From NCBI GenBank assembly GCA_030753015.1, contig JASMDC010000016.1:1-64000 (forward strand): DNA of 64,000 nt, in the 5' to 3' direction. The stretch is from Candidatus Undinarchaeales archaeon (GTDB lineage Archaea; SpSt-1190; JASMDC01). Below are positions 1-64,000 of the stretch, in pieces (position 1 is the stretch's first letter; every line of letters starts with the position of its first letter). The position numbers were made by a program, and so were the translations under genes. The notes under the pieces were generated by a model that worked only from the letters and a program-made list of their open reading frames with translations, was not told the DNA's origin and made no database searches.

Positions 1-1
1 G

Positions 2-280
2 TGCTCGTTCTGTGCATCGGGCGCCTATCACAAGGAGCACGAAGGAGGTACGCTATCAGAGAAGGAGCTGAAGAAGTATCAAGTCTCAGAGTCCATGCTC
101 TTCGAGAACAAGGAGTTCCGACGCAAGATGGAACGCGCTAAGGCTTCGGGAGCGATAGGCCGAGGTACCGATGGGATCTACTCCTATTTCGCGCATCGCG
201 GTCGTGATGAGGACGCCGTTGACGATGACTTCCCCAGCACCAAGGACACAAGGACGCGGAACCGCAAGCCAAGTCCTTGA
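2..280 (+). CDS. C-terminal part of a truncated ORF (CSFCASGAYHKEH...), unknown protein with a CxxC
   Basis: Frame is open from the window edge to the stop at 280; ATG at 95 is internal to the open frame. Confidence 0.5.
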   Translation, partial: CSFCASGAYHKEHEGGTLSEKELKKYQVSESMLFENKEFRRKMERAKASGAIGRGTDGIYSYFAHRGRDEDAVDDDFPSTKDTRTRNRKPSP

Positions 281-284
281 TAGG

Positions 285-599
285 TCATTTGGACTCGGAA
301 TGGAAACGTTTCCAGAAGTTATAGCACCGGTTGAACCGTCGACCTAGCTGAGAGGAGACCGACCATGGTGAGTATCGCCATTCCCGCTGTAATATCCCTA
401 GGCGCTCCATGCGCTTGACGACGTCACTAACCGATGTGCGGGACTCACCGATCACTTCAGCGAGTTCCTTGGTGGTCATCCTTCTCTGCTGGAGTGTCTG
501 CAGGGACCTGATGGCGATTGCCTTGTAATGTCCACGGAAGAAAAGGCCCATGAGCCCCTCGAGGTCAACGGCGTCCCCCTGCATATTGGAGATGACCAT
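285..599 (-). CDS. Winged-helix/MarR-like DNA-binding protein
   Basis: MTTKELAEVIGESRTSVSDVVKRMERLGIL resembles an HTH with recognition helix. Confidence 0.55.
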   Translation of the reverse strand: MVISNMQGDAVDLEGLMGLFFRGHYKAIAIRSLQTLQQRRMTTKELAEVIGESRTSVSDVVKRMERLGILQREWRYSPWSVSSQLGRRFNRCYNFWKRFHSESK

Positions 600-696
600 T
601 TAACATGGCTGCGGTCTCATGATTTATTAACGTATTCAAGTCCCGAATTGACCGGGCTCGGAACACGTATAAACCTGAGCCACCGTCCCCGCGCTC

Positions 697-1326
697 ATGC
701 TCCCAGTGGCGTTGCTACAGCATCACCCCGGTACGGTCTGTATCGAGGAGGTACGCCGGCTCCTCGATAAACGAGGCATCCCACATCGGACCTACCGTGC
801 CGATATCGGGGAGCTGCCCAGTAACGATGACGTATCAGGCCTCATGCTCTGTGGTTCCGATTATTATCTTAGTGATATCAGGAATGAGGAATGGGTGATC
901 CGTGAGCTCGACCTCCTGAGCAGTGCCAACCGTCCTGTACTCGGTATCTGTTTTGGGCACCAGCTCGTGGCCGAAGCTTTCGGTGGACTTACTGCGAAGG
1001 GGAAAGGGTACAGCGAGGCTGTAGGTCCTACCGAGGTCGAGGTATTGGAGGACCATCCACTGTTCAAGGGTCTCCCTGGAAAAATCCTCGTGTTCGAATG
1101 GCATGAGGACGAGGTCGTGCGTGTTCCGTCAGGATTCCAGGTGCTCGCACAATCCACCGACTGTCCTGTGGAAGCGATGGTCCATAAAGAGCGACCCATC
1201 TGGTGTGTCCAGTTCCACCCAGAGGTGACCAACCTCATGCACGAGCATGGAGCGGACAACACCCATGGTGAGATAATCGTGAACAACTTCACCAACCTCG
1301 TCGAATCGCTCAGCTCGTATGGATAA
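697..1326 (+). CDS. Class I glutamine amidotransferase, GMP synthase subunit A-like
   Basis: GICFGHQ nucleophile motif and QFHPEV motif. Confidence 0.8.
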   Translation: MLPVALLQHHPGTVCIEEVRRLLDKRGIPHRTYRADIGELPSNDDVSGLMLCGSDYYLSDIRNEEWVIRELDLLSSANRPVLGICFGHQLVAEAFGGLTAKGKGYSEAVGPTEVEVLEDHPLFKGLPGKILVFEWHEDEVVRVPSGFQVLAQSTDCPVEAMVHKERPIWCVQFHPEVTNLMHEHGADNTHGEIIVNNFTNLVESLSSYG

Positions 1327-1354
1327 AACATACGACGGCGGCTTGCGCGAAGGG

Positions 1355-1369
1355 ATACTTTTTTAAAAA
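1355..1369 (+). promoter_or_regulatory. Putative TATA box upstream of FKBP gene
   Basis: atacttttttaaaaa about 65 nt upstream of ATG 1432. Confidence 0.4.
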
Positions 1370-1431
1370 CAGGGGTTTCCAGCGTCATTCTCCTTTTGGG
1401 GCTCCTTGTCCCAATAGGAGGTGGTACTACC

Positions 1432-2121
1432 ATGGCAGGAAAGATCGAAAAGGGCGATTTCATACTCTTGGACTATGTCGGCCGGATAAAGGAGACAGGC
1501 AAGGTCTTTGACCTTACGTCCGAGGAGCAGGCCCGACAGGAGAACGTGTTCGATCCCCAGGGGAGCTATGGCCCCCGCACGGTCATCATCGGTGCAGGGC
1601 ACCTCATCAAAGGTCTTGAAGACGCGCTCATTGGGTCGAAGGTAGGAGGCTCGATGACCGTCGAGCTCCCCCCCGACCAAGCATTCGGGGCTCGAGATCC
1701 CAAGCGGCGGAAGCTCGTTCCAATGCGGGAGTTCAAGAAACAACGGATCAATCCTTACCCCGGCATGAGCGTCCATCTAAACAATGATAGCGGTGTCGTC
1801 GCTACTGTGAGCGGTGGTCGTGTGGTCGTTGACTTCAATCACCCGCTTGCCGGCAAGACCCTCGTATACGAGGTGGACGTACGCGACAAGGTGAAGAAGG
1901 AAGAGGAAATGGTTCAGTCTGTCCTCAAGATCAACCTCGACCTCCCGGTTGAGGACTTCAACGTCACTGTCGGAAAGAAGGACGTCTCTATCATTGTCCC
2001 TGAGGAGCCTTCAGTATTCCCGCGCTCCTACAAGCAGAAAATTGCTACTGAGATCATGGAGTACGTCAAGAAGGACGAGGTCCGGTTCCTTGACGTGTTT
2101 CGTAAGAGTAATAATAAATAA
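1432..2121 (+). CDS. FKBP-type peptidyl-prolyl cis-trans isomerase (long archaeal type)
   Basis: GDFILLDYVGRIKETGKVFDLT...LIKGLEDALIGSKVGGSMTVELPPDQAFGARDP; ATG at 1432 chosen over the upstream TTG. Confidence 0.9.
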   Translation: MAGKIEKGDFILLDYVGRIKETGKVFDLTSEEQARQENVFDPQGSYGPRTVIIGAGHLIKGLEDALIGSKVGGSMTVELPPDQAFGARDPKRRKLVPMREFKKQRINPYPGMSVHLNNDSGVVATVSGGRVVVDFNHPLAGKTLVYEVDVRDKVKKEEEMVQSVLKINLDLPVEDFNVTVGKKDVSIIVPEEPSVFPRSYKQKIATEIMEYVKKDEVRFLDVFRKSNNK

Positions 2122-2166
2122 TTTGGACATGTCGTTGGACGCGCTAGTATAGGGAGGAAACTGATA

Positions 2167-3294
2167 ATGACGAGGATCATCGAAGTGGGAGACGGCCCCA
2201 TGCACGAAGAGGTCCATCACACCAGGACCATCGATGCCGAACTAGAGGAACTCCTCCGCCATCAGAAGGCAACGATCAAGGTCATCGGTGCTGGCGGAGC
2301 TGGGAACAACACCATCACTCGGCTGATGGAGGTCGGAATAGAAGGTGCTGAGACCATCATCGTGAACACCGATGCACAGGACCTCCTGTACTCTGATGCG
2401 GACAAGAAGATTCTTCTTGGCAAGGATATCACCAATGGCCTCGGTGCCGGCTCCGACCCTTCTAAGGGCGAGGAAGCGGCCAGAGAGAACGAGCAGGACA
2501 TCAAGGACGCCCTTCACGGTGCCGACATGGTGTTCCTGACCTGCGGTCTCGGCGGGGGCACGGGCACGGGCTCCGGACCTGTCATCGCAGAAGTTGCAAA
2601 GAAGCTCGGTGCGCTCACCGTGGCCGTCGTCACCATGCCGTTCGAGATGGAAGGTGCAAAGCGGTACGAGAACGCCCGCAGCGGACTGGACAAGCTTCAG
2701 AGCGTCGTCGATACGCTCATCCTCATCCCCAATGACAAGCTCCTCGAGATAGTCCCCAACGTCCCGATCAACACATCGTTCAAGGTTGCCGACGAGATAC
2801 TCGTCAACGCCGTTAAAGGGATTGCTGAGCTTGTGACCAGGCCGGGTCTCGTGAACCTCGACTTCGCTGATATCAAAGCAGTAATGAACGAGGGTGGTCT
2901 TGCGATGATCGGTCTTGGTGAATCGGACACTGAGAACCGTGCCCTGGAGGCTGTCGAAAAGGCGATCAACAATCCGCTCCTTGACGTCGATATCACAGGC
3001 GCCAAGGGTGCGCTCGTCAATGTCTCTGGCGGACCAGATCTCACTCTGACAGAAGCGAAGGATGTTGTGTCCGCAATCTCCCAGAAGCTCGCACCGGATG
3101 CAAGGATAATCTGGGGTGCTCAGCTGGCAAAGGAGATGCAGCAGACCGTTCGTGTTATGCTCATCGTCACCGGCGTGAGCTCACCTCAGATCTTCGCACC
3201 GGAGCGGACCTTCCAGGCCAAAAAGAACGAGGAGATGAAGTCGGAGCTCGGTATCGAGTTCATCACTCCAAAAGGGAAGGCCCATGATTCCTGA
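2167..3294 (+). CDS. ftsZ: Cell division protein FtsZ
   Basis: Tubulin signature [18 protein letters not shown] motif, NVDAQDL-type motif. Confidence 0.97.
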
Positions 3295-3481
3295 ACCACA
3301 ACAGATCTCAAAAGACATCCGCAAGAAGCTGCGGGAGTACTACCGTGTGCTTCTCATAACTAAAAAGCCTGACAAGCAAGAGTTCATGGGCGTCGTCAAG
3401 GTAACAGGGCTGGGGATCGTGCTCATAGGTACAATTGGCCTTATTATCATGACCGCATTCACACTCTTGCCAATACAATAG
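3284..3481 (+). CDS. secE: Protein translocase SecE/Sec61-gamma subunit
   Basis: 65-aa single-TM protein between ftsZ and spt5; amphipathic helix then TM (VTGLGIVLIGTIGLIIMTAF). Confidence 0.85.
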   Translation: MIPEPQQISKDIRKKLREYYRVLLITKKPDKQEFMGVVKVTGLGIVLIGTIGLIIMTAFTLLPIQ

Positions 3482-3497
3482 GAACTAGGTGTTCATT

Positions 3498-3971
3498 ATG
3501 ACCGAACTGTTTGCCGTACGGACAACCGCCGGCCGCGAGGAGATGGTGCTCGACCGTGTCGTCGCCAGGGCCAAGAGGCTCACCATCGGTGTGAAGTCCG
3601 TCATCGCCCCAAAGCAGCTGAAAGGATACGTTGTCATCGAAGCGGATGAACTCTCCCAAGTGGAGGATGCCGTCAAGGGAATCCAATATGCCCGCGGGGT
3701 CGTCCGTGCCCCTATCTCGTTCGAGGAGGTCAAGCACTTCCTGACAGCAACGCCCACAGTCATCAATATCGAGAAAGGGGATCTCATCGAGCTCGTATCG
3801 GGACCGTTCAAGGGTGAGAAGGCCAAGGTAACGCGCGTCGACAAGATCAAACAGGACGTCACCGTCGAGCTCGTGCAGGCTGCGGTGCCCATCCCAGTCA
3901 CGATCAAGGTTGAATCCGTCAGGCTCATGGAGCGGCCGGAAGTACGGGAGGAGCCTACCTATGACGACTAA
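3498..3971 (+). CDS. spt5: Transcription elongation factor Spt5/NusG
   Basis: NGN domain plus KOW (IEKGDLIELVSGPFKGEKAKVTRVD); conserved position after SecE. Confidence 0.9.
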   Translation: MTELFAVRTTAGREEMVLDRVVARAKRLTIGVKSVIAPKQLKGYVVIEADELSQVEDAVKGIQYARGVVRAPISFEEVKHFLTATPTVINIEKGDLIELVSGPFKGEKAKVTRVDKIKQDVTVELVQAAVPIPVTIKVESVRLMERPEVREEPTYDD

Positions 3972-4236
3972 AGCTACTGAACTCATCAAGAAGAAGATGG
4001 GCATCCAGAAGGGTGCCGGCGACCACAAGAACGAGACAGCTGGCGATCTGAGTATGAAACTGGCCATTGAGGTCGCGAAGGAGAAGGCCCCAGCCTTGCT
4101 CGCCAACGATCTCAAAGGCGCCACAAAGGAGATCGTCGGGACGGCTCTGACCATGGGTATAACTGTCGAGGGGAAGGACCCTCGTGAGGCCCAGCGCGAG
4201 ATCTCAGAGGGCAAGTACGATTCCCTGTTCTCTTGA
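3961..4236 (+). CDS. Ribosomal protein L11, C-terminal domain only (91 aa)
   Basis: ATELIKKKMGIQKGAG...GDLSMKLAIEVAKEKAPALLANDLKGATKEIVGTALTMGITVEGKDPREAQREISEGKYDSLF matches archaeal L11 CTD; overlaps the spt5 stop, no N-terminal domain upstream. Confidence 0.85.
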   Translation: MTTKATELIKKKMGIQKGAGDHKNETAGDLSMKLAIEVAKEKAPALLANDLKGATKEIVGTALTMGITVEGKDPREAQREISEGKYDSLFS

Positions 4237-4267
4237 ACAGGATTCATCCCGAGTCCTGTGATCGTCC

Positions 4268-5311
4268 GTGACCATCGACAAGATCCCAAGAGCGATCCTT
4301 CCAGAAGGGGGACCCGATAAAAAGGTCATGAAGCGACAGGACATCCTCCGTCGATTCATCGATGCTCTCCCTATTGGAGTAACGGTCATAGATCCGGACC
4401 ATGTCATTATCTACGCTAACACGTTCCTCCGGGACCGTTTCGGAGAGCTCCGAGGAAAGAAGTGTTATGTGCTATACCATGCTCTAGGTATACCGCATCC
4501 CGAATGTCCCTTGGACCTGGAAAAAGGTGATGATGTTATCGAGAGCCCTGGATCGGACGGACGTTACTATCGCATCCGTCACTCAGAGAACAGGCTCCGG
4601 GGAGGACGGAAGGCACTCGTCGCTGTCGTCGAGGACATCACGGACCATCGGCGGATGAGCAAGGAGCTCGACACCCTAAGGGATATGCTCGGTGTCTCCA
4701 CACCTGCCGAGCGCTACGTCAGCTCCGGCGACCGGAACGCCCTTCGGCCGCTGACCATGTATTATCACGAGATCGATGTAACGCCGGTCACCGAAAGAAT
4801 TAAGGTGGCCACTGATGAACCTGAGACAGCAGTCACTCTCGACCATAAGACGGTCTATTTCATCGAAGAGCGGAAGCCCGAAATATCATTCAGGGAATTC
4901 GCTCGACAGGTAGCCAAGGGTGCTGAAGGTCTGTGCATCACCCGCGTTCACCCATCGAAGGTACGTGATGCGTGGAACCTTAGGACTACCCCGATCATCT
5001 GGCTCAGCAACATAAAGGATCCGGAAGTCAAGTGCCTCGAACCCACAGCGCTTGTGAACCTGCTCTCTTTGGTATCCTCCTTCCTGAAGAAGGCCGAGAA
5101 TGGAGTCGTCCTCCTAGATGGAATCGAGTACCTCATCAGTCTCAACTCCTTCCAGGACGTGCTGAAGTATGTGGGATTCATCAACGACAAGATAATGATG
5201 AGCGAATCCACCATGATCGTCGACCTCGATCCTGAAGCCCTTGAGAAGAAGGAGGTTAGACTCCTGGAACGTGATATGATCGAGCTCAATAGTTCCGATC
5301 CTACGCTGTGA
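4268..5311 (+). CDS. PAS-domain protein with C-terminal DUF835-like domain
   Basis: N-terminal PAS (FIDALPIGVTVIDPDHVIIYANTFLRDRFG) and C-terminal DUF835 features (WLSNIK...VVLLDGIEYLISLNSFQDVLKYVGFINDKIMMSESTMIVDLDPEAL); GTG start. Confidence 0.8.
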   Translation: MTIDKIPRAILPEGGPDKKVMKRQDILRRFIDALPIGVTVIDPDHVIIYANTFLRDRFGELRGKKCYVLYHALGIPHPECPLDLEKGDDVIESPGSDGRYYRIRHSENRLRGGRKALVAVVEDITDHRRMSKELDTLRDMLGVSTPAERYVSSGDRNALRPLTMYYHEIDVTPVTERIKVATDEPETAVTLDHKTVYFIEERKPEISFREFARQVAKGAEGLCITRVHPSKVRDAWNLRTTPIIWLSNIKDPEVKCLEPTALVNLLSLVSSFLKKAENGVVLLDGIEYLISLNSFQDVLKYVGFINDKIMMSESTMIVDLDPEALEKKEVRLLERDMIELNSSDPTL

Positions 5312-5370
5312 TCGCGCGTCAATGACAGGACGAGGAAAACAATGTCCTTCGGTCGTCGGACCACCAGCCC

Positions 5371-5386
5371 GGTATATTTTTTAACC
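5371..5386 (+). promoter_or_regulatory. Putative TATA box
   Basis: ggtatattttttaacc upstream of the M48 protease gene. Confidence 0.4.
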
Positions 5387-5422
5387 TTCCTCCACCCCAT
5401 CCCCCTCAATAGGTGATGTTCT

Positions 5423-7024
5423 ATGGGTCTTCGTGAGCGCTCTGTCATGGTCCTCTCCCTGATGTTCGGCCTCCTGTTCGCTGTTCTCATGGTCTTCGTC
5501 GAGCTCTACGGGCTCGGTATCGGATTCGCAGTAGTTGGGGCATTGGTGATCATTCTGCTTCAATGGTACCTTGGCCCTGTGTTCCTCAAATGGGTGTACC
5601 ATATCCGTTGGGTTGGGCTCGAAGGCCTCGATCCAGAGCTCGCCGAGTTCGTCAAGCGTACCTGTGAAGAACAGGGCATGCCCGTTCCTGCGATCGGAAT
5701 CATCGATGACGGTAATCCTAATGCGTTCGCGTTCGGCCGTCATAAGGGTGACGCTCATCTCGTGATGACACGAGGCTTGTTGGACATGCTCGACGAAAAA
5801 GAGACCACTGCTGTGGTCGCCCACGAGCTCGGTCACATCGCTCACAACGATTTTGTGGTCATGATGATCGCCTCTACCATACCGATCATCCTCTACATCA
5901 TCTTCAGGCACTCGCTCTACATGGCCCGTGGACGCGGAGACAGCAGGGAGAACAGGGGCGCGCCATACTTCCTTGCCATCGCCGCAGTGTCCTACCTGGT
6001 GTATGTTCTCAGCCAGAACCTAGCGCTATTCCTGAGCCGTGTCCGGGAATACTACGCGGACGATTTCTCGGCAGAGCAGACGCAAAATCCCGATGCGCTC
6101 GCCTCGGCCCTTATCAAGATATCTTACGGTCTCGTGGGGACTAAGGATGATGCAGGCAGCTTCCGTATCGAGGCTGGACGGGCCCTCGGTCTTGCAGACC
6201 ATACCTATGCTCGAGCACTGGCCGCCTCAGCGAAGGGTGTCGGTGCGGTGTCCTGGATGGATGCGCTGAAGGCCATGCGCTGGGACCTAGTAAATCCCTG
6301 GGGGGCCTATTTCGAGCTATTCTCGACACATCCGCTCACCGCCCGGAGAGTGAAAGCCATGGAAGAAGCGGCAAAAGCAAGGGGTATGAGCAGCACTTAT
6401 GACTTCGACTACTTCGAATCTCTCGACAACCTCTCATCCAGTTCATTCGGCGATCGCTGGTCCCACTTCCTGTATGAAATCGCCGTTGGACAGTTACACG
6501 TACTATGTCTCATAGGTATCCCGGCAGCAATCGTGTACGGTTCATTGGAACCGCCGATGGGCCTCCTTAAACTTGCAGTGCTGGGTTTTGCCCTGGGTTA
6601 CTTGGTCAAGACACGGCTCTCCTACCCCGACGGATTCGATCCTGCCTCGGTTGAGGACCTTGTGTACGATGAGTCTGCCTCGCCCGTCCTGGGACGTCCT
6701 GTTACGGTCAAGGGACGTATCATCGGTCGCGGTATCCCTGGATATGTGGCATCTGAGGACCTCGTGCTTCAGGACAGTACGGGATTCATATTCCTCGACT
6801 ACCACCAACCCTTCCATATGCTCGATTTCCTGTTCGGGCTCGGTCGTGCAAATGCTTTCGTGGACAGGAAGGTAACAGTGACCGGCTGGTACCGCAGAGC
6901 CCCTCAGCCCTATATCGAACTCCTCAAGATCGAAGGGGCTCGCGACTCTGCTAACGTCTACACTTACACCGGTCGTATGATTACGGGTGCGTTCATCGCC
7001 CTCATCGCGCTCGTGGTGCTTTAA
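5423..7024 (+). CDS. M48 family (HtpX-like) membrane zinc metalloprotease with C-terminal OB-like extension
   Basis: HELGHIAHND HExxH motif, multiple TM segments, SRVREYYADDFSAE downstream Glu motif. Confidence 0.9.
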   Translation: MGLRERSVMVLSLMFGLLFAVLMVFVELYGLGIGFAVVGALVIILLQWYLGPVFLKWVYHIRWVGLEGLDPELAEFVKRTCEEQGMPVPAIGIIDDGNPNAFAFGRHKGDAHLVMTRGLLDMLDEKETTAVVAHELGHIAHNDFVVMMIASTIPIILYIIFRHSLYMARGRGDSRENRGAPYFLAIAAVSYLVYVLSQNLALFLSRVREYYADDFSAEQTQNPDALASALIKISYGLVGTKDDAGSFRIEAGRALGLADHTYARALAASAKGVGAVSWMDALKAMRWDLVNPWGAYFELFSTHPLTARRVKAMEEAAKARGMSSTYDFDYFESLDNLSSSSFGDRWSHFLYEIAVGQLHVLCLIGIPAAIVYGSLEPPMGLLKLAVLGFALGYLVKTRLSYPDGFDPASVEDLVYDESASPVLGRPVTVKGRIIGRGIPGYVASEDLVLQDSTGFIFLDYHQPFHMLDFLFGLGRANAFVDRKVTVTGWYRRAPQPYIELLKIEGARDSANVYTYTGRMITGAFIALIALVVL

Positions 7025-7025
7025 G

Positions 7026-7931
7026 ATGTGCCGACTCTACGCCTATATCGGAATCCAGCCTGCACACCTCAAATGCTCGCTCATCGACGCTAATAACGCT
7101 ATCGTCCGTCAGAGCGCTCATAATGCTGATGGCTGGGGTATCGCGTACAATGACAGCGAAGGACAGCTCCAGGTAAGTAAGGAGCCGATCCAGGCGTCAT
7201 GCAGCAAAGAATTCACACAGCTTGTCGAGTCCATCATGGCGACGACGATCATTTCCCATATTCGGCTCGCGAGCGTTGGGAACGTCACCGCAGAGAACAC
7301 TCATCCCTATAGGTTCGGTAATTGGGCTTTCGCCCATAACGGGACAGTCGAGGTCTTTTCCAAAGTGCAAGAGGCCATATTGGCCCTTATCCCTGCCCAC
7401 ATCCGAAAGAACATCAAGGGTTCGACGGACTCCGAACATGTGTTCCATCTCCTTCTCTCCGAGATGGAGCGTCAGGGTATGGACCTCAAGGATCCGTATC
7501 CCGATGAAAGGGACGTAGTAAAAGCCCTACGCAAAACCTTATCTCTTGTGAACGGACTCTCTCACAAGGCAGGAGCATCCTATAATTCACGGCTCAATAT
7601 CCTCCTTACCAACGGAAAGGTATTATGGGGTACCCGATTTGGACATCCCCTCAACTACCTCATGGACTCCGAGCTGACCTGCACGTGCTGTGGTCCAAGG
7701 GATGCCGGTTTCTCGGTCACCATTGCCACGGAACTGCTGACGGACGAGGACCATTGGCACAGTTTCCCTGAGAACACCGTGTTCTATGCGCACATTTCAC
7801 CCCGTCACATCTCGATGGAGGAGCTTCTCATAGACGTCGATCCGACGTTCTCTCCTGTGACGGAGGGCGATCTTGCAGATAGGAGAAAAGACCGTCCGAA
7901 GGTCTGCACGACACCAGCACCTCAGGAGTGA
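7026..7931 (+). CDS. Class II glutamine amidotransferase (YafJ-like)
   Basis: MCRLYAYIG start with Cys2, DGWGIAYN, HIRLASVG, NTHPY, FAHNG motifs. Confidence 0.88.
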   Translation: MCRLYAYIGIQPAHLKCSLIDANNAIVRQSAHNADGWGIAYNDSEGQLQVSKEPIQASCSKEFTQLVESIMATTIISHIRLASVGNVTAENTHPYRFGNWAFAHNGTVEVFSKVQEAILALIPAHIRKNIKGSTDSEHVFHLLLSEMERQGMDLKDPYPDERDVVKALRKTLSLVNGLSHKAGASYNSRLNILLTNGKVLWGTRFGHPLNYLMDSELTCTCCGPRDAGFSVTIATELLTDEDHWHSFPENTVFYAHISPRHISMEELLIDVDPTFSPVTEGDLADRRKDRPKVCTTPAPQE

Positions 7932-7990
7932 GGTCGGTACAAAGGCTAAACTTGGAAGGTATGATAATAAGTCTCACGATTCCCGATTGT

Positions 7991-8000
7991 ACTTTTTAAG
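7991..8000 (+). promoter_or_regulatory. Putative TATA box
   Basis: actttttaag upstream of ATG 8037. Confidence 0.35.
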
Positions 8001-8036
8001 GCTCGACTACAAACCAGTCAAAGGACACGGGAGCAA

Positions 8037-8417
8037 ATGGGAATCTTCGGCATCATCTACCGGAAGAAACGCCACGTCATAACCGATGTGAGCAGGGAGA
8101 TGCAGTTCTCTGTTGTATACACCTTCTCTGTGGTCGGCATCCTTATCATGTCCTTCGTGATAGTCGCAGGTTATGTTCCGACCATCACGTCGTTGGACAT
8201 TGGCCTCTTCAGTTCCACGATGGACGTGACAGGATTCTCTATCAAGCTAGTGTTCAGATTAACGATTCTCTCTGCCATCGCCCTTGGATTCTCCTCCATG
8301 CTACAAGTATGGGAGTGCGCTGAACGCGAGCTCGTTGACGGCCTCGTTCAGATCGCCAAGAGCGCCAAAGAGGTCGAGGAAGCCACCGCCGTGCTCGCTG
8401 GAAAGAGCAGTAAGTGA
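8037..8417 (+). CDS. Two-TM small membrane protein, paralogous to genes at 31730 and 32119
   Basis: Shares SxxYxxxVxxxLxxxFVIA...AIALGFSSMLQVxExxExELVDGLxxIA with 31730..32095. Confidence 0.65.
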   Translation: MGIFGIIYRKKRHVITDVSREMQFSVVYTFSVVGILIMSFVIVAGYVPTITSLDIGLFSSTMDVTGFSIKLVFRLTILSAIALGFSSMLQVWECAERELVDGLVQIAKSAKEVEEATAVLAGKSSK

Positions 8418-8470
8418 TTTCACTGACAAGCTCGACGGAAGAATACCTTCACTATGCGGATGTGCTTTAG

Positions 8471-9388
8471 ATGTCGAAGACGGTCACCACGGACGTGGAG
8501 CTCGTTGACAGTATCAATCTTCTGAAAAAGGAGAAGGATGCTATCATACTCGTCCATAACTACCAACCCATCGAGATATACCAGGTATCCGATCACATCG
8601 GTGACTCTCTCGAGCTCTGCCGTCTTGCTCAGCGGACCAAAGCCGAAACGATTGTCTTCTGTGGTGTCGATTTCATGGCAGAATCGGCTGCTGTCCTCAA
8701 TCCAGAGCTGACCGTGCTCATCCCGGAACGACATGCACGTTGTCCCATGGCCGCCATGGCAACAGTCCCTCAGGTTCACCGGATGAGGTCCTTACATAGC
8801 GACGCTGCCGTTGTGGCATATGTCAACACCTCAGCAGCAGTAAAGGCTGCCAGTGATATCTGCTGCACCTCTGCCAATGCTGTAAGAGTTGTCGACTCGC
8901 TTGATGAGGAAGAAGCGATTCTCCTTCCTGATTGTAATCTTGCAGTCTATACGGCCACGAAGAGCTCCAAACGAATCATACCCTGGCCGGGCCACTGCTA
9001 CGTCCACAACCGTATCCTGGAAGACGAGGTGAGAAAAGCAAAGTCCCTTCATCCCGATGCATCTGTGCTCGTGCACCCGGAATGTCCTCCTGCCGTCTGG
9101 TCACTCGCGAACTCCGTGGAGAGTACGAGCGGCATGCTGCGGTTTGTCCGTGAATCCGATGCATCCGAGTTCATCATCGTGACCGAGCGTGGGATGGTGA
9201 ACCGGCTTCAGCTCGAGGAGCCCAACCGACGTTACTACGCGGTGGGGGGTATATGCGCTCAGATGAAACAGAACTCGCTGAAGAAGGTGTATGACGCTCT
9301 TACCTCCATGCAAAACCGAGTAATCGTCCCCGAGGACGTGGCGGACGGTGCGCGTATGGCCCTTGAGCGCATGCTCCAGGTGGGATGA
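8471..9388 (+). CDS. nadA: Quinolinate synthase
   Basis: AIILVHNYQPIEIYQVSDHIGDSLELCRLA; FCGVDFMAESAAVLNP; next to nadC and nadB. Confidence 0.95.
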   Translation: MSKTVTTDVELVDSINLLKKEKDAIILVHNYQPIEIYQVSDHIGDSLELCRLAQRTKAETIVFCGVDFMAESAAVLNPELTVLIPERHARCPMAAMATVPQVHRMRSLHSDAAVVAYVNTSAAVKAASDICCTSANAVRVVDSLDEEEAILLPDCNLAVYTATKSSKRIIPWPGHCYVHNRILEDEVRKAKSLHPDASVLVHPECPPAVWSLANSVESTSGMLRFVRESDASEFIIVTERGMVNRLQLEEPNRRYYAVGGICAQMKQNSLKKVYDALTSMQNRVIVPEDVADGARMALERMLQVG

Positions 9389-9392
9389 ATCC

Positions 9393-10361
9393 GTGTCCGG
9401 CCGACGTGACCTGCTCATGAGGGCATATGCAGCGACAAAAAACCTCTCACTTGAGAATCCCGCCTACGAGCGCTGGGCCCGGGTGTTCACGTTCGATACC
9501 TATACATCCGATGTCGGTGGTGGGGACATAACTGTCAACAGCGTGCTCGGGGGCCTCGCCCGGACAGGCAGAGCTCTCGTCACATCGCGAGAGGAAGGGG
9601 TCGTAGCAGGTATCCGCGAAGCGTCGTGGTTCCTTCGCGAGGTCGGTGTGGACGTGGAGACCCGTGTCGACGATGGAGGGCGTGTCAATCCAGGAGACAC
9701 CTTAATGTCGCTCGAGGGTCCTGCCGAGCTCCTCCTCAAGACTGAACGGACGCAACTCAACCTCGTTCAACGCATGTCGGGTATCGCGACACGCACAGCC
9801 CACCTCATCGACTTGGTGAATGGGGCGGATATCGACTGTGCAATCGCCGCTACAAGGAAGACTCCATGGCCGATGCTCGACAAGCGCGCTGTAGTAATGG
9901 GTGGAGGAGTGAGCCATCGTCTCGGGCTGGGGGACGCGATCCTCATCAAGGAGAACCACCTTGCAGAGCTGGTTTCCCAGGGTGTCCAGAAGCCCATCAC
10001 AGAAGCCCTCCACCGTGCATGGAGAGCACGTGAGCGGGTGCGCTTCATCGAGATCGAGACGACCACCAGGAAAGAGGTCCTTGAGGCGGCGAGATGTATT
10101 AATACGCTGCAGAATGGTGCTAACACGATACCCTGTGTAATCATGTTGGACAACTTCTTGCCAGATGATGCGATCGCAATAATCACCGAGCTCGAGGATG
10201 AAGGTCTTAGAGAGAGCGTCCTGCTCGAAGGGAGCGGTAACATCAACGAGTCTAACCTCCTCAAGCATGCTGCAACCGGTGTCGACGTGGTCTCTATGGG
10301 TGCTCTCACTCACTCACCACGAGCTCTTGACATACATCAGCTGAACAAGGGCTGTGATTAA
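9393..10361 (+). CDS. nadC: Nicotinate-nucleotide pyrophosphorylase (carboxylating)
   Basis: RTQLNLVQRMSGIAT, TRKTPWPMLDKRAVVMGGGVSHRLGLGDAILIKENH. Confidence 0.95.
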   Translation: MSGRRDLLMRAYAATKNLSLENPAYERWARVFTFDTYTSDVGGGDITVNSVLGGLARTGRALVTSREEGVVAGIREASWFLREVGVDVETRVDDGGRVNPGDTLMSLEGPAELLLKTERTQLNLVQRMSGIATRTAHLIDLVNGADIDCAIAATRKTPWPMLDKRAVVMGGGVSHRLGLGDAILIKENHLAELVSQGVQKPITEALHRAWRARERVRFIEIETTTRKEVLEAARCINTLQNGANTIPCVIMLDNFLPDDAIAIITELEDEGLRESVLLEGSGNINESNLLKHAATGVDVVSMGALTHSPRALDIHQLNKGCD

Positions 10362-11926
10362 TGAAGAGTTTCGACATTGTAGTGATCGGCTCGGGCGTGG
10401 CAGGCCTGTACTTTTCTCTTCATGCTGCAGAGCATGGCTCTGTGGGAATCATCACCAAGAAGGAATTGATGGAGTCCAACACCAACTACGCTCAGGGTGG
10501 GATCGCTGCAGTAATAGATACAGCGACCGACAGTCCAGATCTCCACATTAAGGATACTCTTGAAGCGGGTGCCGGTCTCTGCGACGTCTCGAACGTCAAT
10601 CACCTCGTCGAGGAGGGACCAATCCACATACGTCGCCTTGTCGAGATGGGCGTGGGCTTCAACCGGGACCATGGTCACTTCTCCCTTGGTTTGGAAGGCG
10701 GTCATTCCGCACGCCGCATCGTGTTTGCGCGTGATGCAACGGGGAAAGCCGTCGAAAGGGCACTTGTGTTCAACGAGCGGAGGACCGAGAACGTCACTGC
10801 TTTTGAGTCGATGGTCGCGATGGACCTCATCGTTGATAGAGGACGCTGTATCGGCGTCATGTGCCTCGATCGCGAGAACGGAAATGTTGAGGCTTTCTTT
10901 GCCAAAGCGGTCGTGCTCGCGACCGGTGGTCTCGGCCAGGTATATGTCAACACCACGAACCCACGCATTGCCTCCGGGGACGGCATTGCCATGGCGTACC
11001 GCGCTGGTGCTGTGATGCAGGATATGGAGTTCGTCCAGTTCCACCCCACAACACTTGATAAAAGGTACAAACCACACTTTCTCATTTCAGAAGCGGTACG
11101 TGGTGAGGGGGGAGTGCTCATCAATTCCAAGGGCGAGCGTTTCATGCACAGGTACCATCCATCCAAAGACCTCGCTCCACGAGATGTCGTTGCACGTGCC
11201 ATCCTTGGCGAGCGTAAGTCCGGCCCTGTCTACCTCGATATCTCCAAACGTCCCTCAAGGTTCATCAGGGAACGCTTCGCCTCAATCTTCGACCAATTAT
11301 GGTGGTACGGCGTACGAATGGACAGGGAGCCGATACCCGTCTCACCTGCCGCGCATTACTGTTGTGGTGGAGTACGTGTCGACGATCATGGGCGTACTTC
11401 ACTAGAAGGGCTCTATGCCCTTGGTGAGACCGCGTGTACAGGCGTTCACGGAGCGAACAGGCTCGCGTCGAACTCCCTCCTAGAATGTCTGGTTTATAGC
11501 GCTCGTGCGGTGAGCGTCGTTACCGAGGACATGCGCAAGACCCAATCTCATGAAACAGAGGTCCCCAAGCGTCCAATATCTCCTGAACGAGCGGATGTAC
11601 GGCGGATTCGTCGAAGTGTCCGCTCCATGATGTGGCGGAACGTTGGAATCGTGAGGTCCGTACCCGGGATGAAGAGGACGATAAAGACGCTGAACGATTT
11701 GAATGAACGCGTGCAGTCCCTGCTGAAAGAAGGTGTGAACGTACCTCTCCTCGAACTGAGAAACATAGTGGAGGCTGCACGTCTAATCACGACGGCAGCA
11801 ATAATGAGGCGAGAGAGCAGAGGCGTACATTACGTGAAGGAGCTCCCGGAACGCAATGATGAACGATGGCGATGCCACATTCTCCTTAGGCAAGACTATG
11901 ATCCCATATGCCAACCGGTCGAGTAG
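10361..11926 (+). CDS. nadB: L-aspartate oxidase
   Basis: FAD GSGVAGLYFSLHAAEHG; YAQGGIAAV; EFVQFHPT; clustered with nadA and nadC. Confidence 0.93.
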   Translation: MKSFDIVVIGSGVAGLYFSLHAAEHGSVGIITKKELMESNTNYAQGGIAAVIDTATDSPDLHIKDTLEAGAGLCDVSNVNHLVEEGPIHIRRLVEMGVGFNRDHGHFSLGLEGGHSARRIVFARDATGKAVERALVFNERRTENVTAFESMVAMDLIVDRGRCIGVMCLDRENGNVEAFFAKAVVLATGGLGQVYVNTTNPRIASGDGIAMAYRAGAVMQDMEFVQFHPTTLDKRYKPHFLISEAVRGEGGVLINSKGERFMHRYHPSKDLAPRDVVARAILGERKSGPVYLDISKRPSRFIRERFASIFDQLWWYGVRMDREPIPVSPAAHYCCGGVRVDDHGRTSLEGLYALGETACTGVHGANRLASNSLLECLVYSARAVSVVTEDMRKTQSHETEVPKRPISPERADVRRIRRSVRSMMWRNVGIVRSVPGMKRTIKTLNDLNERVQSLLKEGVNVPLLELRNIVEAARLITTAAIMRRESRGVHYVKELPERNDERWRCHILLRQDYDPICQPVE

Positions 11927-11934
11927 ATAGAGCC

Positions 11935-12654
11935 CTAATCACGAGAGAATATGCTCACACGCTGGTTAACCTCGACCTCGTCCAAGGCGTCGGACATGTC
12001 CTCGAGGACGGTACCGATGTCCTTGATGAAAGTGTAATCTGGGACTGAGAGCTCATCATGGAGCATGAGCGCCTCAATGAACTCAATATAGAGCTCATCG
12101 ATCAGTTCCTCGAAACCTGAGACCTTCTTGCTCAACTCCTCCATGGTCGAAAGTTGCTCATGCTCCTTGAGCTCCAAGTAGAGCGTATCGGTCGTTTGTG
12201 TGAGCACTTCGACCATGCTTATGATCTTTTCTTGGACTTCTGGAGGGAAGTGTACGTTCTTTCCCACCTTGAGGAGTCTCGCGACGAACTCTACGTAATC
12301 CACAACCTCCTCCATCTTGAACAGAAGGCGCAGGAGATCTTCCTTCTCGTTGGCGGCGACGTCATCTAACGATCTAATATCATCATGGATACGGTTGAAG
12401 AGTCGGTCAACTTCCTTCTCGATCGCTAGGATACGGTCCATTTCATTGTCTATACTCTTTCCCTCGAAGTAGTGAGAGAAGAGTGGTCTTAGGAGAGTGA
12501 CGGTCTGGTCCAGTCGTTCAGCGAAACTGTCAAAGTCGTTTCTGAGTGTTGAATAGGTACTCTTGTTCATCCAGAAGAAGATCGAGTTGGGATTGATGAG
12601 CTTGACAGCACGCCGCATTTCATTTGCAGATACATTTTCCTTTATAAATTGCAT
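11935..12654 (-). CDS. DUF47 / PhoU-like protein
   Basis: Helical, FNRIHDDIRSLDDVAANEKEDLLRLLFKMEEVVDYVEFVARLLK pattern typical of DUF47. Confidence 0.75.
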   Translation of the reverse strand: MQFIKENVSANEMRRAVKLINPNSIFFWMNKSTYSTLRNDFDSFAERLDQTVTLLRPLFSHYFEGKSIDNEMDRILAIEKEVDRLFNRIHDDIRSLDDVAANEKEDLLRLLFKMEEVVDYVEFVARLLKVGKNVHFPPEVQEKIISMVEVLTQTTDTLYLELKEHEQLSTMEELSKKVSGFEELIDELYIEFIEALMLHDELSVPDYTFIKDIGTVLEDMSDALDEVEVNQRVSIFSRD

Positions 12655-12681
12655 CCTTGCCCCACCAGGCAACCTAAAGAT

Positions 12682-12987
12682 TCACTCTATATCATTGACC
12701 TCTTTTAGCACGAGAGGGGTTGATGGTAGGTTCTGCCCAACGACCTTCTTAGCAATCTTGACGGCATGGTCCTCGCTCATCGCATTGAAAACCTTCAGTG
12801 AGAAATTGATAGCTACTAGTCCCGTATTAGCGACGATAACAGGCTCGCCCTCAATGGACACCTCCACGAAGCTGGCACTCTTGTTCAGAAGCCTCGATGT
12901 AAGCGAAAGCGCCTTGTTGATGGTCTCCTCCTCTCCATCAACACCCCGCACCACGATGGCGCCTTGTAGTATAACGTGATAGTTCAT
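12682..12987 (-). CDS. DUF555/UPF0212 family protein lacking the usual CxxC motif
   Basis: NYHVILQGAIVVRGVD...LNKSASFVEVSIEG...LKVFNAMSEDHAVKIAKKVVGQNL.PLVL matches the UPF0212 pattern as I recall it. Confidence 0.7.
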   Translation of the reverse strand: MNYHVILQGAIVVRGVDGEEETINKALSLTSRLLNKSASFVEVSIEGEPVIVANTGLVAINFSLKVFNAMSEDHAVKIAKKVVGQNLPSTPLVLKEVNDIE

Positions 12988-13089
12988 CTCGTCACGCCTC
13001 CCCCAAGGGAACCCCTCGCAGTATAATTAAGGTCTCGGACCCATAAAAACATTACTCTTTACTACGCCCCTCATTCCTTATCGCGGTCA

Positions 13090-13488
13090 TTACGGTGTGT
13101 TCTTTTCCCGTTTACCCTCTTCGTTCTCATCATTATCGTCCTTCTCAGCGATATCGGCCTTAAGGCCGAATCCGCCCTTGAGGAAGAACAGGGCACCGAG
13201 CATGTATGACACAAGGGCAAGGAAGGCAAAGACGGTCCCGAGGAATGCATCCTCAGCATATAGGATATTGAGATAGGCGAAGACAGGGATGACGAGCATG
13301 CATCCTGCCCCGAGGGTTATCCAGAAGTACCGTCCATAGTACTCCTTCCATACCTGATAGTAATAGACGATGACGACGACCCAGCTGAACATACCAAGAA
13401 GGAGCGTAAGAGTGAATAGGAAGAGACTGTCGCTTTGAGTTATCATATTGGCTGGGAGCACCATGAACATGACCACGATTGCATTCAA
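13090..13488 (-). CDS. Membrane protein, 4 predicted TM
   Basis: Alternating hydrophobic segments, charged C-terminus. Confidence 0.6.
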   Translation of the reverse strand: MNAIVVMFMVLPANMITQSDSLFLFTLTLLLGMFSWVVVIVYYYQVWKEYYGRYFWITLGAGCMLVIPVFAYLNILYAEDAFLGTVFAFLALVSYMLGALFFLKGGFGLKADIAEKDDNDENEEGKREKNTP

Positions 13489-13518
13489 TATTTATAAACC
13501 CGTATTCTATGGACCAAT

Positions 13519-14073
13519 TCATCCGCCCTTCTTCGAAGGTTTCTCGACCGGCTTCTTCTCTGTAGAGGACGTCTTCTTACTCTCCGCTTTCTTCTTGGGC
13601 GCCACTTCCTTAGCAGGGGCCTCTTCCTTCTTCGTACCTTGAGGAACCGCTTTCTTGGAGATGAAGTAGATTGGTACCTCGGGTGTCATGACTTCCTCTC
13701 CGATAACATGGCAATCGAAGGCCTTGAGCGCATCAGGGGTCACTATGAACCATAGAGCTTTTCTCTTGTTCTTCAGCAGCACCCGGTCAGTTGTGGTTAT
13801 CTTACAGAGCTTGCGGTGAGTGTGATATTCACCGACGACGTCCAGCTCACGTTGCTCGGCCATTTGGATTGCACGCTCAGTGCCCTCTTTCTCCGGGATG
13901 AGATGATGATGCCACTGATCGGCAGTGTTCCGAATGTTGATTATATCATTGATGATGATCCGGTTCTCGGTCTCCTTCCCAACGACAATCCCGCACCGCA
14001 CTTTACGCCGCATTTTATCAGCTTCTTCAAGCATCTTAGCAGCGGCCTGCTTATGCATGTACAGGGTCTTCAT
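13519..14073 (-). CDS. JAB/MPN (JAMM-like) domain protein with Lys/Ala-rich C-terminal tail
   Basis: VVGEYHTHRKLCKITTTD resembles JAMM HxH...S/TxxD; tail KKEEAPAKEVAPKKKAESKK. Confidence 0.7.
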   Translation of the reverse strand: MKTLYMHKQAAAKMLEEADKMRRKVRCGIVVGKETENRIIINDIINIRNTADQWHHHLIPEKEGTERAIQMAEQRELDVVGEYHTHRKLCKITTTDRVLLKNKRKALWFIVTPDALKAFDCHVIGEEVMTPEVPIYFISKKAVPQGTKKEEAPAKEVAPKKKAESKKTSSTEKKPVEKPSKKGG

Positions 14074-14109
14074 CCTGTACGTGTAGGACTCTTTGTTGCA
14101 TTATAAAGG

Positions 14110-15987
14110 TTACGGCTTTCCCGGAATCGTGGAACGAGGACACAGGACAGCGAACACACGGTAGCCGTTCTGTTGGTAGACTTCTTCGAACACGGGAGCG
14201 GGGGTGCCATCCTGCGGCCGAAGGTAGGCATAATCTACATTGTACCGGTTGAGGATATCACAGTCCCCTGCGAGCATGCTCTTGGTATCTCGCCACTCCT
14301 GATCATAATCAAGACCATGACTGGAGAGCCACCCATTGTAGCCAATGAACGTTCGTCGGCCAGCCAGCGAAGTAATGGCATTATTGTGGTGGATATGCCC
14401 TTTGAAGCCCGCGTCGGCGCAGAACACGGCATCTGGTGGAGTGTTATCCCGGACCCACTCAGCTACCGCAATGGCATCATCAGAGAAAAGGAGGGATGTA
14501 CTCCCGAACATCGGTGTGAGGAAGAGTACGCTCGAGGCGAACAATGGAATTAGAATAAGACCCCCCAAGGGGCTCCATCGCATCGGGCGCTCAGCTCCCG
14601 CACAGATGGCAGGGAGAGATCCAATAAGCCAACAGAGCACTAGCTTGGAATTATCCCATTCCCATGGTTGGAGGATAACGACGTTGGTGATGAGCAACAG
14701 CGGTGCTGTCGCGACAACAAGGATGAGCGCTTTACGCGGAAGATGATAGAGACCGATGAGATACGTCAAGAGGATGACTCCGAGGTTCTTGCACCAGAAC
14801 CAGATGACATCATTGGCCGTAGCCCCTTCGTCGACCATCCACCACCATTGCTGACGAATAAAACCCTCCTGTGAGAACTGACCTGACATAGAGACTACCT
14901 GAGGTGTCGCTAGTAGAATGACTGGCAAGACGAACAACAGAGCATCCTCCATCCCGCTGCGGTCCCGCACATGGATCAATGCGAATCCGACGGCGACCAC
15001 GGATATGGAGAGGAATGAGTGTGCATGGAAGAGCGGGAGGAGTCCGGCCATCAATCCTGCAAGCGCAAAGTGTCGTCGACGATTGTACCGGGTCAGAGAA
15101 ATCCCCCGCACCAAGAGGAGGAGGACCGCTGAGAATACTGAGAGACCGATGAGAGTCGTACGCTGCGGAAGGAGGAACGCCCAGGTCGTATTATGAAGAT
15201 GGTAGCCCGCTTGACCGAGCTCACCATCCGAGAAGGTCTTGAACATGATGGCGTGAAGGAACTGGAGACCTCCCGCGAAGAAGAACACGGGCGGGGCAAG
15301 GTCTGCGGCTCTGTTCTCACCGAGAGCCTCACGTACCAAGGCATAGACCAAGGTGGCAAGACATGCATAGAGGAGGATGTTCGGCAAAAGAACGGCAGAC
15401 CGTAGGGAGGCTCCGAGATTCACGAGCACTGCTGAGACAAAATCGATCATGAATGGATAGTGGGCCGGTACCGAAGGCATAATGGGGTATACGGGCGGCA
15501 GGTTCGCTCCGTGGGCGATCGACGTAATGAACGCTAAATGGATGGGAAGGTCACCCCAGACTGGATGAATTGAATGGAGACCTCCGGATCCCTGACTGAG
15601 GAACACCCTTGACGAGATAAAATATAGCGGTGCGAGCACGACAAAGAGAGAGACACGGTAGGATAACGGGTATGACGGAGCGTCATTCGTCCATCGCGAA
15701 AAGCGTAGGGAGATAAGGGCGAGCACGGACACGGTAAGGAAGGACAAACCGGGTGCGAGTCCCTCGTTCACAAGGGCGACGATGTAGATGACCGGACCAA
15801 CAACAAGTACTCCGAGCACGAAGGCGAGGCAGCCACGGGCCTCCGAAGTCAGACCGTCCAACCGCGAGACTGGTCCGAATCCAACGACCATCACGAATGC
15901 AAGGAACAGCACATCGACGAGCACAGAACGGACTCGTGGATTAACAATAAAAATGGATGGTGAGCGCTTCAGAGCTCCCCCGACCAT
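14110..15987 (-). CDS. Multi-TM GT-C-like membrane glycosyltransferase candidate with C-terminal soluble domain
   Basis: About 12 hydrophobic segments, then AVAEWVRDNTPPDAVFCADAGFKGHI...VDYAYLRP. Confidence 0.6.
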   Translation of the reverse strand: MVGGALKRSPSIFIVNPRVRSVLVDVLFLAFVMVVGFGPVSRLDGLTSEARGCLAFVLGVLVVGPVIYIVALVNEGLAPGLSFLTVSVLALISLRFSRWTNDAPSYPLSYRVSLFVVLAPLYFISSRVFLSQGSGGLHSIHPVWGDLPIHLAFITSIAHGANLPPVYPIMPSVPAHYPFMIDFVSAVLVNLGASLRSAVLLPNILLYACLATLVYALVREALGENRAADLAPPVFFFAGGLQFLHAIMFKTFSDGELGQAGYHLHNTTWAFLLPQRTTLIGLSVFSAVLLLLVRGISLTRYNRRRHFALAGLMAGLLPLFHAHSFLSISVVAVGFALIHVRDRSGMEDALLFVLPVILLATPQVVSMSGQFSQEGFIRQQWWWMVDEGATANDVIWFWCKNLGVILLTYLIGLYHLPRKALILVVATAPLLLITNVVILQPWEWDNSKLVLCWLIGSLPAICAGAERPMRWSPLGGLILIPLFASSVLFLTPMFGSTSLLFSDDAIAVAEWVRDNTPPDAVFCADAGFKGHIHHNNAITSLAGRRTFIGYNGWLSSHGLDYDQEWRDTKSMLAGDCDILNRYNVDYAYLRPQDGTPAPVFEEVYQQNGYRVFAVLCPRSTIPGKP

Positions 15988-16634
15988 TCCTTGGAGAGGC
16001 GTTCGAGAAATGATCCCATGTAGTTATGTCGTTCGAGCGCTAGTCGCTGAGCGGATCGTGTGCGGATATCGTCCTTCAACTTGAGGAGCTTCTCATGGAA
16101 ATGGGCCACTGCTGAGCCATCCTGTTGAGTAGGATCGTAGGGCCCGGCCCTGCCACGGTCCCCGGGCTCACCCATGGGCGTATCGTGAGCACCGCTGAAC
16201 ATGAAGCACCGAGCTACACCAATAGCACCCATGGCGTCGAGGTTGTCAGCATCCTGGATGATGATCGCTTCGATGGGGAGCGAGGACCGGATCCCCCGTT
16301 TCGTGAACGAATAGTCCTCGTGATGTGCGATGCAGTACAGCACGTCATCAACATGCTCTATCGGGAATCCCACTTGCTCCAGGATACTGCGTGCCAATGG
16401 GAGCGATTCCTTAGCAGAATGGTAGTGCCCGCTCTCGAGTTCCATGAGCCGGTGGAGGTCGTGAAGGAGCGCTGCTGCCCCCACTATCCTTATGTCCGCG
16501 CCCTCCTCCTCGGCCAACCTTAGCGCGAGCGATGTCACGCGCCTCAGGTGATGGAGGTCATGCCCGGTCGCATCCTGAGCGAACCGTTGGGCGACGATCT
16601 CTTCGATGTCATCGAGGGATTGAGGACGGTCCAT
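15969..16634 (-). CDS. HD-domain hydrolase
   Basis: GHDLHHLRRVTSLAL, ALLHDLHRL, HHEDYS, IQDADNLDAMG. Confidence 0.85.
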   Translation of the reverse strand: MDRPQSLDDIEEIVAQRFAQDATGHDLHHLRRVTSLALRLAEEEGADIRIVGAAALLHDLHRLMELESGHYHSAKESLPLARSILEQVGFPIEHVDDVLYCIAHHEDYSFTKRGIRSSLPIEAIIIQDADNLDAMGAIGVARCFMFSGAHDTPMGEPGDRGRAGPYDPTQQDGSAVAHFHEKLLKLKDDIRTRSAQRLALERHNYMGSFLERLSKEWSGEL

Positions 16635-16656
16635 GGACCTCCACCTTCCCCAATCA

Positions 16657-16668
16657 CTTTTTATAGTT
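16657..16668 (+). promoter_or_regulatory. Putative TATA box
   Basis: actttttatagt in the short divergent intergenic region. Confidence 0.4.
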
Positions 16669-16688
16669 TGGTGAACCGGTTCGCGTCG

Positions 16689-17315
16689 ATGCAAGGGAGA
16701 GAGGTCCGTCTTGCTATCAAGGTCTTACTTGTGACGATCGTGCTCTATCTTGCAGTGTTCTACGGTATGAGGGACGCGTACAACAAGAGCAGGCCATGGC
16801 TCGGTGCCGTCGTCAAGCCGGCCGAGATCGACGCGGCACGATGGATGGGTGAGCATCTTCCTGAGAACACCATCGTCAACGGTGACATATTCGGCGGTGA
16901 GATGTACATGGCCGTCGCAGGTGTGCGTAACGGTGTGGGTGGTGATTGGTTCCTCGTGAACGAATCGGATAAATGGATGTGGGACTGCCAGCATATCTTC
17001 ACTACTCATGATGCAAAGAATGCCTGGGAACTGGCCAAGAAACGTCAAATGGCCTACATCGTAGTTCCACCGAATGACCGGGCCATCCATTGTGGATTCG
17101 GGTGGAAGTCCCACTGCCCCCCCGCCAAGGAAGGAGAGGAATGTGTCGATCGGAAGAAATTCTCGGATCCTCAGTTTTTCCAACGTGTCTATGCACGTGA
17201 CGAAGTAGAGATCTTCCGTGTTATCGGTGTCGATGAGGACGCCTGGCCGTTCAAGGAGGGACGCGATCTCGTACCATGGTTTATCGTTCCTGGTGAAGGG
17301 GGCGACCAAATATGA
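16689..17315 (+). CDS. Single-TM-anchored soluble domain like the C-terminus of a GT-C protein
   Basis: TM LAIKVLLVTIVLYLAVFYG, then IDAARWMGEHLPENTIVNGDIFGGEMYMAVAGVRN...MAYIVVPP, similar to the 14110..15987 C-terminus. Confidence 0.6.
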   Translation: MQGREVRLAIKVLLVTIVLYLAVFYGMRDAYNKSRPWLGAVVKPAEIDAARWMGEHLPENTIVNGDIFGGEMYMAVAGVRNGVGGDWFLVNESDKWMWDCQHIFTTHDAKNAWELAKKRQMAYIVVPPNDRAIHCGFGWKSHCPPAKEGEECVDRKKFSDPQFFQRVYARDEVEIFRVIGVDEDAWPFKEGRDLVPWFIVPGEGGDQI

Positions 17316-18571
17316 GGCCCGCTGACATTTTCGATCATCTCCGGGTTAATTTCGGATCCCTCAAGGGCACATTGGAGCAGTTTTTTGACATGACTGCCGA
17401 ATCCTTGCTCGTTGAAGCCCTCCTTATAGCGACCATCCTGCTCCTCCTACGGACGCTTCTCAATAGCGATAGGAAGGATGTCTCCCTAGAGGACGCTATA
17501 GCCCGTTCCCTCATACCTCTCATCCTTCTCGGTAGCATATGGATGAACTACCAGGGAGTAACCCAGTTCATACTCCCCAACTATGGTAACACTATGTACC
17601 AGCTCGCGTTCTCACGCTTCATCATGGAGCACGGTGAACGTGTGCCCCTTGCACTTGAGTACGGAGGGCTCTCCCGTAACTACTATGTGCCGGGCTTCCG
17701 CGTTCTCATAGGCGTGATGGGTATCGTCCTTTCACAAGATATCGTACCTACTGCACAGATCTTCATGATCCTATTCTCACTTATATTCCCCCTGGTGTTC
17801 TATTCGGTCGGAAAACGGTTGACAGGCCGACCGGCAGGTGGGCTGGCCGTGGCGCTCATGTTCCTCACGGCACCCGAGCTCCAGATCTACGTGGTCCGAC
17901 CGCTCCCTCAGATGCTCGGGCTCTTCTTCATCCCGCTCATAATCTACGCATTCACCCTTTCCTATCCCCTTATGGCCCTCTTCGGATTCATGGTTGGAAT
18001 GATCCATCCACAGTCCATGGCATCTGTCTGCTTCACCCTGGGAATGGCCGCCCTTCTCTACGGTGTCGTGATCATGCGCTCCATTCTCTTTCTCCGTCGT
18101 CCCGTGAGCGGACGTGAGCTCTTCATGTTGATAGGTATCGCTCTGCTTGTCGGAGGACCGTACCTATTGTGGCACCGGCTCCAGGCAGGCACGTTCTCTC
18201 TCGATGTGCTCGCACCGGCCAAGTTCAAGGAGTTCGGTAAATCGCTGGGGATCAGTGACTACCTCGGGACCGGTGAGTTCGTGTTCGCGTTCGGGATCGT
18301 GGGAGCGTACCTTCTCGCACTGGATACTCGTTACGCTCACCCGCGAGGACGTATGCTCGTGCTCGGGTGGGTGCTGGGGACCTTCCTCCTGACAAAGAAC
18401 GAGGTTCTAGGCGTGGGTTCACATACTGAGCGTTTCCTTGCCTTTCTCCAAGAGGCACTGGCAGTGACCTCAGGACTCGTTGCGTATTACCTATGGCGCC
18501 TGCTCGATGACGATGTCGGGCCGGGGCCCACCGAAAAAGGCTTAAAAGGTATAGGACGACCTTCGTTCTAG
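17312..18571 (+). CDS. Polytopic membrane protein, GT-C-like transmembrane part
   Basis: About 10 TM segments; start overlaps the stop of the upstream soluble-domain gene. Confidence 0.6.
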   Translation: MRPADIFDHLRVNFGSLKGTLEQFFDMTAESLLVEALLIATILLLLRTLLNSDRKDVSLEDAIARSLIPLILLGSIWMNYQGVTQFILPNYGNTMYQLAFSRFIMEHGERVPLALEYGGLSRNYYVPGFRVLIGVMGIVLSQDIVPTAQIFMILFSLIFPLVFYSVGKRLTGRPAGGLAVALMFLTAPELQIYVVRPLPQMLGLFFIPLIIYAFTLSYPLMALFGFMVGMIHPQSMASVCFTLGMAALLYGVVIMRSILFLRRPVSGRELFMLIGIALLVGGPYLLWHRLQAGTFSLDVLAPAKFKEFGKSLGISDYLGTGEFVFAFGIVGAYLLALDTRYAHPRGRMLVLGWVLGTFLLTKNEVLGVGSHTERFLAFLQEALAVTSGLVAYYLWRLLDDDVGPGPTEKGLKGIGRPSF

Positions 18572-18584
18572 GTAGGATCAGGCC

Positions 18585-20123
18585 ATGAAAGGCGTTATCA
18601 GCTCCGGCCATCAGATCACAAGCGAGGTCGGTGCTCGGATTCTCAAGAACGGAGGGAATACCTTCGATGCCGCTGTCGCCGCATGCACCGCCAGCTGCAT
18701 TACGGAGCCCACCCTTACAAGCCTCGGCGGTGGTGGCTTCGCCATCGTCCACGACGGTCCTACTAGCGAGGATTGGATGCTTGACTTCTTTGTCGATATG
18801 CCCGGACTTGGAGGGGATGGCATCTCCATGGAAGGATTTGAGGATGTCACCGTCGACTTCGGTGGGAGCTTGGAGCACTACCACGCGGGCATCGGCTCGG
18901 CAACGCTTCCCGGGGTGCTCCCCGGGCTCCTCCACCTCCACGAAAGGGGAGGTACTCTTCCGCTGTGCGATGTCCTCGCTCCAGCGATCGAACTGGCAAA
19001 GCACGGGATCACGCTCACCCCGCATCAGGCCTCGTTCATCAAGCTCCTCTCGAACATCCTCGTCCTCACCCCCGAGAGCAGGAAGTTGTTCTTCTCGGAC
19101 GGTAGCCCGAAGTCCGCTGGAGAGCTCTTCGTCAATCCGGACACGGGGCGTTTCCTCGAACTTTTCACGCACGGTGACTGGCGAAGGACCCTTGAGGACG
19201 AGTTCTTCGGGAGAATCCTCGACCACATGGAACATGCTCCCGGGCTCATCACGTCCAAGGACGTTGAACACTATACTCCCCTTTATACAGAACCCCTCTC
19301 CGCCTCGTTCCTGGACCAGCAGCTCATATCCAATCCGCCACCATCAATCGGTGGTCTCCTCATCGCGTTCATCCTCAAGAGCATCGAACGACACGACCTG
19401 ACGTCCCTTGAGCGCCTTGGCCCCGAGTACATCACCTATTTCGCCAATGCGCAGATCGCGTCGGTCGCCATGCGGCGGGAGATGATGGACGGGCATATCC
19501 ACGACGAGGGCTTGGTCGAACGGGTGCTCGCGGCCGAGAGCATCGATCGTTTTACCAATGCGACACCCGTCACGAACAACTCCCCCATGCTCGGTAACAC
19601 GACCCATCTTTCTGTCACAGATGCGCATGGAACCGCGATAAGCCTCACCTCCTCCAACGGTGAGAACGCAGGCACCGTCATCCCCGGTACCGGCATCCAG
19701 TACAACAACATGCTCGGTGAGGGTGACCTCAATCCTGAAGGATGCCAGTCACATCCGGTGGGTAAAAGGCTTCCGTCATCCATGTCACCATCCATCGTCC
19801 TCCGCGATGGTAATGTGGTCGCGGTCCTTGGGAGCGGCGGCTCGGAACGCATCATCAGCGCCATCGCCCAGGTCATCCTCAACCACGTCGTGTTCGGGCT
19901 TGACGCCGCAAGTTCCGTGGAGGCCCCACGGGTCCACTACCACAGGGACATCCTCCAAATGGAACCCGGCTTCCCCGACACGACCATCAAGGCCCTCAGT
20001 AAACGGTTCGAAGTAAGTTCCTGGAAGGAGATGAACCTCTTCTTCGGAGGTGTCCATATGACCACGGGGAACACTGGTGGTGGCGATTCGAGACGAGCGG
20101 GTGCTGTTGTCCGTGTGGACTGA
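18585..20123 (+). CDS. Gamma-glutamyltransferase family protein
   Basis: GARILKNGGNTFDAAVAACTASCITEPTLTSLGGGGFAIVHDG; catalytic NTTHLSVTDAHGTAISLTSSN. Confidence 0.93.
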   Translation: MKGVISSGHQITSEVGARILKNGGNTFDAAVAACTASCITEPTLTSLGGGGFAIVHDGPTSEDWMLDFFVDMPGLGGDGISMEGFEDVTVDFGGSLEHYHAGIGSATLPGVLPGLLHLHERGGTLPLCDVLAPAIELAKHGITLTPHQASFIKLLSNILVLTPESRKLFFSDGSPKSAGELFVNPDTGRFLELFTHGDWRRTLEDEFFGRILDHMEHAPGLITSKDVEHYTPLYTEPLSASFLDQQLISNPPPSIGGLLIAFILKSIERHDLTSLERLGPEYITYFANAQIASVAMRREMMDGHIHDEGLVERVLAAESIDRFTNATPVTNNSPMLGNTTHLSVTDAHGTAISLTSSNGENAGTVIPGTGIQYNNMLGEGDLNPEGCQSHPVGKRLPSSMSPSIVLRDGNVVAVLGSGGSERIISAIAQVILNHVVFGLDAASSVEAPRVHYHRDILQMEPGFPDTTIKALSKRFEVSSWKEMNLFFGGVHMTTGNTGGGDSRRAGAVVRVD

Positions 20124-20170
20124 GCTCCCGTCGGCAAGGTTTATCAGATTGCGTACAATTCTCCCTATAC

Positions 20171-20833
20171 ATGAGAGTGGACGACCATTGCCTTACCATA
20201 GTGGGCCAAGGATTCGACTCGAACGTGCATGTCGTCCATGACGAGGGACATCATCTCATCATCGATGCAGGTACGGGGCGTTACCACGACCGCATCATGC
20301 GAGCACTGGACGAGGTGGGTGTGCGCCCCGGTAATGTCACAGCCATCCTAATCACCCATACGCACGCGGACCACGCCGGTGGAGTGAGCGCACTTCGGGA
20401 CGCGCTGGACACCGATGTGCTCTGCCATGAGGACGAGGCGGACTTCTTACGCGAGGGATCAGTCCCCGACCTCTTCGGGATGCTTGAAGGACCTGCGCAA
20501 TCAGTCGAGGTCATCGAGCTCACCGAGCATAAGGTGGTGAGGGTCGGCGGGCTCAGGTTCAAGGTGCTCCATACGCCCGGGCATAGCCCTGGATCGATTT
20601 GCCTTTTCGAAGAGAATGCAGGACTTCTTGTATCGGGTGACACCGTTTTCCCGGGCGGTTCCTTCGGTAGGACCGACCTCGATGGAGGCAACACCAAACA
20701 GCTGATCGATTCATTGAATCGACTGTCGAAGCTGGACGCAGAGGTCATGCTGCCCGGCCACATGCCATCTGTCCCGCGCGATGCCAAGTCCCAGATACAG
20801 GCATCCTACCGGAACGCTCGCTTGATGCGGTAG
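20171..20833 (+). CDS. Metallo-beta-lactamase fold hydrolase
   Basis: THTHADHAGG, HTPGHSPGSICL, SGDTVF, LPGH. Confidence 0.92.
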   Translation: MRVDDHCLTIVGQGFDSNVHVVHDEGHHLIIDAGTGRYHDRIMRALDEVGVRPGNVTAILITHTHADHAGGVSALRDALDTDVLCHEDEADFLREGSVPDLFGMLEGPAQSVEVIELTEHKVVRVGGLRFKVLHTPGHSPGSICLFEENAGLLVSGDTVFPGGSFGRTDLDGGNTKQLIDSLNRLSKLDAEVMLPGHMPSVPRDAKSQIQASYRNARLMR

Positions 20834-20845
20834 TCCGGCCCAGGA

Positions 20846-21709
20846 TCAGAAGTAACCCGCATCGTTCAGGTAATCGACCGAACGCTCGAGCTCTTCTGCA
20901 CACTCATCGTACGAACCCTTGAGATGGATCTCAAGTGTATGTGTAGTATCCGGGAGCCTGCCGAGCTCCTCGATAGCACTTCGATAATCCTTCACTGCCC
21001 CGTGAGACGTTTCGGGTCCAAGGGGTGCGTGAGCGTCCGTATCACCATCGTTGTAGTGCAGGTGCGTGTGCACGATTTCTTCTCCATACCGTTCGATGAG
21101 GCTCTCTACATTCCTTCCTCGGATGTTGAAGTGCCCCAGATCGAGCGTCATACGTGCGTAGGACAGGTCAGGATTCGTGGATCGGTCACGTTCCACGAGC
21201 GCGAGTAGACGCTCCATATCGGTGCTACCTATGAAGTTGAGGTTCTCGAAGGCCACGATCACTCCTTTCTCAGCAGCGTAGGACGCGACCTCGCACACGG
21301 ATCGATAAGCAATGTCCAGACGTCCTCTGTCAGTGATGCCGAACGCCTCCTCCCATTCCGGATCGCAGAACTCATAGCCGGGATGAACGATGACTGTCCG
21401 TGCCCCGAGTTCGTTCGCCAGGTCTATGGCTTCATGTGTCTCGCGCAGACCTTTGTCGACCAGCGTCTGGTCCTCCGAAGAGAGGTTGTTCCACATGGGG
21501 GCGTGTATGCTGCCCACGTCAAGTCCTTGCTCATCGAACTGTTCCTTGTACTCGTTGATGTGGTCGCGGACCTCGTCAACGTGAACGGACGATATCTCGA
21601 GGCCCAGATGAAGTCCTTTTCGTTCGTTGAGCTCGTTCACTGCCCGGGCCGTTTCTTCAAGTGCCTTGTTGACGGCTCCTGATGAAACGTAAACATTATA
21701 CCGTCCCAC
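20846..21709 (-). CDS. Sugar phosphate isomerase/epimerase (xylose isomerase-like TIM barrel)
   Basis: IHAPMWNNL, VIVHPGYEF, VAFENLNF, MTLDLGHFNI, HTHLHYNDGDTDAHAPLG. Confidence 0.85.
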   Translation of the reverse strand: MGRYNVYVSSGAVNKALEETARAVNELNERKGLHLGLEISSVHVDEVRDHINEYKEQFDEQGLDVGSIHAPMWNNLSSEDQTLVDKGLRETHEAIDLANELGARTVIVHPGYEFCDPEWEEAFGITDRGRLDIAYRSVCEVASYAAEKGVIVAFENLNFIGSTDMERLLALVERDRSTNPDLSYARMTLDLGHFNIRGRNVESLIERYGEEIVHTHLHYNDGDTDAHAPLGPETSHGAVKDYRSAIEELGRLPDTTHTLEIHLKGSYDECAEELERSVDYLNDAGYF

Positions 21710-21762
21710 TGGACCGTACCGCTTGGCCGTCGGTTCTTATAGCTTCCCTTTCCGCTGACCGA

Positions 21763-22596
21763 TCACTTGCATGTAAAGCTAGTTAGCGTCTTCTGACCCT
21801 TTGGTATAGATCCAAGACCGATATCCAACAATGACGCGAACTGTCGGCAGTTGGCCGGAGCGCTCCCACGCGGATGATTGTTGAAGTACCCAAGAACGAC
21901 CTCGGCCTCTGAGCACAGTGCTCGAATGGGATCGACCCACGTCGCCAGCTCATCGGGTGAGTAATGGTAGGTGTACCAGTGACGAGGATTCAGGCCATGC
22001 CACCGCACATAGGCAAGATCGGATGTCACCTCGGGTGCTGTCCTTAGCCCCGGCTCGTCCACAACACAAACCGCGGTGTTCCGACTGACGAGAACCTCCC
22101 TGACATCGGGGTGGAGCCTGCTTTCATCGTACCAGCTCTTATGGCGGAACTCTACAGCGAACCGTGGACTGGGCGGGATGAGGTCGAGGAACGTGGCCAG
22201 CGTATCGATGGATTTTCGTGTGAAGGAAGGCGGGAGCTGGACGAGCACAGCTGCCAATAATCCTGCATCCTCCAACGGTCCCATCCGGGCCATGTACTCC
22301 TCAAGGAGACCTTCGCATCCTTCCAGCCTATGCTCGTGTGTAATGCTTTGATGTAACTTGGCGGCGTATCGGAAGCCGTCCGGAGCACGATCACACCAGC
22401 GTGTTACCATGGAAGCTGCCGGCAGTCGATAGAAGGTCGAGTTCACCTCGACCGTGGGGAACACCCGAGCGTACAATGGAAGCATACGTGTCGGATCCGT
22501 CCCCTGAGGATAGAAAGGGCCGTTCCACTCACGGTAGCTCCACCCACTGCATCCAAGGAGGAGGTTCGAGGGCGCTGATTCGTCCTTGATGGACAC
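21763..22596 (-). CDS. DUF72 family protein
   Basis: LLLGCSGWSYREWNGPFYPQGTDPTRMLPLYARVFPTVEVNSTFYRLPA. Confidence 0.9.
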   Translation of the reverse strand: MSIKDESAPSNLLLGCSGWSYREWNGPFYPQGTDPTRMLPLYARVFPTVEVNSTFYRLPAASMVTRWCDRAPDGFRYAAKLHQSITHEHRLEGCEGLLEEYMARMGPLEDAGLLAAVLVQLPPSFTRKSIDTLATFLDLIPPSPRFAVEFRHKSWYDESRLHPDVREVLVSRNTAVCVVDEPGLRTAPEVTSDLAYVRWHGLNPRHWYTYHYSPDELATWVDPIRALCSEAEVVLGYFNNHPRGSAPANCRQFASLLDIGLGSIPKGQKTLTSFTCK

Positions 22597-22648
22597 GATG
22601 CCGCCTCCGAGGCAAAGCTTTATTACGCTAACCGCGGTCTCTTCGGCC

Positions 22649-23206
22649 ATGGCCCAGGACATCCTCGACCTCCTGAACGAGACCACCCTTCAGCTTCTCA
22701 TGACGCTGGACGGTGTCGGTGACCGGGGCGCCACACGATCCGACCTCCTGGTCACTGCTCTCCCCTCAACGACAGTCAGACGTTACCTTGAGCTCTTCTA
22801 CGAGCTGAGGATGGTCACCATGGTATCGAACGAAGGTACCGAACCTCGATACGTACTGGACCATGATAGCACCGTGCTCATTTTGCTCCTGGGTATTATC
22901 GAAGCGAACAACAACCGATTGTTCCTCAAGCGAACGAACGACGATTCCGAACAGGCCGCTCTTGCCGAGGACCTCGACACCATCTGTGCTGATGGTGCTA
23001 ACGATATAGTCATCTACAAGCCCTTGGAGAAGCGGTTCCTCGTCGTCAAGAGCTTCAAGCGAGCTGACGAATCATTCGCCTATATACCGCACCATCCAGT
23101 CTCGGTCGTGGACATGGACACCGTGCAAACAATAAGGGACAAGGTCCACATCATCAAGGGTTATCGCAAGGTCATCGCTGCTATGCTCCTCAATGAGGAA
23201 GAGTGA
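22649..23206 (+). CDS. Winged-helix transcriptional regulator-like protein
   Basis: ATRSDLLVTALPSTTVRRYLELFYELRMVT HTH-like segment. Confidence 0.45.
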   Translation: MAQDILDLLNETTLQLLMTLDGVGDRGATRSDLLVTALPSTTVRRYLELFYELRMVTMVSNEGTEPRYVLDHDSTVLILLLGIIEANNNRLFLKRTNDDSEQAALAEDLDTICADGANDIVIYKPLEKRFLVVKSFKRADESFAYIPHHPVSVVDMDTVQTIRDKVHIIKGYRKVIAAMLLNEEE

Positions 23207-23210
23207 TAGG

Positions 23211-24533
23211 ATGGACCTTATCGTCAAGGGAGGGCGTCTAGTAACTCCCCTCTCGGTTTTTGAGGGCGATATCGGTATCACTGACGGTCGCATAGAAAGG
23301 ATCGCGCGTAGCATCTCCGATAGTCCTGATGAGGTCCTCAATGCCAAGGGTATGCTGGTGTTTCCCGGGATGATCGACCCCCATGTCCACGTTCATGATC
23401 CCTTACCTCCGTTCATAGACAGGGAGGACTTCGGCTCGGCCACGGTGGCTGCAGCCTGCGGAGGTCTGACCACGATCATCGAGATGCCCACGGACACTCC
23501 GCTCCTAGAGTCTGCTGCGATCCGCGAGAAGATCGCGGCCGGCAAGGACCTGGCGAACATCGACTTCGCCCTTCATGCGGGGAATATGACACCAGATGCC
23601 ATCAGTTCCATCGGTGACATGGTACGAGAGGGTATCACTTCTTTCAAGGGATTCCTCAGCCCTCCTTACAAGCTCAATGACGGACAGGTGCTCGAGTTCC
23701 TCAGGGAGGTCGAGCGCCACGATTGCACCGCTCTCTTCCACTGCGAGAACGGGGAGATCATTGACAATGAGACCGAACTGCGTATGAAGGAGGGTGACGA
23801 CCCTGTGCTTCACAGCCTCGGTCGACCCAACATCGCAGAGGAGGAGGCTGTGGCCCGTATGTGCCGGTTCGCCAGTCACACGGACACTAAGCTCCACGTC
23901 GTGCACGTCTCTACACGCGAGGGTGCACAGGAGGTCGCTCGTTGGCGTTCGGATCACGCGGTCACCGGCGAGGTGTGCACACATCACCTCGTGTTCACTC
24001 GCGATGCCATGCATGAGCAGGGTCCATTCCTCAAGATGAATCCACCGCTGCGTGGAGTGGACGATGTCCATGCGCTGTGGACGGCACTTGCCGATGGCAC
24101 TCTCGATATGGTGGCGACCGACCACTTCTCCTGCTTCCGCAAGGAAAAGGAAGCGGGTATCTGGGAAGCGCCATCGGGTGTCCCCGGTATCGAGACAATG
24201 GTGCCTCTCGTGCTCTCTTTGGGCGTGAACGAGGGTCGCCTCACCCTCAGACGGGCGTGCGAGGTGCTATCAACAAACGCTGCGAAGGTGTTCGGTCTCT
24301 ACCCGAACAAGGGCTCGCTCCAGGTGGGGACCGACGCGGACCTCACAATCGTCGACCTCAAGGCCACCAAGCGCATCACCGCCGACGACCTCCACTACCG
24401 CGTCGGATGGACACCGTACGAGGGGATGACCGTTCGGGGCCTGCCCGTGGCCACGGTCGTCCGGGGGAAGATCGTGGCTAGGGACGGCGAGTTCATCGGT
24501 CGGAACGGACCAGCGGTCTACATTAAACGCTGA
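23211..24533 (+). CDS. Cyclic amidohydrolase (allantoinase/dihydroorotase family)
   Basis: GMIDPHVHVHDP, ALFHCENG, KLHVVHVST, DMVATDHFSC metal-ligand motifs. Confidence 0.88.
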   Translation: MDLIVKGGRLVTPLSVFEGDIGITDGRIERIARSISDSPDEVLNAKGMLVFPGMIDPHVHVHDPLPPFIDREDFGSATVAAACGGLTTIIEMPTDTPLLESAAIREKIAAGKDLANIDFALHAGNMTPDAISSIGDMVREGITSFKGFLSPPYKLNDGQVLEFLREVERHDCTALFHCENGEIIDNETELRMKEGDDPVLHSLGRPNIAEEEAVARMCRFASHTDTKLHVVHVSTREGAQEVARWRSDHAVTGEVCTHHLVFTRDAMHEQGPFLKMNPPLRGVDDVHALWTALADGTLDMVATDHFSCFRKEKEAGIWEAPSGVPGIETMVPLVLSLGVNEGRLTLRRACEVLSTNAAKVFGLYPNKGSLQVGTDADLTIVDLKATKRITADDLHYRVGWTPYEGMTVRGLPVATVVRGKIVARDGEFIGRNGPAVYIKR

Positions 24534-24536
24534 GCG

Positions 24537-25574
24537 TCACTCCCCCATCGAGAGGGTCCGAGCCCATTCCACGATTCGTTCCATCCCTTCCCGTGGTCCA
24601 ATCTTCGGAGTCCATCCGAGGGTGTCCCTGATACGGGAGAGGTCAGAGATGTACACCTTCTGGTCCGAAGGACGCCAGTCAGCGAACGACAGCTCGCTCT
24701 GTATCCCGGTGAGCTCCTTGAGGATGTCTAGAAGCTCAAGCAAAGATAGCGTATTGTCTGGCCCTCCTCCGGTATTGAAGACTCCCTGGCGGAGCGTACT
24801 GTTGTAGAACGCATCATACGCCTCCACGAGATCGGTGACATACAGAACGTCACGCACCTGCTTCCCGTCTCCAAAGATCGTCAGGGGCTGTCCACTGAGC
24901 GTTGCCAAGGTGAACCACATCACCCATCCCTGGTCAGCCACTCCGAGCTGTCGTGTCCCGTAGATGCACGACATGCGGAACACGCCTGTGCGTAGTCCGT
25001 AGAGGTGGCCATAATCCTGGACATAGAGGTCGCCGGTGAGCTTCGAGCAGCCGTAGGGCGTATGCTCGCATCGGTCGATAGAGAACACCTCGGTTATCCC
25101 GGCTCGGTCGGCGAAGCGGTATCGTGTGTCCTCCTCACTAACCGGGACAGTATTGACGTTGTCCCCGTACACCTTGTTGGTGGAGCAGTAGACAATAGCA
25201 GGATTGGAGTCCGAACGACGCGCTGCTTCAAGCACGTTGAATGTGCCCTGGGCGTTGACAGTGAAGTCCTGCCCGGGATCGGTGACAGAAGTCGTCACTG
25301 CCGTCTGTGCCGCAGTATGGACGATGAGGTCCACGTCCTGCATGAGCGGAAGCAGTGCTCCGAAATCACGGACGTCCTGCTTGATGAGCTTGACCGATGG
25401 GAAGTTACGCTCGAGATAATCATGATTGTAGATCGGATTCACTACGCTCTGGCGCTTGAGGAGCTCGGCTCGGGATAGGTTGTCCACGCAGACCACCTCT
25501 GCTCCCCTCTTAGCATAGAACTCAGCCACGTGGGAACCGATGAATCCCATGCCGCCGGTGACGAGTACCTTCAT
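24537..25574 (-). CDS. NAD-dependent epimerase/dehydratase
   Basis: MKVLVTGGMGFIGSHVAEFY Rossmann motif; YGCSKL YxxxK. Confidence 0.9.
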   Translation of the reverse strand: MKVLVTGGMGFIGSHVAEFYAKRGAEVVCVDNLSRAELLKRQSVVNPIYNHDYLERNFPSVKLIKQDVRDFGALLPLMQDVDLIVHTAAQTAVTTSVTDPGQDFTVNAQGTFNVLEAARRSDSNPAIVYCSTNKVYGDNVNTVPVSEEDTRYRFADRAGITEVFSIDRCEHTPYGCSKLTGDLYVQDYGHLYGLRTGVFRMSCIYGTRQLGVADQGWVMWFTLATLSGQPLTIFGDGKQVRDVLYVTDLVEAYDAFYNSTLRQGVFNTGGGPDNTLSLLELLDILKELTGIQSELSFADWRPSDQKVYISDLSRIRDTLGWTPKIGPREGMERIVEWARTLSMGE

Positions 25575-25607
25575 TGTCATATTCTCCTTCATTCTAGCTC
25601 GATCACT

Positions 25608-26720
25608 CTAAATAAGACCCTTCTCCTCAAGCTCACGCTCGGCCTGGTCGAAACCGTCTTTCGCTTCGACATCAGCACCCCAGCCGACGAGGTCGCGCAT
25701 ACCGTCAGCAAGCCCAATGGAAGGCTCGAAACCGAGGGACCGAATACGCGACATATCCGCGTAGCAGTGGCGGACGTCCCCCTTTCGGAACTCCTCTGTG
25801 ATCCGTGGCCTCACGTCCGAACCATAGAGTTCTGCGAGGGTGCTAGCGATCTCTTTAATGGTCACGGGCGTACCGCTACCAACGTTGAACACCTTCCCGT
25901 TGGCTTCGGGGCGCTCCATGCACAGGAGATTTGCGCGGACCACATCGTGAACGGAGATGAAGTCACGTGTCTGGAGGCCGTCCTCGAAGATAACGACAGG
26001 ATTCCCGTTCTTGATACGTGAGGAGAATATCGCGCACACTCCTGTATAAGGATTCGAGAGCGACTGTCGAGGACCGTACACGTTGAAGAACCGAAGGGCC
26101 GTAGCTCCGAAACCATAGGTCCTTCCGAGCATGAGCACCATATGCTCTTGGTCACGCTTGCCTAGAGCGTACACCGAGTTAGGATGCTGCTGCGCGTCCT
26201 CAGGTGTGGGTATCGGGCGACAAGCACCACCACAAGATGGACATACAGGTTCCCATTGCTTGAGACGCATCTGCTCCTTTCCACGGAGCGGTGGTCTGAC
26301 GGTCCCACACCTGTCGCACGAGTACGCTCCCTCGCCGTACGTCGCCATCGACGAAGCGACGATGACCTTGCGCACGTCAGTCTCACGGTTGACGATCTCA
26401 TTCATGAGCACGGCCGTACCCAATGAGTTGGACCGTACATAGTGTCCTATACGGTACATCGACTGCCCTACACCGACCGCTGACGCAAAGTGGAAGACGA
26501 CCGAGACGCCGCCCAGTGATGCACGTACATCATCTGGCTCGCACACGTCACCGATTATGTACTCGGCCCCCGGATTTAGGTAATCCGGCTTCTTTCCACC
26601 ATGGACCTGTTCGTCCAGAGTATCGAGAACGCGTACAGTGTGCCCACCTGAGACCAAGGAGTCCACGAGGTGAGAGCCTATGAAGCCCGCTCCACCGGTG
26701 ACGAGGACATGCTCGCTCAT
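25608..26720 (-). CDS. NAD-dependent epimerase/dehydratase with Cys-rich insert
   Basis: MSEHVLVTGGAGFIGSHLVDSLVSGGH; YALGKRDQE; insert CDRCGT..PVCPSCGGAC. Confidence 0.9.
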   Translation of the reverse strand: MSEHVLVTGGAGFIGSHLVDSLVSGGHTVRVLDTLDEQVHGGKKPDYLNPGAEYIIGDVCEPDDVRASLGGVSVVFHFASAVGVGQSMYRIGHYVRSNSLGTAVLMNEIVNRETDVRKVIVASSMATYGEGAYSCDRCGTVRPPLRGKEQMRLKQWEPVCPSCGGACRPIPTPEDAQQHPNSVYALGKRDQEHMVLMLGRTYGFGATALRFFNVYGPRQSLSNPYTGVCAIFSSRIKNGNPVVIFEDGLQTRDFISVHDVVRANLLCMERPEANGKVFNVGSGTPVTIKEIASTLAELYGSDVRPRITEEFRKGDVRHCYADMSRIRSLGFEPSIGLADGMRDLVGWGADVEAKDGFDQAERELEEKGLI

Positions 26721-27634
26721 CGTCCTTCCCTCGAACACTTTCGGATGTAGCCACATGCCTTTGTCGCTGCGACAGCCCCCTGTGCGCAGGCCATCACCAC
26801 TTGTGCCCAGCGACCCGTTACATCCCCTGCAGCATAGAGCCCTTGCACGTTGGTGCTCTGGTTATCGTCGACGACGACGAAGGAGCGGTCCGTATCTGCT
26901 CCCAGTGAAGAGGCGATCTCGGTAGCGGGCATGGAGCCGACCTCGACGAACACGCCTTCCACTGCCAGCTCGCGAGTGCCGTCAGCGTCCTCTATGCTCA
27001 CTGCTTCGACGAGAGGATCTCCCTTGATGGAGGTGATCCTGCTACCCTCGAGCACCTCGACCTTCTCTTTGTCCAGTCGTGCCACGAGGGACTCGTCAGC
27101 GGAGATGGCCCCTGAAGAGATGAGGATCACATGAGAGGCGACCTCAGAAAGGAGAAGAGCAGCATCGACCGCACGGTTCCCATCGCCAGCGACGGCAACG
27201 GTCCGGTCGCGGAAGAGCGGACCGTCACAGGTCGCACAGTAGGAAACGCCCCGCCCACTCATTTCCTTCTCACCGGGTACACCTAGACGCTGGACCTCGG
27301 TACCCGTGGCCAGTACTAAAGATGTCGAACTGTGCTCCACACCCGAAGCGCACCGGACGGTGAAGCCATCATCGGACCGTGTCGCCTTGAGCACCTCGTC
27401 CACCTCGACTCCGACCTCGAACCCGCGCAGCTGTTTCTCCATGGTCTCCATGAGCTCTAGACCTGTAGTGGCGAGGACTCCCGGATAGTTCTCGATGAGA
27501 TGGGCAGTCGCTGCTGTTCCGCCAGGCGCCCTACCGATGACGAGGGTCTTCATGCGACGGCGTGCTGCGTAGATACCCGCAGCCATCCCAGCCGGGCCAA
27601 GTCCTATGACGATGAGGTCGTACCGCTCTCCCAT
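26717..27634 (-). CDS. trxB: Thioredoxin reductase-like FAD/NAD oxidoreductase
   Basis: LIVIGLGPAGMAAGIYAARRR, YCATCDGPLF CxxC, GLYAAGDVTG. Confidence 0.93.
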   Translation of the reverse strand: MGERYDLIVIGLGPAGMAAGIYAARRRMKTLVIGRAPGGTAATAHLIENYPGVLATTGLELMETMEKQLRGFEVGVEVDEVLKATRSDDGFTVRCASGVEHSSTSLVLATGTEVQRLGVPGEKEMSGRGVSYCATCDGPLFRDRTVAVAGDGNRAVDAALLLSEVASHVILISSGAISADESLVARLDKEKVEVLEGSRITSIKGDPLVEAVSIEDADGTRELAVEGVFVEVGSMPATEIASSLGADTDRSFVVVDDNQSTNVQGLYAAGDVTGRWAQVVMACAQGAVAATKACGYIRKCSREGR

Positions 27635-27720
27635 GTGCACACGGGATTCGGTGAACGTTAAAAAACTAGGGTAGGCGCCCATCCAGATAGGCGAGGACGG
27701 GTCCGCCACCGGCCCAAGTT

Positions 27721-27957
27721 TTAAAAGGGATGGTGATGTTCTCCCATTCTCCTAAACCGCCATTTGTCACATAGGTTATCTTCTTTCATTTTCAGTGACA
27801 TCGGCGCCGTGTCCTCTTCTTGAATGATATTGGACAAGCAGGAGCCACCACAACTTTCATGAAGTTGGATGAGCCCCTGCCGTCCGAGTTTGTCTCCGGG
27901 CAAGTATCCAGTAGTGTCGCAGCTGATAAAAGCATTTCGTTGGTCGATGGTCATCAT
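27721..27957 (-). CDS. Small hypothetical protein
   Basis: ORF start overlaps the stop of the upstream DUF1670 gene (ATGA); weak. Confidence 0.25.
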   Translation of the reverse strand: MMTIDQRNAFISCDTTGYLPGDKLGRQGLIQLHESCGGSCLSNIIQEEDTAPMSLKMKEDNLCDKWRFRRMGEHHHPF

Positions 27958-28718
27958 TCGTTTATCCCCCCATTCTCGTACTCCTCGTAGAGCTTCAGGT
28001 AGTCGCGGACGAGGGGTCGGCTCATCTCAAGTGTCCTGGCGATCTCCTTGAGTGTCATCCCCTTCCGTGCGAGCAGCCTCACACGTTTGTAATCCTTGAT
28101 GTACCGATCACACGACTCGATGGTGTGATCCGTTCTCTTTGAGATGTCGGGCGTCTGATATCCGTCGAGGTGGAGGCGGACGATGATGCTCTTGTGTGTG
28201 GTCGACCGACCAAGGTCATGAATGATGCCACGCGTCGGGACGATCTTGCCCTCGCGCTTCATGTAGCTCCTGACATAGTTGCCGACGGTGAATCTTGAGA
28301 TCTTCAGGATGGCCGCAACATCGTTCTGCGTGAGGAGGCCGCCTTGGTCGAAGGCGTCCTTGAAGAAGCGAACGATGCACCTCTCCCGGACCTCGTAGAT
28401 CGAGGCACCGGCCAAGAGCGCGTCTATGTCCTCCTTCGATACAAGCGTGAGCATCACAGGCACGCACCGCGTGTTCCTGGCGTTCTGTCCGTAGTACGGC
28501 TTGTCCCCCACACTGGCAGCGAGCCATGAGAATTGGCCCGGCATCCCCGGCTCCATGTCCTTGAGTTGCTTCTTGAAAACTCCCACGATATCCGAGGCGA
28601 ACATATCCTGCACCTTGCTCCCGGACACGAACGGATAGTCCTCGTTCAGAAGATTCACAACAGCCTGGTGGAGGCCATACTCTACCTTCAACCTCACGGC
28701 CTCGGAGACCTTACCCAT
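27954..28718 (-). CDS. DUF1670 family HTH protein (copy 1)
   Basis: GGLLTQNDVAAILKISRFTVGNYVRSYMKREGKIVPTRGIIHDLGRSTTHKSIIVRLHL..DGYQT...RYIKDYKRV. Confidence 0.75.
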   Translation of the reverse strand: MGKVSEAVRLKVEYGLHQAVVNLLNEDYPFVSGSKVQDMFASDIVGVFKKQLKDMEPGMPGQFSWLAASVGDKPYYGQNARNTRCVPVMLTLVSKEDIDALLAGASIYEVRERCIVRFFKDAFDQGGLLTQNDVAAILKISRFTVGNYVRSYMKREGKIVPTRGIIHDLGRSTTHKSIIVRLHLDGYQTPDISKRTDHTIESCDRYIKDYKRVRLLARKGMTLKEIARTLEMSRPLVRDYLKLYEEYENGGINE

Positions 28719-29589
28719 GTGATCGCCCCGGAACGGTAAAGGTGGACTTCCCCTCAGGATCGGGAGTGTCGGAGGGACTCCATTTTTCCCCCCCAAACTC
28801 CGAGGCAGCGATCCTGTCGATCTTCTCTTTCATCTCCTCGTCCTCCGAATACCTCTCGTACAGCTCGAGGTAGTCGCGCACCACCCGATCCGAGTTACCC
28901 GTGATGATGCGGATCTCGCGGAGCGTGTGGCCGCCACGATGGAGAATGACCACACGGGAGAAATCCTTGATATATCGCATGATCGAGGTCGGGGAGTGCT
29001 TTGTCCTGAGCTCTATCTCGGAGTACTCGTAATCCTGGAGGTGGAGCTCCACGATCTTGGCCTTGTGGCTGGTACCGGAACCCATATCCCTCATGGTGCC
29101 GCGGGTGGGGACCGTGATGCACTCTGTCTTCTGTATCTCCCTGATGTGACGCCCAATGGTGCGTGTGCTCTCACCAAGGATGAGCGCGAGGTCTGCCTGC
29201 GTCAACAGGCCACCCTGCTCGAATGCCTCGTTCGCGAGTCGCTTGATACGAGATTTAAGGAGGTCACCCTGCGATCGCGAAGCGGTCGCTGCGTCAGCTT
29301 CGAGGTCCAGAACGGTGAGGTGGACGGCTACGAGCCTCGCGTCCGTGATCTTCACGCCGGCAGGGACATCCTTGGAGACTGCATGGAATACGATCTGCTC
29401 TCCACTTCGCTGCCCGCCCATGTACACGTCGAGGTAGGTGAGGATGTCTCGGGTCAGTCCACGGCAGATGGCCCTCGGGAACTGATAGTCCTCGATGAAC
29501 ATCGTGTAGATCTGATTTTTCAGGCTCTTGTCCACAATGCTGCGATATTCACTGTCGATCAATTCCGTACTCTCAGTAAGGTAAGGCAT
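28711..29589 (-). CDS. DUF1670 family HTH protein (copy 2)
   Basis: GGLLTQADLALILGESTRTIGRHIREIQKTECITVPTRGTMRDMGSGTSHKAKIVELHLQDYEYSEIELRTKHSPTSIMRYIKDFSRV; paralogous to adjacent gene. Confidence 0.75.
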   Translation of the reverse strand: MPYLTESTELIDSEYRSIVDKSLKNQIYTMFIEDYQFPRAICRGLTRDILTYLDVYMGGQRSGEQIVFHAVSKDVPAGVKITDARLVAVHLTVLDLEADAATASRSQGDLLKSRIKRLANEAFEQGGLLTQADLALILGESTRTIGRHIREIQKTECITVPTRGTMRDMGSGTSHKAKIVELHLQDYEYSEIELRTKHSPTSIMRYIKDFSRVVILHRGGHTLREIRIITGNSDRVVRDYLELYERYSEDEEMKEKIDRIAASEFGGEKWSPSDTPDPEGKSTFTVPGRSHG

Positions 29590-29665
29590 CTCTGTCACCA
29601 TCAAGCAAGAACGGGAGACGGAAGAGCAATCACTTAAGTATTCCGACATTTGGCGGTATCTGAGA

Positions 29666-31660
29666 ATGTTACATAGAGCTCGTTTGCTCATGGTAGTCGT
29701 CATGGTCGCGTGCGTCCTGTCGGTCGCACCCAATTACGGGGACAACGACTTTCCCGTCGCACCGTTCACGGAACAGCCGACCTGTGGTAAGGAGCTCTGT
29801 ATCGTATGGAATTGCGCTTCGACCAAGCTCCCTGCAACCAACGATTACCTCACATGTTCAGAGTGGGCCTGCACGAAGATGAACGATCGGGTATGCGCAC
29901 GATGGGAGTGCCTCACCGTTGATGTTCCCGGCTCGGACGACCAGACCTGTGCTTCGTTCAACTGCACGGAGTCCAAGGATGGACGATGTGTCGATTGGGA
30001 TTGCACCGACACCGACCTCCCATCGACAAACGACCGCGATACATGCAGCGAGTACCGGTGCGAACGGATCATCGACGGTACCTGCAGGGTATGGAGATGC
30101 ACAGTCGCGCCCTTTCCCGTGGACATCGAGGCCCCGCCCAACAGGCGCCCCAACTCACGACAAGCATGCTCTCGGTTCGATTGCACTGTCTGGGACGGTG
30201 ACCGATGCTTTTCGTGGACCTGCACTTACTCTATCGGATATCAATCCTGTTCCAAGCTTGACTGCGTCTCCCGTCATGGGACCTCCTGTGATGCCTGGAA
30301 CTGTACCGAGATGGATGTGCCGGGCCATGGTGGATACGAGGCGTGCGCCACATGGGAATGCGGGGCATGGGACCGTATCACCTTGAACACCACATGCTCG
30401 GGCTGCACCGAGCACAACCACTGCGAATCAGGCTGCTGCCTTCTCGGCGAGTGCATCGATAAGGTCGCCGATCCGGACAAGGACCGTTCCACATGCATCT
30501 GCTCAGGAGGTACGTGGAAGGACGAGAAGTGTTGCGGTGACGATCCCGGGGAGAGCTGGTGCTCCAGCGAGGGTGCATGCATCTCAGCGAACTGGGTCCC
30601 CGGAACGGACAGCGAGTTCTATTGCTCTCAGTGCAAGAAGGGCTCATGGAACGAGGACCGATGCTGCGTCGATGACGAGAGCTGGTGCGGGCGTTGGGGG
30701 CGATGCCTGTACGGGACATGGCTGCCGTTGTGCAAGCAGTGCTACAGTTGCAAGAACGGAGTATGCATCTATACCTGCAAACCGACGGTCCAGAACGGCG
30801 ACAAGAAACCTGATGATTGCATCTCCCTTGGCGGTATCTGGCGTGATGGGAAGTGCTGTGGCGACGACAAGGACGCGGACGGGTACGGTGAGAGCTGGAT
30901 CGGAACGACCGGTGAGTGTCGTGGTGGGTTCTGGTTCGAGCTCTCTGACAACCAGTTAAAGGGCCGCCTTGAAGAGGAGCGGGATAAGGAGGAGGCATCA
31001 CGCAAGTTCTCAGTCCCTGAGAGCGTGCTCGTGCTCCTCGTAGTCGTGGGTTGCGGTAGCTTCCTCTACTTCTTCAATAAGCGATCGGATGACGCGGAAC
31101 CCCCACCAGAACCGGGTCTCCTACCCACGCTCGAGGACGAGGGAACACCGAGCGAAGAGGCCGCGATCGATGACGAGGACATCATTGATATGGACGAGTT
31201 CGAGGAGGAGTTCGGCGATGGTGCCGGTGGAGAAGACCAGGAACTCGAGAAAGAGGGCCAGCCTGAATCCGAAGAGGGTGAGCGCGATCTCAGCACTGAC
31301 GAGATGCTCGGCGAGTTCGAATCAGAGGTTACAGAGGATGAGGATGAACTCCTCAAGGATGTAGATGAGCTCGAAGAAGGTGAAAAGCCTGAAGGGAAAG
31401 CGCCCTCATCAGCAGAGGAGGATGCGGCCACTAAGGATCCCGACGAGGACCTCTTCGCAGACCTGGGCTTCGACGGCTACGGAAACGAGGGAGGAAGGCC
31501 TTCTCCGCGCGCTACCCGAGGATACACTGATCCCCGCGTATCGGAGCTGCAAGCCAAGCTAGACAAACTCGACACACAGCTGGCGAAGGGGAAACTGAGC
31601 CCGGAACTCCACAATAAGATGCGGGAACGGGCCGAGAAAGAGCTCTCTGACCTTTCCTAG
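29666..31660 (+). CDS. Secreted/membrane Cys-rich repeat protein with acidic cytoplasmic tail
   Basis: N-terminal signal-like segment; many CxxWxC units; TM VLVLLVVVGCGSFLYFF near residue 450; Glu/Asp-rich C-terminus. Confidence 0.8.
   Translation: MLHRARLLMVVVMVACVLSVAPNYGDNDFPVAPFTEQPTCGKELCIVWNCASTKLPATNDYLTCSEWACTKMNDRVCARWECLTVDVPGSDDQTCASFNCTESKDGRCVDWDCTDTDLPSTNDRDTCSEYRCERIIDGTCRVWRCTVAPFPVDIEAPPNRRPNSRQACSRFDCTVWDGDRCFSWTCTYSIGYQSCSKLDCVSRHGTSCDAWNCTEMDVPGHGGYEACATWECGAWDRITLNTTCSGCTEHNHCESGCCLLGECIDKVADPDKDRSTCICSGGTWKDEKCCGDDPGESWCSSEGACISANWVPGTDSEFYCSQCKKGSWNEDRCCVDDESWCGRWGRCLYGTWLPLCKQCYSCKNGVCIYTCKPTVQNGDKKPDDCISLGGIWRDGKCCGDDKDADGYGESWIGTTGECRGGFWFELSDNQLKGRLEEERDKEEASRKFSVPESVLVLLVVVGCGSFLYFFNKRSDDAEPPPEPGLLPTLEDEGTPSEEAAIDDEDIIDMDEFEEEFGDGAGGEDQELEKEGQPESEEGERDLSTDEMLGEFESEVTEDEDELLKDVDELEEGEKPEGKAPSSAEEDAATKDPDEDLFADLGFDGYGNEGGRPSPRATRGYTDPRVSELQAKLDKLDTQLAKGKLSPELHNKMRERAEKELSDLS
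29790..30410 (+). repeat. Coding tandem repeats [T/S]CSxWxC...C.xWxCT..D.P, about 6 units
   Basis: TCSEWACTKMNDRVCARWECLTVDVPGSDD / TCASFNCTESKDGRCVDWDCTDTDLPSTND / TCSEYRCERIIDGTCRVWRCT etc. Confidence 0.75.
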
Positions 31661-31729
31661 GTACGGAAGACGCGGTCTTAGGTTCATTTTATAAAATATA
31701 CCCCCGGATACTTGTATCGGTGGTATGCA

Positions 31730-32095
31730 ATGGCTGAGACCGTTAAATTATCGATACTCTACAGCGTTGTCGTGAGCGGTATCCTTGTACTGGCCTTCGT
31801 CATCGCTTCGTTCTACGTCCCGCTCCTCGAGCTGGACCCTGAGAAGTTCATCGTGAACCTGCAGACGAACCAGTTCATCATCTCGTTCATCTTCGACTTC
31901 GTTTCGCTGGCTGCAGTGGCTCTCGGATTCGCCTCCCTCCTCCAGATCATGGAGAACGTGGAGACCGAGCTCGTCGATGGTCTTCTCGCGATCGCCCGGA
32001 CAACGGCCCGGACCGCGGAGAACATCAAGGAGATCAAGGCCAAGAGCGAGGCACCGGAAAAGAAGGATAAACCGAAGAAGGACAAGAAGGAGTAA
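31730..32095 (+). CDS. Two-TM small membrane protein (paralog family)
   Basis: LSILYSVVVSGILVLAFVIASF...AALGFASLLQIMENVETELVDGLLAIA; Lys-rich tail. Confidence 0.65.
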   Translation: MAETVKLSILYSVVVSGILVLAFVIASFYVPLLELDPEKFIVNLQTNQFIISFIFDFVSLAAVALGFASLLQIMENVETELVDGLLAIARTTARTAENIKEIKAKSEAPEKKDKPKKDKKE

Positions 32096-32118
32096 CAACT
32101 CCTACGGTTGGTGGTGGC

Positions 32119-32436
32119 ATGGCAACACGGACTAAACTCTCCTACCTCTACAGTATCGCCGTGAGCGCAATGCTCATATTCGCCGCTGTGATAGCGTCGA
32201 GCTTCCTCTCGTTCTCCGGTACTGACGTTGAATCCTTCATAACCGAGCTCTACTCCAACGCGCTCATCCTCATCCTCATCGGGATCATCGCCGCTATTGC
32301 GGTGATCTCCCTTGGTTTCTCGTCAATGATCACGCAGTCGGAGCGCTCAAACGGCGACCTCTGCGCTCGCCTCGATGCGATCGAGCACCAGCTCGAGAAG
32401 ATGAACGAACCGGAAGAGGACGCCAAAAAGGATTAA
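32119..32436 (+). CDS. Two-TM small membrane protein (paralog family)
   Basis: KLSYLYSIAVSAMLIFAAVIASSFLSF...VISLGFSSMITQSE. Confidence 0.65.
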   Translation: MATRTKLSYLYSIAVSAMLIFAAVIASSFLSFSGTDVESFITELYSNALILILIGIIAAIAVISLGFSSMITQSERSNGDLCARLDAIEHQLEKMNEPEEDAKKD

Positions 32437-32461
32437 AGCTCTAACCTCTGCATCACTTGCG

Positions 32462-34654
32462 ATGTACAGGAGAGAAGCGCTCTTCATCATGCTTCTCCTA
32501 TCGATGCTCATTTCAGCGACCGAGATCGACGTCGTTGATCCTGAGCCCGTCGAGACAGGCGTCATCATCGCTCAGGAAGGCGAATATCTGGATGTGAGGG
32601 AAGTAGTCACCGTCCATGGATCGGCCGGCAAAAAGGTCGCGTTCACGGTCCCGTCCCTCATCTCAGAGGGACCCGACCTTGTACTCGATCCAACTGCGCT
32701 GCCCGCCAACACATCCTCGCTCGTCACGCTCGAGGCCTACTCTTGTCCCACTGCGCCCGTACACTCCTTCCGCACACTCGACGGTTGCCGACGTCGTGAT
32801 CCCACGAGGGTCACGGGCAGGCTCCTTAGCGTCGGTGACGGGACGGTCGTGGAAGAGAACGATACTGGTGATAGGTTCCTCCTACTCACGACGGAAGAGG
32901 AGAGCCTGGTGTTCAGGTACCGTGTGCTCCTTGACCCGCTCGTCACGGACCTCGACCCTTCGTTCCAGTTCGTGAAGCCCTATCTCAAGAGCGCCGATAC
33001 CTTCGACCTTCGGTTCGAGAACACACCTTGCTCCACATGGACCCTTCTCACCCATACGGTGGCTTCGGAGGACGATGTCGCAACGGAGGACGGTCCGGGA
33101 CTTCTCCGGCTCTACGGCACAAGGATGACCGGGGGCTATCTGGTCAAGCTCGGTCTTATCTCATGCGCGACGCTACAGGAGTACTTCAAGCAGCAGTACC
33201 TCGTCCATGTCGACGAGCCCGCCGTCCGCGAGCTCGCCACGACCATCGCTACCAACGCCAACTCATCCAGTATCGAGCGCCAGGCCGAGGAGCTCTTCTA
33301 CTATGTGCGGGACACGATCAACTACAAGAGGGACCGCTTCGCTCCCGGACAGGACTTCCCGGAGAGTCCCCGTCAGACGCTCGAGACGAAGCTTGGCGAC
33401 TGTGAGGACATGTCCATCCTTCTTATCTCGATGCTCCGTACGATCGGGCTCGATGCTAGATTGGTGCTCATGGACCTAGACCGTTCAGGCACGGACTTCA
33501 CGATACGGGAACTGATGGAAGGGAACTCGCTCACCTTCAACCATGTGGCAGTCATGGCGAGCTTCGGGCCCGATGGCCGGTTCGACAGGTCATCGGCCAA
33601 GATCATGGACGCCACCTGTAAGGAGTGTCTGTTCGGCGAAGCTACGGTCGAAGGTGTGCCATCCCTCGTCATCGACAGCGATGATGTGATATTCCCCATC
33701 CGCTCTTCCGGAGAGTGCGAGGGTATGAAGTGCGGTACCCGATGCTACTCCGGGCTCGGCCGGTGCTGTTCGGACTGGGACGGTGAGGAATGGCGTCCTA
33801 ACCAAGAGTGCTGTAATTCAGCCGATTGCCTGGGCAACTCCCTCTGCGAGAACGGTCAATGTGCGGTATGCGACGGACGCATCTGCGGTGGAGTGTGCTA
33901 CTCACGAAAGGACCACAAGCGTCCCTGCTGCTCGCACCTCGACTGCGGTACCTTCGAATGGTGTGAGCAGTACAGCTGTACGCTCGACAACTCGCGGCTC
34001 ACGACCGTCGGTGCGGGACTGCTCGGGTTCATCGTCCTTTTCCTTGTGTACAGGCTTCTCAGGCGGACCACGTGCCCACATTGCGGTGCGCACATACCCG
34101 CCCGCTCGAGCTTCTGCACAGCATGCGGTGACGAGATACTCTCATCTGAGGAAGAGGAGCGTCGTGCAGAGGTTGACGCCATCAAGCGATACGCTGTACA
34201 GGCCCGCAAGCGGGGAGCGTCCTTCGACACGATCGCCGACCGCCTCCTGGAACGGGAGTACGAAACGGACGTGGTCGACCTCGTCCTCGGCGATGTACGT
34301 AATGAGGAAAGCCGCCCCAAACGCAAGCCGAAAAAGAAGAGCAATAGCGGCCTCGACGAGGCCATGCAGTACGTGCTCGCCCGGCGTGAGGAGGGTTTCT
34401 CCGACGAGGCGATCCTGCACTCCCTCGAGCAGCGAGGCTATCAACCGGACGTCGTGTCCAAGGCCATGTCAGACGAAGGCCAGGTGGATCGGATCCGTCG
34501 CTACATCGCTTCTCGCAGGGAGGAAGGCTTCTCGGAACGCGAGATCCAGGAGGCGCTCGCACACGCCGGCTACGCCGCCCATGATGTAAGGGAGGCACTC
34601 GCTCCACTCACCAAGGGACCGAGCACCGACGACACCTTCAACGAACTTTCGTGA
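32462..34654 (+). CDS. Secreted transglutaminase-like protein with Cys-rich segment, TM, zinc ribbon and C-terminal helical repeats
   Basis: TGase-core GDCEDMSILLISMLRTIGLDARLVLMD, FNHVAV, IMDATC; CPHCGAHIPARSSFCTACG; repeats RREEGFSDEAILHSLEQRGY / RREEGFSEREIQEALAHAGY. Confidence 0.8.
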   Translation: MYRREALFIMLLLSMLISATEIDVVDPEPVETGVIIAQEGEYLDVREVVTVHGSAGKKVAFTVPSLISEGPDLVLDPTALPANTSSLVTLEAYSCPTAPVHSFRTLDGCRRRDPTRVTGRLLSVGDGTVVEENDTGDRFLLLTTEEESLVFRYRVLLDPLVTDLDPSFQFVKPYLKSADTFDLRFENTPCSTWTLLTHTVASEDDVATEDGPGLLRLYGTRMTGGYLVKLGLISCATLQEYFKQQYLVHVDEPAVRELATTIATNANSSSIERQAEELFYYVRDTINYKRDRFAPGQDFPESPRQTLETKLGDCEDMSILLISMLRTIGLDARLVLMDLDRSGTDFTIRELMEGNSLTFNHVAVMASFGPDGRFDRSSAKIMDATCKECLFGEATVEGVPSLVIDSDDVIFPIRSSGECEGMKCGTRCYSGLGRCCSDWDGEEWRPNQECCNSADCLGNSLCENGQCAVCDGRICGGVCYSRKDHKRPCCSHLDCGTFEWCEQYSCTLDNSRLTTVGAGLLGFIVLFLVYRLLRRTTCPHCGAHIPARSSFCTACGDEILSSEEEERRAEVDAIKRYAVQARKRGASFDTIADRLLEREYETDVVDLVLGDVRNEESRPKRKPKKKSNSGLDEAMQYVLARREEGFSDEAILHSLEQRGYQPDVVSKAMSDEGQVDRIRRYIASRREEGFSEREIQEALAHAGYAAHDVREALAPLTKGPSTDDTFNELS

Positions 34655-34661
34655 GCAAGCC

Positions 34662-35933
34662 ATGCGCGTCGCCATCGAGACATTCGGGTGCACTGTCAAT
34701 CAGGCGGACAGCGAGATGATCGCACGTCTTCTTGAGGAGGCAGGTCACAAGCTCGTGGACCTTGCGTCCGCGGATGCCGTCGTCGTGAACACGTGCTGCG
34801 TCAAGTCCGCTACCGAGCGAAAGGTGCTCAAGCGTCTTGCTGCCATCCCGGTCCCAGTCGTCGTCACCGGGTGCCTTCCCAAAGCGGACTCCGAGGCGGT
34901 CCTTGCCGTACGGCCGGACGCTGCCCTTGTAGGTCCCCGTGAGCTCGACCTGGTACCTGCAGCCCTCGCCTCACTGGGTACTTCGTCCCCTTCGCGTGCG
35001 CTGGAGCATCGTCGCTTGGACAAGGCGGGGCTCGGCAAACGTCGGACACCCGGCATCACGGCACGCATCCCCATCGCCGAGGGATGCCTGGGCGCCTGCA
35101 CCTATTGCCAGACCCGGATCGCCCGTGGACCGCTCTTCAGTTTCCCGCACGATGGACTTGTCGAGGAGGCCCGTCGCGCCGTTGAGGCAGGATGCCGTGA
35201 GCTCTGGATCACCGCGCAGGACACGGCCGCCTATGGTGCCGACACAGACGACTCTCTAGCGAGCCTTATTGCAGACATCGCGGCCATCGATGGCGAGTTC
35301 CGCATCCGCATCGGCATGTGCAATCCCGATCTCATCGCCTCACAGCTCGAGGATATCCTCAAGTGCATGAGCGGGACCAAGGTCTACCGTTTCCTACACC
35401 TCCCAGTACAGTCCGGGAGCGACCGGGTACTCGCCCATATGGGCCGCAGGTACACCCGTGAAGGGTATCTCGACATCGTCAGGAGATGCCGGGAGACCGT
35501 CCCCGACATCCTGCTCGCCACCGACGTCATCGTGGGCTATCCGACCGAGAGCGAGGACGACTTCGATGACACGCTCGACCTGCTCCGCCTCGCACGACCC
35601 GATATCGTCAACATCACTCGTTTCAGCCCTCGTAGAGGCACGCCCGCAGCAGAGCTCAGAGCGCTTCATGGTCGCATCCTCAAGAGTCGTTCACGCCGTA
35701 CCGCCGAGCTGTTCCAACAGATGCAACGTGAGGCGAACAAGGGCAGAGTAGGGACCACTGTACGGGCTCTCGTGCGTGAAGAAGGCAGGAAAGGAGGTAT
35801 GCTCGCTCGGACCGACAGCTACCGTCTCGTGGCCGTCCCTTACGGTACGCTCGGTACCTGGACGGTGGTCCGTGTCACCGGCTCGACGCCCACGTACCTC
35901 ATAGGCGAGCCCCTCGAGGATGAAAAGCCTTAA
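34662..35933 (+). CDS. MiaB-like radical SAM tRNA methylthiotransferase (archaeal t6A type)
   Basis: UPF0004 N-terminus FGCTVNQADSE, radical SAM CLGACTYCQTRIARG, TRAM-like C-terminus. Confidence 0.92.
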   Translation: MRVAIETFGCTVNQADSEMIARLLEEAGHKLVDLASADAVVVNTCCVKSATERKVLKRLAAIPVPVVVTGCLPKADSEAVLAVRPDAALVGPRELDLVPAALASLGTSSPSRALEHRRLDKAGLGKRRTPGITARIPIAEGCLGACTYCQTRIARGPLFSFPHDGLVEEARRAVEAGCRELWITAQDTAAYGADTDDSLASLIADIAAIDGEFRIRIGMCNPDLIASQLEDILKCMSGTKVYRFLHLPVQSGSDRVLAHMGRRYTREGYLDIVRRCRETVPDILLATDVIVGYPTESEDDFDDTLDLLRLARPDIVNITRFSPRRGTPAAELRALHGRILKSRSRRTAELFQQMQREANKGRVGTTVRALVREEGRKGGMLARTDSYRLVAVPYGTLGTWTVVRVTGSTPTYLIGEPLEDEKP

Positions 35934-35963
35934 AAGCGCAGCAGGCTCGCCAGTCATACCGAG

Positions 35964-36782
35964 ATGTCGCGCGAACGCACGTCCTCCAAGCGTCGGAAAC
36001 GTACTAGGTCCGGAAAGAGTACCGGCAAGGTGTACGAACACACACTCATCTTCGTCATCCGGGACGTGCATGGCTACATCGACCGATTAAGACAGGTGCT
36101 TGAGCTGGCCGGGGCCGAGGGCGCCAACGTGCTCGACATAGGTGGCGACTTCACGAACTTCGGTGACCGATCAACGCTCGAGGACGTCCTCGCGTCCATT
36201 CCCAGTGATCGCAGTGTCGTCGTTGTCCACGGGAACCACGATCCACCCGACCTCGTCGAGACCGTCCCACGGTATCTTCACGGGACCGCACGCAGCATCC
36301 GTGGGCTCTGGTTTCTGGGCCTGGGCGGTAGCAATCCTATCGGTTTCTTCCCCGCTGAGCACACGGAGGAGGACCTCGCCGGATTACTCACCGGTGGGCT
36401 GGAGAAGGTACCGAACGATGCACCACTGGTGGTAGTGTCCCATGTACCCCCACACGAGGTCCATGACTACGTTCCTTTCGTCGCCCGACACGTGGGCTCC
36501 ACCGCCCTGCGGCAGTTCATCGCTGAGCGTCGGCCGATGCTGGTCACCTGTGGCCACATCCACGAGTCGTTCGGTTGGACGGCGTTCCACATCACGAAGA
36601 AAGGCCTCAAGGACGTCGAAACGGGCACATCGGTCCGGATCGGCAAGGAGGCGGACACCGTGGTCATAAACGCCGGCAGCCTCCGTGACCGGCGCTACGG
36701 CGTGGTGCTCATCGAAAGGACCGCCGAGGGGATCAGGGTCACACCCGAGGTCCGGCTGTTGCCCGATGACGGCCGGTTCTAG
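35964..36782 (+). CDS. Calcineurin-like metallophosphoesterase with basic N-terminal tail
   Basis: RDVHGY, DIGGDFTNFG, VHGNHD, VVSHVPP, CGHIHES. Confidence 0.9.
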   Translation: MSRERTSSKRRKRTRSGKSTGKVYEHTLIFVIRDVHGYIDRLRQVLELAGAEGANVLDIGGDFTNFGDRSTLEDVLASIPSDRSVVVVHGNHDPPDLVETVPRYLHGTARSIRGLWFLGLGGSNPIGFFPAEHTEEDLAGLLTGGLEKVPNDAPLVVVSHVPPHEVHDYVPFVARHVGSTALRQFIAERRPMLVTCGHIHESFGWTAFHITKKGLKDVETGTSVRIGKEADTVVINAGSLRDRRYGVVLIERTAEGIRVTPEVRLLPDDGRF

Positions 36783-39700
36783 CGCTGCCAGCCACTACGG
36801 CCCTGTTGCTGATAACCTTCACCGTAGTACTGGCCATGGCCGTACCGTCCCATGGCGGCCTGCTGGCCTGGCGCCGTCTGCTGCGGGACACTCCCGTACT
36901 GGTCGGTGAGCCGTTTCTCCTCCTTCCGACGCTTGTACAGGTCCAGACCCTTGTACAGGGTCCCCACGAGCACGATTGGGAGGAACAGGATCTCCAAGAG
37001 GTCCTTGAAGGTTGACATCCAGAGCATCGTGTCGAGCATGGACCTGGCCTCGACCTCGACGACCAAGGTACGCACCACCTCGGGCCCCTGCTCTCGCTTA
37101 ATACGGACCGTCACGGTGTGATTGCCCGGTTCCTTGGCCCGGACAGTGAAGCTGTAGGGGAAGGGCGTGTCCGGTTTGAGGAGCACGCGCGGCAGGTCGG
37201 TGGCCGCGACCACTCCCGCAGGCCCCTCGACCGAGATCGAGACGTACTCGTCGGCCTCCCCCACGTTGCCCACGAAGATGGAGACGCTCTCTTCACCCTT
37301 GCCGCCCTCTCTCTGTGAGAGCGTGACGACCTCATTATCCTCTCCCAGCTTGATACTGACATCGCACGAGCAGTCCGGTGAGTTGGAGCAGTGCTCGCCC
37401 ACCTCGGTGTCGCACCGCCCGTTCTTCGCGCACTGGTCGACGGTGCAGTCCTGGCGACAGATGGCGCACTCGTTCAATTTATCGCTCTGCTCGCACGTCC
37501 CGTCACCGCACGCGGGAACGCACTTCAAGGTGTCCCGTTTGCACCGTTGGCCCTCTGTGCATCCACAGTCCACGCAGCATGCGTCGCCGCTCTCGTAGCT
37601 CGTGCAAACACCATCGCCGCAGATTGGGATGCATACACCCGCCGGGCACTCGTAGCTACCGAGGCAACCGCAGTCGATACAGCAGTCCTCCCAACCCTCG
37701 TCATCAGTGCACACGCCATCACCGCACCTTGAGACGCATCCGTCCTCGGTGCATGTGTAGCCGTCGGGGCACCCGATGTCCTCGCAGCAGGTCTCTACCG
37801 TCTCCCCTGCAACGATCATCCCGTCGTCGCACACGGGACCGCACCTTCTTCCCGTGCAGGCGAACCCGTCGTCGCACCCACAGTCGTCGCAGCAGGTGAC
37901 GCTGTCCTCACCCGCCTCGCACGCGTCGTCCCCGCAGAAGGGCGCCACGCAGCCGACGAGATCGGCCCCCTCGCGCTCCGGTCCACAGATCAGACCGGTC
38001 GTGCACGAGCAGTCCCCGGGTGCCGAGGCACAGGTCTCCCGGTGGAACACCGAGCACTCACCGTCACCGACACAGTCGCCCTCGCCGCAGTCCAGGCATC
38101 TACCGGCGCACTCGCCCTCGCCAGGCTCGCACACGCCGTTGCCGCACTTCTCGTTGTAGCACCCCGTCTCGGTGGCCTCCTCGTGGTCGGGCCGGCACTC
38201 CCAGCCTGCAGGACATGCGCACTGCCCGGCGGTGTTCTCGCAGTTCTCTCCCACAGGGACGTTGCACTCAATGTCCTGCAGACAGGTCGTGATGTTGCAG
38301 TCCATGCAGCCGGCGGTGCATTCTCCCTGGGATATGTCGCACACACCGTCACCGCACCGGCGGACGTAGCACCCGGCGTCGTTCGCACGCGGATCGAAAG
38401 GACCGCACACCTCACCCTCACCGCACCGGCAGTCTAGCGAGATGGTACAGTCCTCACCCGAGAGGATGTTGCACCCGGGATCAGCAGAGCATACCATTGC
38501 GTTGCATCCGTCGCACCCGAGAACGCACTCGTTCAGTAGTACGTTCTTCTTGGTAGCGGCGTCGGTGAGGTTCATGTCGCAGACGCTGTCGTCGCAGGTC
38601 GGTTTGACGCATCCGCTGCCGTCGGTCGAGCGCGGATCGCCGGGCATGCAGACCTCGTCCAGGGCGCAAGCACAGTCGGCTGACGTGTCGCACCGCTCAC
38701 CGGACGCAGGGGTGCAGGTATCGTCCTGCCCGCACAACTCTAGTGTGCATCCCTTGCAACCCCTAGCGCACTCGTCGAATGTCAGATCCTTCCCAAGGAA
38801 GATGTCCTGGACGGTCATGTCACAGTAGGTGTCGTTGCAGCTCACCGCAAAGCATCCCCGGTAGTCAGCTCTCGGGTCCTGGGGATTGCACACCTCGCCC
38901 TCATCGGTGGAACAGGTGCAATCGTCCGAGCTGTCACAGTACTCGTCCAGAGCGTTCTCGCAGACACCGTCTCCCTTGGTATCATCGCACACTCTATTGC
39001 GGCAGACGAAGCTCTTTCCGAACATGGAGCGGCACTCCGTGGCGTTGTCACAGCCTCGGCACCCGGCTGCCGTCGAGCAGAACGGGATCGAACCTCCGCA
39101 GGGGATACCATGGGGGACGCACGCCTCGTTCTCACAGGAATAGGTCACATGGGAGTAGAACCCGCCCACGGAGTTATAGTCGCACAGCCCACCGCAGTCA
39201 TCATCCTTCGTGCAGGACACGCAGCCCTTTGCTGGCATGCACGAGTGCCCCTTCGCACTGCAATCGCTCCACTCGGCCTCCTCGCACGCACCCGCCCTGC
39301 ACGTGAAGGTGACGAACTTGTCGCTCTTCTCCCCCAGGCATTTCGGGGCGCATGCTCCACCGGGCGATATCTGACAAACACCATCCGCGTCACAGGTGCC
39401 GGGGACATCGCCCTCGCAGCATCCTGCCACGGACGAAGCGCAGTACAATGATGCCTTGGTCGCGTTGCATGCAAGCGTACCAGCGCATTGCCCCGCGCCG
39501 CACGGATCATCGGGCGCGCCCTCGGTGAGGCAGGACCCGCCGCAGCATGTGCCGGCAAGGATGCTGTCCGCATGGACGACACGGCATGAGTCCCCATCTA
39601 TCAGTTCGGTGCATGAAGGGCAGTCGCCAGCGAGGCATTCAGTCGTGACTATGGAGACCTCTACTCCACCGACGGACAGACAGGCCCCGACATCCTCGGG

Positions 39701-41488
39701 AGAGATGGTCAGTGTGGTGCCCGTGTAGTTCAACGTACGGGTCGTTGCGCCGCAGGTTACAGTGGATGTATCTGCTCTGACCTTTGAGGGATCAAGGCCT
39801 AGGTCCGCGGTCACCCAGGCGCCATCGTCCCCCTCTTTGAGCTCGATGGTCAGCGAATAGCGCATTACATTGGCCACCGCGTCATATGAGACCTTCATGG
39901 GGACCGTTTCTGTGCGGTTGCCCAGGAGGGTGACCGATACGTCCGCGGTCCCGGCGCGGTCGGCAGTGATCTTGAGCGAGGATTCGTAGGGGATTATGTG
40001 TTGTCCGGGTACGAGCGTCAGTTCGTTCACAGTGAAGGACGTGGGTGTCGAGGTAAGTGAGCATGATACATCCATGGACACATTTCCACCGTGAGATGTG
40101 ACGGAAAGCTTGCGGCCATCGAGCTCGCTTGCAGAATAGGTCTTTGTGAATCCCGATGACGGTGGGCATTCGCTGATCCCGGTGACGCCGATGCACCAAC
40201 CGTAACTAAGAGCGCTTGGTATCTCGTTGAAAACGAGTCCCTTTGACAACGCGTCGTACGGATCGGTCACTCCATCTGTACCAGTTATATGCGCCGAGAA
40301 GAATGAGGGGACGAATGGTACTGAGGCAGCTGTTTGTGCGCTAGGGTAATAACCGATAGTTGATCCCGGATCACCTTCTATGGTGATACTATTAAACGCG
40401 GAGCCTTCAGGAAAAGCGAGAGACGTTCCATTAAGTTCGCCTTCATGCAACATTTCATTGTTCAACCATGCTTTTCCTGATGGCATGCTGGGTATGTTCA
40501 AGAGAGCCGCGTTGGCATCATTTCCACAGCTATCGATTATTGGTGTATAGAAAATTGATGCTGTGCCGGAAGTCAGACTACCTAGTGAGAATGATGAAGA
40601 TGTTCGAATGCCACCCAACTCCGTACAACCGAATGAAAAATCTCTCGATGATGCTCTGTTGTTAAGTGTAGTAAGAGAGTCTGTTGTGATTGTGTTTTCT
40701 GTTGAAAGTAGATGAATTGGTATGGTTATAGATACAATGTAGCTAAGGCTCCCTACGACTCCGTATTCTTCGGGCTTTAGGATTGGTAAATAGAATCTAG
40801 GACCCTTTGAAGGGTCCAGATGCACTTGACAGAAGCTATTGTCACTATTGTCGGAAGGATCAATCATTATTGAATTTATCCCCTTTCTTAATACCTTTGA
40901 TGGAAAATTGAATACAGCTTCACCATCGATACAATCTACAGTATCTGTAGTATGATCATCAGTTCCTCTCTGAATAGTGAATGTGACTTTCCCATTGATG
41001 GGGAACTCATTTGATGTCCACCAACACTTGACAGCCACTTTGGCCACACCATCTCTGGGTTCATGTTCCAGAATGAATTCATAGAGTAGTTCTTGCTTTG
41101 AAAAGGAGTAGCAATTCATATCATCAAATAATGCTAATAGCAAATCATCGTCCACAGCTTCATTCCCAACTACGACATCACACGAACCGGTCTCATGACT
41201 AGGAAGTTCAAGGATCTGATTGTTCGTTCCGTCAGTTGTAGCCAATTCCATCCCACGGGTGAGCGATACATCTCCCGCTTCAACGCCCACCTGAAGTCTA
41301 CACGTTCCCATTTCACATTCTTGTACTGCCAGGGAGCTACCCGATACTACAGAACCATCTGTGGAGAACTCAAATTGCTCTCCCGGAAGTTCCGTTGTCA
41401 CACGATAATTAACAGTTATATCGCCTGCTGAAAGCACTAACGACATGATAATGAGCGCCGCAACAGACCTCCAATTGCTCATTGACAT
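36779..41488 (-). CDS. Giant Cys-rich secreted/membrane protein, 1569 aa
   Basis: Signal-like N-terminus, many CGDGVC..CCxDCGC repeats, C-terminal TM and Gln/Gly/Tyr-rich tail. Confidence 0.85.
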   Translation of the reverse strand: MSMSNWRSVAALIIMSLVLSAGDITVNYRVTTELPGEQFEFSTDGSVVSGSSLAVQECEMGTCRLQVGVEAGDVSLTRGMELATTDGTNNQILELPSHETGSCDVVVGNEAVDDDLLLALFDDMNCYSFSKQELLYEFILEHEPRDGVAKVAVKCWWTSNEFPINGKVTFTIQRGTDDHTTDTVDCIDGEAVFNFPSKVLRKGINSIMIDPSDNSDNSFCQVHLDPSKGPRFYLPILKPEEYGVVGSLSYIVSITIPIHLLSTENTITTDSLTTLNNRASSRDFSFGCTELGGIRTSSSFSLGSLTSGTASIFYTPIIDSCGNDANAALLNIPSMPSGKAWLNNEMLHEGELNGTSLAFPEGSAFNSITIEGDPGSTIGYYPSAQTAASVPFVPSFFSAHITGTDGVTDPYDALSKGLVFNEIPSALSYGWCIGVTGISECPPSSGFTKTYSASELDGRKLSVTSHGGNVSMDVSCSLTSTPTSFTVNELTLVPGQHIIPYESSLKITADRAGTADVSVTLLGNRTETVPMKVSYDAVANVMRYSLTIELKEGDDGAWVTADLGLDPSKVRADTSTVTCGATTRTLNYTGTTLTISPEDVGACLSVGGVEVSIVTTECLAGDCPSCTELIDGDSCRVVHADSILAGTCCGGSCLTEGAPDDPCGAGQCAGTLACNATKASLYCASSVAGCCEGDVPGTCDADGVCQISPGGACAPKCLGEKSDKFVTFTCRAGACEEAEWSDCSAKGHSCMPAKGCVSCTKDDDCGGLCDYNSVGGFYSHVTYSCENEACVPHGIPCGGSIPFCSTAAGCRGCDNATECRSMFGKSFVCRNRVCDDTKGDGVCENALDEYCDSSDDCTCSTDEGEVCNPQDPRADYRGCFAVSCNDTYCDMTVQDIFLGKDLTFDECARGCKGCTLELCGQDDTCTPASGERCDTSADCACALDEVCMPGDPRSTDGSGCVKPTCDDSVCDMNLTDAATKKNVLLNECVLGCDGCNAMVCSADPGCNILSGEDCTISLDCRCGEGEVCGPFDPRANDAGCYVRRCGDGVCDISQGECTAGCMDCNITTCLQDIECNVPVGENCENTAGQCACPAGWECRPDHEEATETGCYNEKCGNGVCEPGEGECAGRCLDCGEGDCVGDGECSVFHRETCASAPGDCSCTTGLICGPEREGADLVGCVAPFCGDDACEAGEDSVTCCDDCGCDDGFACTGRRCGPVCDDGMIVAGETVETCCEDIGCPDGYTCTEDGCVSRCGDGVCTDDEGWEDCCIDCGCLGSYECPAGVCIPICGDGVCTSYESGDACCVDCGCTEGQRCKRDTLKCVPACGDGTCEQSDKLNECAICRQDCTVDQCAKNGRCDTEVGEHCSNSPDCSCDVSIKLGEDNEVVTLSQREGGKGEESVSIFVGNVGEADEYVSISVEGPAGVVAATDLPRVLLKPDTPFPYSFTVRAKEPGNHTVTVRIKREQGPEVVRTLVVEVEARSMLDTMLWMSTFKDLLEILFLPIVLVGTLYKGLDLYKRRKEEKRLTDQYGSVPQQTAPGQQAAMGRYGHGQYYGEGYQQQGRSGWQR
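37470..38900 (-). repeat. Coding Cys-rich repeats of CGDG[V/T]C...CC.DCGC...C type
   Basis: CGDGVCTDDEGWEDCCIDCGCLGSYECPAGVCIPICGDGVCTSYESGDACCVDCGCTEGQRC and longer ~70-aa units upstream in the protein. Confidence 0.75.
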
Positions 41489-41544
41489 CTAGGGCGCGCT
41501 CATCCTTTTAATCTATAGCTAGCGGTAGCAGCATCCCTATTTAC

Positions 41545-41602
41545 TGAAGAAAACAAAAAAAAGGAAAAGAATTCCCCCCGCGCCGAAGCGCGGAGGGAAT
41601 CC
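41545..41602 (-). terminator. Hairpin with cUUCGg loop and T-rich tract downstream of the S-layer gene
   Basis: minus strand GGATTCCCTCCGCGC-TTCG-GCGCGGGGGGAATTC then TTTTCCTTTTTTTTGTTTTC. Confidence 0.75.
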
Positions 41603-41615
41603 TTAATCTCCTGTC

Positions 41616-44360
41616 TTACGCGAAGGAGATGTCTGCGGCCTCGATGGGCAGAGCCACGGACGCAGCCGTCTTGAACTTCAGGCTGGTTCCAGTTAGCTTG
41701 TCCTCGTAGTCGTAGTAGTGCTGAAGGATGTAGCACGCCGCACGGGTGTGCTCAGCCTCCCAGCCAGCTGCCACGATAGCCTTCTTGCCGACGGTGAAGG
41801 CATCCTCCTTGAGCTCGATCAGGGCGATCGGAGCGTCACAGGGGAGCGCCTGGTCAGCGTCGTCACAGAAGTCCCACTTGGTGAAGCCGAGCTCCTGCAC
41901 AAGGGCGTTGGCCGAAGGCCCGCCCACGAGGACGAAGTCCCCGTACATGGCAGAGGTCGGGTCCGAGACCTCGGAGTCAAGCAGGGCCACGGGCACAGCA
42001 ATGTTGCTGTAGGTGTAGTAGTCGCCGCTGGGGACATCGGGAATGATGTCCTTAACGGTGTACTCGCCCACCTGGTCGCCCTTCTTGAGCTCTTGGACGT
42101 CCTCAGTAACACCGGAGTTTATCGACACAAGACCTCGGATGTCCTTCTTGGCCATCTTCAGGATCACGTCGCCAGCCTCGAGAGCGTCCTCGGGGGACTT
42201 GGCGATGATACCGTAGTTACCAATCTGGTCCTCCTTCTGGGTACCGAGCGTGTCGCCGATACCGCCGGTGGTCTTGTAGAGGTTGACCTCCTCTATAGAG
42301 GTCTCGTCCTTGCCGGCCGTGTGCGCGAAGTCGAAACCCACGAGGAACTGAATCTTCGCGGAGCCCTCCTCCTCACTGGCGATGTAGAGCGTACCCTCGT
42401 CCTGAGCCAATTCGTCAGTCACAAGGGCTGATCCCTTGGACTCGATCTGCGTAATACCGAGCTGGTAGATCGCAGTACCGTAGTACATCTTGGCCAGAAG
42501 CCTCACAGCGGGTCCGTCGGATCCGGCAGCACCGTCGTTCGTGACAGCGCCAAGGTTCGAGTTGGACGTCATGTACGCAGTTCCAGTGAAGCCGCTGAGC
42601 AGCTTGTAGAACTTGTAGTCGTCGTCATCAGCGTTCTCCTTGTAGTTGATGAACGTACACATGTAGTCCGGTCGTGGCGGGTTAGCCTCGGAAGCCTCGG
42701 TCCAGGAGTCGTTCTTGCTGAACTGACCGACATCGTCACAGTCGAGACCGTGCTCACTTGTGGTCAAAGCGTCCTGAGATATGCCGACGAAGATCTCGGC
42801 GACAGGCTTCTTGTTGTCCAGCAGGAAGGTCGCACCTTCCGGCGGAACGAGGCGGTATCCGTTCATGTACTCGAAGTCCTCGCCCTTCTTGTCGAAGGGA
42901 GAGTTGACCGAGGTGGCCCAGATGACCTTGAAGTCACCCATGGCGCTCTCGTCCACATTGATACCGTGGAACTGGAGCCTCCACTTGTCGTCTGGCGAGC
43001 TGATGAACTCGTCCTTGGCCAGACCCTTGCTTGAGCCCTTCTTGTCCTTGCTGTACTTGTACTCAATGATACAGGTACGGGCGTCGTCGGTCCCGAGACC
43101 CTCGGAGCCGTAGGAGGAACAACCAGATGTACCCTTAATGGCAGTCGAGCTGACCTCACAGCAGATGTTCTCGAGCTCCCAGTCGGTCTCCTTGTTAGCG
43201 TTGTCCTTCCACTTCTTGCCGTCAGTGACGGTGCGCTCGATGTCACCAAAGCCCATCCAGACCTCAGCGGTGGAGAGCGAGTTCCAGGTGTCAGGCCTGA
43301 TCTCGATGGTGAACTCACTGATCTTCTTGCTGATGGTGGCAGGCGTGGTCTTGTGCACGTCGTCGTAGTTGGGCGAGAACATGTGTGTCTGCCCGGAGGG
43401 GTCCACGATCTCGAAGAACGCAGTGTTGGAGCCAGAGGCAACGTCGTTCAGGGTGATCTTGTAACCCTTGTACTCGGTTGTCTTGCCCTTGTGGATGACC
43501 TTCTTGTCACCCATAAGGATAACGAACTTCGGGGTCGCAGCGTTGTCGTCGTTGTCAATGGCGTCGAAGTCCGACAGGCGCACGTCGTGCCCGAAGATCT
43601 TCACGGGGAGGTAGTTGTCCACACCGAGACCGCCGTTGGTCGCATCTCCCTTTCCGGAGAGCGTGAAGTTGGCGTAGTCGTCGATGTTGTCGTCTCCCTC
43701 TGTGGAGCCTGCGCCATAGTCGGCGTCCGTAGGCGCCTCGATGAACACCTTGTACTTAAGGGTGCTCGCGGCAATAGAGAACCTCAGCACCTCCTTGTCG
43801 ATGGTGAATCCCATGTTACCAGCGCTACCGAGCTTCGTGGTGTCCAAGGTGATGATGTCGAACACACGGAACGAGTCATCAGGCTCACCGGCCGGGCTCA
43901 CATAAACATCCTGAAGCATAGGCAGGCCGTGGTAGTCGTGGAGACCCTCGATAAGGTTCGTCGTCTCCTCAAGGAAACCTTCCTTGAAGTCGGCGAAGGC
44001 GATGTCCACCTTCTCATCGTCGGTACCCTTACCGTCAGCGGCAAGAGCGAAGTCGTGGATAAGACCAGCGACATCCGTCTTGGTCAGTACCGCGGTACCA
44101 GCACCTCCGCCGGAGATGGTGGCCTTCTTGTGCGTCGCCTGGGCCATGGCGGCCGCGATATTCACGGCACCCACGACGTCGGCGGGGGCTGCGACCTTAC
44201 CGACCACAATAGTGGACTTGAGCTCGCCGTCCTTGATAAACATCCCGGGGAAGTCCGAGAGGTTCGCAGAGAGGGCGGGAGCCGCAATGGTAGATCCCAG
44301 CATTAGAGCGCTGCCCGCGAGGGCGGCCATGCGCTTGATTCCTTTCTTAATGGTCTGCAT
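41616..44360 (-). CDS. S-layer protein (Methanococcus-type S_layer_N/S_layer_C families)
   Basis: MQTIKKGIKRMAALAGSALMLGSTIAAPALSANLSDFPGMF; VLVGGPSANALVQEL; AIVAAGWEAEHTRAACYILQHY. Confidence 0.9.
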   Translation of the reverse strand: MQTIKKGIKRMAALAGSALMLGSTIAAPALSANLSDFPGMFIKDGELKSTIVVGKVAAPADVVGAVNIAAAMAQATHKKATISGGGAGTAVLTKTDVAGLIHDFALAADGKGTDDEKVDIAFADFKEGFLEETTNLIEGLHDYHGLPMLQDVYVSPAGEPDDSFRVFDIITLDTTKLGSAGNMGFTIDKEVLRFSIAASTLKYKVFIEAPTDADYGAGSTEGDDNIDDYANFTLSGKGDATNGGLGVDNYLPVKIFGHDVRLSDFDAIDNDDNAATPKFVILMGDKKVIHKGKTTEYKGYKITLNDVASGSNTAFFEIVDPSGQTHMFSPNYDDVHKTTPATISKKISEFTIEIRPDTWNSLSTAEVWMGFGDIERTVTDGKKWKDNANKETDWELENICCEVSSTAIKGTSGCSSYGSEGLGTDDARTCIIEYKYSKDKKGSSKGLAKDEFISSPDDKWRLQFHGINVDESAMGDFKVIWATSVNSPFDKKGEDFEYMNGYRLVPPEGATFLLDNKKPVAEIFVGISQDALTTSEHGLDCDDVGQFSKNDSWTEASEANPPRPDYMCTFINYKENADDDDYKFYKLLSGFTGTAYMTSNSNLGAVTNDGAAGSDGPAVRLLAKMYYGTAIYQLGITQIESKGSALVTDELAQDEGTLYIASEEEGSAKIQFLVGFDFAHTAGKDETSIEEVNLYKTTGGIGDTLGTQKEDQIGNYGIIAKSPEDALEAGDVILKMAKKDIRGLVSINSGVTEDVQELKKGDQVGEYTVKDIIPDVPSGDYYTYSNIAVPVALLDSEVSDPTSAMYGDFVLVGGPSANALVQELGFTKWDFCDDADQALPCDAPIALIELKEDAFTVGKKAIVAAGWEAEHTRAACYILQHYYDYEDKLTGTSLKFKTAASVALPIEAADISFA

Positions 44361-44403
44361 TTTAATGCACACTCCTTTCAGCATTACGCTTGGGACAGAC
44401 AAG

Positions 44404-44428
44404 TCCGAACCTGATTTATAAAAGTTTG
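44404..44428 (-). promoter_or_regulatory. Putative S-layer gene promoter (TATA box)
   Basis: minus strand AAACTTTTATAAATC about 50-60 nt upstream of ATG 44360; AAAGGAGTG ribosome binding site between. Confidence 0.55.
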
Positions 44429-44607
44429 GTAAAACTGGTCTTACTTGCGAGTAGTAACACGTCATTCGTCGAACATCGCTACGTCAATCTTGTGTAACTC
44501 ATGAATGTTAATAATCCTTAATAAGTGACCTGTGAAACGTGGTACATGCACTGTATCTATGGTCGCGAGCAAGTGTCCTGAGCCCGGTAAAGTAGCCATC
44601 ATCACGC

Positions 44608-45384
44608 TCACACGTCACCGAAGATCTCCGCCGAGGGATAGACCTTGATGCCCCCGGGGGCCGCTATCTTGAACGGATAGATCTTCGTGCTGTGGTTCGT
44701 CGAGCGCATCTTACGCACGGCCAGTGCCCGCATGAACATGTTCTTCTCCTTGATGAAGTAGAGGACGATGACACCGTCGACGACGAACTCCTCGACACCG
44801 TAGACCGAGTACTTGTTGGCCCCCTCCTCCCTTTCCGAGATCATGAAGGTCGTGCAGTTGACCCTTCGCAGGATGCGCGACAGGTCCATGAAGGAACGAC
44901 GGATCTTGTACTGGTCGTTGAAGTACATCCCAAGGATGGTCGCAGAGTCGAGGACGAGCCGCTTGGCCCCGATCTCCATCACCGAATCCTCGATGGTGGT
45001 GACCAGAGATTCCCACTTGTAGAGCTCGGGCTCGACGACATTGAGCTTCTTGTCCTTGATTAGACCGCGAACGTCCCAGCCGAAGTGACAGGCATTCTCT
45101 ATGATCTGTTTGGGTGGCTCCTCGAGAGTAAGGTAGATACCGGGTTCTTCTTCGTACTGGGCCCCATGGCAGAGGAACTGCATCCCGATCGTCGACTTCC
45201 CGTTCCCGCACGAACCTGTGATGAGAACAAGGTTGTTGCGTGGGATACCCCCCTGGAGCAGGTCGTCGAGGCCAGGGACCCCCGACCTCACGCGTGTGAC
45301 CTGTGACGGCTTCCCGAGCTCCTCGCCGTCGGTCAGCTGGGTCGTCGTCTCTTCTTCTTCCTCCTCGATCTCACCAAAGGCCAT
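44608..45384 (-). CDS. KaiC-like RecA superfamily ATPase
   Basis: GVPGLDDLLQGGIPRNNLVLITGSCGNGKSTIGMQFL Walker A; KRLVLDSAT Walker B. Confidence 0.9.
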   Translation of the reverse strand: MAFGEIEEEEEETTTQLTDGEELGKPSQVTRVRSGVPGLDDLLQGGIPRNNLVLITGSCGNGKSTIGMQFLCHGAQYEEEPGIYLTLEEPPKQIIENACHFGWDVRGLIKDKKLNVVEPELYKWESLVTTIEDSVMEIGAKRLVLDSATILGMYFNDQYKIRRSFMDLSRILRRVNCTTFMISEREEGANKYSVYGVEEFVVDGVIVLYFIKEKNMFMRALAVRKMRSTNHSTKIYPFKIAAPGGIKVYPSAEIFGDV

Positions 45385-45683
45385 ACTGGGCTTATTCTTG
45401 TGGTGTAGTATTAAAAAAGTGACATCGGGGCACCCTTGCATTACTTACGGACCGATGGTCCTTTGACCGGTGAAATGATATCATTATCCGGCCTGCCGAA
45501 AAAGGACACCACAAGGGCGCTATCGACAACTGACGAAGGGCGAATCGACGATAAACACTCGTAAATACGCCAATCCTTGCCCCGCTCCGATAGAAAATGC
45601 CGATCACAAGTCTCGGAACGGTCCGGAACCGTAATATAGGCCCGTTCGGACCGCATAGTGGAAATACTGGCCATTTCAGGGTA

Positions 45684-45720
45684 GGCCCTTTATAAAACCG
45701 TCACGGGGCCCTTTATATAT
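45684..45720 (+). promoter_or_regulatory. Two tandem TATA-like elements upstream of the 2845-aa gene
   Basis: GGCCCTTTATA at 45684-45694 and again at 45707-45717. Confidence 0.5.
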
Positions 45721-45783
45721 GGGCAGAGGTTCCGCCTTAGAAGGACACTACACGTTGTCATGTCCTGAGGAAGGTCTATTCAT

Positions 45784-48700
45784 ATGGTGAACGAACGATT
45801 GCACAGAACCATTTTTATGGCATTGATCTGCGTATTCTTGCTGGCGGCGATGGGAACTAGCGTAAATGCTCGTTTCCAAAATGACTATTCCACGACCGCA
45901 AATATCCGCTATTATTGTAACGGAGCGAAGATCACCTCAACAGACTCAGATTCCGATAGCATGCGGGATTGTTTCTCCACGTATCCAAAAGGCACGAAAG
46001 ATGGCAATGACATCCAAGAAGGATCCCATCCATCGGTAGTAAACAAGATCATAACAAGGTGCAAGAGTGACATCATCGGCGAAAATGTCTACGACCAGGA
46101 TTCCAGGTGCGACAACTGTCGCTATGTCTCCCATGTCTACTACTCCCTCGTCCAACCCACCAACGCTGGTTTCGGCGGCGATGAGGTGAAGTGTACCCAG
46201 GTCAAGTTCCGTAAGTGCTCGATGTCCGGCTATACCGGAAGCAAGTCATGCATCATTGAGAACGATGGCAAGAAGGCCGGACGGAATTGCGAGGCGGACG
46301 GGAAGATTACAGCGTGTGTCGACAAGTGTTGTCCTCAGGGTACGGGCTGCTCCGGTGGAAAGTGTGTGCCGAAGAACACCGGTACGGGAACAGGCACTGG
46401 TACCGGTACTGGCACCGGCACGGGAACGGGTACCGGCACTGGTACCGGCACGGGAACAGGTACTGGTACGAGCAGTGAGCAGGTCTTCCACATCTGCAAG
46501 GTTGCTTCAGGTTCGACGATAAGTTACGCGTGCCAATCAGGATGTACCGATAAGGTTGTTCCACACGGATTCTCCAAGCAAACTGAATGCACGGCCGCGA
46601 TGAATCTTGCAAAGAATACCTGCCCCTATCAAAAGGAAGGTAAGACCCTAGCGATCAAGCTCGGCGAGTGCGCTGTCGATGGAGAAAACCACTATGAGGC
46701 CCGATGCCTCCTTACAAGGGTGACCGATAAAGCAGTGAAGTCCTTAATGTTCCCTGATAAAAAATGCTCGAAGTCCGCCAAGGACGCAGCTACCAATAAC
46801 CAGGACCAGACGAACGCAGCTGCTAACTTCGACGATAGTGCCGAAAATACACGCAAAGATGCAAACAAATACACTGAAGCAAATAATGCCCTCGAAGCGT
46901 GCAGGAAGAAGTACCCCGGGCAGGAGGCGGAAAAATGCACGAAAGAGCAGGAGGCTGTAGCCAACGCCAAAGGGAAGGTGGACACTGCATACAAAGAGCT
47001 CAAAGGAAAGTACGATACGGAATGCAAGGAGCCGATCCCCGAGGATAAAAAGGCCACTTGTGCGAGCATGAAAGACGAGCTCGATAAGACCAAGAGCGAA
47101 CTGCTCGACGCCGGCCTTAACAAGTGCTGCAAGAAGGAAAATACCTATTCCATAGAAGGCGCGTGCAAGGACGGTGCGACCGAGGAGTCCGACACGACGA
47201 AATGCAAGCAAGAAGAGAGCGTCTGCTGCCAGGAGACAAAGGATGGCACAAAGTCGTTCCTGACCATCGCGAGGAAGGAATGCAAGGACGGCAAGGACAA
47301 GAACGAAAAGGCGTACACACGCACCGTCGAATCGTCGGCCACGGCCCAGAAGAAGGGGGACCCCGAGCTGATCAAGGTGGACGGCGCGACCACGCCCGCC
47401 CAGCTCAATCCAGCGTCGATCGACTGTTCAAATATCGGAGAGAGCGACTACAACCGCAAGAAGGACCCCGTCCTCAACCTGTGCGATCACATGAAGAAGA
47501 TGCGCACGGCCTTCAACAACATCGACGCGTTCTACTTCGGGAAGAAAGGCCAGGTCTCGGGCCTGCTCGATTATCTCAAGATCCTCAAGGACGCCTTCAA
47601 GGACCAGTGCGATGAATGCAACAAGGCGTTCAATACCTTCAAGGGTGCTGAATACCCGAACTGCGGTAACGCCGACGTCAAAGAGCGTGCGACCATCATG
47701 AAGCTGCAGTACTCGATCGATCAGATCGCTGCGGCCGGGAAGGATGACTTCGGCCCGAAGCTCTGTGATACCGCAGCCGAGAACGTCTGCCTGGGCGATG
47801 AGGCCCGTAAGTGCGCGTTCGACGGTGAGAAGGCCGGTGTTCATAAGAAAGCGATCGAGCAGGCCAAGGCATGCGGAGTCTGCGTCGTCATGTCGTGCTG
47901 CGCTGGCAAGGACGTGAAGGCCGGCGGGTTCGACGATGCGGATTGCTCGGAGAAGAAGATCAATCCCCCGGAAGGACCCTGCGGCTCCAAAAAGAACGGT
48001 AATGGGATAACCCTCTCTGGTACATGGCAATGCAGAAGGGACGAGGTCCAGATCAAGAAGGTGAGGTCCTATGACCTTGGTATCACAGCCCTCAAGCATG
48101 ATGCGCTCAAGGACGAGATGTGCGATGGTGGCGAATCCGACTATGTTGAATGCAATGTGGATGGAGCGGGCGGCAAGCCCAAAGAATGCGCAACAGCGGG
48201 CACAAGCTCACCGACAAGCGCTTGCAAGGATATCCCGGACATCGTTGACAAGGGACTGTATCCTGATCAGGATTGCACCGACACGGTCTGGGACGATCCC
48301 GATAGCGATGATAAAGGCAAGATCGCCGACAACAAGAAGATGAAGTGGTGCAAAGCCCTCACCAAGAAGAACGAGAACAGGGGAATGCTCTGCAAGTACA
48401 AGGAGAAGTTCGACTGCCAGAAGGAGCTCTCGGACTGTGACTGGGAAAAAGGCGGCAATTACGAGAAGGATAGCAATGGGTACGCCGCCAACGTCATCGA
48501 GTGCTACGGCTACCCCGAGAACAAGGAAGAGCCGGGTTGCGACGACTACAAGCCCGAGAAGAGGAAAGAGATCAAGGCGGAGTCGCTCAAGAAGTACACC
48601 TACTGTACCTACAACACGGGCGATAACCAAGGCTTCTTCTGTCAGTATGAAGGACAAGACAAGAAGTCAAGGTGCCAGGACTGGGACGCTAAGGGAGCCG

Positions 48701-51700
48701 TCATCGAGGTCGGCATCTCCGAGAACGCGGCGGTCCTCGAATCCGCGCTGCTCGACTGTCAGACGCAGGCCGCTCAGCTCAAGGACGTGTGCACGCTCTC
48801 CGGGTCCAAAGTGCTCAACGACAACAAGGGAGACCTCAGTCCGTGCGCCATGGAGAAGATGATCGACGACATGATCGACTTCGTCGAGAACTTCCACTAC
48901 AGGTACGCGGGCAAGAACGGCACCCTGCAACAGATCACGAATATCATGAAGAAGACCCAGGGATGCAACGCCGACAGTACCTTCGTACCGGATGCCGAGG
49001 AGTTCACGTCAGAGGCCAAGCCGAAGTCCAACGATGACATCATCGACTCCTATAAATACAAGGGCGCCTCCAAGAAGGGGGAGACCAAGCCTTCCGCTCA
49101 GAACGACGTGGTCATCGTCTACGAGATGAAGGCCATCCACGCGCTCCGGACGGACCAGGAGAACTATGGCATAGGGCTCAAGAAATTCCAGGCCCAAGTC
49201 AAGGCCCTCCTGCAGATGTTCCAGGCCGAAAAGGGATTCATGGATGACATCGAGAGCGCACAGAAGTTCGACTATAAGGTCTTCATCCCTGCCGATTTCG
49301 CGCTCGGTCCTACAAAGACGGGCGACGCCCCCATGTATGATGGGTACGCCTGGAAGGTCTTCGAAGATAACAAGGACGTCTGCACGACCGTGGGCTCCAA
49401 ATGCACGGATATGCAGGACATCAAGGATGAGAAGAAGAAGCTTGAGACGAATACCAAGACCGCGATGGCTATGTGCAAAGGATGCTTCGTGCTCCCGCAA
49501 GTGATCGGCAAATGCAAGAACCAGGGCGATGAATGCAGCCAATGGAGCGTCTGGATGAGCGGGATAACAGGTAAGGACTGCACAATCAAGGGAACGTCTT
49601 CTGCGGAGGACTTCGACTCGCGTGACAATAAAAACGCCGATGCATGGGACGAGCCGATCAAGGGTGCTGCGAAGAACCTCGCCGACAAGACGGTCATGGA
49701 TCCCGAGGCTCTCTTCAACAAGATCGATGGGTGTTTCGACTACTCGATCCAATCCGTTGACGCGCTCGAGGAGTGCAAGAGCAAGAGCGACGGTGATTCA
49801 TGCCGCGGCGGCATCTGCTGCTTCAAGGAATGCACCGACGCCACGGCCTGCCACCCCTATGACCTGAAGTGCAAGTGGAGCAAACAGGACCAGCTCCCCG
49901 AGTCCCAGGGCCACAAGTGCGGCGGCACAGAGGTCGAAGGCAGGTGCTGCTGGGGCCAGTGCATCCCAGGCGAGGGCAACTGCGGCCAGGAGTCTCCGTT
50001 GTGCAATGGCCGCCCCGACGGGAGTGAGTGCGCTCAGCAGGGCACGCAGGGCATCTCCAAGTGCTGCACCATTAGTAACAAGAACTACTGCATCCCGACC
50101 GTACAGTGCAGCGTCACCGATACGTGCTATGGCAAGAACGTCGGCGATTCCTGCAACAACGGGCAGGGCATCTGCTGCGCTGGCATGGGTATTCTAGGTA
50201 CCAACCACATCCCGTACTGCGAGCAGAACAGTAACGTGATAGGGAGCTCCGGTAAGGAGTGGCAGAAGTTGGGGCAGAGAGTCAATATCTTCAAGAACTG
50301 CGGCTCACAGTACCAGCAGCACGACAGTTGCCGGTACGAGGGCCAGCCGTGCGATCCCTTCGGCGGCTCCGGCGGTGGCTATCAAGGCGGCTACAGCAGT
50401 GGCAATCAACAACAGGGCGGCGGCTGGCGCAACTATAATAACAACGACCAGTACCGCTACTCCAGCTACCCTGGTAGCGGCGGCACCTGCTGCAAGATGT
50501 GGGGCGGTGCCACGGTCGCCAAGGTGGACCTCGTCCAGGTGTTCACCTGCTCGCGCACCGCGTGTCGGAAGGAGGAACCCCCAGCCGAGGAAACTCCTGA
50601 GGAAGAGGAGGAGGAAAAGAAGGACGAGGAAGCTGAAGATCCCGAAGCTCGCGAGATCTGCGAGGAGAAGGAGAGCGGCGACTTCTGCAAGTACGGCGAG
50701 GACGACAACAAGGGTCTGTGCTGCACCAAGGACGGCGAGCTCTACTGCAACACCCAGGTCGACGAGTGCCCCGAGGACTGGGGCGACATGACCTGCGAGG
50801 ACAAGGAACTGGGCGATGCCTGCCTGCGGAACACCGAGAACGAGGGTAAGTGCTGCGAGCGCGAGGGATCCGATACTCTCTTATGCTGGCCCGGCGCTAC
50901 CAAGTGCAAGACCGAGATCGACGATCTTGATACAGATCCCGATAATCCCGCCGTGTGCAACGAGGTCTGCAAGACCTGCGCGGATGCCGAGAACTCGCAC
51001 TGCCATGCCCAGACCGGCAACTGTGTTTGCGAGCGGGGCAACGAGTGGAGGCTCACGAGTCAGAAGTGCAACCAGAACGTCCAGGAACCGTCGAACTCGA
51101 AGTACCTCGGCTGCTGCCGTGCAATGTTCGAGGTCGACCTGAGCATCGAGGAGCCTGCCAACACGGACGAACCATATATCGACGGCAGTTCCACGCACAG
51201 CCTGGATACGAACATCGTCTTCGAGCTCAAGAATCCCACCGAGTCACAGGTGTTCGTGTGCGAGGAGTGGTGGAAGATCTACAAGAGCTCCGGCGGCTGG
51301 AAGAACGTCGACCAGGTCATGCAGGAGGCTCCGACCGGGTGCAAGGGCGTCTCCTCGAAGGAGAGTATCTACTGGGACCAAAAGGGTGTCCTGGACGATG
51401 ACATCGAGGACATGGAGGCCGGCAGCTACAAGGTCGAGGCCTGCTACTGCACCAAGGTCGAAGGGACCTCATGCGCATCCGGTCACAAGAAGTGCATAGA
51501 CCGCAAGTTCCGTATCGTGGACCCGTCGTCCCAATCGGGCGACGACCAGGACTTCAGCATGTGTATCGCTCCAGCGAGCATCACAACTACCGTGAGCTTC
51601 GACAAGTGCCAGACCATCACTTCCGAGACGGGTTACTGCTGCAAGTACGGGTTCAAGGAGGAGCCGATCTCGCTATCGTGCTCCACCGACTCCTGCGCCA

Positions 51701-54321
51701 CCCGCCCCGATGGCACCGAGTGCCAGGGCGGCAATGGCATCTGCAAGGACGGAGTGTGCGCCGATATACTCGATCCCGACGACGACGAGTGCGCCGACAA
51801 GGAGGACGGCGAGTCCTGTGATGACGGCAATGGCGCCTGCAACGAAGGACGATGCACAGAGCTCACCGATCCCGACGAGTGTGCCGACAGAGAGGACGGT
51901 GCTAGCTGCAACGGCGGCAAGGACGTGTGCGTCGACCACCGGTGCGTTGATGTGCTAGATCCCGTGGACGAATGCTTCGACCCCACGGTGCCTCTCAAGA
52001 AGGAGGACGGTACTCCCTGCAACGGCGGCAATGATATCTGCAAGGAAGGTAAGTGTGTCGACGTCATCCCCAGCGGGAACTGCACGGGTGCTGCGAACGG
52101 CGACACCTGCAAGAACGGCATGGGCATCTGCACCGACGGAAAGTGCGTCGAGAAGATCCCCAACAACGACGAGTGCGAGTCCCTTGTAGATGGCGAGCCG
52201 TGCAATAACAACGGTGGCGTCTGCACCGAGAGCAAGTGTGTCGATATCATCCTGCCCCCGCCGCAGTGCTACGACAAGACGAACGGCGAGTCCTGCAACG
52301 ATGGCGCTGGCGCCTGCAATGAGGGCGAATGTGTCGATATAATCGAGGACAACACCGAGTGTGGTTCAAAGGAGGACGGTCTCCCGTGCGCAGCGGGCGC
52401 AGGTATATGCGAGGCCAATAACTGTGTCGAGGTAGTATCGCCCGATGAGTGCCGCGACAAGAGCGATGCCACCTCGTGTGACAATGGAAACGGCATGTGC
52501 GAGGAGTATCGGTGCCTCGAGATCATTCCTGGCGATGAGTGCGACGGCATGCCCGAAGGCACCTCGTGCGGTGTCGGACGGGGCGCGTGCATAGAAGGCC
52601 AGTGCTTCAAGGTCACCTCGGGTGCGAACGAGTGCGTCGGCAAGGTCGACGGCGCGGCATGCAAGGATGGCATCGGCTCCTGTCTGAACGGCAAATGCGC
52701 AAAGGTCACAAGCCCCATCAGGGAGGAGTGCCTGCGCAAGCTCAAGGACAACGAGCGGCTGGCTGCCCGGTGCGAAGAGGCCGCCCGCGAGGTGGACATC
52801 ACCTGCGAGACCGACTGCATGGCCGAGTACATCGAGAGCAACCTGCAGAAGGACTGCCTGAAGAGCTGCAACGAGAATCCTGTCCTCAACGACAAGGTCG
52901 TCGCCTGCGGCATGGACGAGTCCTGTCTGCGGGTCGAAAAGGCGCTGTCACCAGAACTCCATGTCACCCTGCGCATGATGCGCGGCGATGACTACTCCAA
53001 CACGTTCTATATCGGAGAGGAGACGCAGATCGATGTCATCATCGACAACGCGGGTGAGTTCACCTTCAGCGGTGCCGTCGAGGTCAAGCTCAAGACCGTC
53101 GAGGACTGCGACTGCCCCGAATGTCCGACCGGCTACACCTGTGACTGTGTGTGCGAGGAGAAGGTGTCACCCGTAACGACCAGGGAAATCGCACTCCTGC
53201 GACCCGGTGAGACCTTCAGGTACAGGACCAATGCGATGGTCCTTGACGAGAGCTACACGGGCAAGTCCGTGCAGCCCTACGCCGTGGTCACAAAGAGCAA
53301 CAAGGCCATCTACTCTGCAGAGGGCGAGCTCGTGAACTTCATCGAGATGGGTTCTCTAGAGCTCACCGACGCCTACTTCGAAGTGAACGGAGAGAGCACC
53401 ACGTCGGCCTACCCCGGCGTTACCGCTGATGGTAAGTTGAAGATAACCTCCGAATGGTTCCCGCTCAACGTGAGCGTGTTCCTAGCGGTCGAGCAAATCG
53501 AGATCGAGGGATCCCGGGCGACGTATACTATTACGGAACCGGTAAGAGACCTCGTGCTCGCTGCCGAGGCCTATGAGGTTACCACTCGACAGATGGACGT
53601 TATCATCCGCATCGGGGTCGAGGTCAAGGCCCCCGATGGCACGGTCGTGCTACGAGATATCCTGATGGAGCAAGGTGCGGGTACCGCATCCTGCTCAGGT
53701 AAGGTCATGACCACCAAGTGCGAGACGGACAAGACAACGATAGAGATGTCCTACCCGTCAGCGTACCTGGAGGTCAAGGCCCTGAAGCTCCGTGTGGTGG
53801 ACGCCCTCTTCAAGGACATGGAGGGCAAGGCCGTGAACGCCCGGTTCGAGGACACACAGGTCATCGCGACCTTGGAGGTCCAGAACATCGTTCCGTTCTC
53901 GTTCGACGGGAACATCGAACTGCTGGTGATGAAGGACGATGGCAGCGAGGTGGCCGAGGCACACACCACGGTCATCGCGAACCTGGCCGAGCGTGGCGCC
54001 AAGCGGACGATCCAGACCCAGCCGTTCGTGGCCGCCATGGGCAGCACCTACAGGATCTTCCTGCTGGCCAAGGCTGATGATGGCACTGTATGGAACGAAG
54101 AGTCCGTGAGCGAGTACCTCTTCCCCTATGGCTCGCTGAAGGTCCAGGACGCCGGGCAGATGTCGGGCGACAGGCAGGACATCAAGACGAACCTTATCTT
54201 CGCGTCCTGCCAGCTGAACGTCGAGTGCCGTGAGTGCCTGCCGGTGTGCGAGCTCCATGTGGATCCGAACACCTGTCGGCTGACGACCGAGCACTGCGGG
54301 TGCACCTGCGACGCACGGTAA
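45784..54321 (+). CDS. Giant Cys-rich secreted protein, 2845 aa
   Basis: Uninterrupted ORF, N-terminal signal-like segment (FMALICVFLLAAMGTSVNA), Thr-Gly hinge, many Cys repeats. Confidence 0.88.
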   Translation: MVNERLHRTIFMALICVFLLAAMGTSVNARFQNDYSTTANIRYYCNGAKITSTDSDSDSMRDCFSTYPKGTKDGNDIQEGSHPSVVNKIITRCKSDIIGENVYDQDSRCDNCRYVSHVYYSLVQPTNAGFGGDEVKCTQVKFRKCSMSGYTGSKSCIIENDGKKAGRNCEADGKITACVDKCCPQGTGCSGGKCVPKNTGTGTGTGTGTGTGTGTGTGTGTGTGTGTGTSSEQVFHICKVASGSTISYACQSGCTDKVVPHGFSKQTECTAAMNLAKNTCPYQKEGKTLAIKLGECAVDGENHYEARCLLTRVTDKAVKSLMFPDKKCSKSAKDAATNNQDQTNAAANFDDSAENTRKDANKYTEANNALEACRKKYPGQEAEKCTKEQEAVANAKGKVDTAYKELKGKYDTECKEPIPEDKKATCASMKDELDKTKSELLDAGLNKCCKKENTYSIEGACKDGATEESDTTKCKQEESVCCQETKDGTKSFLTIARKECKDGKDKNEKAYTRTVESSATAQKKGDPELIKVDGATTPAQLNPASIDCSNIGESDYNRKKDPVLNLCDHMKKMRTAFNNIDAFYFGKKGQVSGLLDYLKILKDAFKDQCDECNKAFNTFKGAEYPNCGNADVKERATIMKLQYSIDQIAAAGKDDFGPKLCDTAAENVCLGDEARKCAFDGEKAGVHKKAIEQAKACGVCVVMSCCAGKDVKAGGFDDADCSEKKINPPEGPCGSKKNGNGITLSGTWQCRRDEVQIKKVRSYDLGITALKHDALKDEMCDGGESDYVECNVDGAGGKPKECATAGTSSPTSACKDIPDIVDKGLYPDQDCTDTVWDDPDSDDKGKIADNKKMKWCKALTKKNENRGMLCKYKEKFDCQKELSDCDWEKGGNYEKDSNGYAANVIECYGYPENKEEPGCDDYKPEKRKEIKAESLKKYTYCTYNTGDNQGFFCQYEGQDKKSRCQDWDAKGAVIEVGISENAAVLESALLDCQTQAAQLKDVCTLSGSKVLNDNKGDLSPCAMEKMIDDMIDFVENFHYRYAGKNGTLQQITNIMKKTQGCNADSTFVPDAEEFTSEAKPKSNDDIIDSYKYKGASKKGETKPSAQNDVVIVYEMKAIHALRTDQENYGIGLKKFQAQVKALLQMFQAEKGFMDDIESAQKFDYKVFIPADFALGPTKTGDAPMYDGYAWKVFEDNKDVCTTVGSKCTDMQDIKDEKKKLETNTKTAMAMCKGCFVLPQVIGKCKNQGDECSQWSVWMSGITGKDCTIKGTSSAEDFDSRDNKNADAWDEPIKGAAKNLADKTVMDPEALFNKIDGCFDYSIQSVDALEECKSKSDGDSCRGGICCFKECTDATACHPYDLKCKWSKQDQLPESQGHKCGGTEVEGRCCWGQCIPGEGNCGQESPLCNGRPDGSECAQQGTQGISKCCTISNKNYCIPTVQCSVTDTCYGKNVGDSCNNGQGICCAGMGILGTNHIPYCEQNSNVIGSSGKEWQKLGQRVNIFKNCGSQYQQHDSCRYEGQPCDPFGGSGGGYQGGYSSGNQQQGGGWRNYNNNDQYRYSSYPGSGGTCCKMWGGATVAKVDLVQVFTCSRTACRKEEPPAEETPEEEEEEKKDEEAEDPEAREICEEKESGDFCKYGEDDNKGLCCTKDGELYCNTQVDECPEDWGDMTCEDKELGDACLRNTENEGKCCEREGSDTLLCWPGATKCKTEIDDLDTDPDNPAVCNEVCKTCADAENSHCHAQTGNCVCERGNEWRLTSQKCNQNVQEPSNSKYLGCCRAMFEVDLSIEEPANTDEPYIDGSSTHSLDTNIVFELKNPTESQVFVCEEWWKIYKSSGGWKNVDQVMQEAPTGCKGVSSKESIYWDQKGVLDDDIEDMEAGSYKVEACYCTKVEGTSCASGHKKCIDRKFRIVDPSSQSGDDQDFSMCIAPASITTTVSFDKCQTITSETGYCCKYGFKEEPISLSCSTDSCATRPDGTECQGGNGICKDGVCADILDPDDDECADKEDGESCDDGNGACNEGRCTELTDPDECADREDGASCNGGKDVCVDHRCVDVLDPVDECFDPTVPLKKEDGTPCNGGNDICKEGKCVDVIPSGNCTGAANGDTCKNGMGICTDGKCVEKIPNNDECESLVDGEPCNNNGGVCTESKCVDIILPPPQCYDKTNGESCNDGAGACNEGECVDIIEDNTECGSKEDGLPCAAGAGICEANNCVEVVSPDECRDKSDATSCDNGNGMCEEYRCLEIIPGDECDGMPEGTSCGVGRGACIEGQCFKVTSGANECVGKVDGAACKDGIGSCLNGKCAKVTSPIREECLRKLKDNERLAARCEEAAREVDITCETDCMAEYIESNLQKDCLKSCNENPVLNDKVVACGMDESCLRVEKALSPELHVTLRMMRGDDYSNTFYIGEETQIDVIIDNAGEFTFSGAVEVKLKTVEDCDCPECPTGYTCDCVCEEKVSPVTTREIALLRPGETFRYRTNAMVLDESYTGKSVQPYAVVTKSNKAIYSAEGELVNFIEMGSLELTDAYFEVNGESTTSAYPGVTADGKLKITSEWFPLNVSVFLAVEQIEIEGSRATYTITEPVRDLVLAAEAYEVTTRQMDVIIRIGVEVKAPDGTVVLRDILMEQGAGTASCSGKVMTTKCETDKTTIEMSYPSAYLEVKALKLRVVDALFKDMEGKAVNARFEDTQVIATLEVQNIVPFSFDGNIELLVMKDDGSEVAEAHTTVIANLAERGAKRTIQTQPFVAAMGSTYRIFLLAKADDGTVWNEESVSEYLFPYGSLKVQDAGQMSGDRQDIKTNLIFASCQLNVECRECLPVCELHVDPNTCRLTTEHCGCTCDAR
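46378..46470 (+). repeat. Hexanucleotide-like repeat coding (Thr-Gly)15-Thr
   Basis: accggtacgggaacaggcactggtacc...; 16 Thr and 15 Gly codons counted. Confidence 0.95.
51700..52713 (+). repeat. About 11 tandem ~30-aa Cys repeats DEC-x-DG-xx-C-x-GxGxC-xxxxCVD
   Basis: DECADKEDGESCDDGNGACNEGRCTELTDP / DECADREDGASCNGGKDVCVDHRCVDVLDP / QCYDKTNGESCNDGAGACNEGECVDIIEDN etc. Confidence 0.9.
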
Positions 54322-54411
54322 GGAAAGAGGAACGGGATAAGACGGGAGGGGGGCAGAGCCTCCCTCCCCCCCACCCCGGGACCGGTCCAACTATCTCTAG
54401 GCGATAATGTA

Positions 54412-54527
54412 TGCCGGGGGCGTGACTCGAACACGCGGCTTCCAGATGGCTCAGTGCCCACAGGGTAATGACTTAGGCCCTCCGGGCCTTATGAGTCTGG
54501 CACTCTAACCAACTGAGTTACCCCGGC
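54412..54527 (-). tRNA. tRNA-Met(CAT) with 42-nt intron after position 37
   Basis: Minus strand GCCGGGG TA ACTC-AGTTGGTTA-GAGT G CCAGA CTCATA|intron|A TCTGG AAGCC GCGTG TTCGAGT CACGC CCCCGGC A; 74 nt when spliced. Confidence 0.93.
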
Positions 54528-54548
54528 GTTTGGGCGGGGTACCATCAA

Positions 54549-54562
54549 GTCTTAAAAAGCTA
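54549..54562 (-). promoter_or_regulatory. Putative TATA box for the tRNA-Met gene
   Basis: minus strand agctttttaagac about 25-30 nt upstream of the tRNA 5' end. Confidence 0.5.
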
Positions 54563-54577
54563 TCTTTGAGCGTCGCC

Positions 54578-55267
54578 TTACCGCGTTATCACGTCAACAC
54601 CATCGTTCGTACCGCAGTACACGATATCCACATGGCCGGTGAACAGCCCGCTCCCGATAACCCCGGGAATGATAGCAAGTCTACGCTCCAGTGCTTCAGG
54701 ATCATCTATCAGGCCGAACCTCGTGTCGAGGATGAGATTACCATTGTCGGTGACAACAGGCCCGTCCTTCGCCGTACCTTCACGCAGGTCCCACTGGCCC
54801 CCCAGCTCATCGATCTCCCGGGCAACTGCCGCCCAAGCAAAAGGGAGCACTTCGATCGGTACGGGCACCTGCTCACCCAATTGCTTGACGCGCTTTGGAC
54901 CATCGGCAAGGATGACCAGGCGCTTTGCGGCATAGTCAACGACCTTCTCCCGGACCATGGCCCCACCTCGCCCCTTGATGAGGTCGAGGTTGGCGTCGAA
55001 CTCGTCACACCCGTCAACTGCCAGGTCCACGACGTCCACTTCATTGAGCGCTACGAGACGGATACCCAGTTGAGTGGCAAGATGCGCCGACTGTATCGAG
55101 GTGGGCACCCCGCACAACTCCAGATTCTCATCGCGGGCCCTTTCGGCAAGGCGTTCAAGAAAGAACGCGGTCGTCGAACCCGTCCCAATCCCGAGCACCA
55201 TCCCGTCCCGTACCTCCTCCAGAGCGGCCGATGCGGCGTTCTCCTTGTTCTGTGTCATCAAGGTCAC
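54578..55267 (-). CDS. rpiA: Ribose-5-phosphate isomerase A
   Basis: VLGIGTGSTTAFFLERL, DLAVDGCDEFD, LIKGRGGAMVREKVVDYAAKRLVILAD. Confidence 0.95.
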   Translation of the reverse strand: MTLMTQNKENAASAALEEVRDGMVLGIGTGSTTAFFLERLAERARDENLELCGVPTSIQSAHLATQLGIRLVALNEVDVVDLAVDGCDEFDANLDLIKGRGGAMVREKVVDYAAKRLVILADGPKRVKQLGEQVPVPIEVLPFAWAAVAREIDELGGQWDLREGTAKDGPVVTDNGNLILDTRFGLIDDPEALERRLAIIPGVIGSGLFTGHVDIVYCGTNDGVDVITR

Positions 55268-55364
55268 CTCGTTAGCACTGCAGAGAGCAATACAGAATAG
55301 AGATAAAAGGATGTGGCTCGGCCCCGTGTATAGGGGCAGGCCAGTTCCGACCTGGGACGTCGGC

Positions 55365-55550
55365 TCAGTCGAAGGTCGCCATCATAGGGTCCTCACTGCA
55401 CTCCTTGCAGTAGCGATCTCTCCCCTTGATGACCTTGCCGCATCGCTCGCATGTCTTGATGAGCGTTGCTGGCTTGCCGTGTTCATCGGACCAGTCGAAA
55501 TCCCCGTCACGCGGGTCCATGATCTGTGCTATGTTCGAAAGCACGACCAT
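55365..55550 (-). CDS. Small zinc-ribbon-like protein
   Basis: CERCGKVIKGRDRYCKEC. Confidence 0.55.
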   Translation of the reverse strand: MVVLSNIAQIMDPRDGDFDWSDEHGKPATLIKTCERCGKVIKGRDRYCKECSEDPMMATFD

Positions 55551-55707
55551 GTAGTGTCCTTGCTCCTATTAATACGTTTCCGCTTTTTTGACCATATTCT
55601 GTCGAATCTGGCGCCTCTATTCTCGCAGGGAAGCTATATCCATGCCAATCCTTGCTCCGCTTTGAATGCATGAGGTCCTATCTGCAATCTGGGACGAACG
55701 GCTCCAC

Positions 55708-56220
55708 TTACCGGAACATCGGTAGCTCTTCGTCCGAGGGAGTGTTGCCTACCTTGCGACCTCGCTCTGCTCCGCATGCACGTTGGACCGCGGAAATGAG
55801 CCACATCAGGATCGAATAGCTGTCCCGCATGGCCTCAAGGAACGATGGCCGGTCTAGGTCATCGAAGAAGAGCTCACGCTGGAACTGTATCCGTGTGAGT
55901 ATGCCCTCTGTTCGATGAAAGGAAGAGAACACACCTCTGGAAACGAGGAACATGTACAGGTCCCATACCAGGTCCTGACGCGTCGAGGCGTTCATTGCAT
56001 TGAGGACGTCCACCTGACCTTGTGCAAAATGCACCCCGGTGAAAAGGATCAGGACACCCGAGCGGTCCTTCGGACGGAGCACGTCGATCCTCTTCGGATT
56101 GGAGGGCGGGTATCGTAAATGGAGACCCCATGCAACGGCATCGTCCTCGAACCTCTCGACCGTGATCGATTCGTCGGCACACCAGCCCTCGATGCGCGCT
56201 AGCAGCGGATCCTCACCCAT
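55708..56220 (-). CDS. Conserved archaeal protein, possibly DUF2299
   Basis: RIEGWCADESITVERFEDDAVAWGLHLRYPP...; family assignment from memory. Confidence 0.45.
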   Translation of the reverse strand: MGEDPLLARIEGWCADESITVERFEDDAVAWGLHLRYPPSNPKRIDVLRPKDRSGVLILFTGVHFAQGQVDVLNAMNASTRQDLVWDLYMFLVSRGVFSSFHRTEGILTRIQFQRELFFDDLDRPSFLEAMRDSYSILMWLISAVQRACGAERGRKVGNTPSDEELPMFR

Positions 56221-56225
56221 GGGGC

Positions 56226-56942
56226 TCACAGTCGCTTGATCAGCCACTTCAGGGTGTTGAGCGCCAGCTGGGCGTTCCCCATGTTGATGATGTACTCGTT
56301 CGAGAGCCAGGAGAGGTCGCCCACGGCAGCGACGCGTCCATTGCCATAGGTGGCCACGGCGAACACTGGGACGTACTGGCCAGTCTCGAAGGCGTCCAGC
56401 TCGCTATCGAAGTCGAGGTCTGAAAAGGACTCCTGGCTCCCCCATGCGATTATGTTGTCATAGGGTGCCGTGAGCGAGCAGGCGGAGACGATACGGAAGG
56501 ATTTTACACCCTCCGTGATAGCGTGCGGCCTGAGATTGAAAACAGGAACATCGAACACCTTTCCCTTGAGACCCTTGCGAATGTAGTAAGTCGGATCACA
56601 GATGCGGTCACCGTTGAAGGCGATACTGAAGTTATGCGCGATCGTGTTGAGGGTATCGGCGTTCTCGTGGACGTTCCCCCATTCTCCGACGAGGAAGATA
56701 CCCCCTCCCTCATTGACGAATTTCAGCATGGCCTCGATCTCGTCGCCACTGTACGATTCTGTCGGATACGCGACGATGATGACGTCCGGCTCCTCGAGAA
56801 CACTGGAATCGACCGTGCCCACGTATTTCTCGACCTCCCACCCGCGGCATTTGAGGAGCTCGGCTAGCACCGTGACACCATTGGCAGTGGAGGCCATGAT
56901 ATCCTCCTTCTCGCATCGGTCGATGAACTTGAGAAACGGCAT
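56226..56942 (-). CDS. GATase-like/DUF4350-like domain protein (IFT52/GldG type)
   Basis: PDVIIVAYPTESYSGDEIEAMLKFVNEGGGIFLVGEWGN; GRVAAVGDLSWLSNEYI. Confidence 0.65.
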   Translation of the reverse strand: MPFLKFIDRCEKEDIMASTANGVTVLAELLKCRGWEVEKYVGTVDSSVLEEPDVIIVAYPTESYSGDEIEAMLKFVNEGGGIFLVGEWGNVHENADTLNTIAHNFSIAFNGDRICDPTYYIRKGLKGKVFDVPVFNLRPHAITEGVKSFRIVSACSLTAPYDNIIAWGSQESFSDLDFDSELDAFETGQYVPVFAVATYGNGRVAAVGDLSWLSNEYIINMGNAQLALNTLKWLIKRL

Positions 56943-57152
56943 TTATGTCCGATTGGATGGTCTGCTTTAAATCTATTTGGGAGCAGCGGGCCGACTCTTC
57001 TTCAACTACTCGCGCGTGCCCCAGTTCGTTCCGGATCATAGTAATGGGAACAGGACGACGGCCCCTCAGATTAACGTAAACGCACAAGGGAATGTATAAA
57101 AGGAGCCCGCCATGGAGTCGTCACCATCGAATAGCAACAGGTGATGGGGCGG

Positions 57153-57341
57153 ATGTATCTTAACGACCTTGAAACGATCGATTACGGCCATGCGGATGGC
57201 GTGGAATCGACCGCAGAGGTCTACGATATGAAACCCAACCATTACTGTCGCATCGTGCTGGTCGGCGCTGCGCTCGCCGGTGCGGGCGGACTGGCCTTTG
57301 CCGCCATAGCCTATGCTGATGACCACGGTTACATTGAGTGA
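57153..57341 (+). CDS. Small single-TM protein
   Basis: MYLNDLETIDYG... TM IVLVGAALAGAGGLAFAAIAY; TATA-like gtataaaagg at about 57094. Confidence 0.5.
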   Translation: MYLNDLETIDYGHADGVESTAEVYDMKPNHYCRIVLVGAALAGAGGLAFAAIAYADDHGYIE

Positions 57342-57346
57342 ACCTT

Positions 57347-58087
57347 ATGTACGACCTTGATCCAGCCATTGAGCAAGAAGGCACCGACTTGGTAGCGGAC
57401 GCCACCTACAAGGTGGACGACCTTACAATGATCTACGGCGTCACCCGGGGATTCCTCTTCAAGAAGAAGGCGTTCGAGGGAGAGAAGGTCCGCGACAATG
57501 TGGACAGCATCCGCGACTATTTCCTCGAGAACGGCCATGGAGAGCTCGCCATCACATCGTACATGTTCGAGATCGAGTACGCCGATCGCACAAGCGTCAT
57601 TGTCAAGGACGCGAGCAGCGGTTACGTCAACGTGATCGACAAGGACGCGGACCACAACGATGTAGGACACTACGATCACCACACATCCACCTACTCATCG
57701 CCCACCGTGTGCTCGATCGATGACATAAAGGAGATCGTCGATTTCGAGGGCGCCAAGATAAAGGAGATGCAGATCAAGTTCGACACGGCCGACGGACAGG
57801 TCCACGGGCAGACCGAGGTGCACGAGCACAGCTATATGAACGAAGCGTTGCTCGGGGTCGTGGAGCTCCAGGGAGCGGGCATCCTCGCCCTCACGGGCAA
57901 TCCCATCATCGGTGGTCTTCTCGCAGCCGACGCTGCCCGTCGCGTCTACAACACATATTCCAAGAACCAGAAACTCTACCTCCAGTTCGAGGAGACGGAC
58001 GACCCCGAGATCGCGGCCATGCAGCAGCAGGTACGTGACGACCTGGGCGATAAAACCCTCAGGAACCTCTTCCTCAATACGATCTAG
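57347..58087 (+). CDS. Hypothetical protein, 246 aa
   Basis: MYDLDPAIEQEGTDLVADATYKVDDL; hydrophobic segment ILALTGNPIIGGLLAADAA. Confidence 0.6.
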   Translation: MYDLDPAIEQEGTDLVADATYKVDDLTMIYGVTRGFLFKKKAFEGEKVRDNVDSIRDYFLENGHGELAITSYMFEIEYADRTSVIVKDASSGYVNVIDKDADHNDVGHYDHHTSTYSSPTVCSIDDIKEIVDFEGAKIKEMQIKFDTADGQVHGQTEVHEHSYMNEALLGVVELQGAGILALTGNPIIGGLLAADAARRVYNTYSKNQKLYLQFEETDDPEIAAMQQQVRDDLGDKTLRNLFLNTI

Positions 58088-59140
58088 GTGACGATAATGA
58101 CAATGTACATGGTCGAGCCCCAACTCATGGCGTCGGTGAACGTCATGATCCTGGACGATGCGGTCGGGGAGATACGGGACCGTTACGGGGACGAGGCCAT
58201 CAAGGCCGTGATGTTCTACGGCTCAAGGGTCAATGGGTACGAGAAATACGGCTCAGACCTCGACTGCTTTGTTGTCCTCAATGAGGGCTACGAGCAGGAC
58301 GTCGGTATGGAGATTAGCTACGTGGACGACACCGAGCTCCACGTCATCGCCCATACACCCGAACGATTCGAGCGCAATCTCAAGGATTCTCTTGCCAAGA
58401 CCTCGGAGCACATCAACACGACGGTGTTCAGGTACGATGCCCCCATCGGGAGCGAATACATCGCCCAGGTTGACGCTGAGAACAAGCACGATCTTACCTG
58501 TGACATACTCGATGACATCGCCTACCTCGCGCGTGACGTCGAATCGGACACTCCCGTGTACTTCCATCGCAATGATGTGGCCGACACGAAGCTCGTCCAG
58601 CACGTGCTCGCCCTACCCGTGCTCACCGAGCGTTTGGAGCGTGTGCGTGAACGGGGTAATCTCCCCTCGATGCTCGACAGCATCCGGGATTCGTACCAAC
58701 CGGCCCTTGACCGACTTGAGGAGGAGGGTGTGGTACGCAAGGTCGAAGAGGGAGAGAATCCGCTCTATGAGTACACCGGCCATAGGGGAGGTAGCATCTT
58801 CCACAATCCTATAATGAAGGGCTTCGGCCGTAAGATCGTCACACCCTTCCTCAACGTCTATCGGAGCATCGAGAAACGAGGCTCTGGTGATTTCACGATC
58901 GCGAACCTCGGACGCGCTCTCAAACACGGCCCACGCTATGTCGAGAGCATCCTGGAAGAGTCCGTCTTCAATCTCGACTATGCAAAGAAGCATCGAGAGA
59001 TACTCGTCCCGTACCAGGACGAGGGTCTCCTCTTCCAAGGGATGTCCGTCGACGACCTAATCGATGTGAACGACAGGCTCCAAAGGCTTCGGCGTGAGCG
59101 GAACGCTCTCAAGGAGAAGATCCGCGGCGATCCTTGCTGA
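58088..59140 (+). CDS. Nucleotidyltransferase-domain protein
   Basis: MFYGSRVNGYEKYGSDLDCFVV = GS...SDLD NTase signature; start codon within the 58088-58145 region uncertain. Confidence 0.75.
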   Translation: MTIMTMYMVEPQLMASVNVMILDDAVGEIRDRYGDEAIKAVMFYGSRVNGYEKYGSDLDCFVVLNEGYEQDVGMEISYVDDTELHVIAHTPERFERNLKDSLAKTSEHINTTVFRYDAPIGSEYIAQVDAENKHDLTCDILDDIAYLARDVESDTPVYFHRNDVADTKLVQHVLALPVLTERLERVRERGNLPSMLDSIRDSYQPALDRLEEEGVVRKVEEGENPLYEYTGHRGGSIFHNPIMKGFGRKIVTPFLNVYRSIEKRGSGDFTIANLGRALKHGPRYVESILEESVFNLDYAKKHREILVPYQDEGLLFQGMSVDDLIDVNDRLQRLRRERNALKEKIRGDPC

Positions 59141-59161
59141 TCGATGCGATAGTGAGGTCCC

Positions 59162-59944
59162 ATGTTCCGTGAGATGGTCCGACAGGAGACAGAATCACTC
59201 AGGGATGAGTACTCGGTCTTCGAGCTCCACTCTCATACGTACTGCTCGGACGGTCTCAGGAGCCCCGAGGCGGTAGTCCGAGAAGCTTATCTTCGTGGAT
59301 TGTCCGGTATCGCCATCACTGACCACGACAACCTCGACGGTTACGAGCGTGCAGCAAAGGAGGCCGAGAAGTACCCAGGGTTCATCGTTGTACCGGGAAT
59401 GGAAGTGTCGACGACACAGGGGCACGTTCTCGCTCTGGGTGTGTACGAACCCATCGAGCCGGGGCGTTCATGGGCGGAGACCGTGGACGATATCCATGAC
59501 AAGGGCGGTGTGGCCGTTCTCGCCCACCCCTATGTGTACGGTTCCGTGGCAGATGGACTGCTCGAATCCTATGACGGTGAGGGATCCATTCCTTTCGACG
59601 CGATCGAGGCCTACAATGCCCGCTTGACCCTGCCTGTGAACGGTAACAAACGGGGAGAGGAACTTGTTGACGCTCTCGGCTACCCGTCCACAGGAGGTTC
59701 CGATGCCCACGAGCCCTGGGGTCTCGGCCTGGGGATGACACTGCTCCCGAAGGAAGTCGGCTCCATCGACGATGTGCTCGACGCGATCAGGGAGGGTAGA
59801 TGTGAACCGTACAGAACTCGGGAAAAGGAGAGTCTTTTCAACAAGTCCGTCTTCATGGCAGGCCGATATGGCGGCATTATACCCCATTTCCTGGTACGTC
59901 AGTGGCACAAGCTCGAAGGATTGGGTGACGACCGGCAGGAGTAG
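59162..59944 (+). CDS. PHP-domain phosphoesterase
   Basis: ELHSHTYCSDG, AITDHDN, PGMEVST, LAHPYVYG, GGSDAHEPW. Confidence 0.92.
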   Translation: MFREMVRQETESLRDEYSVFELHSHTYCSDGLRSPEAVVREAYLRGLSGIAITDHDNLDGYERAAKEAEKYPGFIVVPGMEVSTTQGHVLALGVYEPIEPGRSWAETVDDIHDKGGVAVLAHPYVYGSVADGLLESYDGEGSIPFDAIEAYNARLTLPVNGNKRGEELVDALGYPSTGGSDAHEPWGLGLGMTLLPKEVGSIDDVLDAIREGRCEPYRTREKESLFNKSVFMAGRYGGIIPHFLVRQWHKLEGLGDDRQE

Positions 59945-59987
59945 CCCCCTCTGTGCACCATTTTGACACGTCGAACGCCCTAGGGAA

Positions 59988-60000
59988 CATTTAAATAGCG
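59988..60000 (+). promoter_or_regulatory. Putative TATA box
   Basis: acatttaaatagc upstream of ATG 60049. Confidence 0.4.
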
Positions 60001-60048
60001 GCCAGGCCCGCCGACAGTCACACAAAAGTAGTAACATAGGCGATTACC

Positions 60049-61050
60049 ATGTACGATCTCGACCGGGAACCGACAATGGATGCGGGCGACCTCACATATG
60101 CGGGGTACTTCGCAGGCATAAAGGATCCTGTCGAAAGGGACTCGGCTCTCGCCGGCTACATCAAGAAGGAAGGGCTCTATGGCAGCCCCAAGAATGGCGG
60201 CGGTATGAGCACGACCCTCCTCTGTGCGTTCACACGCTATCTCCCGACGAGCTGGCAGGACGCCTGCCTCAACGGCGCCGAGAAGTTGGCCACGTACATC
60301 GATAACAAGCGGGAGGCCACGTCATCGAGCGGATCCTCGGGATCGCCCCTGGACGACATAGATATCCCCCAGGACTACATCATGGTCTTCCAGGCCTCGT
60401 ACAACATCCCTAGCGGCGCCAAGGTTGAGAAGTCCTTCACCAAGACCCACAAGATCATCAACTACAAGGGCACTCGAATGGGCCTCGTGGCGGCTCCCCG
60501 GGGCCAGGAGGAGACCGCGATCCTCACGGACGCGCTCTGCAGGGGCGGTGCGCGTAATTTCTACTACATCGGCTCGGCCGGAGGTATCAGTGATCAGGTG
60601 AAACCCGGCGAGCTGTTCTACACCGAGGGCGAGGTCGGGACCCAGTCACCGATCCCCGACATCTACCAGTCCGATACGCATGTGAGCCAAGAGCTCAACC
60701 GCGCGCTACTGGACGCGTCCAACCAGCTCGATATAAAGCTCAACTACGGCCGGGTATACGACGCCAGCGGGTTCATCCGAGAGGAGACGCCGGAGCATGT
60801 GGACCAGCTCCTCGAACAGGGATACGACGCCATCGAGATGGAGCTGGGTGCAATCACGTCCGTCGCCAACAGCTACGGTGGCGGTGCGACGGGCATCATG
60901 CGCGTGCTCGACCACCTCCGGGACGACGAGGGCGAAAGGCTGAACTCGGGCAAGATGGCACACTATGTCTCGTCCGTGCGAAATGCGGTCCTCGGCACAC
61001 GTCTGGCCGCAGAAGCGATCCATATCAAGGACAAAGGGTCCGATGAATAG
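60049..61050 (+). CDS. Nucleoside phosphorylase-domain protein with uncharacterised N-terminal domain
   Basis: FYYIGSAGGISDQVKPGELFYTEGEV, GRVYDASGFIREE, YDAIEMELGAI. Confidence 0.8.
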   Translation: MYDLDREPTMDAGDLTYAGYFAGIKDPVERDSALAGYIKKEGLYGSPKNGGGMSTTLLCAFTRYLPTSWQDACLNGAEKLATYIDNKREATSSSGSSGSPLDDIDIPQDYIMVFQASYNIPSGAKVEKSFTKTHKIINYKGTRMGLVAAPRGQEETAILTDALCRGGARNFYYIGSAGGISDQVKPGELFYTEGEVGTQSPIPDIYQSDTHVSQELNRALLDASNQLDIKLNYGRVYDASGFIREETPEHVDQLLEQGYDAIEMELGAITSVANSYGGGATGIMRVLDHLRDDEGERLNSGKMAHYVSSVRNAVLGTRLAAEAIHIKDKGSDE

Positions 61051-61066
61051 GGACGGCACTCCCGGC

Positions 61067-61960
61067 TTATGCGGTCGTGACGATCGGATCGTCGAGCACG
61101 ACGACCGTGTGTTCCGCCTGCGTCACGATACCGTTCCCATGCTCCTTGAGGATCGAATAGTTATGGAGCGCGCGTGATACCACCAATTGCTTGAGAGCTA
61201 TCGTTGTCTGCGCAAGACCGAACCTCTTCACGAGCATTCGCCGTGCGAACGGCAAGGTCCGGTACTCTTTTAGCACGGTGTCCAAGATCTGGCGGGCAGT
61301 ACGCATACGGACCTTTCCCGGGCCGACGATGCGGTAGATGTCCGATAAACTGCTGTCCCCGACCCGGCCCTCGCCATTGGTCGCGAAGGGTTCGATGGCG
61401 ACGACCTCGCCTTTCTCGAGCACGGCGCTCCCAGAGCGTCTGACATTGTACACGGACTTGCCTGCATGGAGCTCCCATGAACGCATTGTGTGCCCCGTGA
61501 GGTTGATGATCGGTGAGAAGCCTGCATCACGGATGGTATCCTCGATGACCTTACCGACGTGCTCGAGGCGGACCCCCGGCTGGACCAGTTCGATGGCGGC
61601 CCGGAGCGCTTCCCGAGAGGCGTTGACCATCGGAGTGTTATCATTAGTGCCCACCTCGACCGTCGTCGCGGTGTCAGCAATGCAACCGTCGACATGTGCA
61701 CCCAGGTCGAGCTTGACGACCTGTCCACGCTCGAACACCTTCGGATCGTCAGGGATCGGCGTGTAGTGAGCGGCGATGGCGTCGATCGAGATGTTCATCG
61801 GGAAGGCTACACCGGCACCGGAGTCCTTGATGATCCCCTCTGCCTCCGCGACCACATCCGCCAGCTTGACGCCCTCGACCACGCGTCCGGCCGCTGCGTC
61901 CAGTGCCTTCCGTGCTATCACTCCGGCCCTGACGTACCTTTCCAGTGTCGTTTCATCCAT
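61067..61960 (-). CDS. map: Methionine aminopeptidase, type II
   Basis: AFPMNISIDAIAAHYTPIPDDP, KLDLGAHVDGCIADTATTV, GHTMRSWELHAG, EPFATNGEG. Confidence 0.93.
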   Translation of the reverse strand: MDETTLERYVRAGVIARKALDAAAGRVVEGVKLADVVAEAEGIIKDSGAGVAFPMNISIDAIAAHYTPIPDDPKVFERGQVVKLDLGAHVDGCIADTATTVEVGTNDNTPMVNASREALRAAIELVQPGVRLEHVGKVIEDTIRDAGFSPIINLTGHTMRSWELHAGKSVYNVRRSGSAVLEKGEVVAIEPFATNGEGRVGDSSLSDIYRIVGPGKVRMRTARQILDTVLKEYRTLPFARRMLVKRFGLAQTTIALKQLVVSRALHNYSILKEHGNGIVTQAEHTVVVLDDPIVTTA

Positions 61961-62529
61961 TCCCGGACCTCCGATGCAGCTGCGCCCTCCCTGAGGATGG
62001 TCCCGTTGACCAGGTCCACGACGGTGGAGGGTAGGTTCTCCCCACAGGGGCCGCCATCGATATAAATATCTACCGCCGAGCCCAGTTGCCGCCGCGCTTC
62101 CTCGCACGTGGTCGCTGCGGACATCCCTGACTTGTTCGCTGATGTGGCGACGAGAGGGCCTGCCCGCCGGACCAGTTCGAGAGCAAGAGGATGGTCAGGG
62201 ACCCGGACAGCAATCGTGGTCCCTCCTGCGGTCACCCGGTCCGGGACGATGTCGGTACGCGGCAGCACTACCGTGACGGCACCGGGGAGCAGGCCCTCGA
62301 GGGTATCGACGTTCACGAGCATTGCATAGCGTGCGATGTCCTCCACTCGGTGGACAGCTATGGACATGGGCTTGCCCTCTTCGCGTCCCTTGGCCTCGTA
62401 CACCCTCTCCACCGCGTCATCGTCCAGAACGCAGCCGATACCGTACACTGTATCGGTGGGGTATACGACCACGGCACCGGCGCGGATGCGGGCCACAATC
62501 TTGTCCGTTATCGCTCCAACCTCGCTCAT
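61918..62529 (-). CDS. YrdC/Sua5-family threonylcarbamoyl-AMP synthase
   Basis: VVYPTDTVYGIGCVLDD, KGREEGKPMSIAVH, ATSANKSGMS. Confidence 0.93.
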   Translation of the reverse strand: MSEVGAITDKIVARIRAGAVVVYPTDTVYGIGCVLDDDAVERVYEAKGREEGKPMSIAVHRVEDIARYAMLVNVDTLEGLLPGAVTVVLPRTDIVPDRVTAGGTTIAVRVPDHPLALELVRRAGPLVATSANKSGMSAATTCEEARRQLGSAVDIYIDGGPCGENLPSTVVDLVNGTILREGAAASEVREWMKRHWKGTSGPE

Positions 62530-62552
62530 CGCAGCATCTCATGTCAGCATTG

Positions 62553-63713
62553 TTAATAAATCCCTCGGCCGAGCAGTGATACGGCCACCGGCACCATTAT
62601 GCACCCCATACAGAGCGACCGCTTGACGCCGATCGTCGGCGGTACGACACCAAGTGCCGTCGATGCTGCCAGAAGTGCAAGCCCTGCAGGACCGCACCTC
62701 CATGCAACTGCGAGTGTGACCAGAGAGACTATCGAAAGAGTGAGGATCCGGTAATCGAGCCTCCCCACTATACGCACGAACTGGGAGAATATGGTAAGCG
62801 AGACCGCTGCAGCAAGGGACGCCGCGAGCACCATCGACACCAACGAAGTGCGGAACACGTCAGCCCCGGCAGCGGCCTCCTGAACAGCGATGGCCACTCC
62901 CGAGCGTGCCTTCCCGACGAGCGAGAGCGTGACCATGTTGAAGATGAAGTTGGCGGTGTTCACAGCCCCCATAGAGACGAGGAGGGTCCGGTCGTTCCCG
63001 CCCACGAGCAGTGACGAGACAAGACAGGCTTGGGAGTTACCTACTCCTGGGACCATCCCGACGAGCGCACCGGAAAGGGTACCTGCAACAGTACCGCGGG
63101 TGACATCTCCCCAACCAACGCTCACCCCCCCGCTCGTCTCCTGGTGGGGCATGCCCCCCGCATCGACCAGCGAGAGGAGAAGTGTCGACACCCCGAACAT
63201 CCCGGAAAGCATGGGGAATAGAGACTCCGGGACGTCACTTGCGACCTGCCCGAGGAACGCAGCGAGGAGCAGGACAGCTAACGCACCTCGTCGGTTCTGC
63301 TCCGTGAGGATCAGAACGAGGATCGTGCCCACGACCAGTACGGTCGCGATCCAGGGTCTGGCATAGAACGCTGGTACCACCATGAAGAACACAGGGAGGA
63401 GCAACAGTGAGAGTAGGAGGGCACTGAAACCGCCCACAACGGTGAGGAAGTATGCTTCGACAGCCCGCCCCTCGAGCGCGTACTTGTGGGCCGGTAGCAC
63501 TGATAGCGCCGTAGCCTCGTCGGGGATGCCGAGGAGCACAGAGGGGATGAAATCGAGGAACGTGTGGACGGTGGCCATGGCCACGAGCACAGGTACGGCA
63601 GAATCACCTGCGAGCCGGTCGTTCACCATGAGCGAGACAAGGTTCACATGGATCCCTGGAACGAGCCCTGTGACCGTTCCCAGGGCAAGCCCTAAGGCTA
63701 TGGCCCAGAGCAC
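62553..63713 (-). CDS. TctA/DUF112-like archaeal permease
   Basis: ALGLALGTVTGLVPGIHVNL, TVAGTLSGALVGMVPGVGNSQA duplicated GxxPG motifs, about 10 TM. Confidence 0.8.
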   Translation of the reverse strand: MLWAIALGLALGTVTGLVPGIHVNLVSLMVNDRLAGDSAVPVLVAMATVHTFLDFIPSVLLGIPDEATALSVLPAHKYALEGRAVEAYFLTVVGGFSALLLSLLLLPVFFMVVPAFYARPWIATVLVVGTILVLILTEQNRRGALAVLLLAAFLGQVASDVPESLFPMLSGMFGVSTLLLSLVDAGGMPHQETSGGVSVGWGDVTRGTVAGTLSGALVGMVPGVGNSQACLVSSLLVGGNDRTLLVSMGAVNTANFIFNMVTLSLVGKARSGVAIAVQEAAAGADVFRTSLVSMVLAASLAAAVSLTIFSQFVRIVGRLDYRILTLSIVSLVTLAVAWRCGPAGLALLAASTALGVVPPTIGVKRSLCMGCIMVPVAVSLLGRGIY

Positions 63714-63970
63714 CGCACATCACCTGCGACCACTTCCTTCTGCTTTCCCCTGATCCGGACTCGACCTTCCAAGGTCACGACCACGCCCGTGGAGATCATG
63801 CATCCTCCGTACTCGGCCACAACGGCCGCTTCACCGGTCGTATCCCGTAGGACGAATAGGAAGCCCGAACCCCGCTCACGGACCGAGGTCACGACACCAT
63901 GCAGGCGCACAGGACCAGCATCCGGAAGATCCGCGATGGCGATGTCACGGGGGCCATCGAGCAGTACCAC
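63698..63970 (-). CDS. OB-fold nucleic-acid-binding-like protein
   Basis: VRLHGVVTSVRERGSGFLFVLRDTTGEAAVVAEYGG...VVTLEGRVRIRGKQKEVVAGDV; 5' end may lie outside the window. Confidence 0.5.
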   Translation of the reverse strand: MVLLDGPRDIAIADLPDAGPVRLHGVVTSVRERGSGFLFVLRDTTGEAAVVAEYGGCMISTGVVVTLEGRVRIRGKQKEVVAGDVRCSGP

Positions 63971-64000
63971 TGCACACAGTCCTACAAAGAAGGTCGTTGC

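What the first reader, a model, noticed from the sequence alone, without database searches (positions are those of the whole stretch)
3961..4236. Ribosomal protein L11 reduced to its C-terminal domain
The only L11 coding sequence here begins at the LIKKK segment that opens the L11 C-terminal rRNA-binding domain. The Spt5 gene lies immediately upstream (its stop overlaps the L11 start), so there is no room for the N-terminal domain, which in established L11 biology carries the proline-rich region involved in factor interaction at the GTPase-associated centre. The CTD itself is well conserved (DLKGATKEIVGTALTMGITVEGKDPREAQREISEGKYD), which argues against a decaying pseudogene. Either the domain has been lost or it is encoded elsewhere as a split protein.
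Basis: partly seen in the sequence, partly recalled or inferred. Interest (0 to 1): 0.85.

Follow-up and report, generated by a model that had tools for sequence, protein, structure and literature searches.

The report
Archaeal L11 lacking its N-terminal domain
This archaeon makes only the rRNA-binding half of ribosomal protein L11, and the same half-sized protein turns up in several unrelated archaeal groups including the abundant marine Poseidoniales, so a ribosome part usually treated as universal has been discarded repeatedly.

Summary
Window 3961-4236 encodes a 91-aa uL11 that is only the C-terminal rRNA-binding domain. It sits in the conserved ftsZ-secE-spt5-rplK cluster, has a good Shine-Dalgarno, and its ATG overlaps the spt5 stop. 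The genome (98.9% complete) holds one L11 and no recognisable N-terminal domain (NTD), even at E<=10. All nine other held genomes of the same phylum have full-length L11.

It is not a one-off or an assembly slip. CTD-only L11 occurs in nearly all Poseidoniales (marine group II) genomes tested (about 197, one on a 2.06-Mb contig). It also occurs in four genomes of another family and in single genomes of three more families, several with the same spt5-L11 arrangement. Trees imply at least four independent losses. All 24 aligned CTD-only proteins also lost the Pro-Pro linker that is near-invariant in full-length L11, while keeping the CTD core. The model fits rRNA-bound archaeal L11 (TM 0.92).

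Best reading: a working, domain-reduced uL11 that still clamps the 23S GTPase-associated centre, with factor contacts left to uL10/P1 and rRNA. Anatomy and recurrence are well supported; function is inferred. I found no earlier report in the open-access library. Reads were not available.

The parts
3961..4236 (+). uL11 (rplK) reduced to the C-terminal rRNA-binding domain, 91 aa, ATG start
   Evidence: PF00298 2.5e-18 full-domain match; NF002232 positions 73-158 of 164; AF2 model pLDDT 84, best PDB match 5d8h_C TM 0.92 rmsd 1.0 A
3946..3953 (+). Shine-Dalgarno GGGAGGAG, 7 nt before the L11 ATG, inside the spt5 3' end
   Evidence: read directly from sequence
3498..3971 (+). spt5, complete (NGN + KOW); its stop overlaps the L11 start
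   Evidence: PF03439, PF00467; TIGR00405 1-142 of 145; best match class mate G004 57% identity
3284..3481 (+). secE-like small membrane protein of the same cluster
   Evidence: No Pfam match; position in the conserved ftsZ-secE-spt5-L11 order; tblastn to same-position ORFs in relatives, e.g. 43% to L242
2167..3294 (+). ftsZ, upstream member of the conserved cluster; ties the contig to its class
   Evidence: PF00091 and PF12327; 68% identity to G004
4268..5311 (+). PAS-DUF835 protein downstream; not part of the ribosomal cluster (L1/L10/L12 do not follow here)
   Evidence: PF05763 5.9e-33, weak PAS

Best explanation
This is the genome's only uL11, a functional ribosomal protein that has lost its whole N-terminal domain and inter-domain Pro-Pro linker and starts at linker helix 3. 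It most likely still binds the 58-nt H43/H44 domain of 23S rRNA, closing the tertiary fold of the GTPase-associated centre and helping seat uL10 next to it. Contacts that the NTD normally makes with EF-2 and other factors are absent; factor recruitment is left to the uL10/P1 stalk tails and to the rRNA loops themselves. The loss is one of at least four independent losses in archaea (Poseidoniales; family f72 genus g114; f89; this lineage; possibly f126 and f103). In f72 it was probably preceded by decay of the NTD's GPPLGPALGPLG loop. Shown by computation: domain content, genome-wide absence of an NTD, recurrence, conserved operon position, CTD fold and conserved core, linker loss. Inferred: rRNA binding, ribosome incorporation, and how factors cope.
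For: Single CTD-only L11 and no NTD in the genome. The same CTD-only form appears in about 197 of 217 L11-bearing genomes of the Poseidoniales class, with every listed row of that group beginning at model position 64 or later. It also appears in G407, G461, G628, G641 (f72), G450 (f89), G615 (f126) and G497 (f103). Operon context matches in f72 and G450, with L11 next after spt5 or one small ORF away. FtsZ+Spt5 tree: parsimony gives 4 changes. EF-2 places G000 with its full-length class mates (100/99) and apart from Thermoplasmatota. Linker Pro-Pro: 99/99 and 94/99 in full-length, 0/24 with both in CTD-only; Gly60 24/24. Predicted fold matches rRNA-bound M. jannaschii L11, TM 0.92, 1.0 A. The 58-nt GAC rRNA is intact in seven CTD-only Poseidoniales, A1067 and A1095 included. 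f72 sister genus G567 keeps an NTD with a degenerate loop (GPNSAPKLSALKMN). Published: helix-1 GPLG substitutions cut polyPhe synthesis to 9-32% in yeast ribosomes, the NTD contacts factors and the CTD binds rRNA, and yeast without uL11 grow slowly (PMC9122527).
Against: No reads, expression data or protein data. No 23S gene was found in the assembly, so the GAC of this organism could not be checked. No genome of the same genus, family or order turned up among the held relatives, so the truncation in this exact lineage rests on one assembly. Ser64, 98/99 in full-length proteins, is Thr here. The window's place among class mates in the FtsZ+Spt5 tree has only moderate support (85/75). That the shortened protein works in the ribosome is inferred from conservation only.
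Confidence: 0.85

Rival explanations
1. Assembly or binning artefact: about 200 bp of a normal L11 gene were lost at the spt5-L11 junction of this contig.
For: Single draft assembly with 5% contamination; class mates have full-length L11.
Against: The deletion would have to be in frame, keep a complete spt5 and a well-spaced Shine-Dalgarno, and also remove the Pro-Pro linker. The same architecture exists in other lineages at the same operon position, and the CTD-only form lies on a 2.06-Mb contig in one Poseidoniales genome. FtsZ and Spt5 tie the contig to its class.
Confidence: 0.04
2. Split protein: the NTD is encoded as a separate gene and joins the CTD on the ribosome.
For: Formally possible in a genome that is 98.9% complete, not closed.
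Against: No PF03946 match, no second NF002232 match at E<=10 in G000. In the Poseidoniales tested no NTD match beyond noise either, including G076 with a 2.06-Mb contig.
Confidence: 0.04
3. Pseudogene or relic on its way out; the ribosome works without uL11.
For: Bacteria and yeast can live without L11 (yeast: PMC9122527; bacteria from general knowledge).
Against: Intact ORF with Shine-Dalgarno, 10 of 11 strongly conserved CTD columns kept, retention of the short form across about 197 Poseidoniales and in several other lineages.
Confidence: 0.03
4. The domain is gone but its job was taken over by an unrelated protein or by an extension of uL10, Spt5 or EF-2 that sits where the NTD was.
For: Poseidoniales Spt5 carries an extra N-terminal region of about 130 aa; G450 L11 has a C-terminal extension.
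Against: No common extra part is shared by the CTD-only lineages: the window's Spt5 is of normal size, and f72 uL10 is shorter, not longer. An EF-2 P-loop-adjacent Gly-to-Cys/Ala change seemed linked but also occurs with full-length L11 in G567 and G071.
Confidence: 0.12

Closest known systems
Full-length archaeal uL11 (NF002232/PRK01143; e.g. M. jannaschii 5col/5d8h, P. furiosus 4v6u)
   Same: CTD sequence and fold (phmmer 9.2e-27 to 4v6u_BH; Foldseek TM 0.92 to 5d8h_C), single copy, ftsZ-secE-spt5-rplK context
   Different: No NTD (model positions 1-72 missing), no Pro-Pro linker, score 105.5 bits against a 162-bit family cut-off
Poseidoniales (marine group II) L11
   Same: CTD-only, starts at the same linker position, next after spt5
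   Different: Sequence only about 39% identical; followed by L1-L10-L12; Spt5 has an extra N-terminal region; unrelated lineage by EF-2
Isolated L11 C76 CTD-rRNA fragments (1hc8, 1mms_B)
   Same: Same structural unit, CTD alone bound to the 58-nt rRNA
   Different: Those are laboratory constructs or partial models of full-length bacterial L11; here it is the natural gene product

Membership tests
uL11 (full-length, NF002232 equivalog) | C-terminal rRNA-binding domain PF00298 | tested here: met
   E=2.5e-18, 2-69 of 69
uL11 (full-length, NF002232 equivalog) | N-terminal domain PF03946 with GPPLGPALGPLG loop | tested here: not met
   absent from gene, window and genome
uL11 (full-length, NF002232 equivalog) | Score over the curated 162-bit cut-off | tested here: not met
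   105.5 bits
uL11 (full-length, NF002232 equivalog) | Pro-Pro inter-domain linker | tested here: not met
   Thr-Lys at the aligned positions; P 99/99 and 94/99 in full-length
uL11 CTD / PF00298 orthologue (domain-reduced uL11) | CTD core residues kept | tested here: met
   10 of 11 columns conserved at >=85%
uL11 CTD / PF00298 orthologue (domain-reduced uL11) | CTD fold | tested here: met
   AF2 pLDDT 84; TM 0.92 to 5d8h_C
uL11 CTD / PF00298 orthologue (domain-reduced uL11) | Orthologous position and single copy | tested here: met
   ftsZ-secE-spt5-L11 order; one PF00298 in genome
uL11 CTD / PF00298 orthologue (domain-reduced uL11) | Binds the 58-nt GAC of 23S rRNA in the ribosome | not testable with these tools
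   no 23S gene found in this assembly; GAC intact in CTD-only Poseidoniales

The most novel reading that the evidence does not exclude
The uL11 N-terminal domain, usually treated as a universal part of the GTPase-associated centre, has been lost at least four and perhaps six times in archaea, including the ancestor of all Poseidoniales, giving natural ribosomes that run elongation, initiation and release factors without it and should lack the normal thiopeptide pocket.
Probability: 0.75. Interest if true: 0.75.

Novelty: new variant of a known kind. Interest (0 to 1): 0.66.

Why it matters
uL11 NTD and CTD are nearly always described as one universal protein, with the NTD as a moving factor-contacting arm. 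Natural ribosomes that dispense with it, in one of the most abundant groups of ocean archaea and in several others, turn the question 'what is the uL11 NTD for?' into a comparative and testable one. They also mean that L11-based annotation (162-bit full-length cut-off) can miss real genes, that marker alignments of L11 contain large true gaps rather than bad assemblies, and that structural models of archaeal ribosomes from thermophiles do not cover this design.

Tried and rejected
(1) Poseidoniales contamination of the window contig: rejected, FtsZ 68% and Spt5 57% identical to class mate G004, EF-2 on another contig groups with the same class, tetranucleotide profile of the first 10 kb correlates 0.68-0.98 with the other large stretches sampled from the assembly, mostly above 0.84. 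(2) Split NTD elsewhere: rejected. (3) Compensating rRNA change: the 58-nt domain of CTD-only Poseidoniales shows no fixed difference that I could tie to NTD loss; the common ones also occur in full-length lineages or are not universal. (4) EF-2 co-change: Gly to Cys/Ala before the P-loop in G000 and all ten Poseidoniales EF-2s. The prediction that f72 would also be non-Gly held (G407, G628), but the control G567 (f72, full-length L11) and G071 (full-length) are also Ala, so it is not tied to the loss. (5) viral-contig scans failed twice on the server side. (7) Literature: none of the searches gave a report of archaeal L11 NTD loss; only open-access PMC papers are covered.

Full report
Observation. 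Window 3961-4236 (+) encodes MTTKATELIKKKMGIQKGAGDHKNETAGDLSMKLAIEVAKEKAPALLANDLKGATKEIVGTALTMGITVEGKDPREAQREISEGKYDSLFS. Pfam gives PF00298 (L11 RNA-binding domain) over its full length and nothing else. The full-length archaeal model NF002232 aligns only from position 73 of 164, scoring 105.5 bits against a 162-bit cut-off. Spt5 immediately upstream is complete and its stop codon lies inside the L11 ORF. A Shine-Dalgarno GGGAGGAG stands 7 nt before the ATG. A local NTD profile run in six frames at maximum sensitivity finds nothing in the window beyond noise, while positive controls score 88-111 bits.

Genome. The window is contig C25 of a 3.85-Mb, 117-contig assembly, 98.92% complete, 5.01% contaminated. 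It has one PF00298, no PF03946 at E<=1e-3, and one NF002232 match at E<=10 with all candidates scored. The nine other held genomes of its phylum (0.6-1.1 Mb) all carry full-length L11. EF-2 from another contig groups with the class mates at 100/99 and outside a 100/99 Thermoplasmatota clade that includes the Poseidoniales class. The window's own FtsZ and Spt5 are closest to class mate G004 (68% and 57%), so the contig is not a contaminant from a known CTD-only group.

Recurrence. A scan of GTDB genomes with the 91-aa protein returned two more CTD-only L11s, both marine group II type (L097 UBA60, L098 Candidatus Poseidoniales). In 245 genomes of that class, 217 have L11. Twenty are full-length or split at contig ends; the rest, about 197, score as CTD only, and every listed row of that group begins at model position 64 or later. 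That the full-length twenty are marine group III is my inference from genome size and from their forming a separate clade in the tree. In 398 further archaea, 391 have L11 and 372 pass the full-length cut-off. Of the low scorers that I examined, G407, G461, G628, G641 (family f72, genus g114), G450 (f89), G615 (f126) and G497 (f103) are CTD only, with starts such as MADKQTTSELIKKELG, MAEKMSDMIKKEAG, MAKKEPRSETVKLIKKEM and MATVSELVKKEAKL. In f72 and G450 the L11 CTD follows spt5 just as in the window (in G628 with one small ORF between), and in f72 ftsZ-secE precede it. One Poseidoniales example lies on a 2.06-Mb contig. On an FtsZ+Spt5 tree the trait needs four changes; G615 and G497 are not in the tree and would add up to two.

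Why not an artefact. In 99 full-length proteins the linker Pro-Pro is 99/99 and 94/99; in 24 CTD-only proteins the pair is never kept, and the window has Thr-Lys there. The CTD core is kept: Gly60 is 24/24 and the window retains 10 of 11 columns conserved at 85% or more (Ser64 is Thr). A fresh assembly deletion would not be expected to show a re-adapted N-terminus, nor to recur at the same operon position in other phyla.

Structure. An AlphaFold2 model from 35 aligned CTDs has mean pLDDT 84. Its best PDB match is L11 in the M. jannaschii P-stalk base with thiostrepton (5d8h_C), TM 0.92 over the query, 1.0 A. Helix 3, the linker helix that orders on the ribosome (PMC9122527), is predicted at residues 5-13, so the protein begins where that helix begins.

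How it probably works. PMC9122527 summarises that the CTD binds rRNA, the NTD contacts translation factors, GPLG substitutions in helix 1 reduce polyPhe synthesis to 9-32% in yeast ribosomes, and yeast lacking uL11 grow slowly. I infer that the reduced protein keeps the rRNA-clamping role, while factor handling relies on uL10/P1 and on the rRNA loops. In seven CTD-only Poseidoniales the 58-nt rRNA domain is intact, including the positions equivalent to A1067 and A1095 (E. coli numbering by my own alignment to the consensus from memory). In this assembly no 23S gene was found. In f72, sister genus G567 keeps an NTD whose GPPLGPALGPLG loop has decayed to GPNSAPKLSALKMN, which suggests loss of loop function before loss of the domain; three genomes of the f72 genus that lost the NTD also have a uL10 of only about 248 aa without the acidic tail.

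A lead that failed. Gly before the EF-2 P-loop is Cys here and Cys/Ala in all ten Poseidoniales, Gly in 23 full-length genomes. I predicted non-Gly in f72 and found Ala, but the full-length controls G567 and G071 are also Ala, so the change is not tied to NTD loss.

Verdict. A genuine domain-reduced uL11, one case of a recurrent loss. Confidence is high for the anatomy and recurrence, moderate for the mechanism. I found no earlier description in the open-access library, which does not exclude one elsewhere.

Noticed in passing
whole assembly G000 (3.85 Mb): The genome is 3.5 to 6 times larger than every other held member of its phylum (0.6-1.1 Mb), though EF-2 groups them firmly.
   Followed up: partly
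L293:3571-4485, L294, L295, L307, L308 (Poseidoniales): Spt5 carries an extra N-terminal region of about 130 aa before the NGN domain, reminiscent of a NUDIX fold by eye; Pfam sees only NGN in L293.
   Followed up: no
L331/L332 (G628), L340 (G461): EF-2 genes in f72 are interrupted next to the P-loop: G628 has an intein-like insert ending VPDNKNFVAEGLIIHN plus a frame change at IRNIATSS; G461 also shows an insert before VHHGKTT; G407 is uninterrupted.
   Followed up: partly
L329, L338, L342 (G628, G407, G461): uL10 is only 246-248 aa and lacks the C-terminal acidic stalk tail, whereas P1 keeps LSSLFG; sister G567 has about 293 aa.
   Followed up: partly
L267 (G460), L268/L269/L271 (f37), L369 (G567): Full-length L11s with a degenerate NTD factor-contact loop; f37 also has a long charged insert in the linker region.
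   Followed up: no
L303:1940-4141 (G461): FtsZ ORF of 733 aa, twice the usual length; possibly an intein.
   Followed up: no
L089 (DAOWAC010000003.1): A contig labelled Chloroflexota carries archaeal FtsZ/Spt5/L11 that group with Diapherotrites at 100/100, so it is probably a binning error in a public genome.
   Followed up: no
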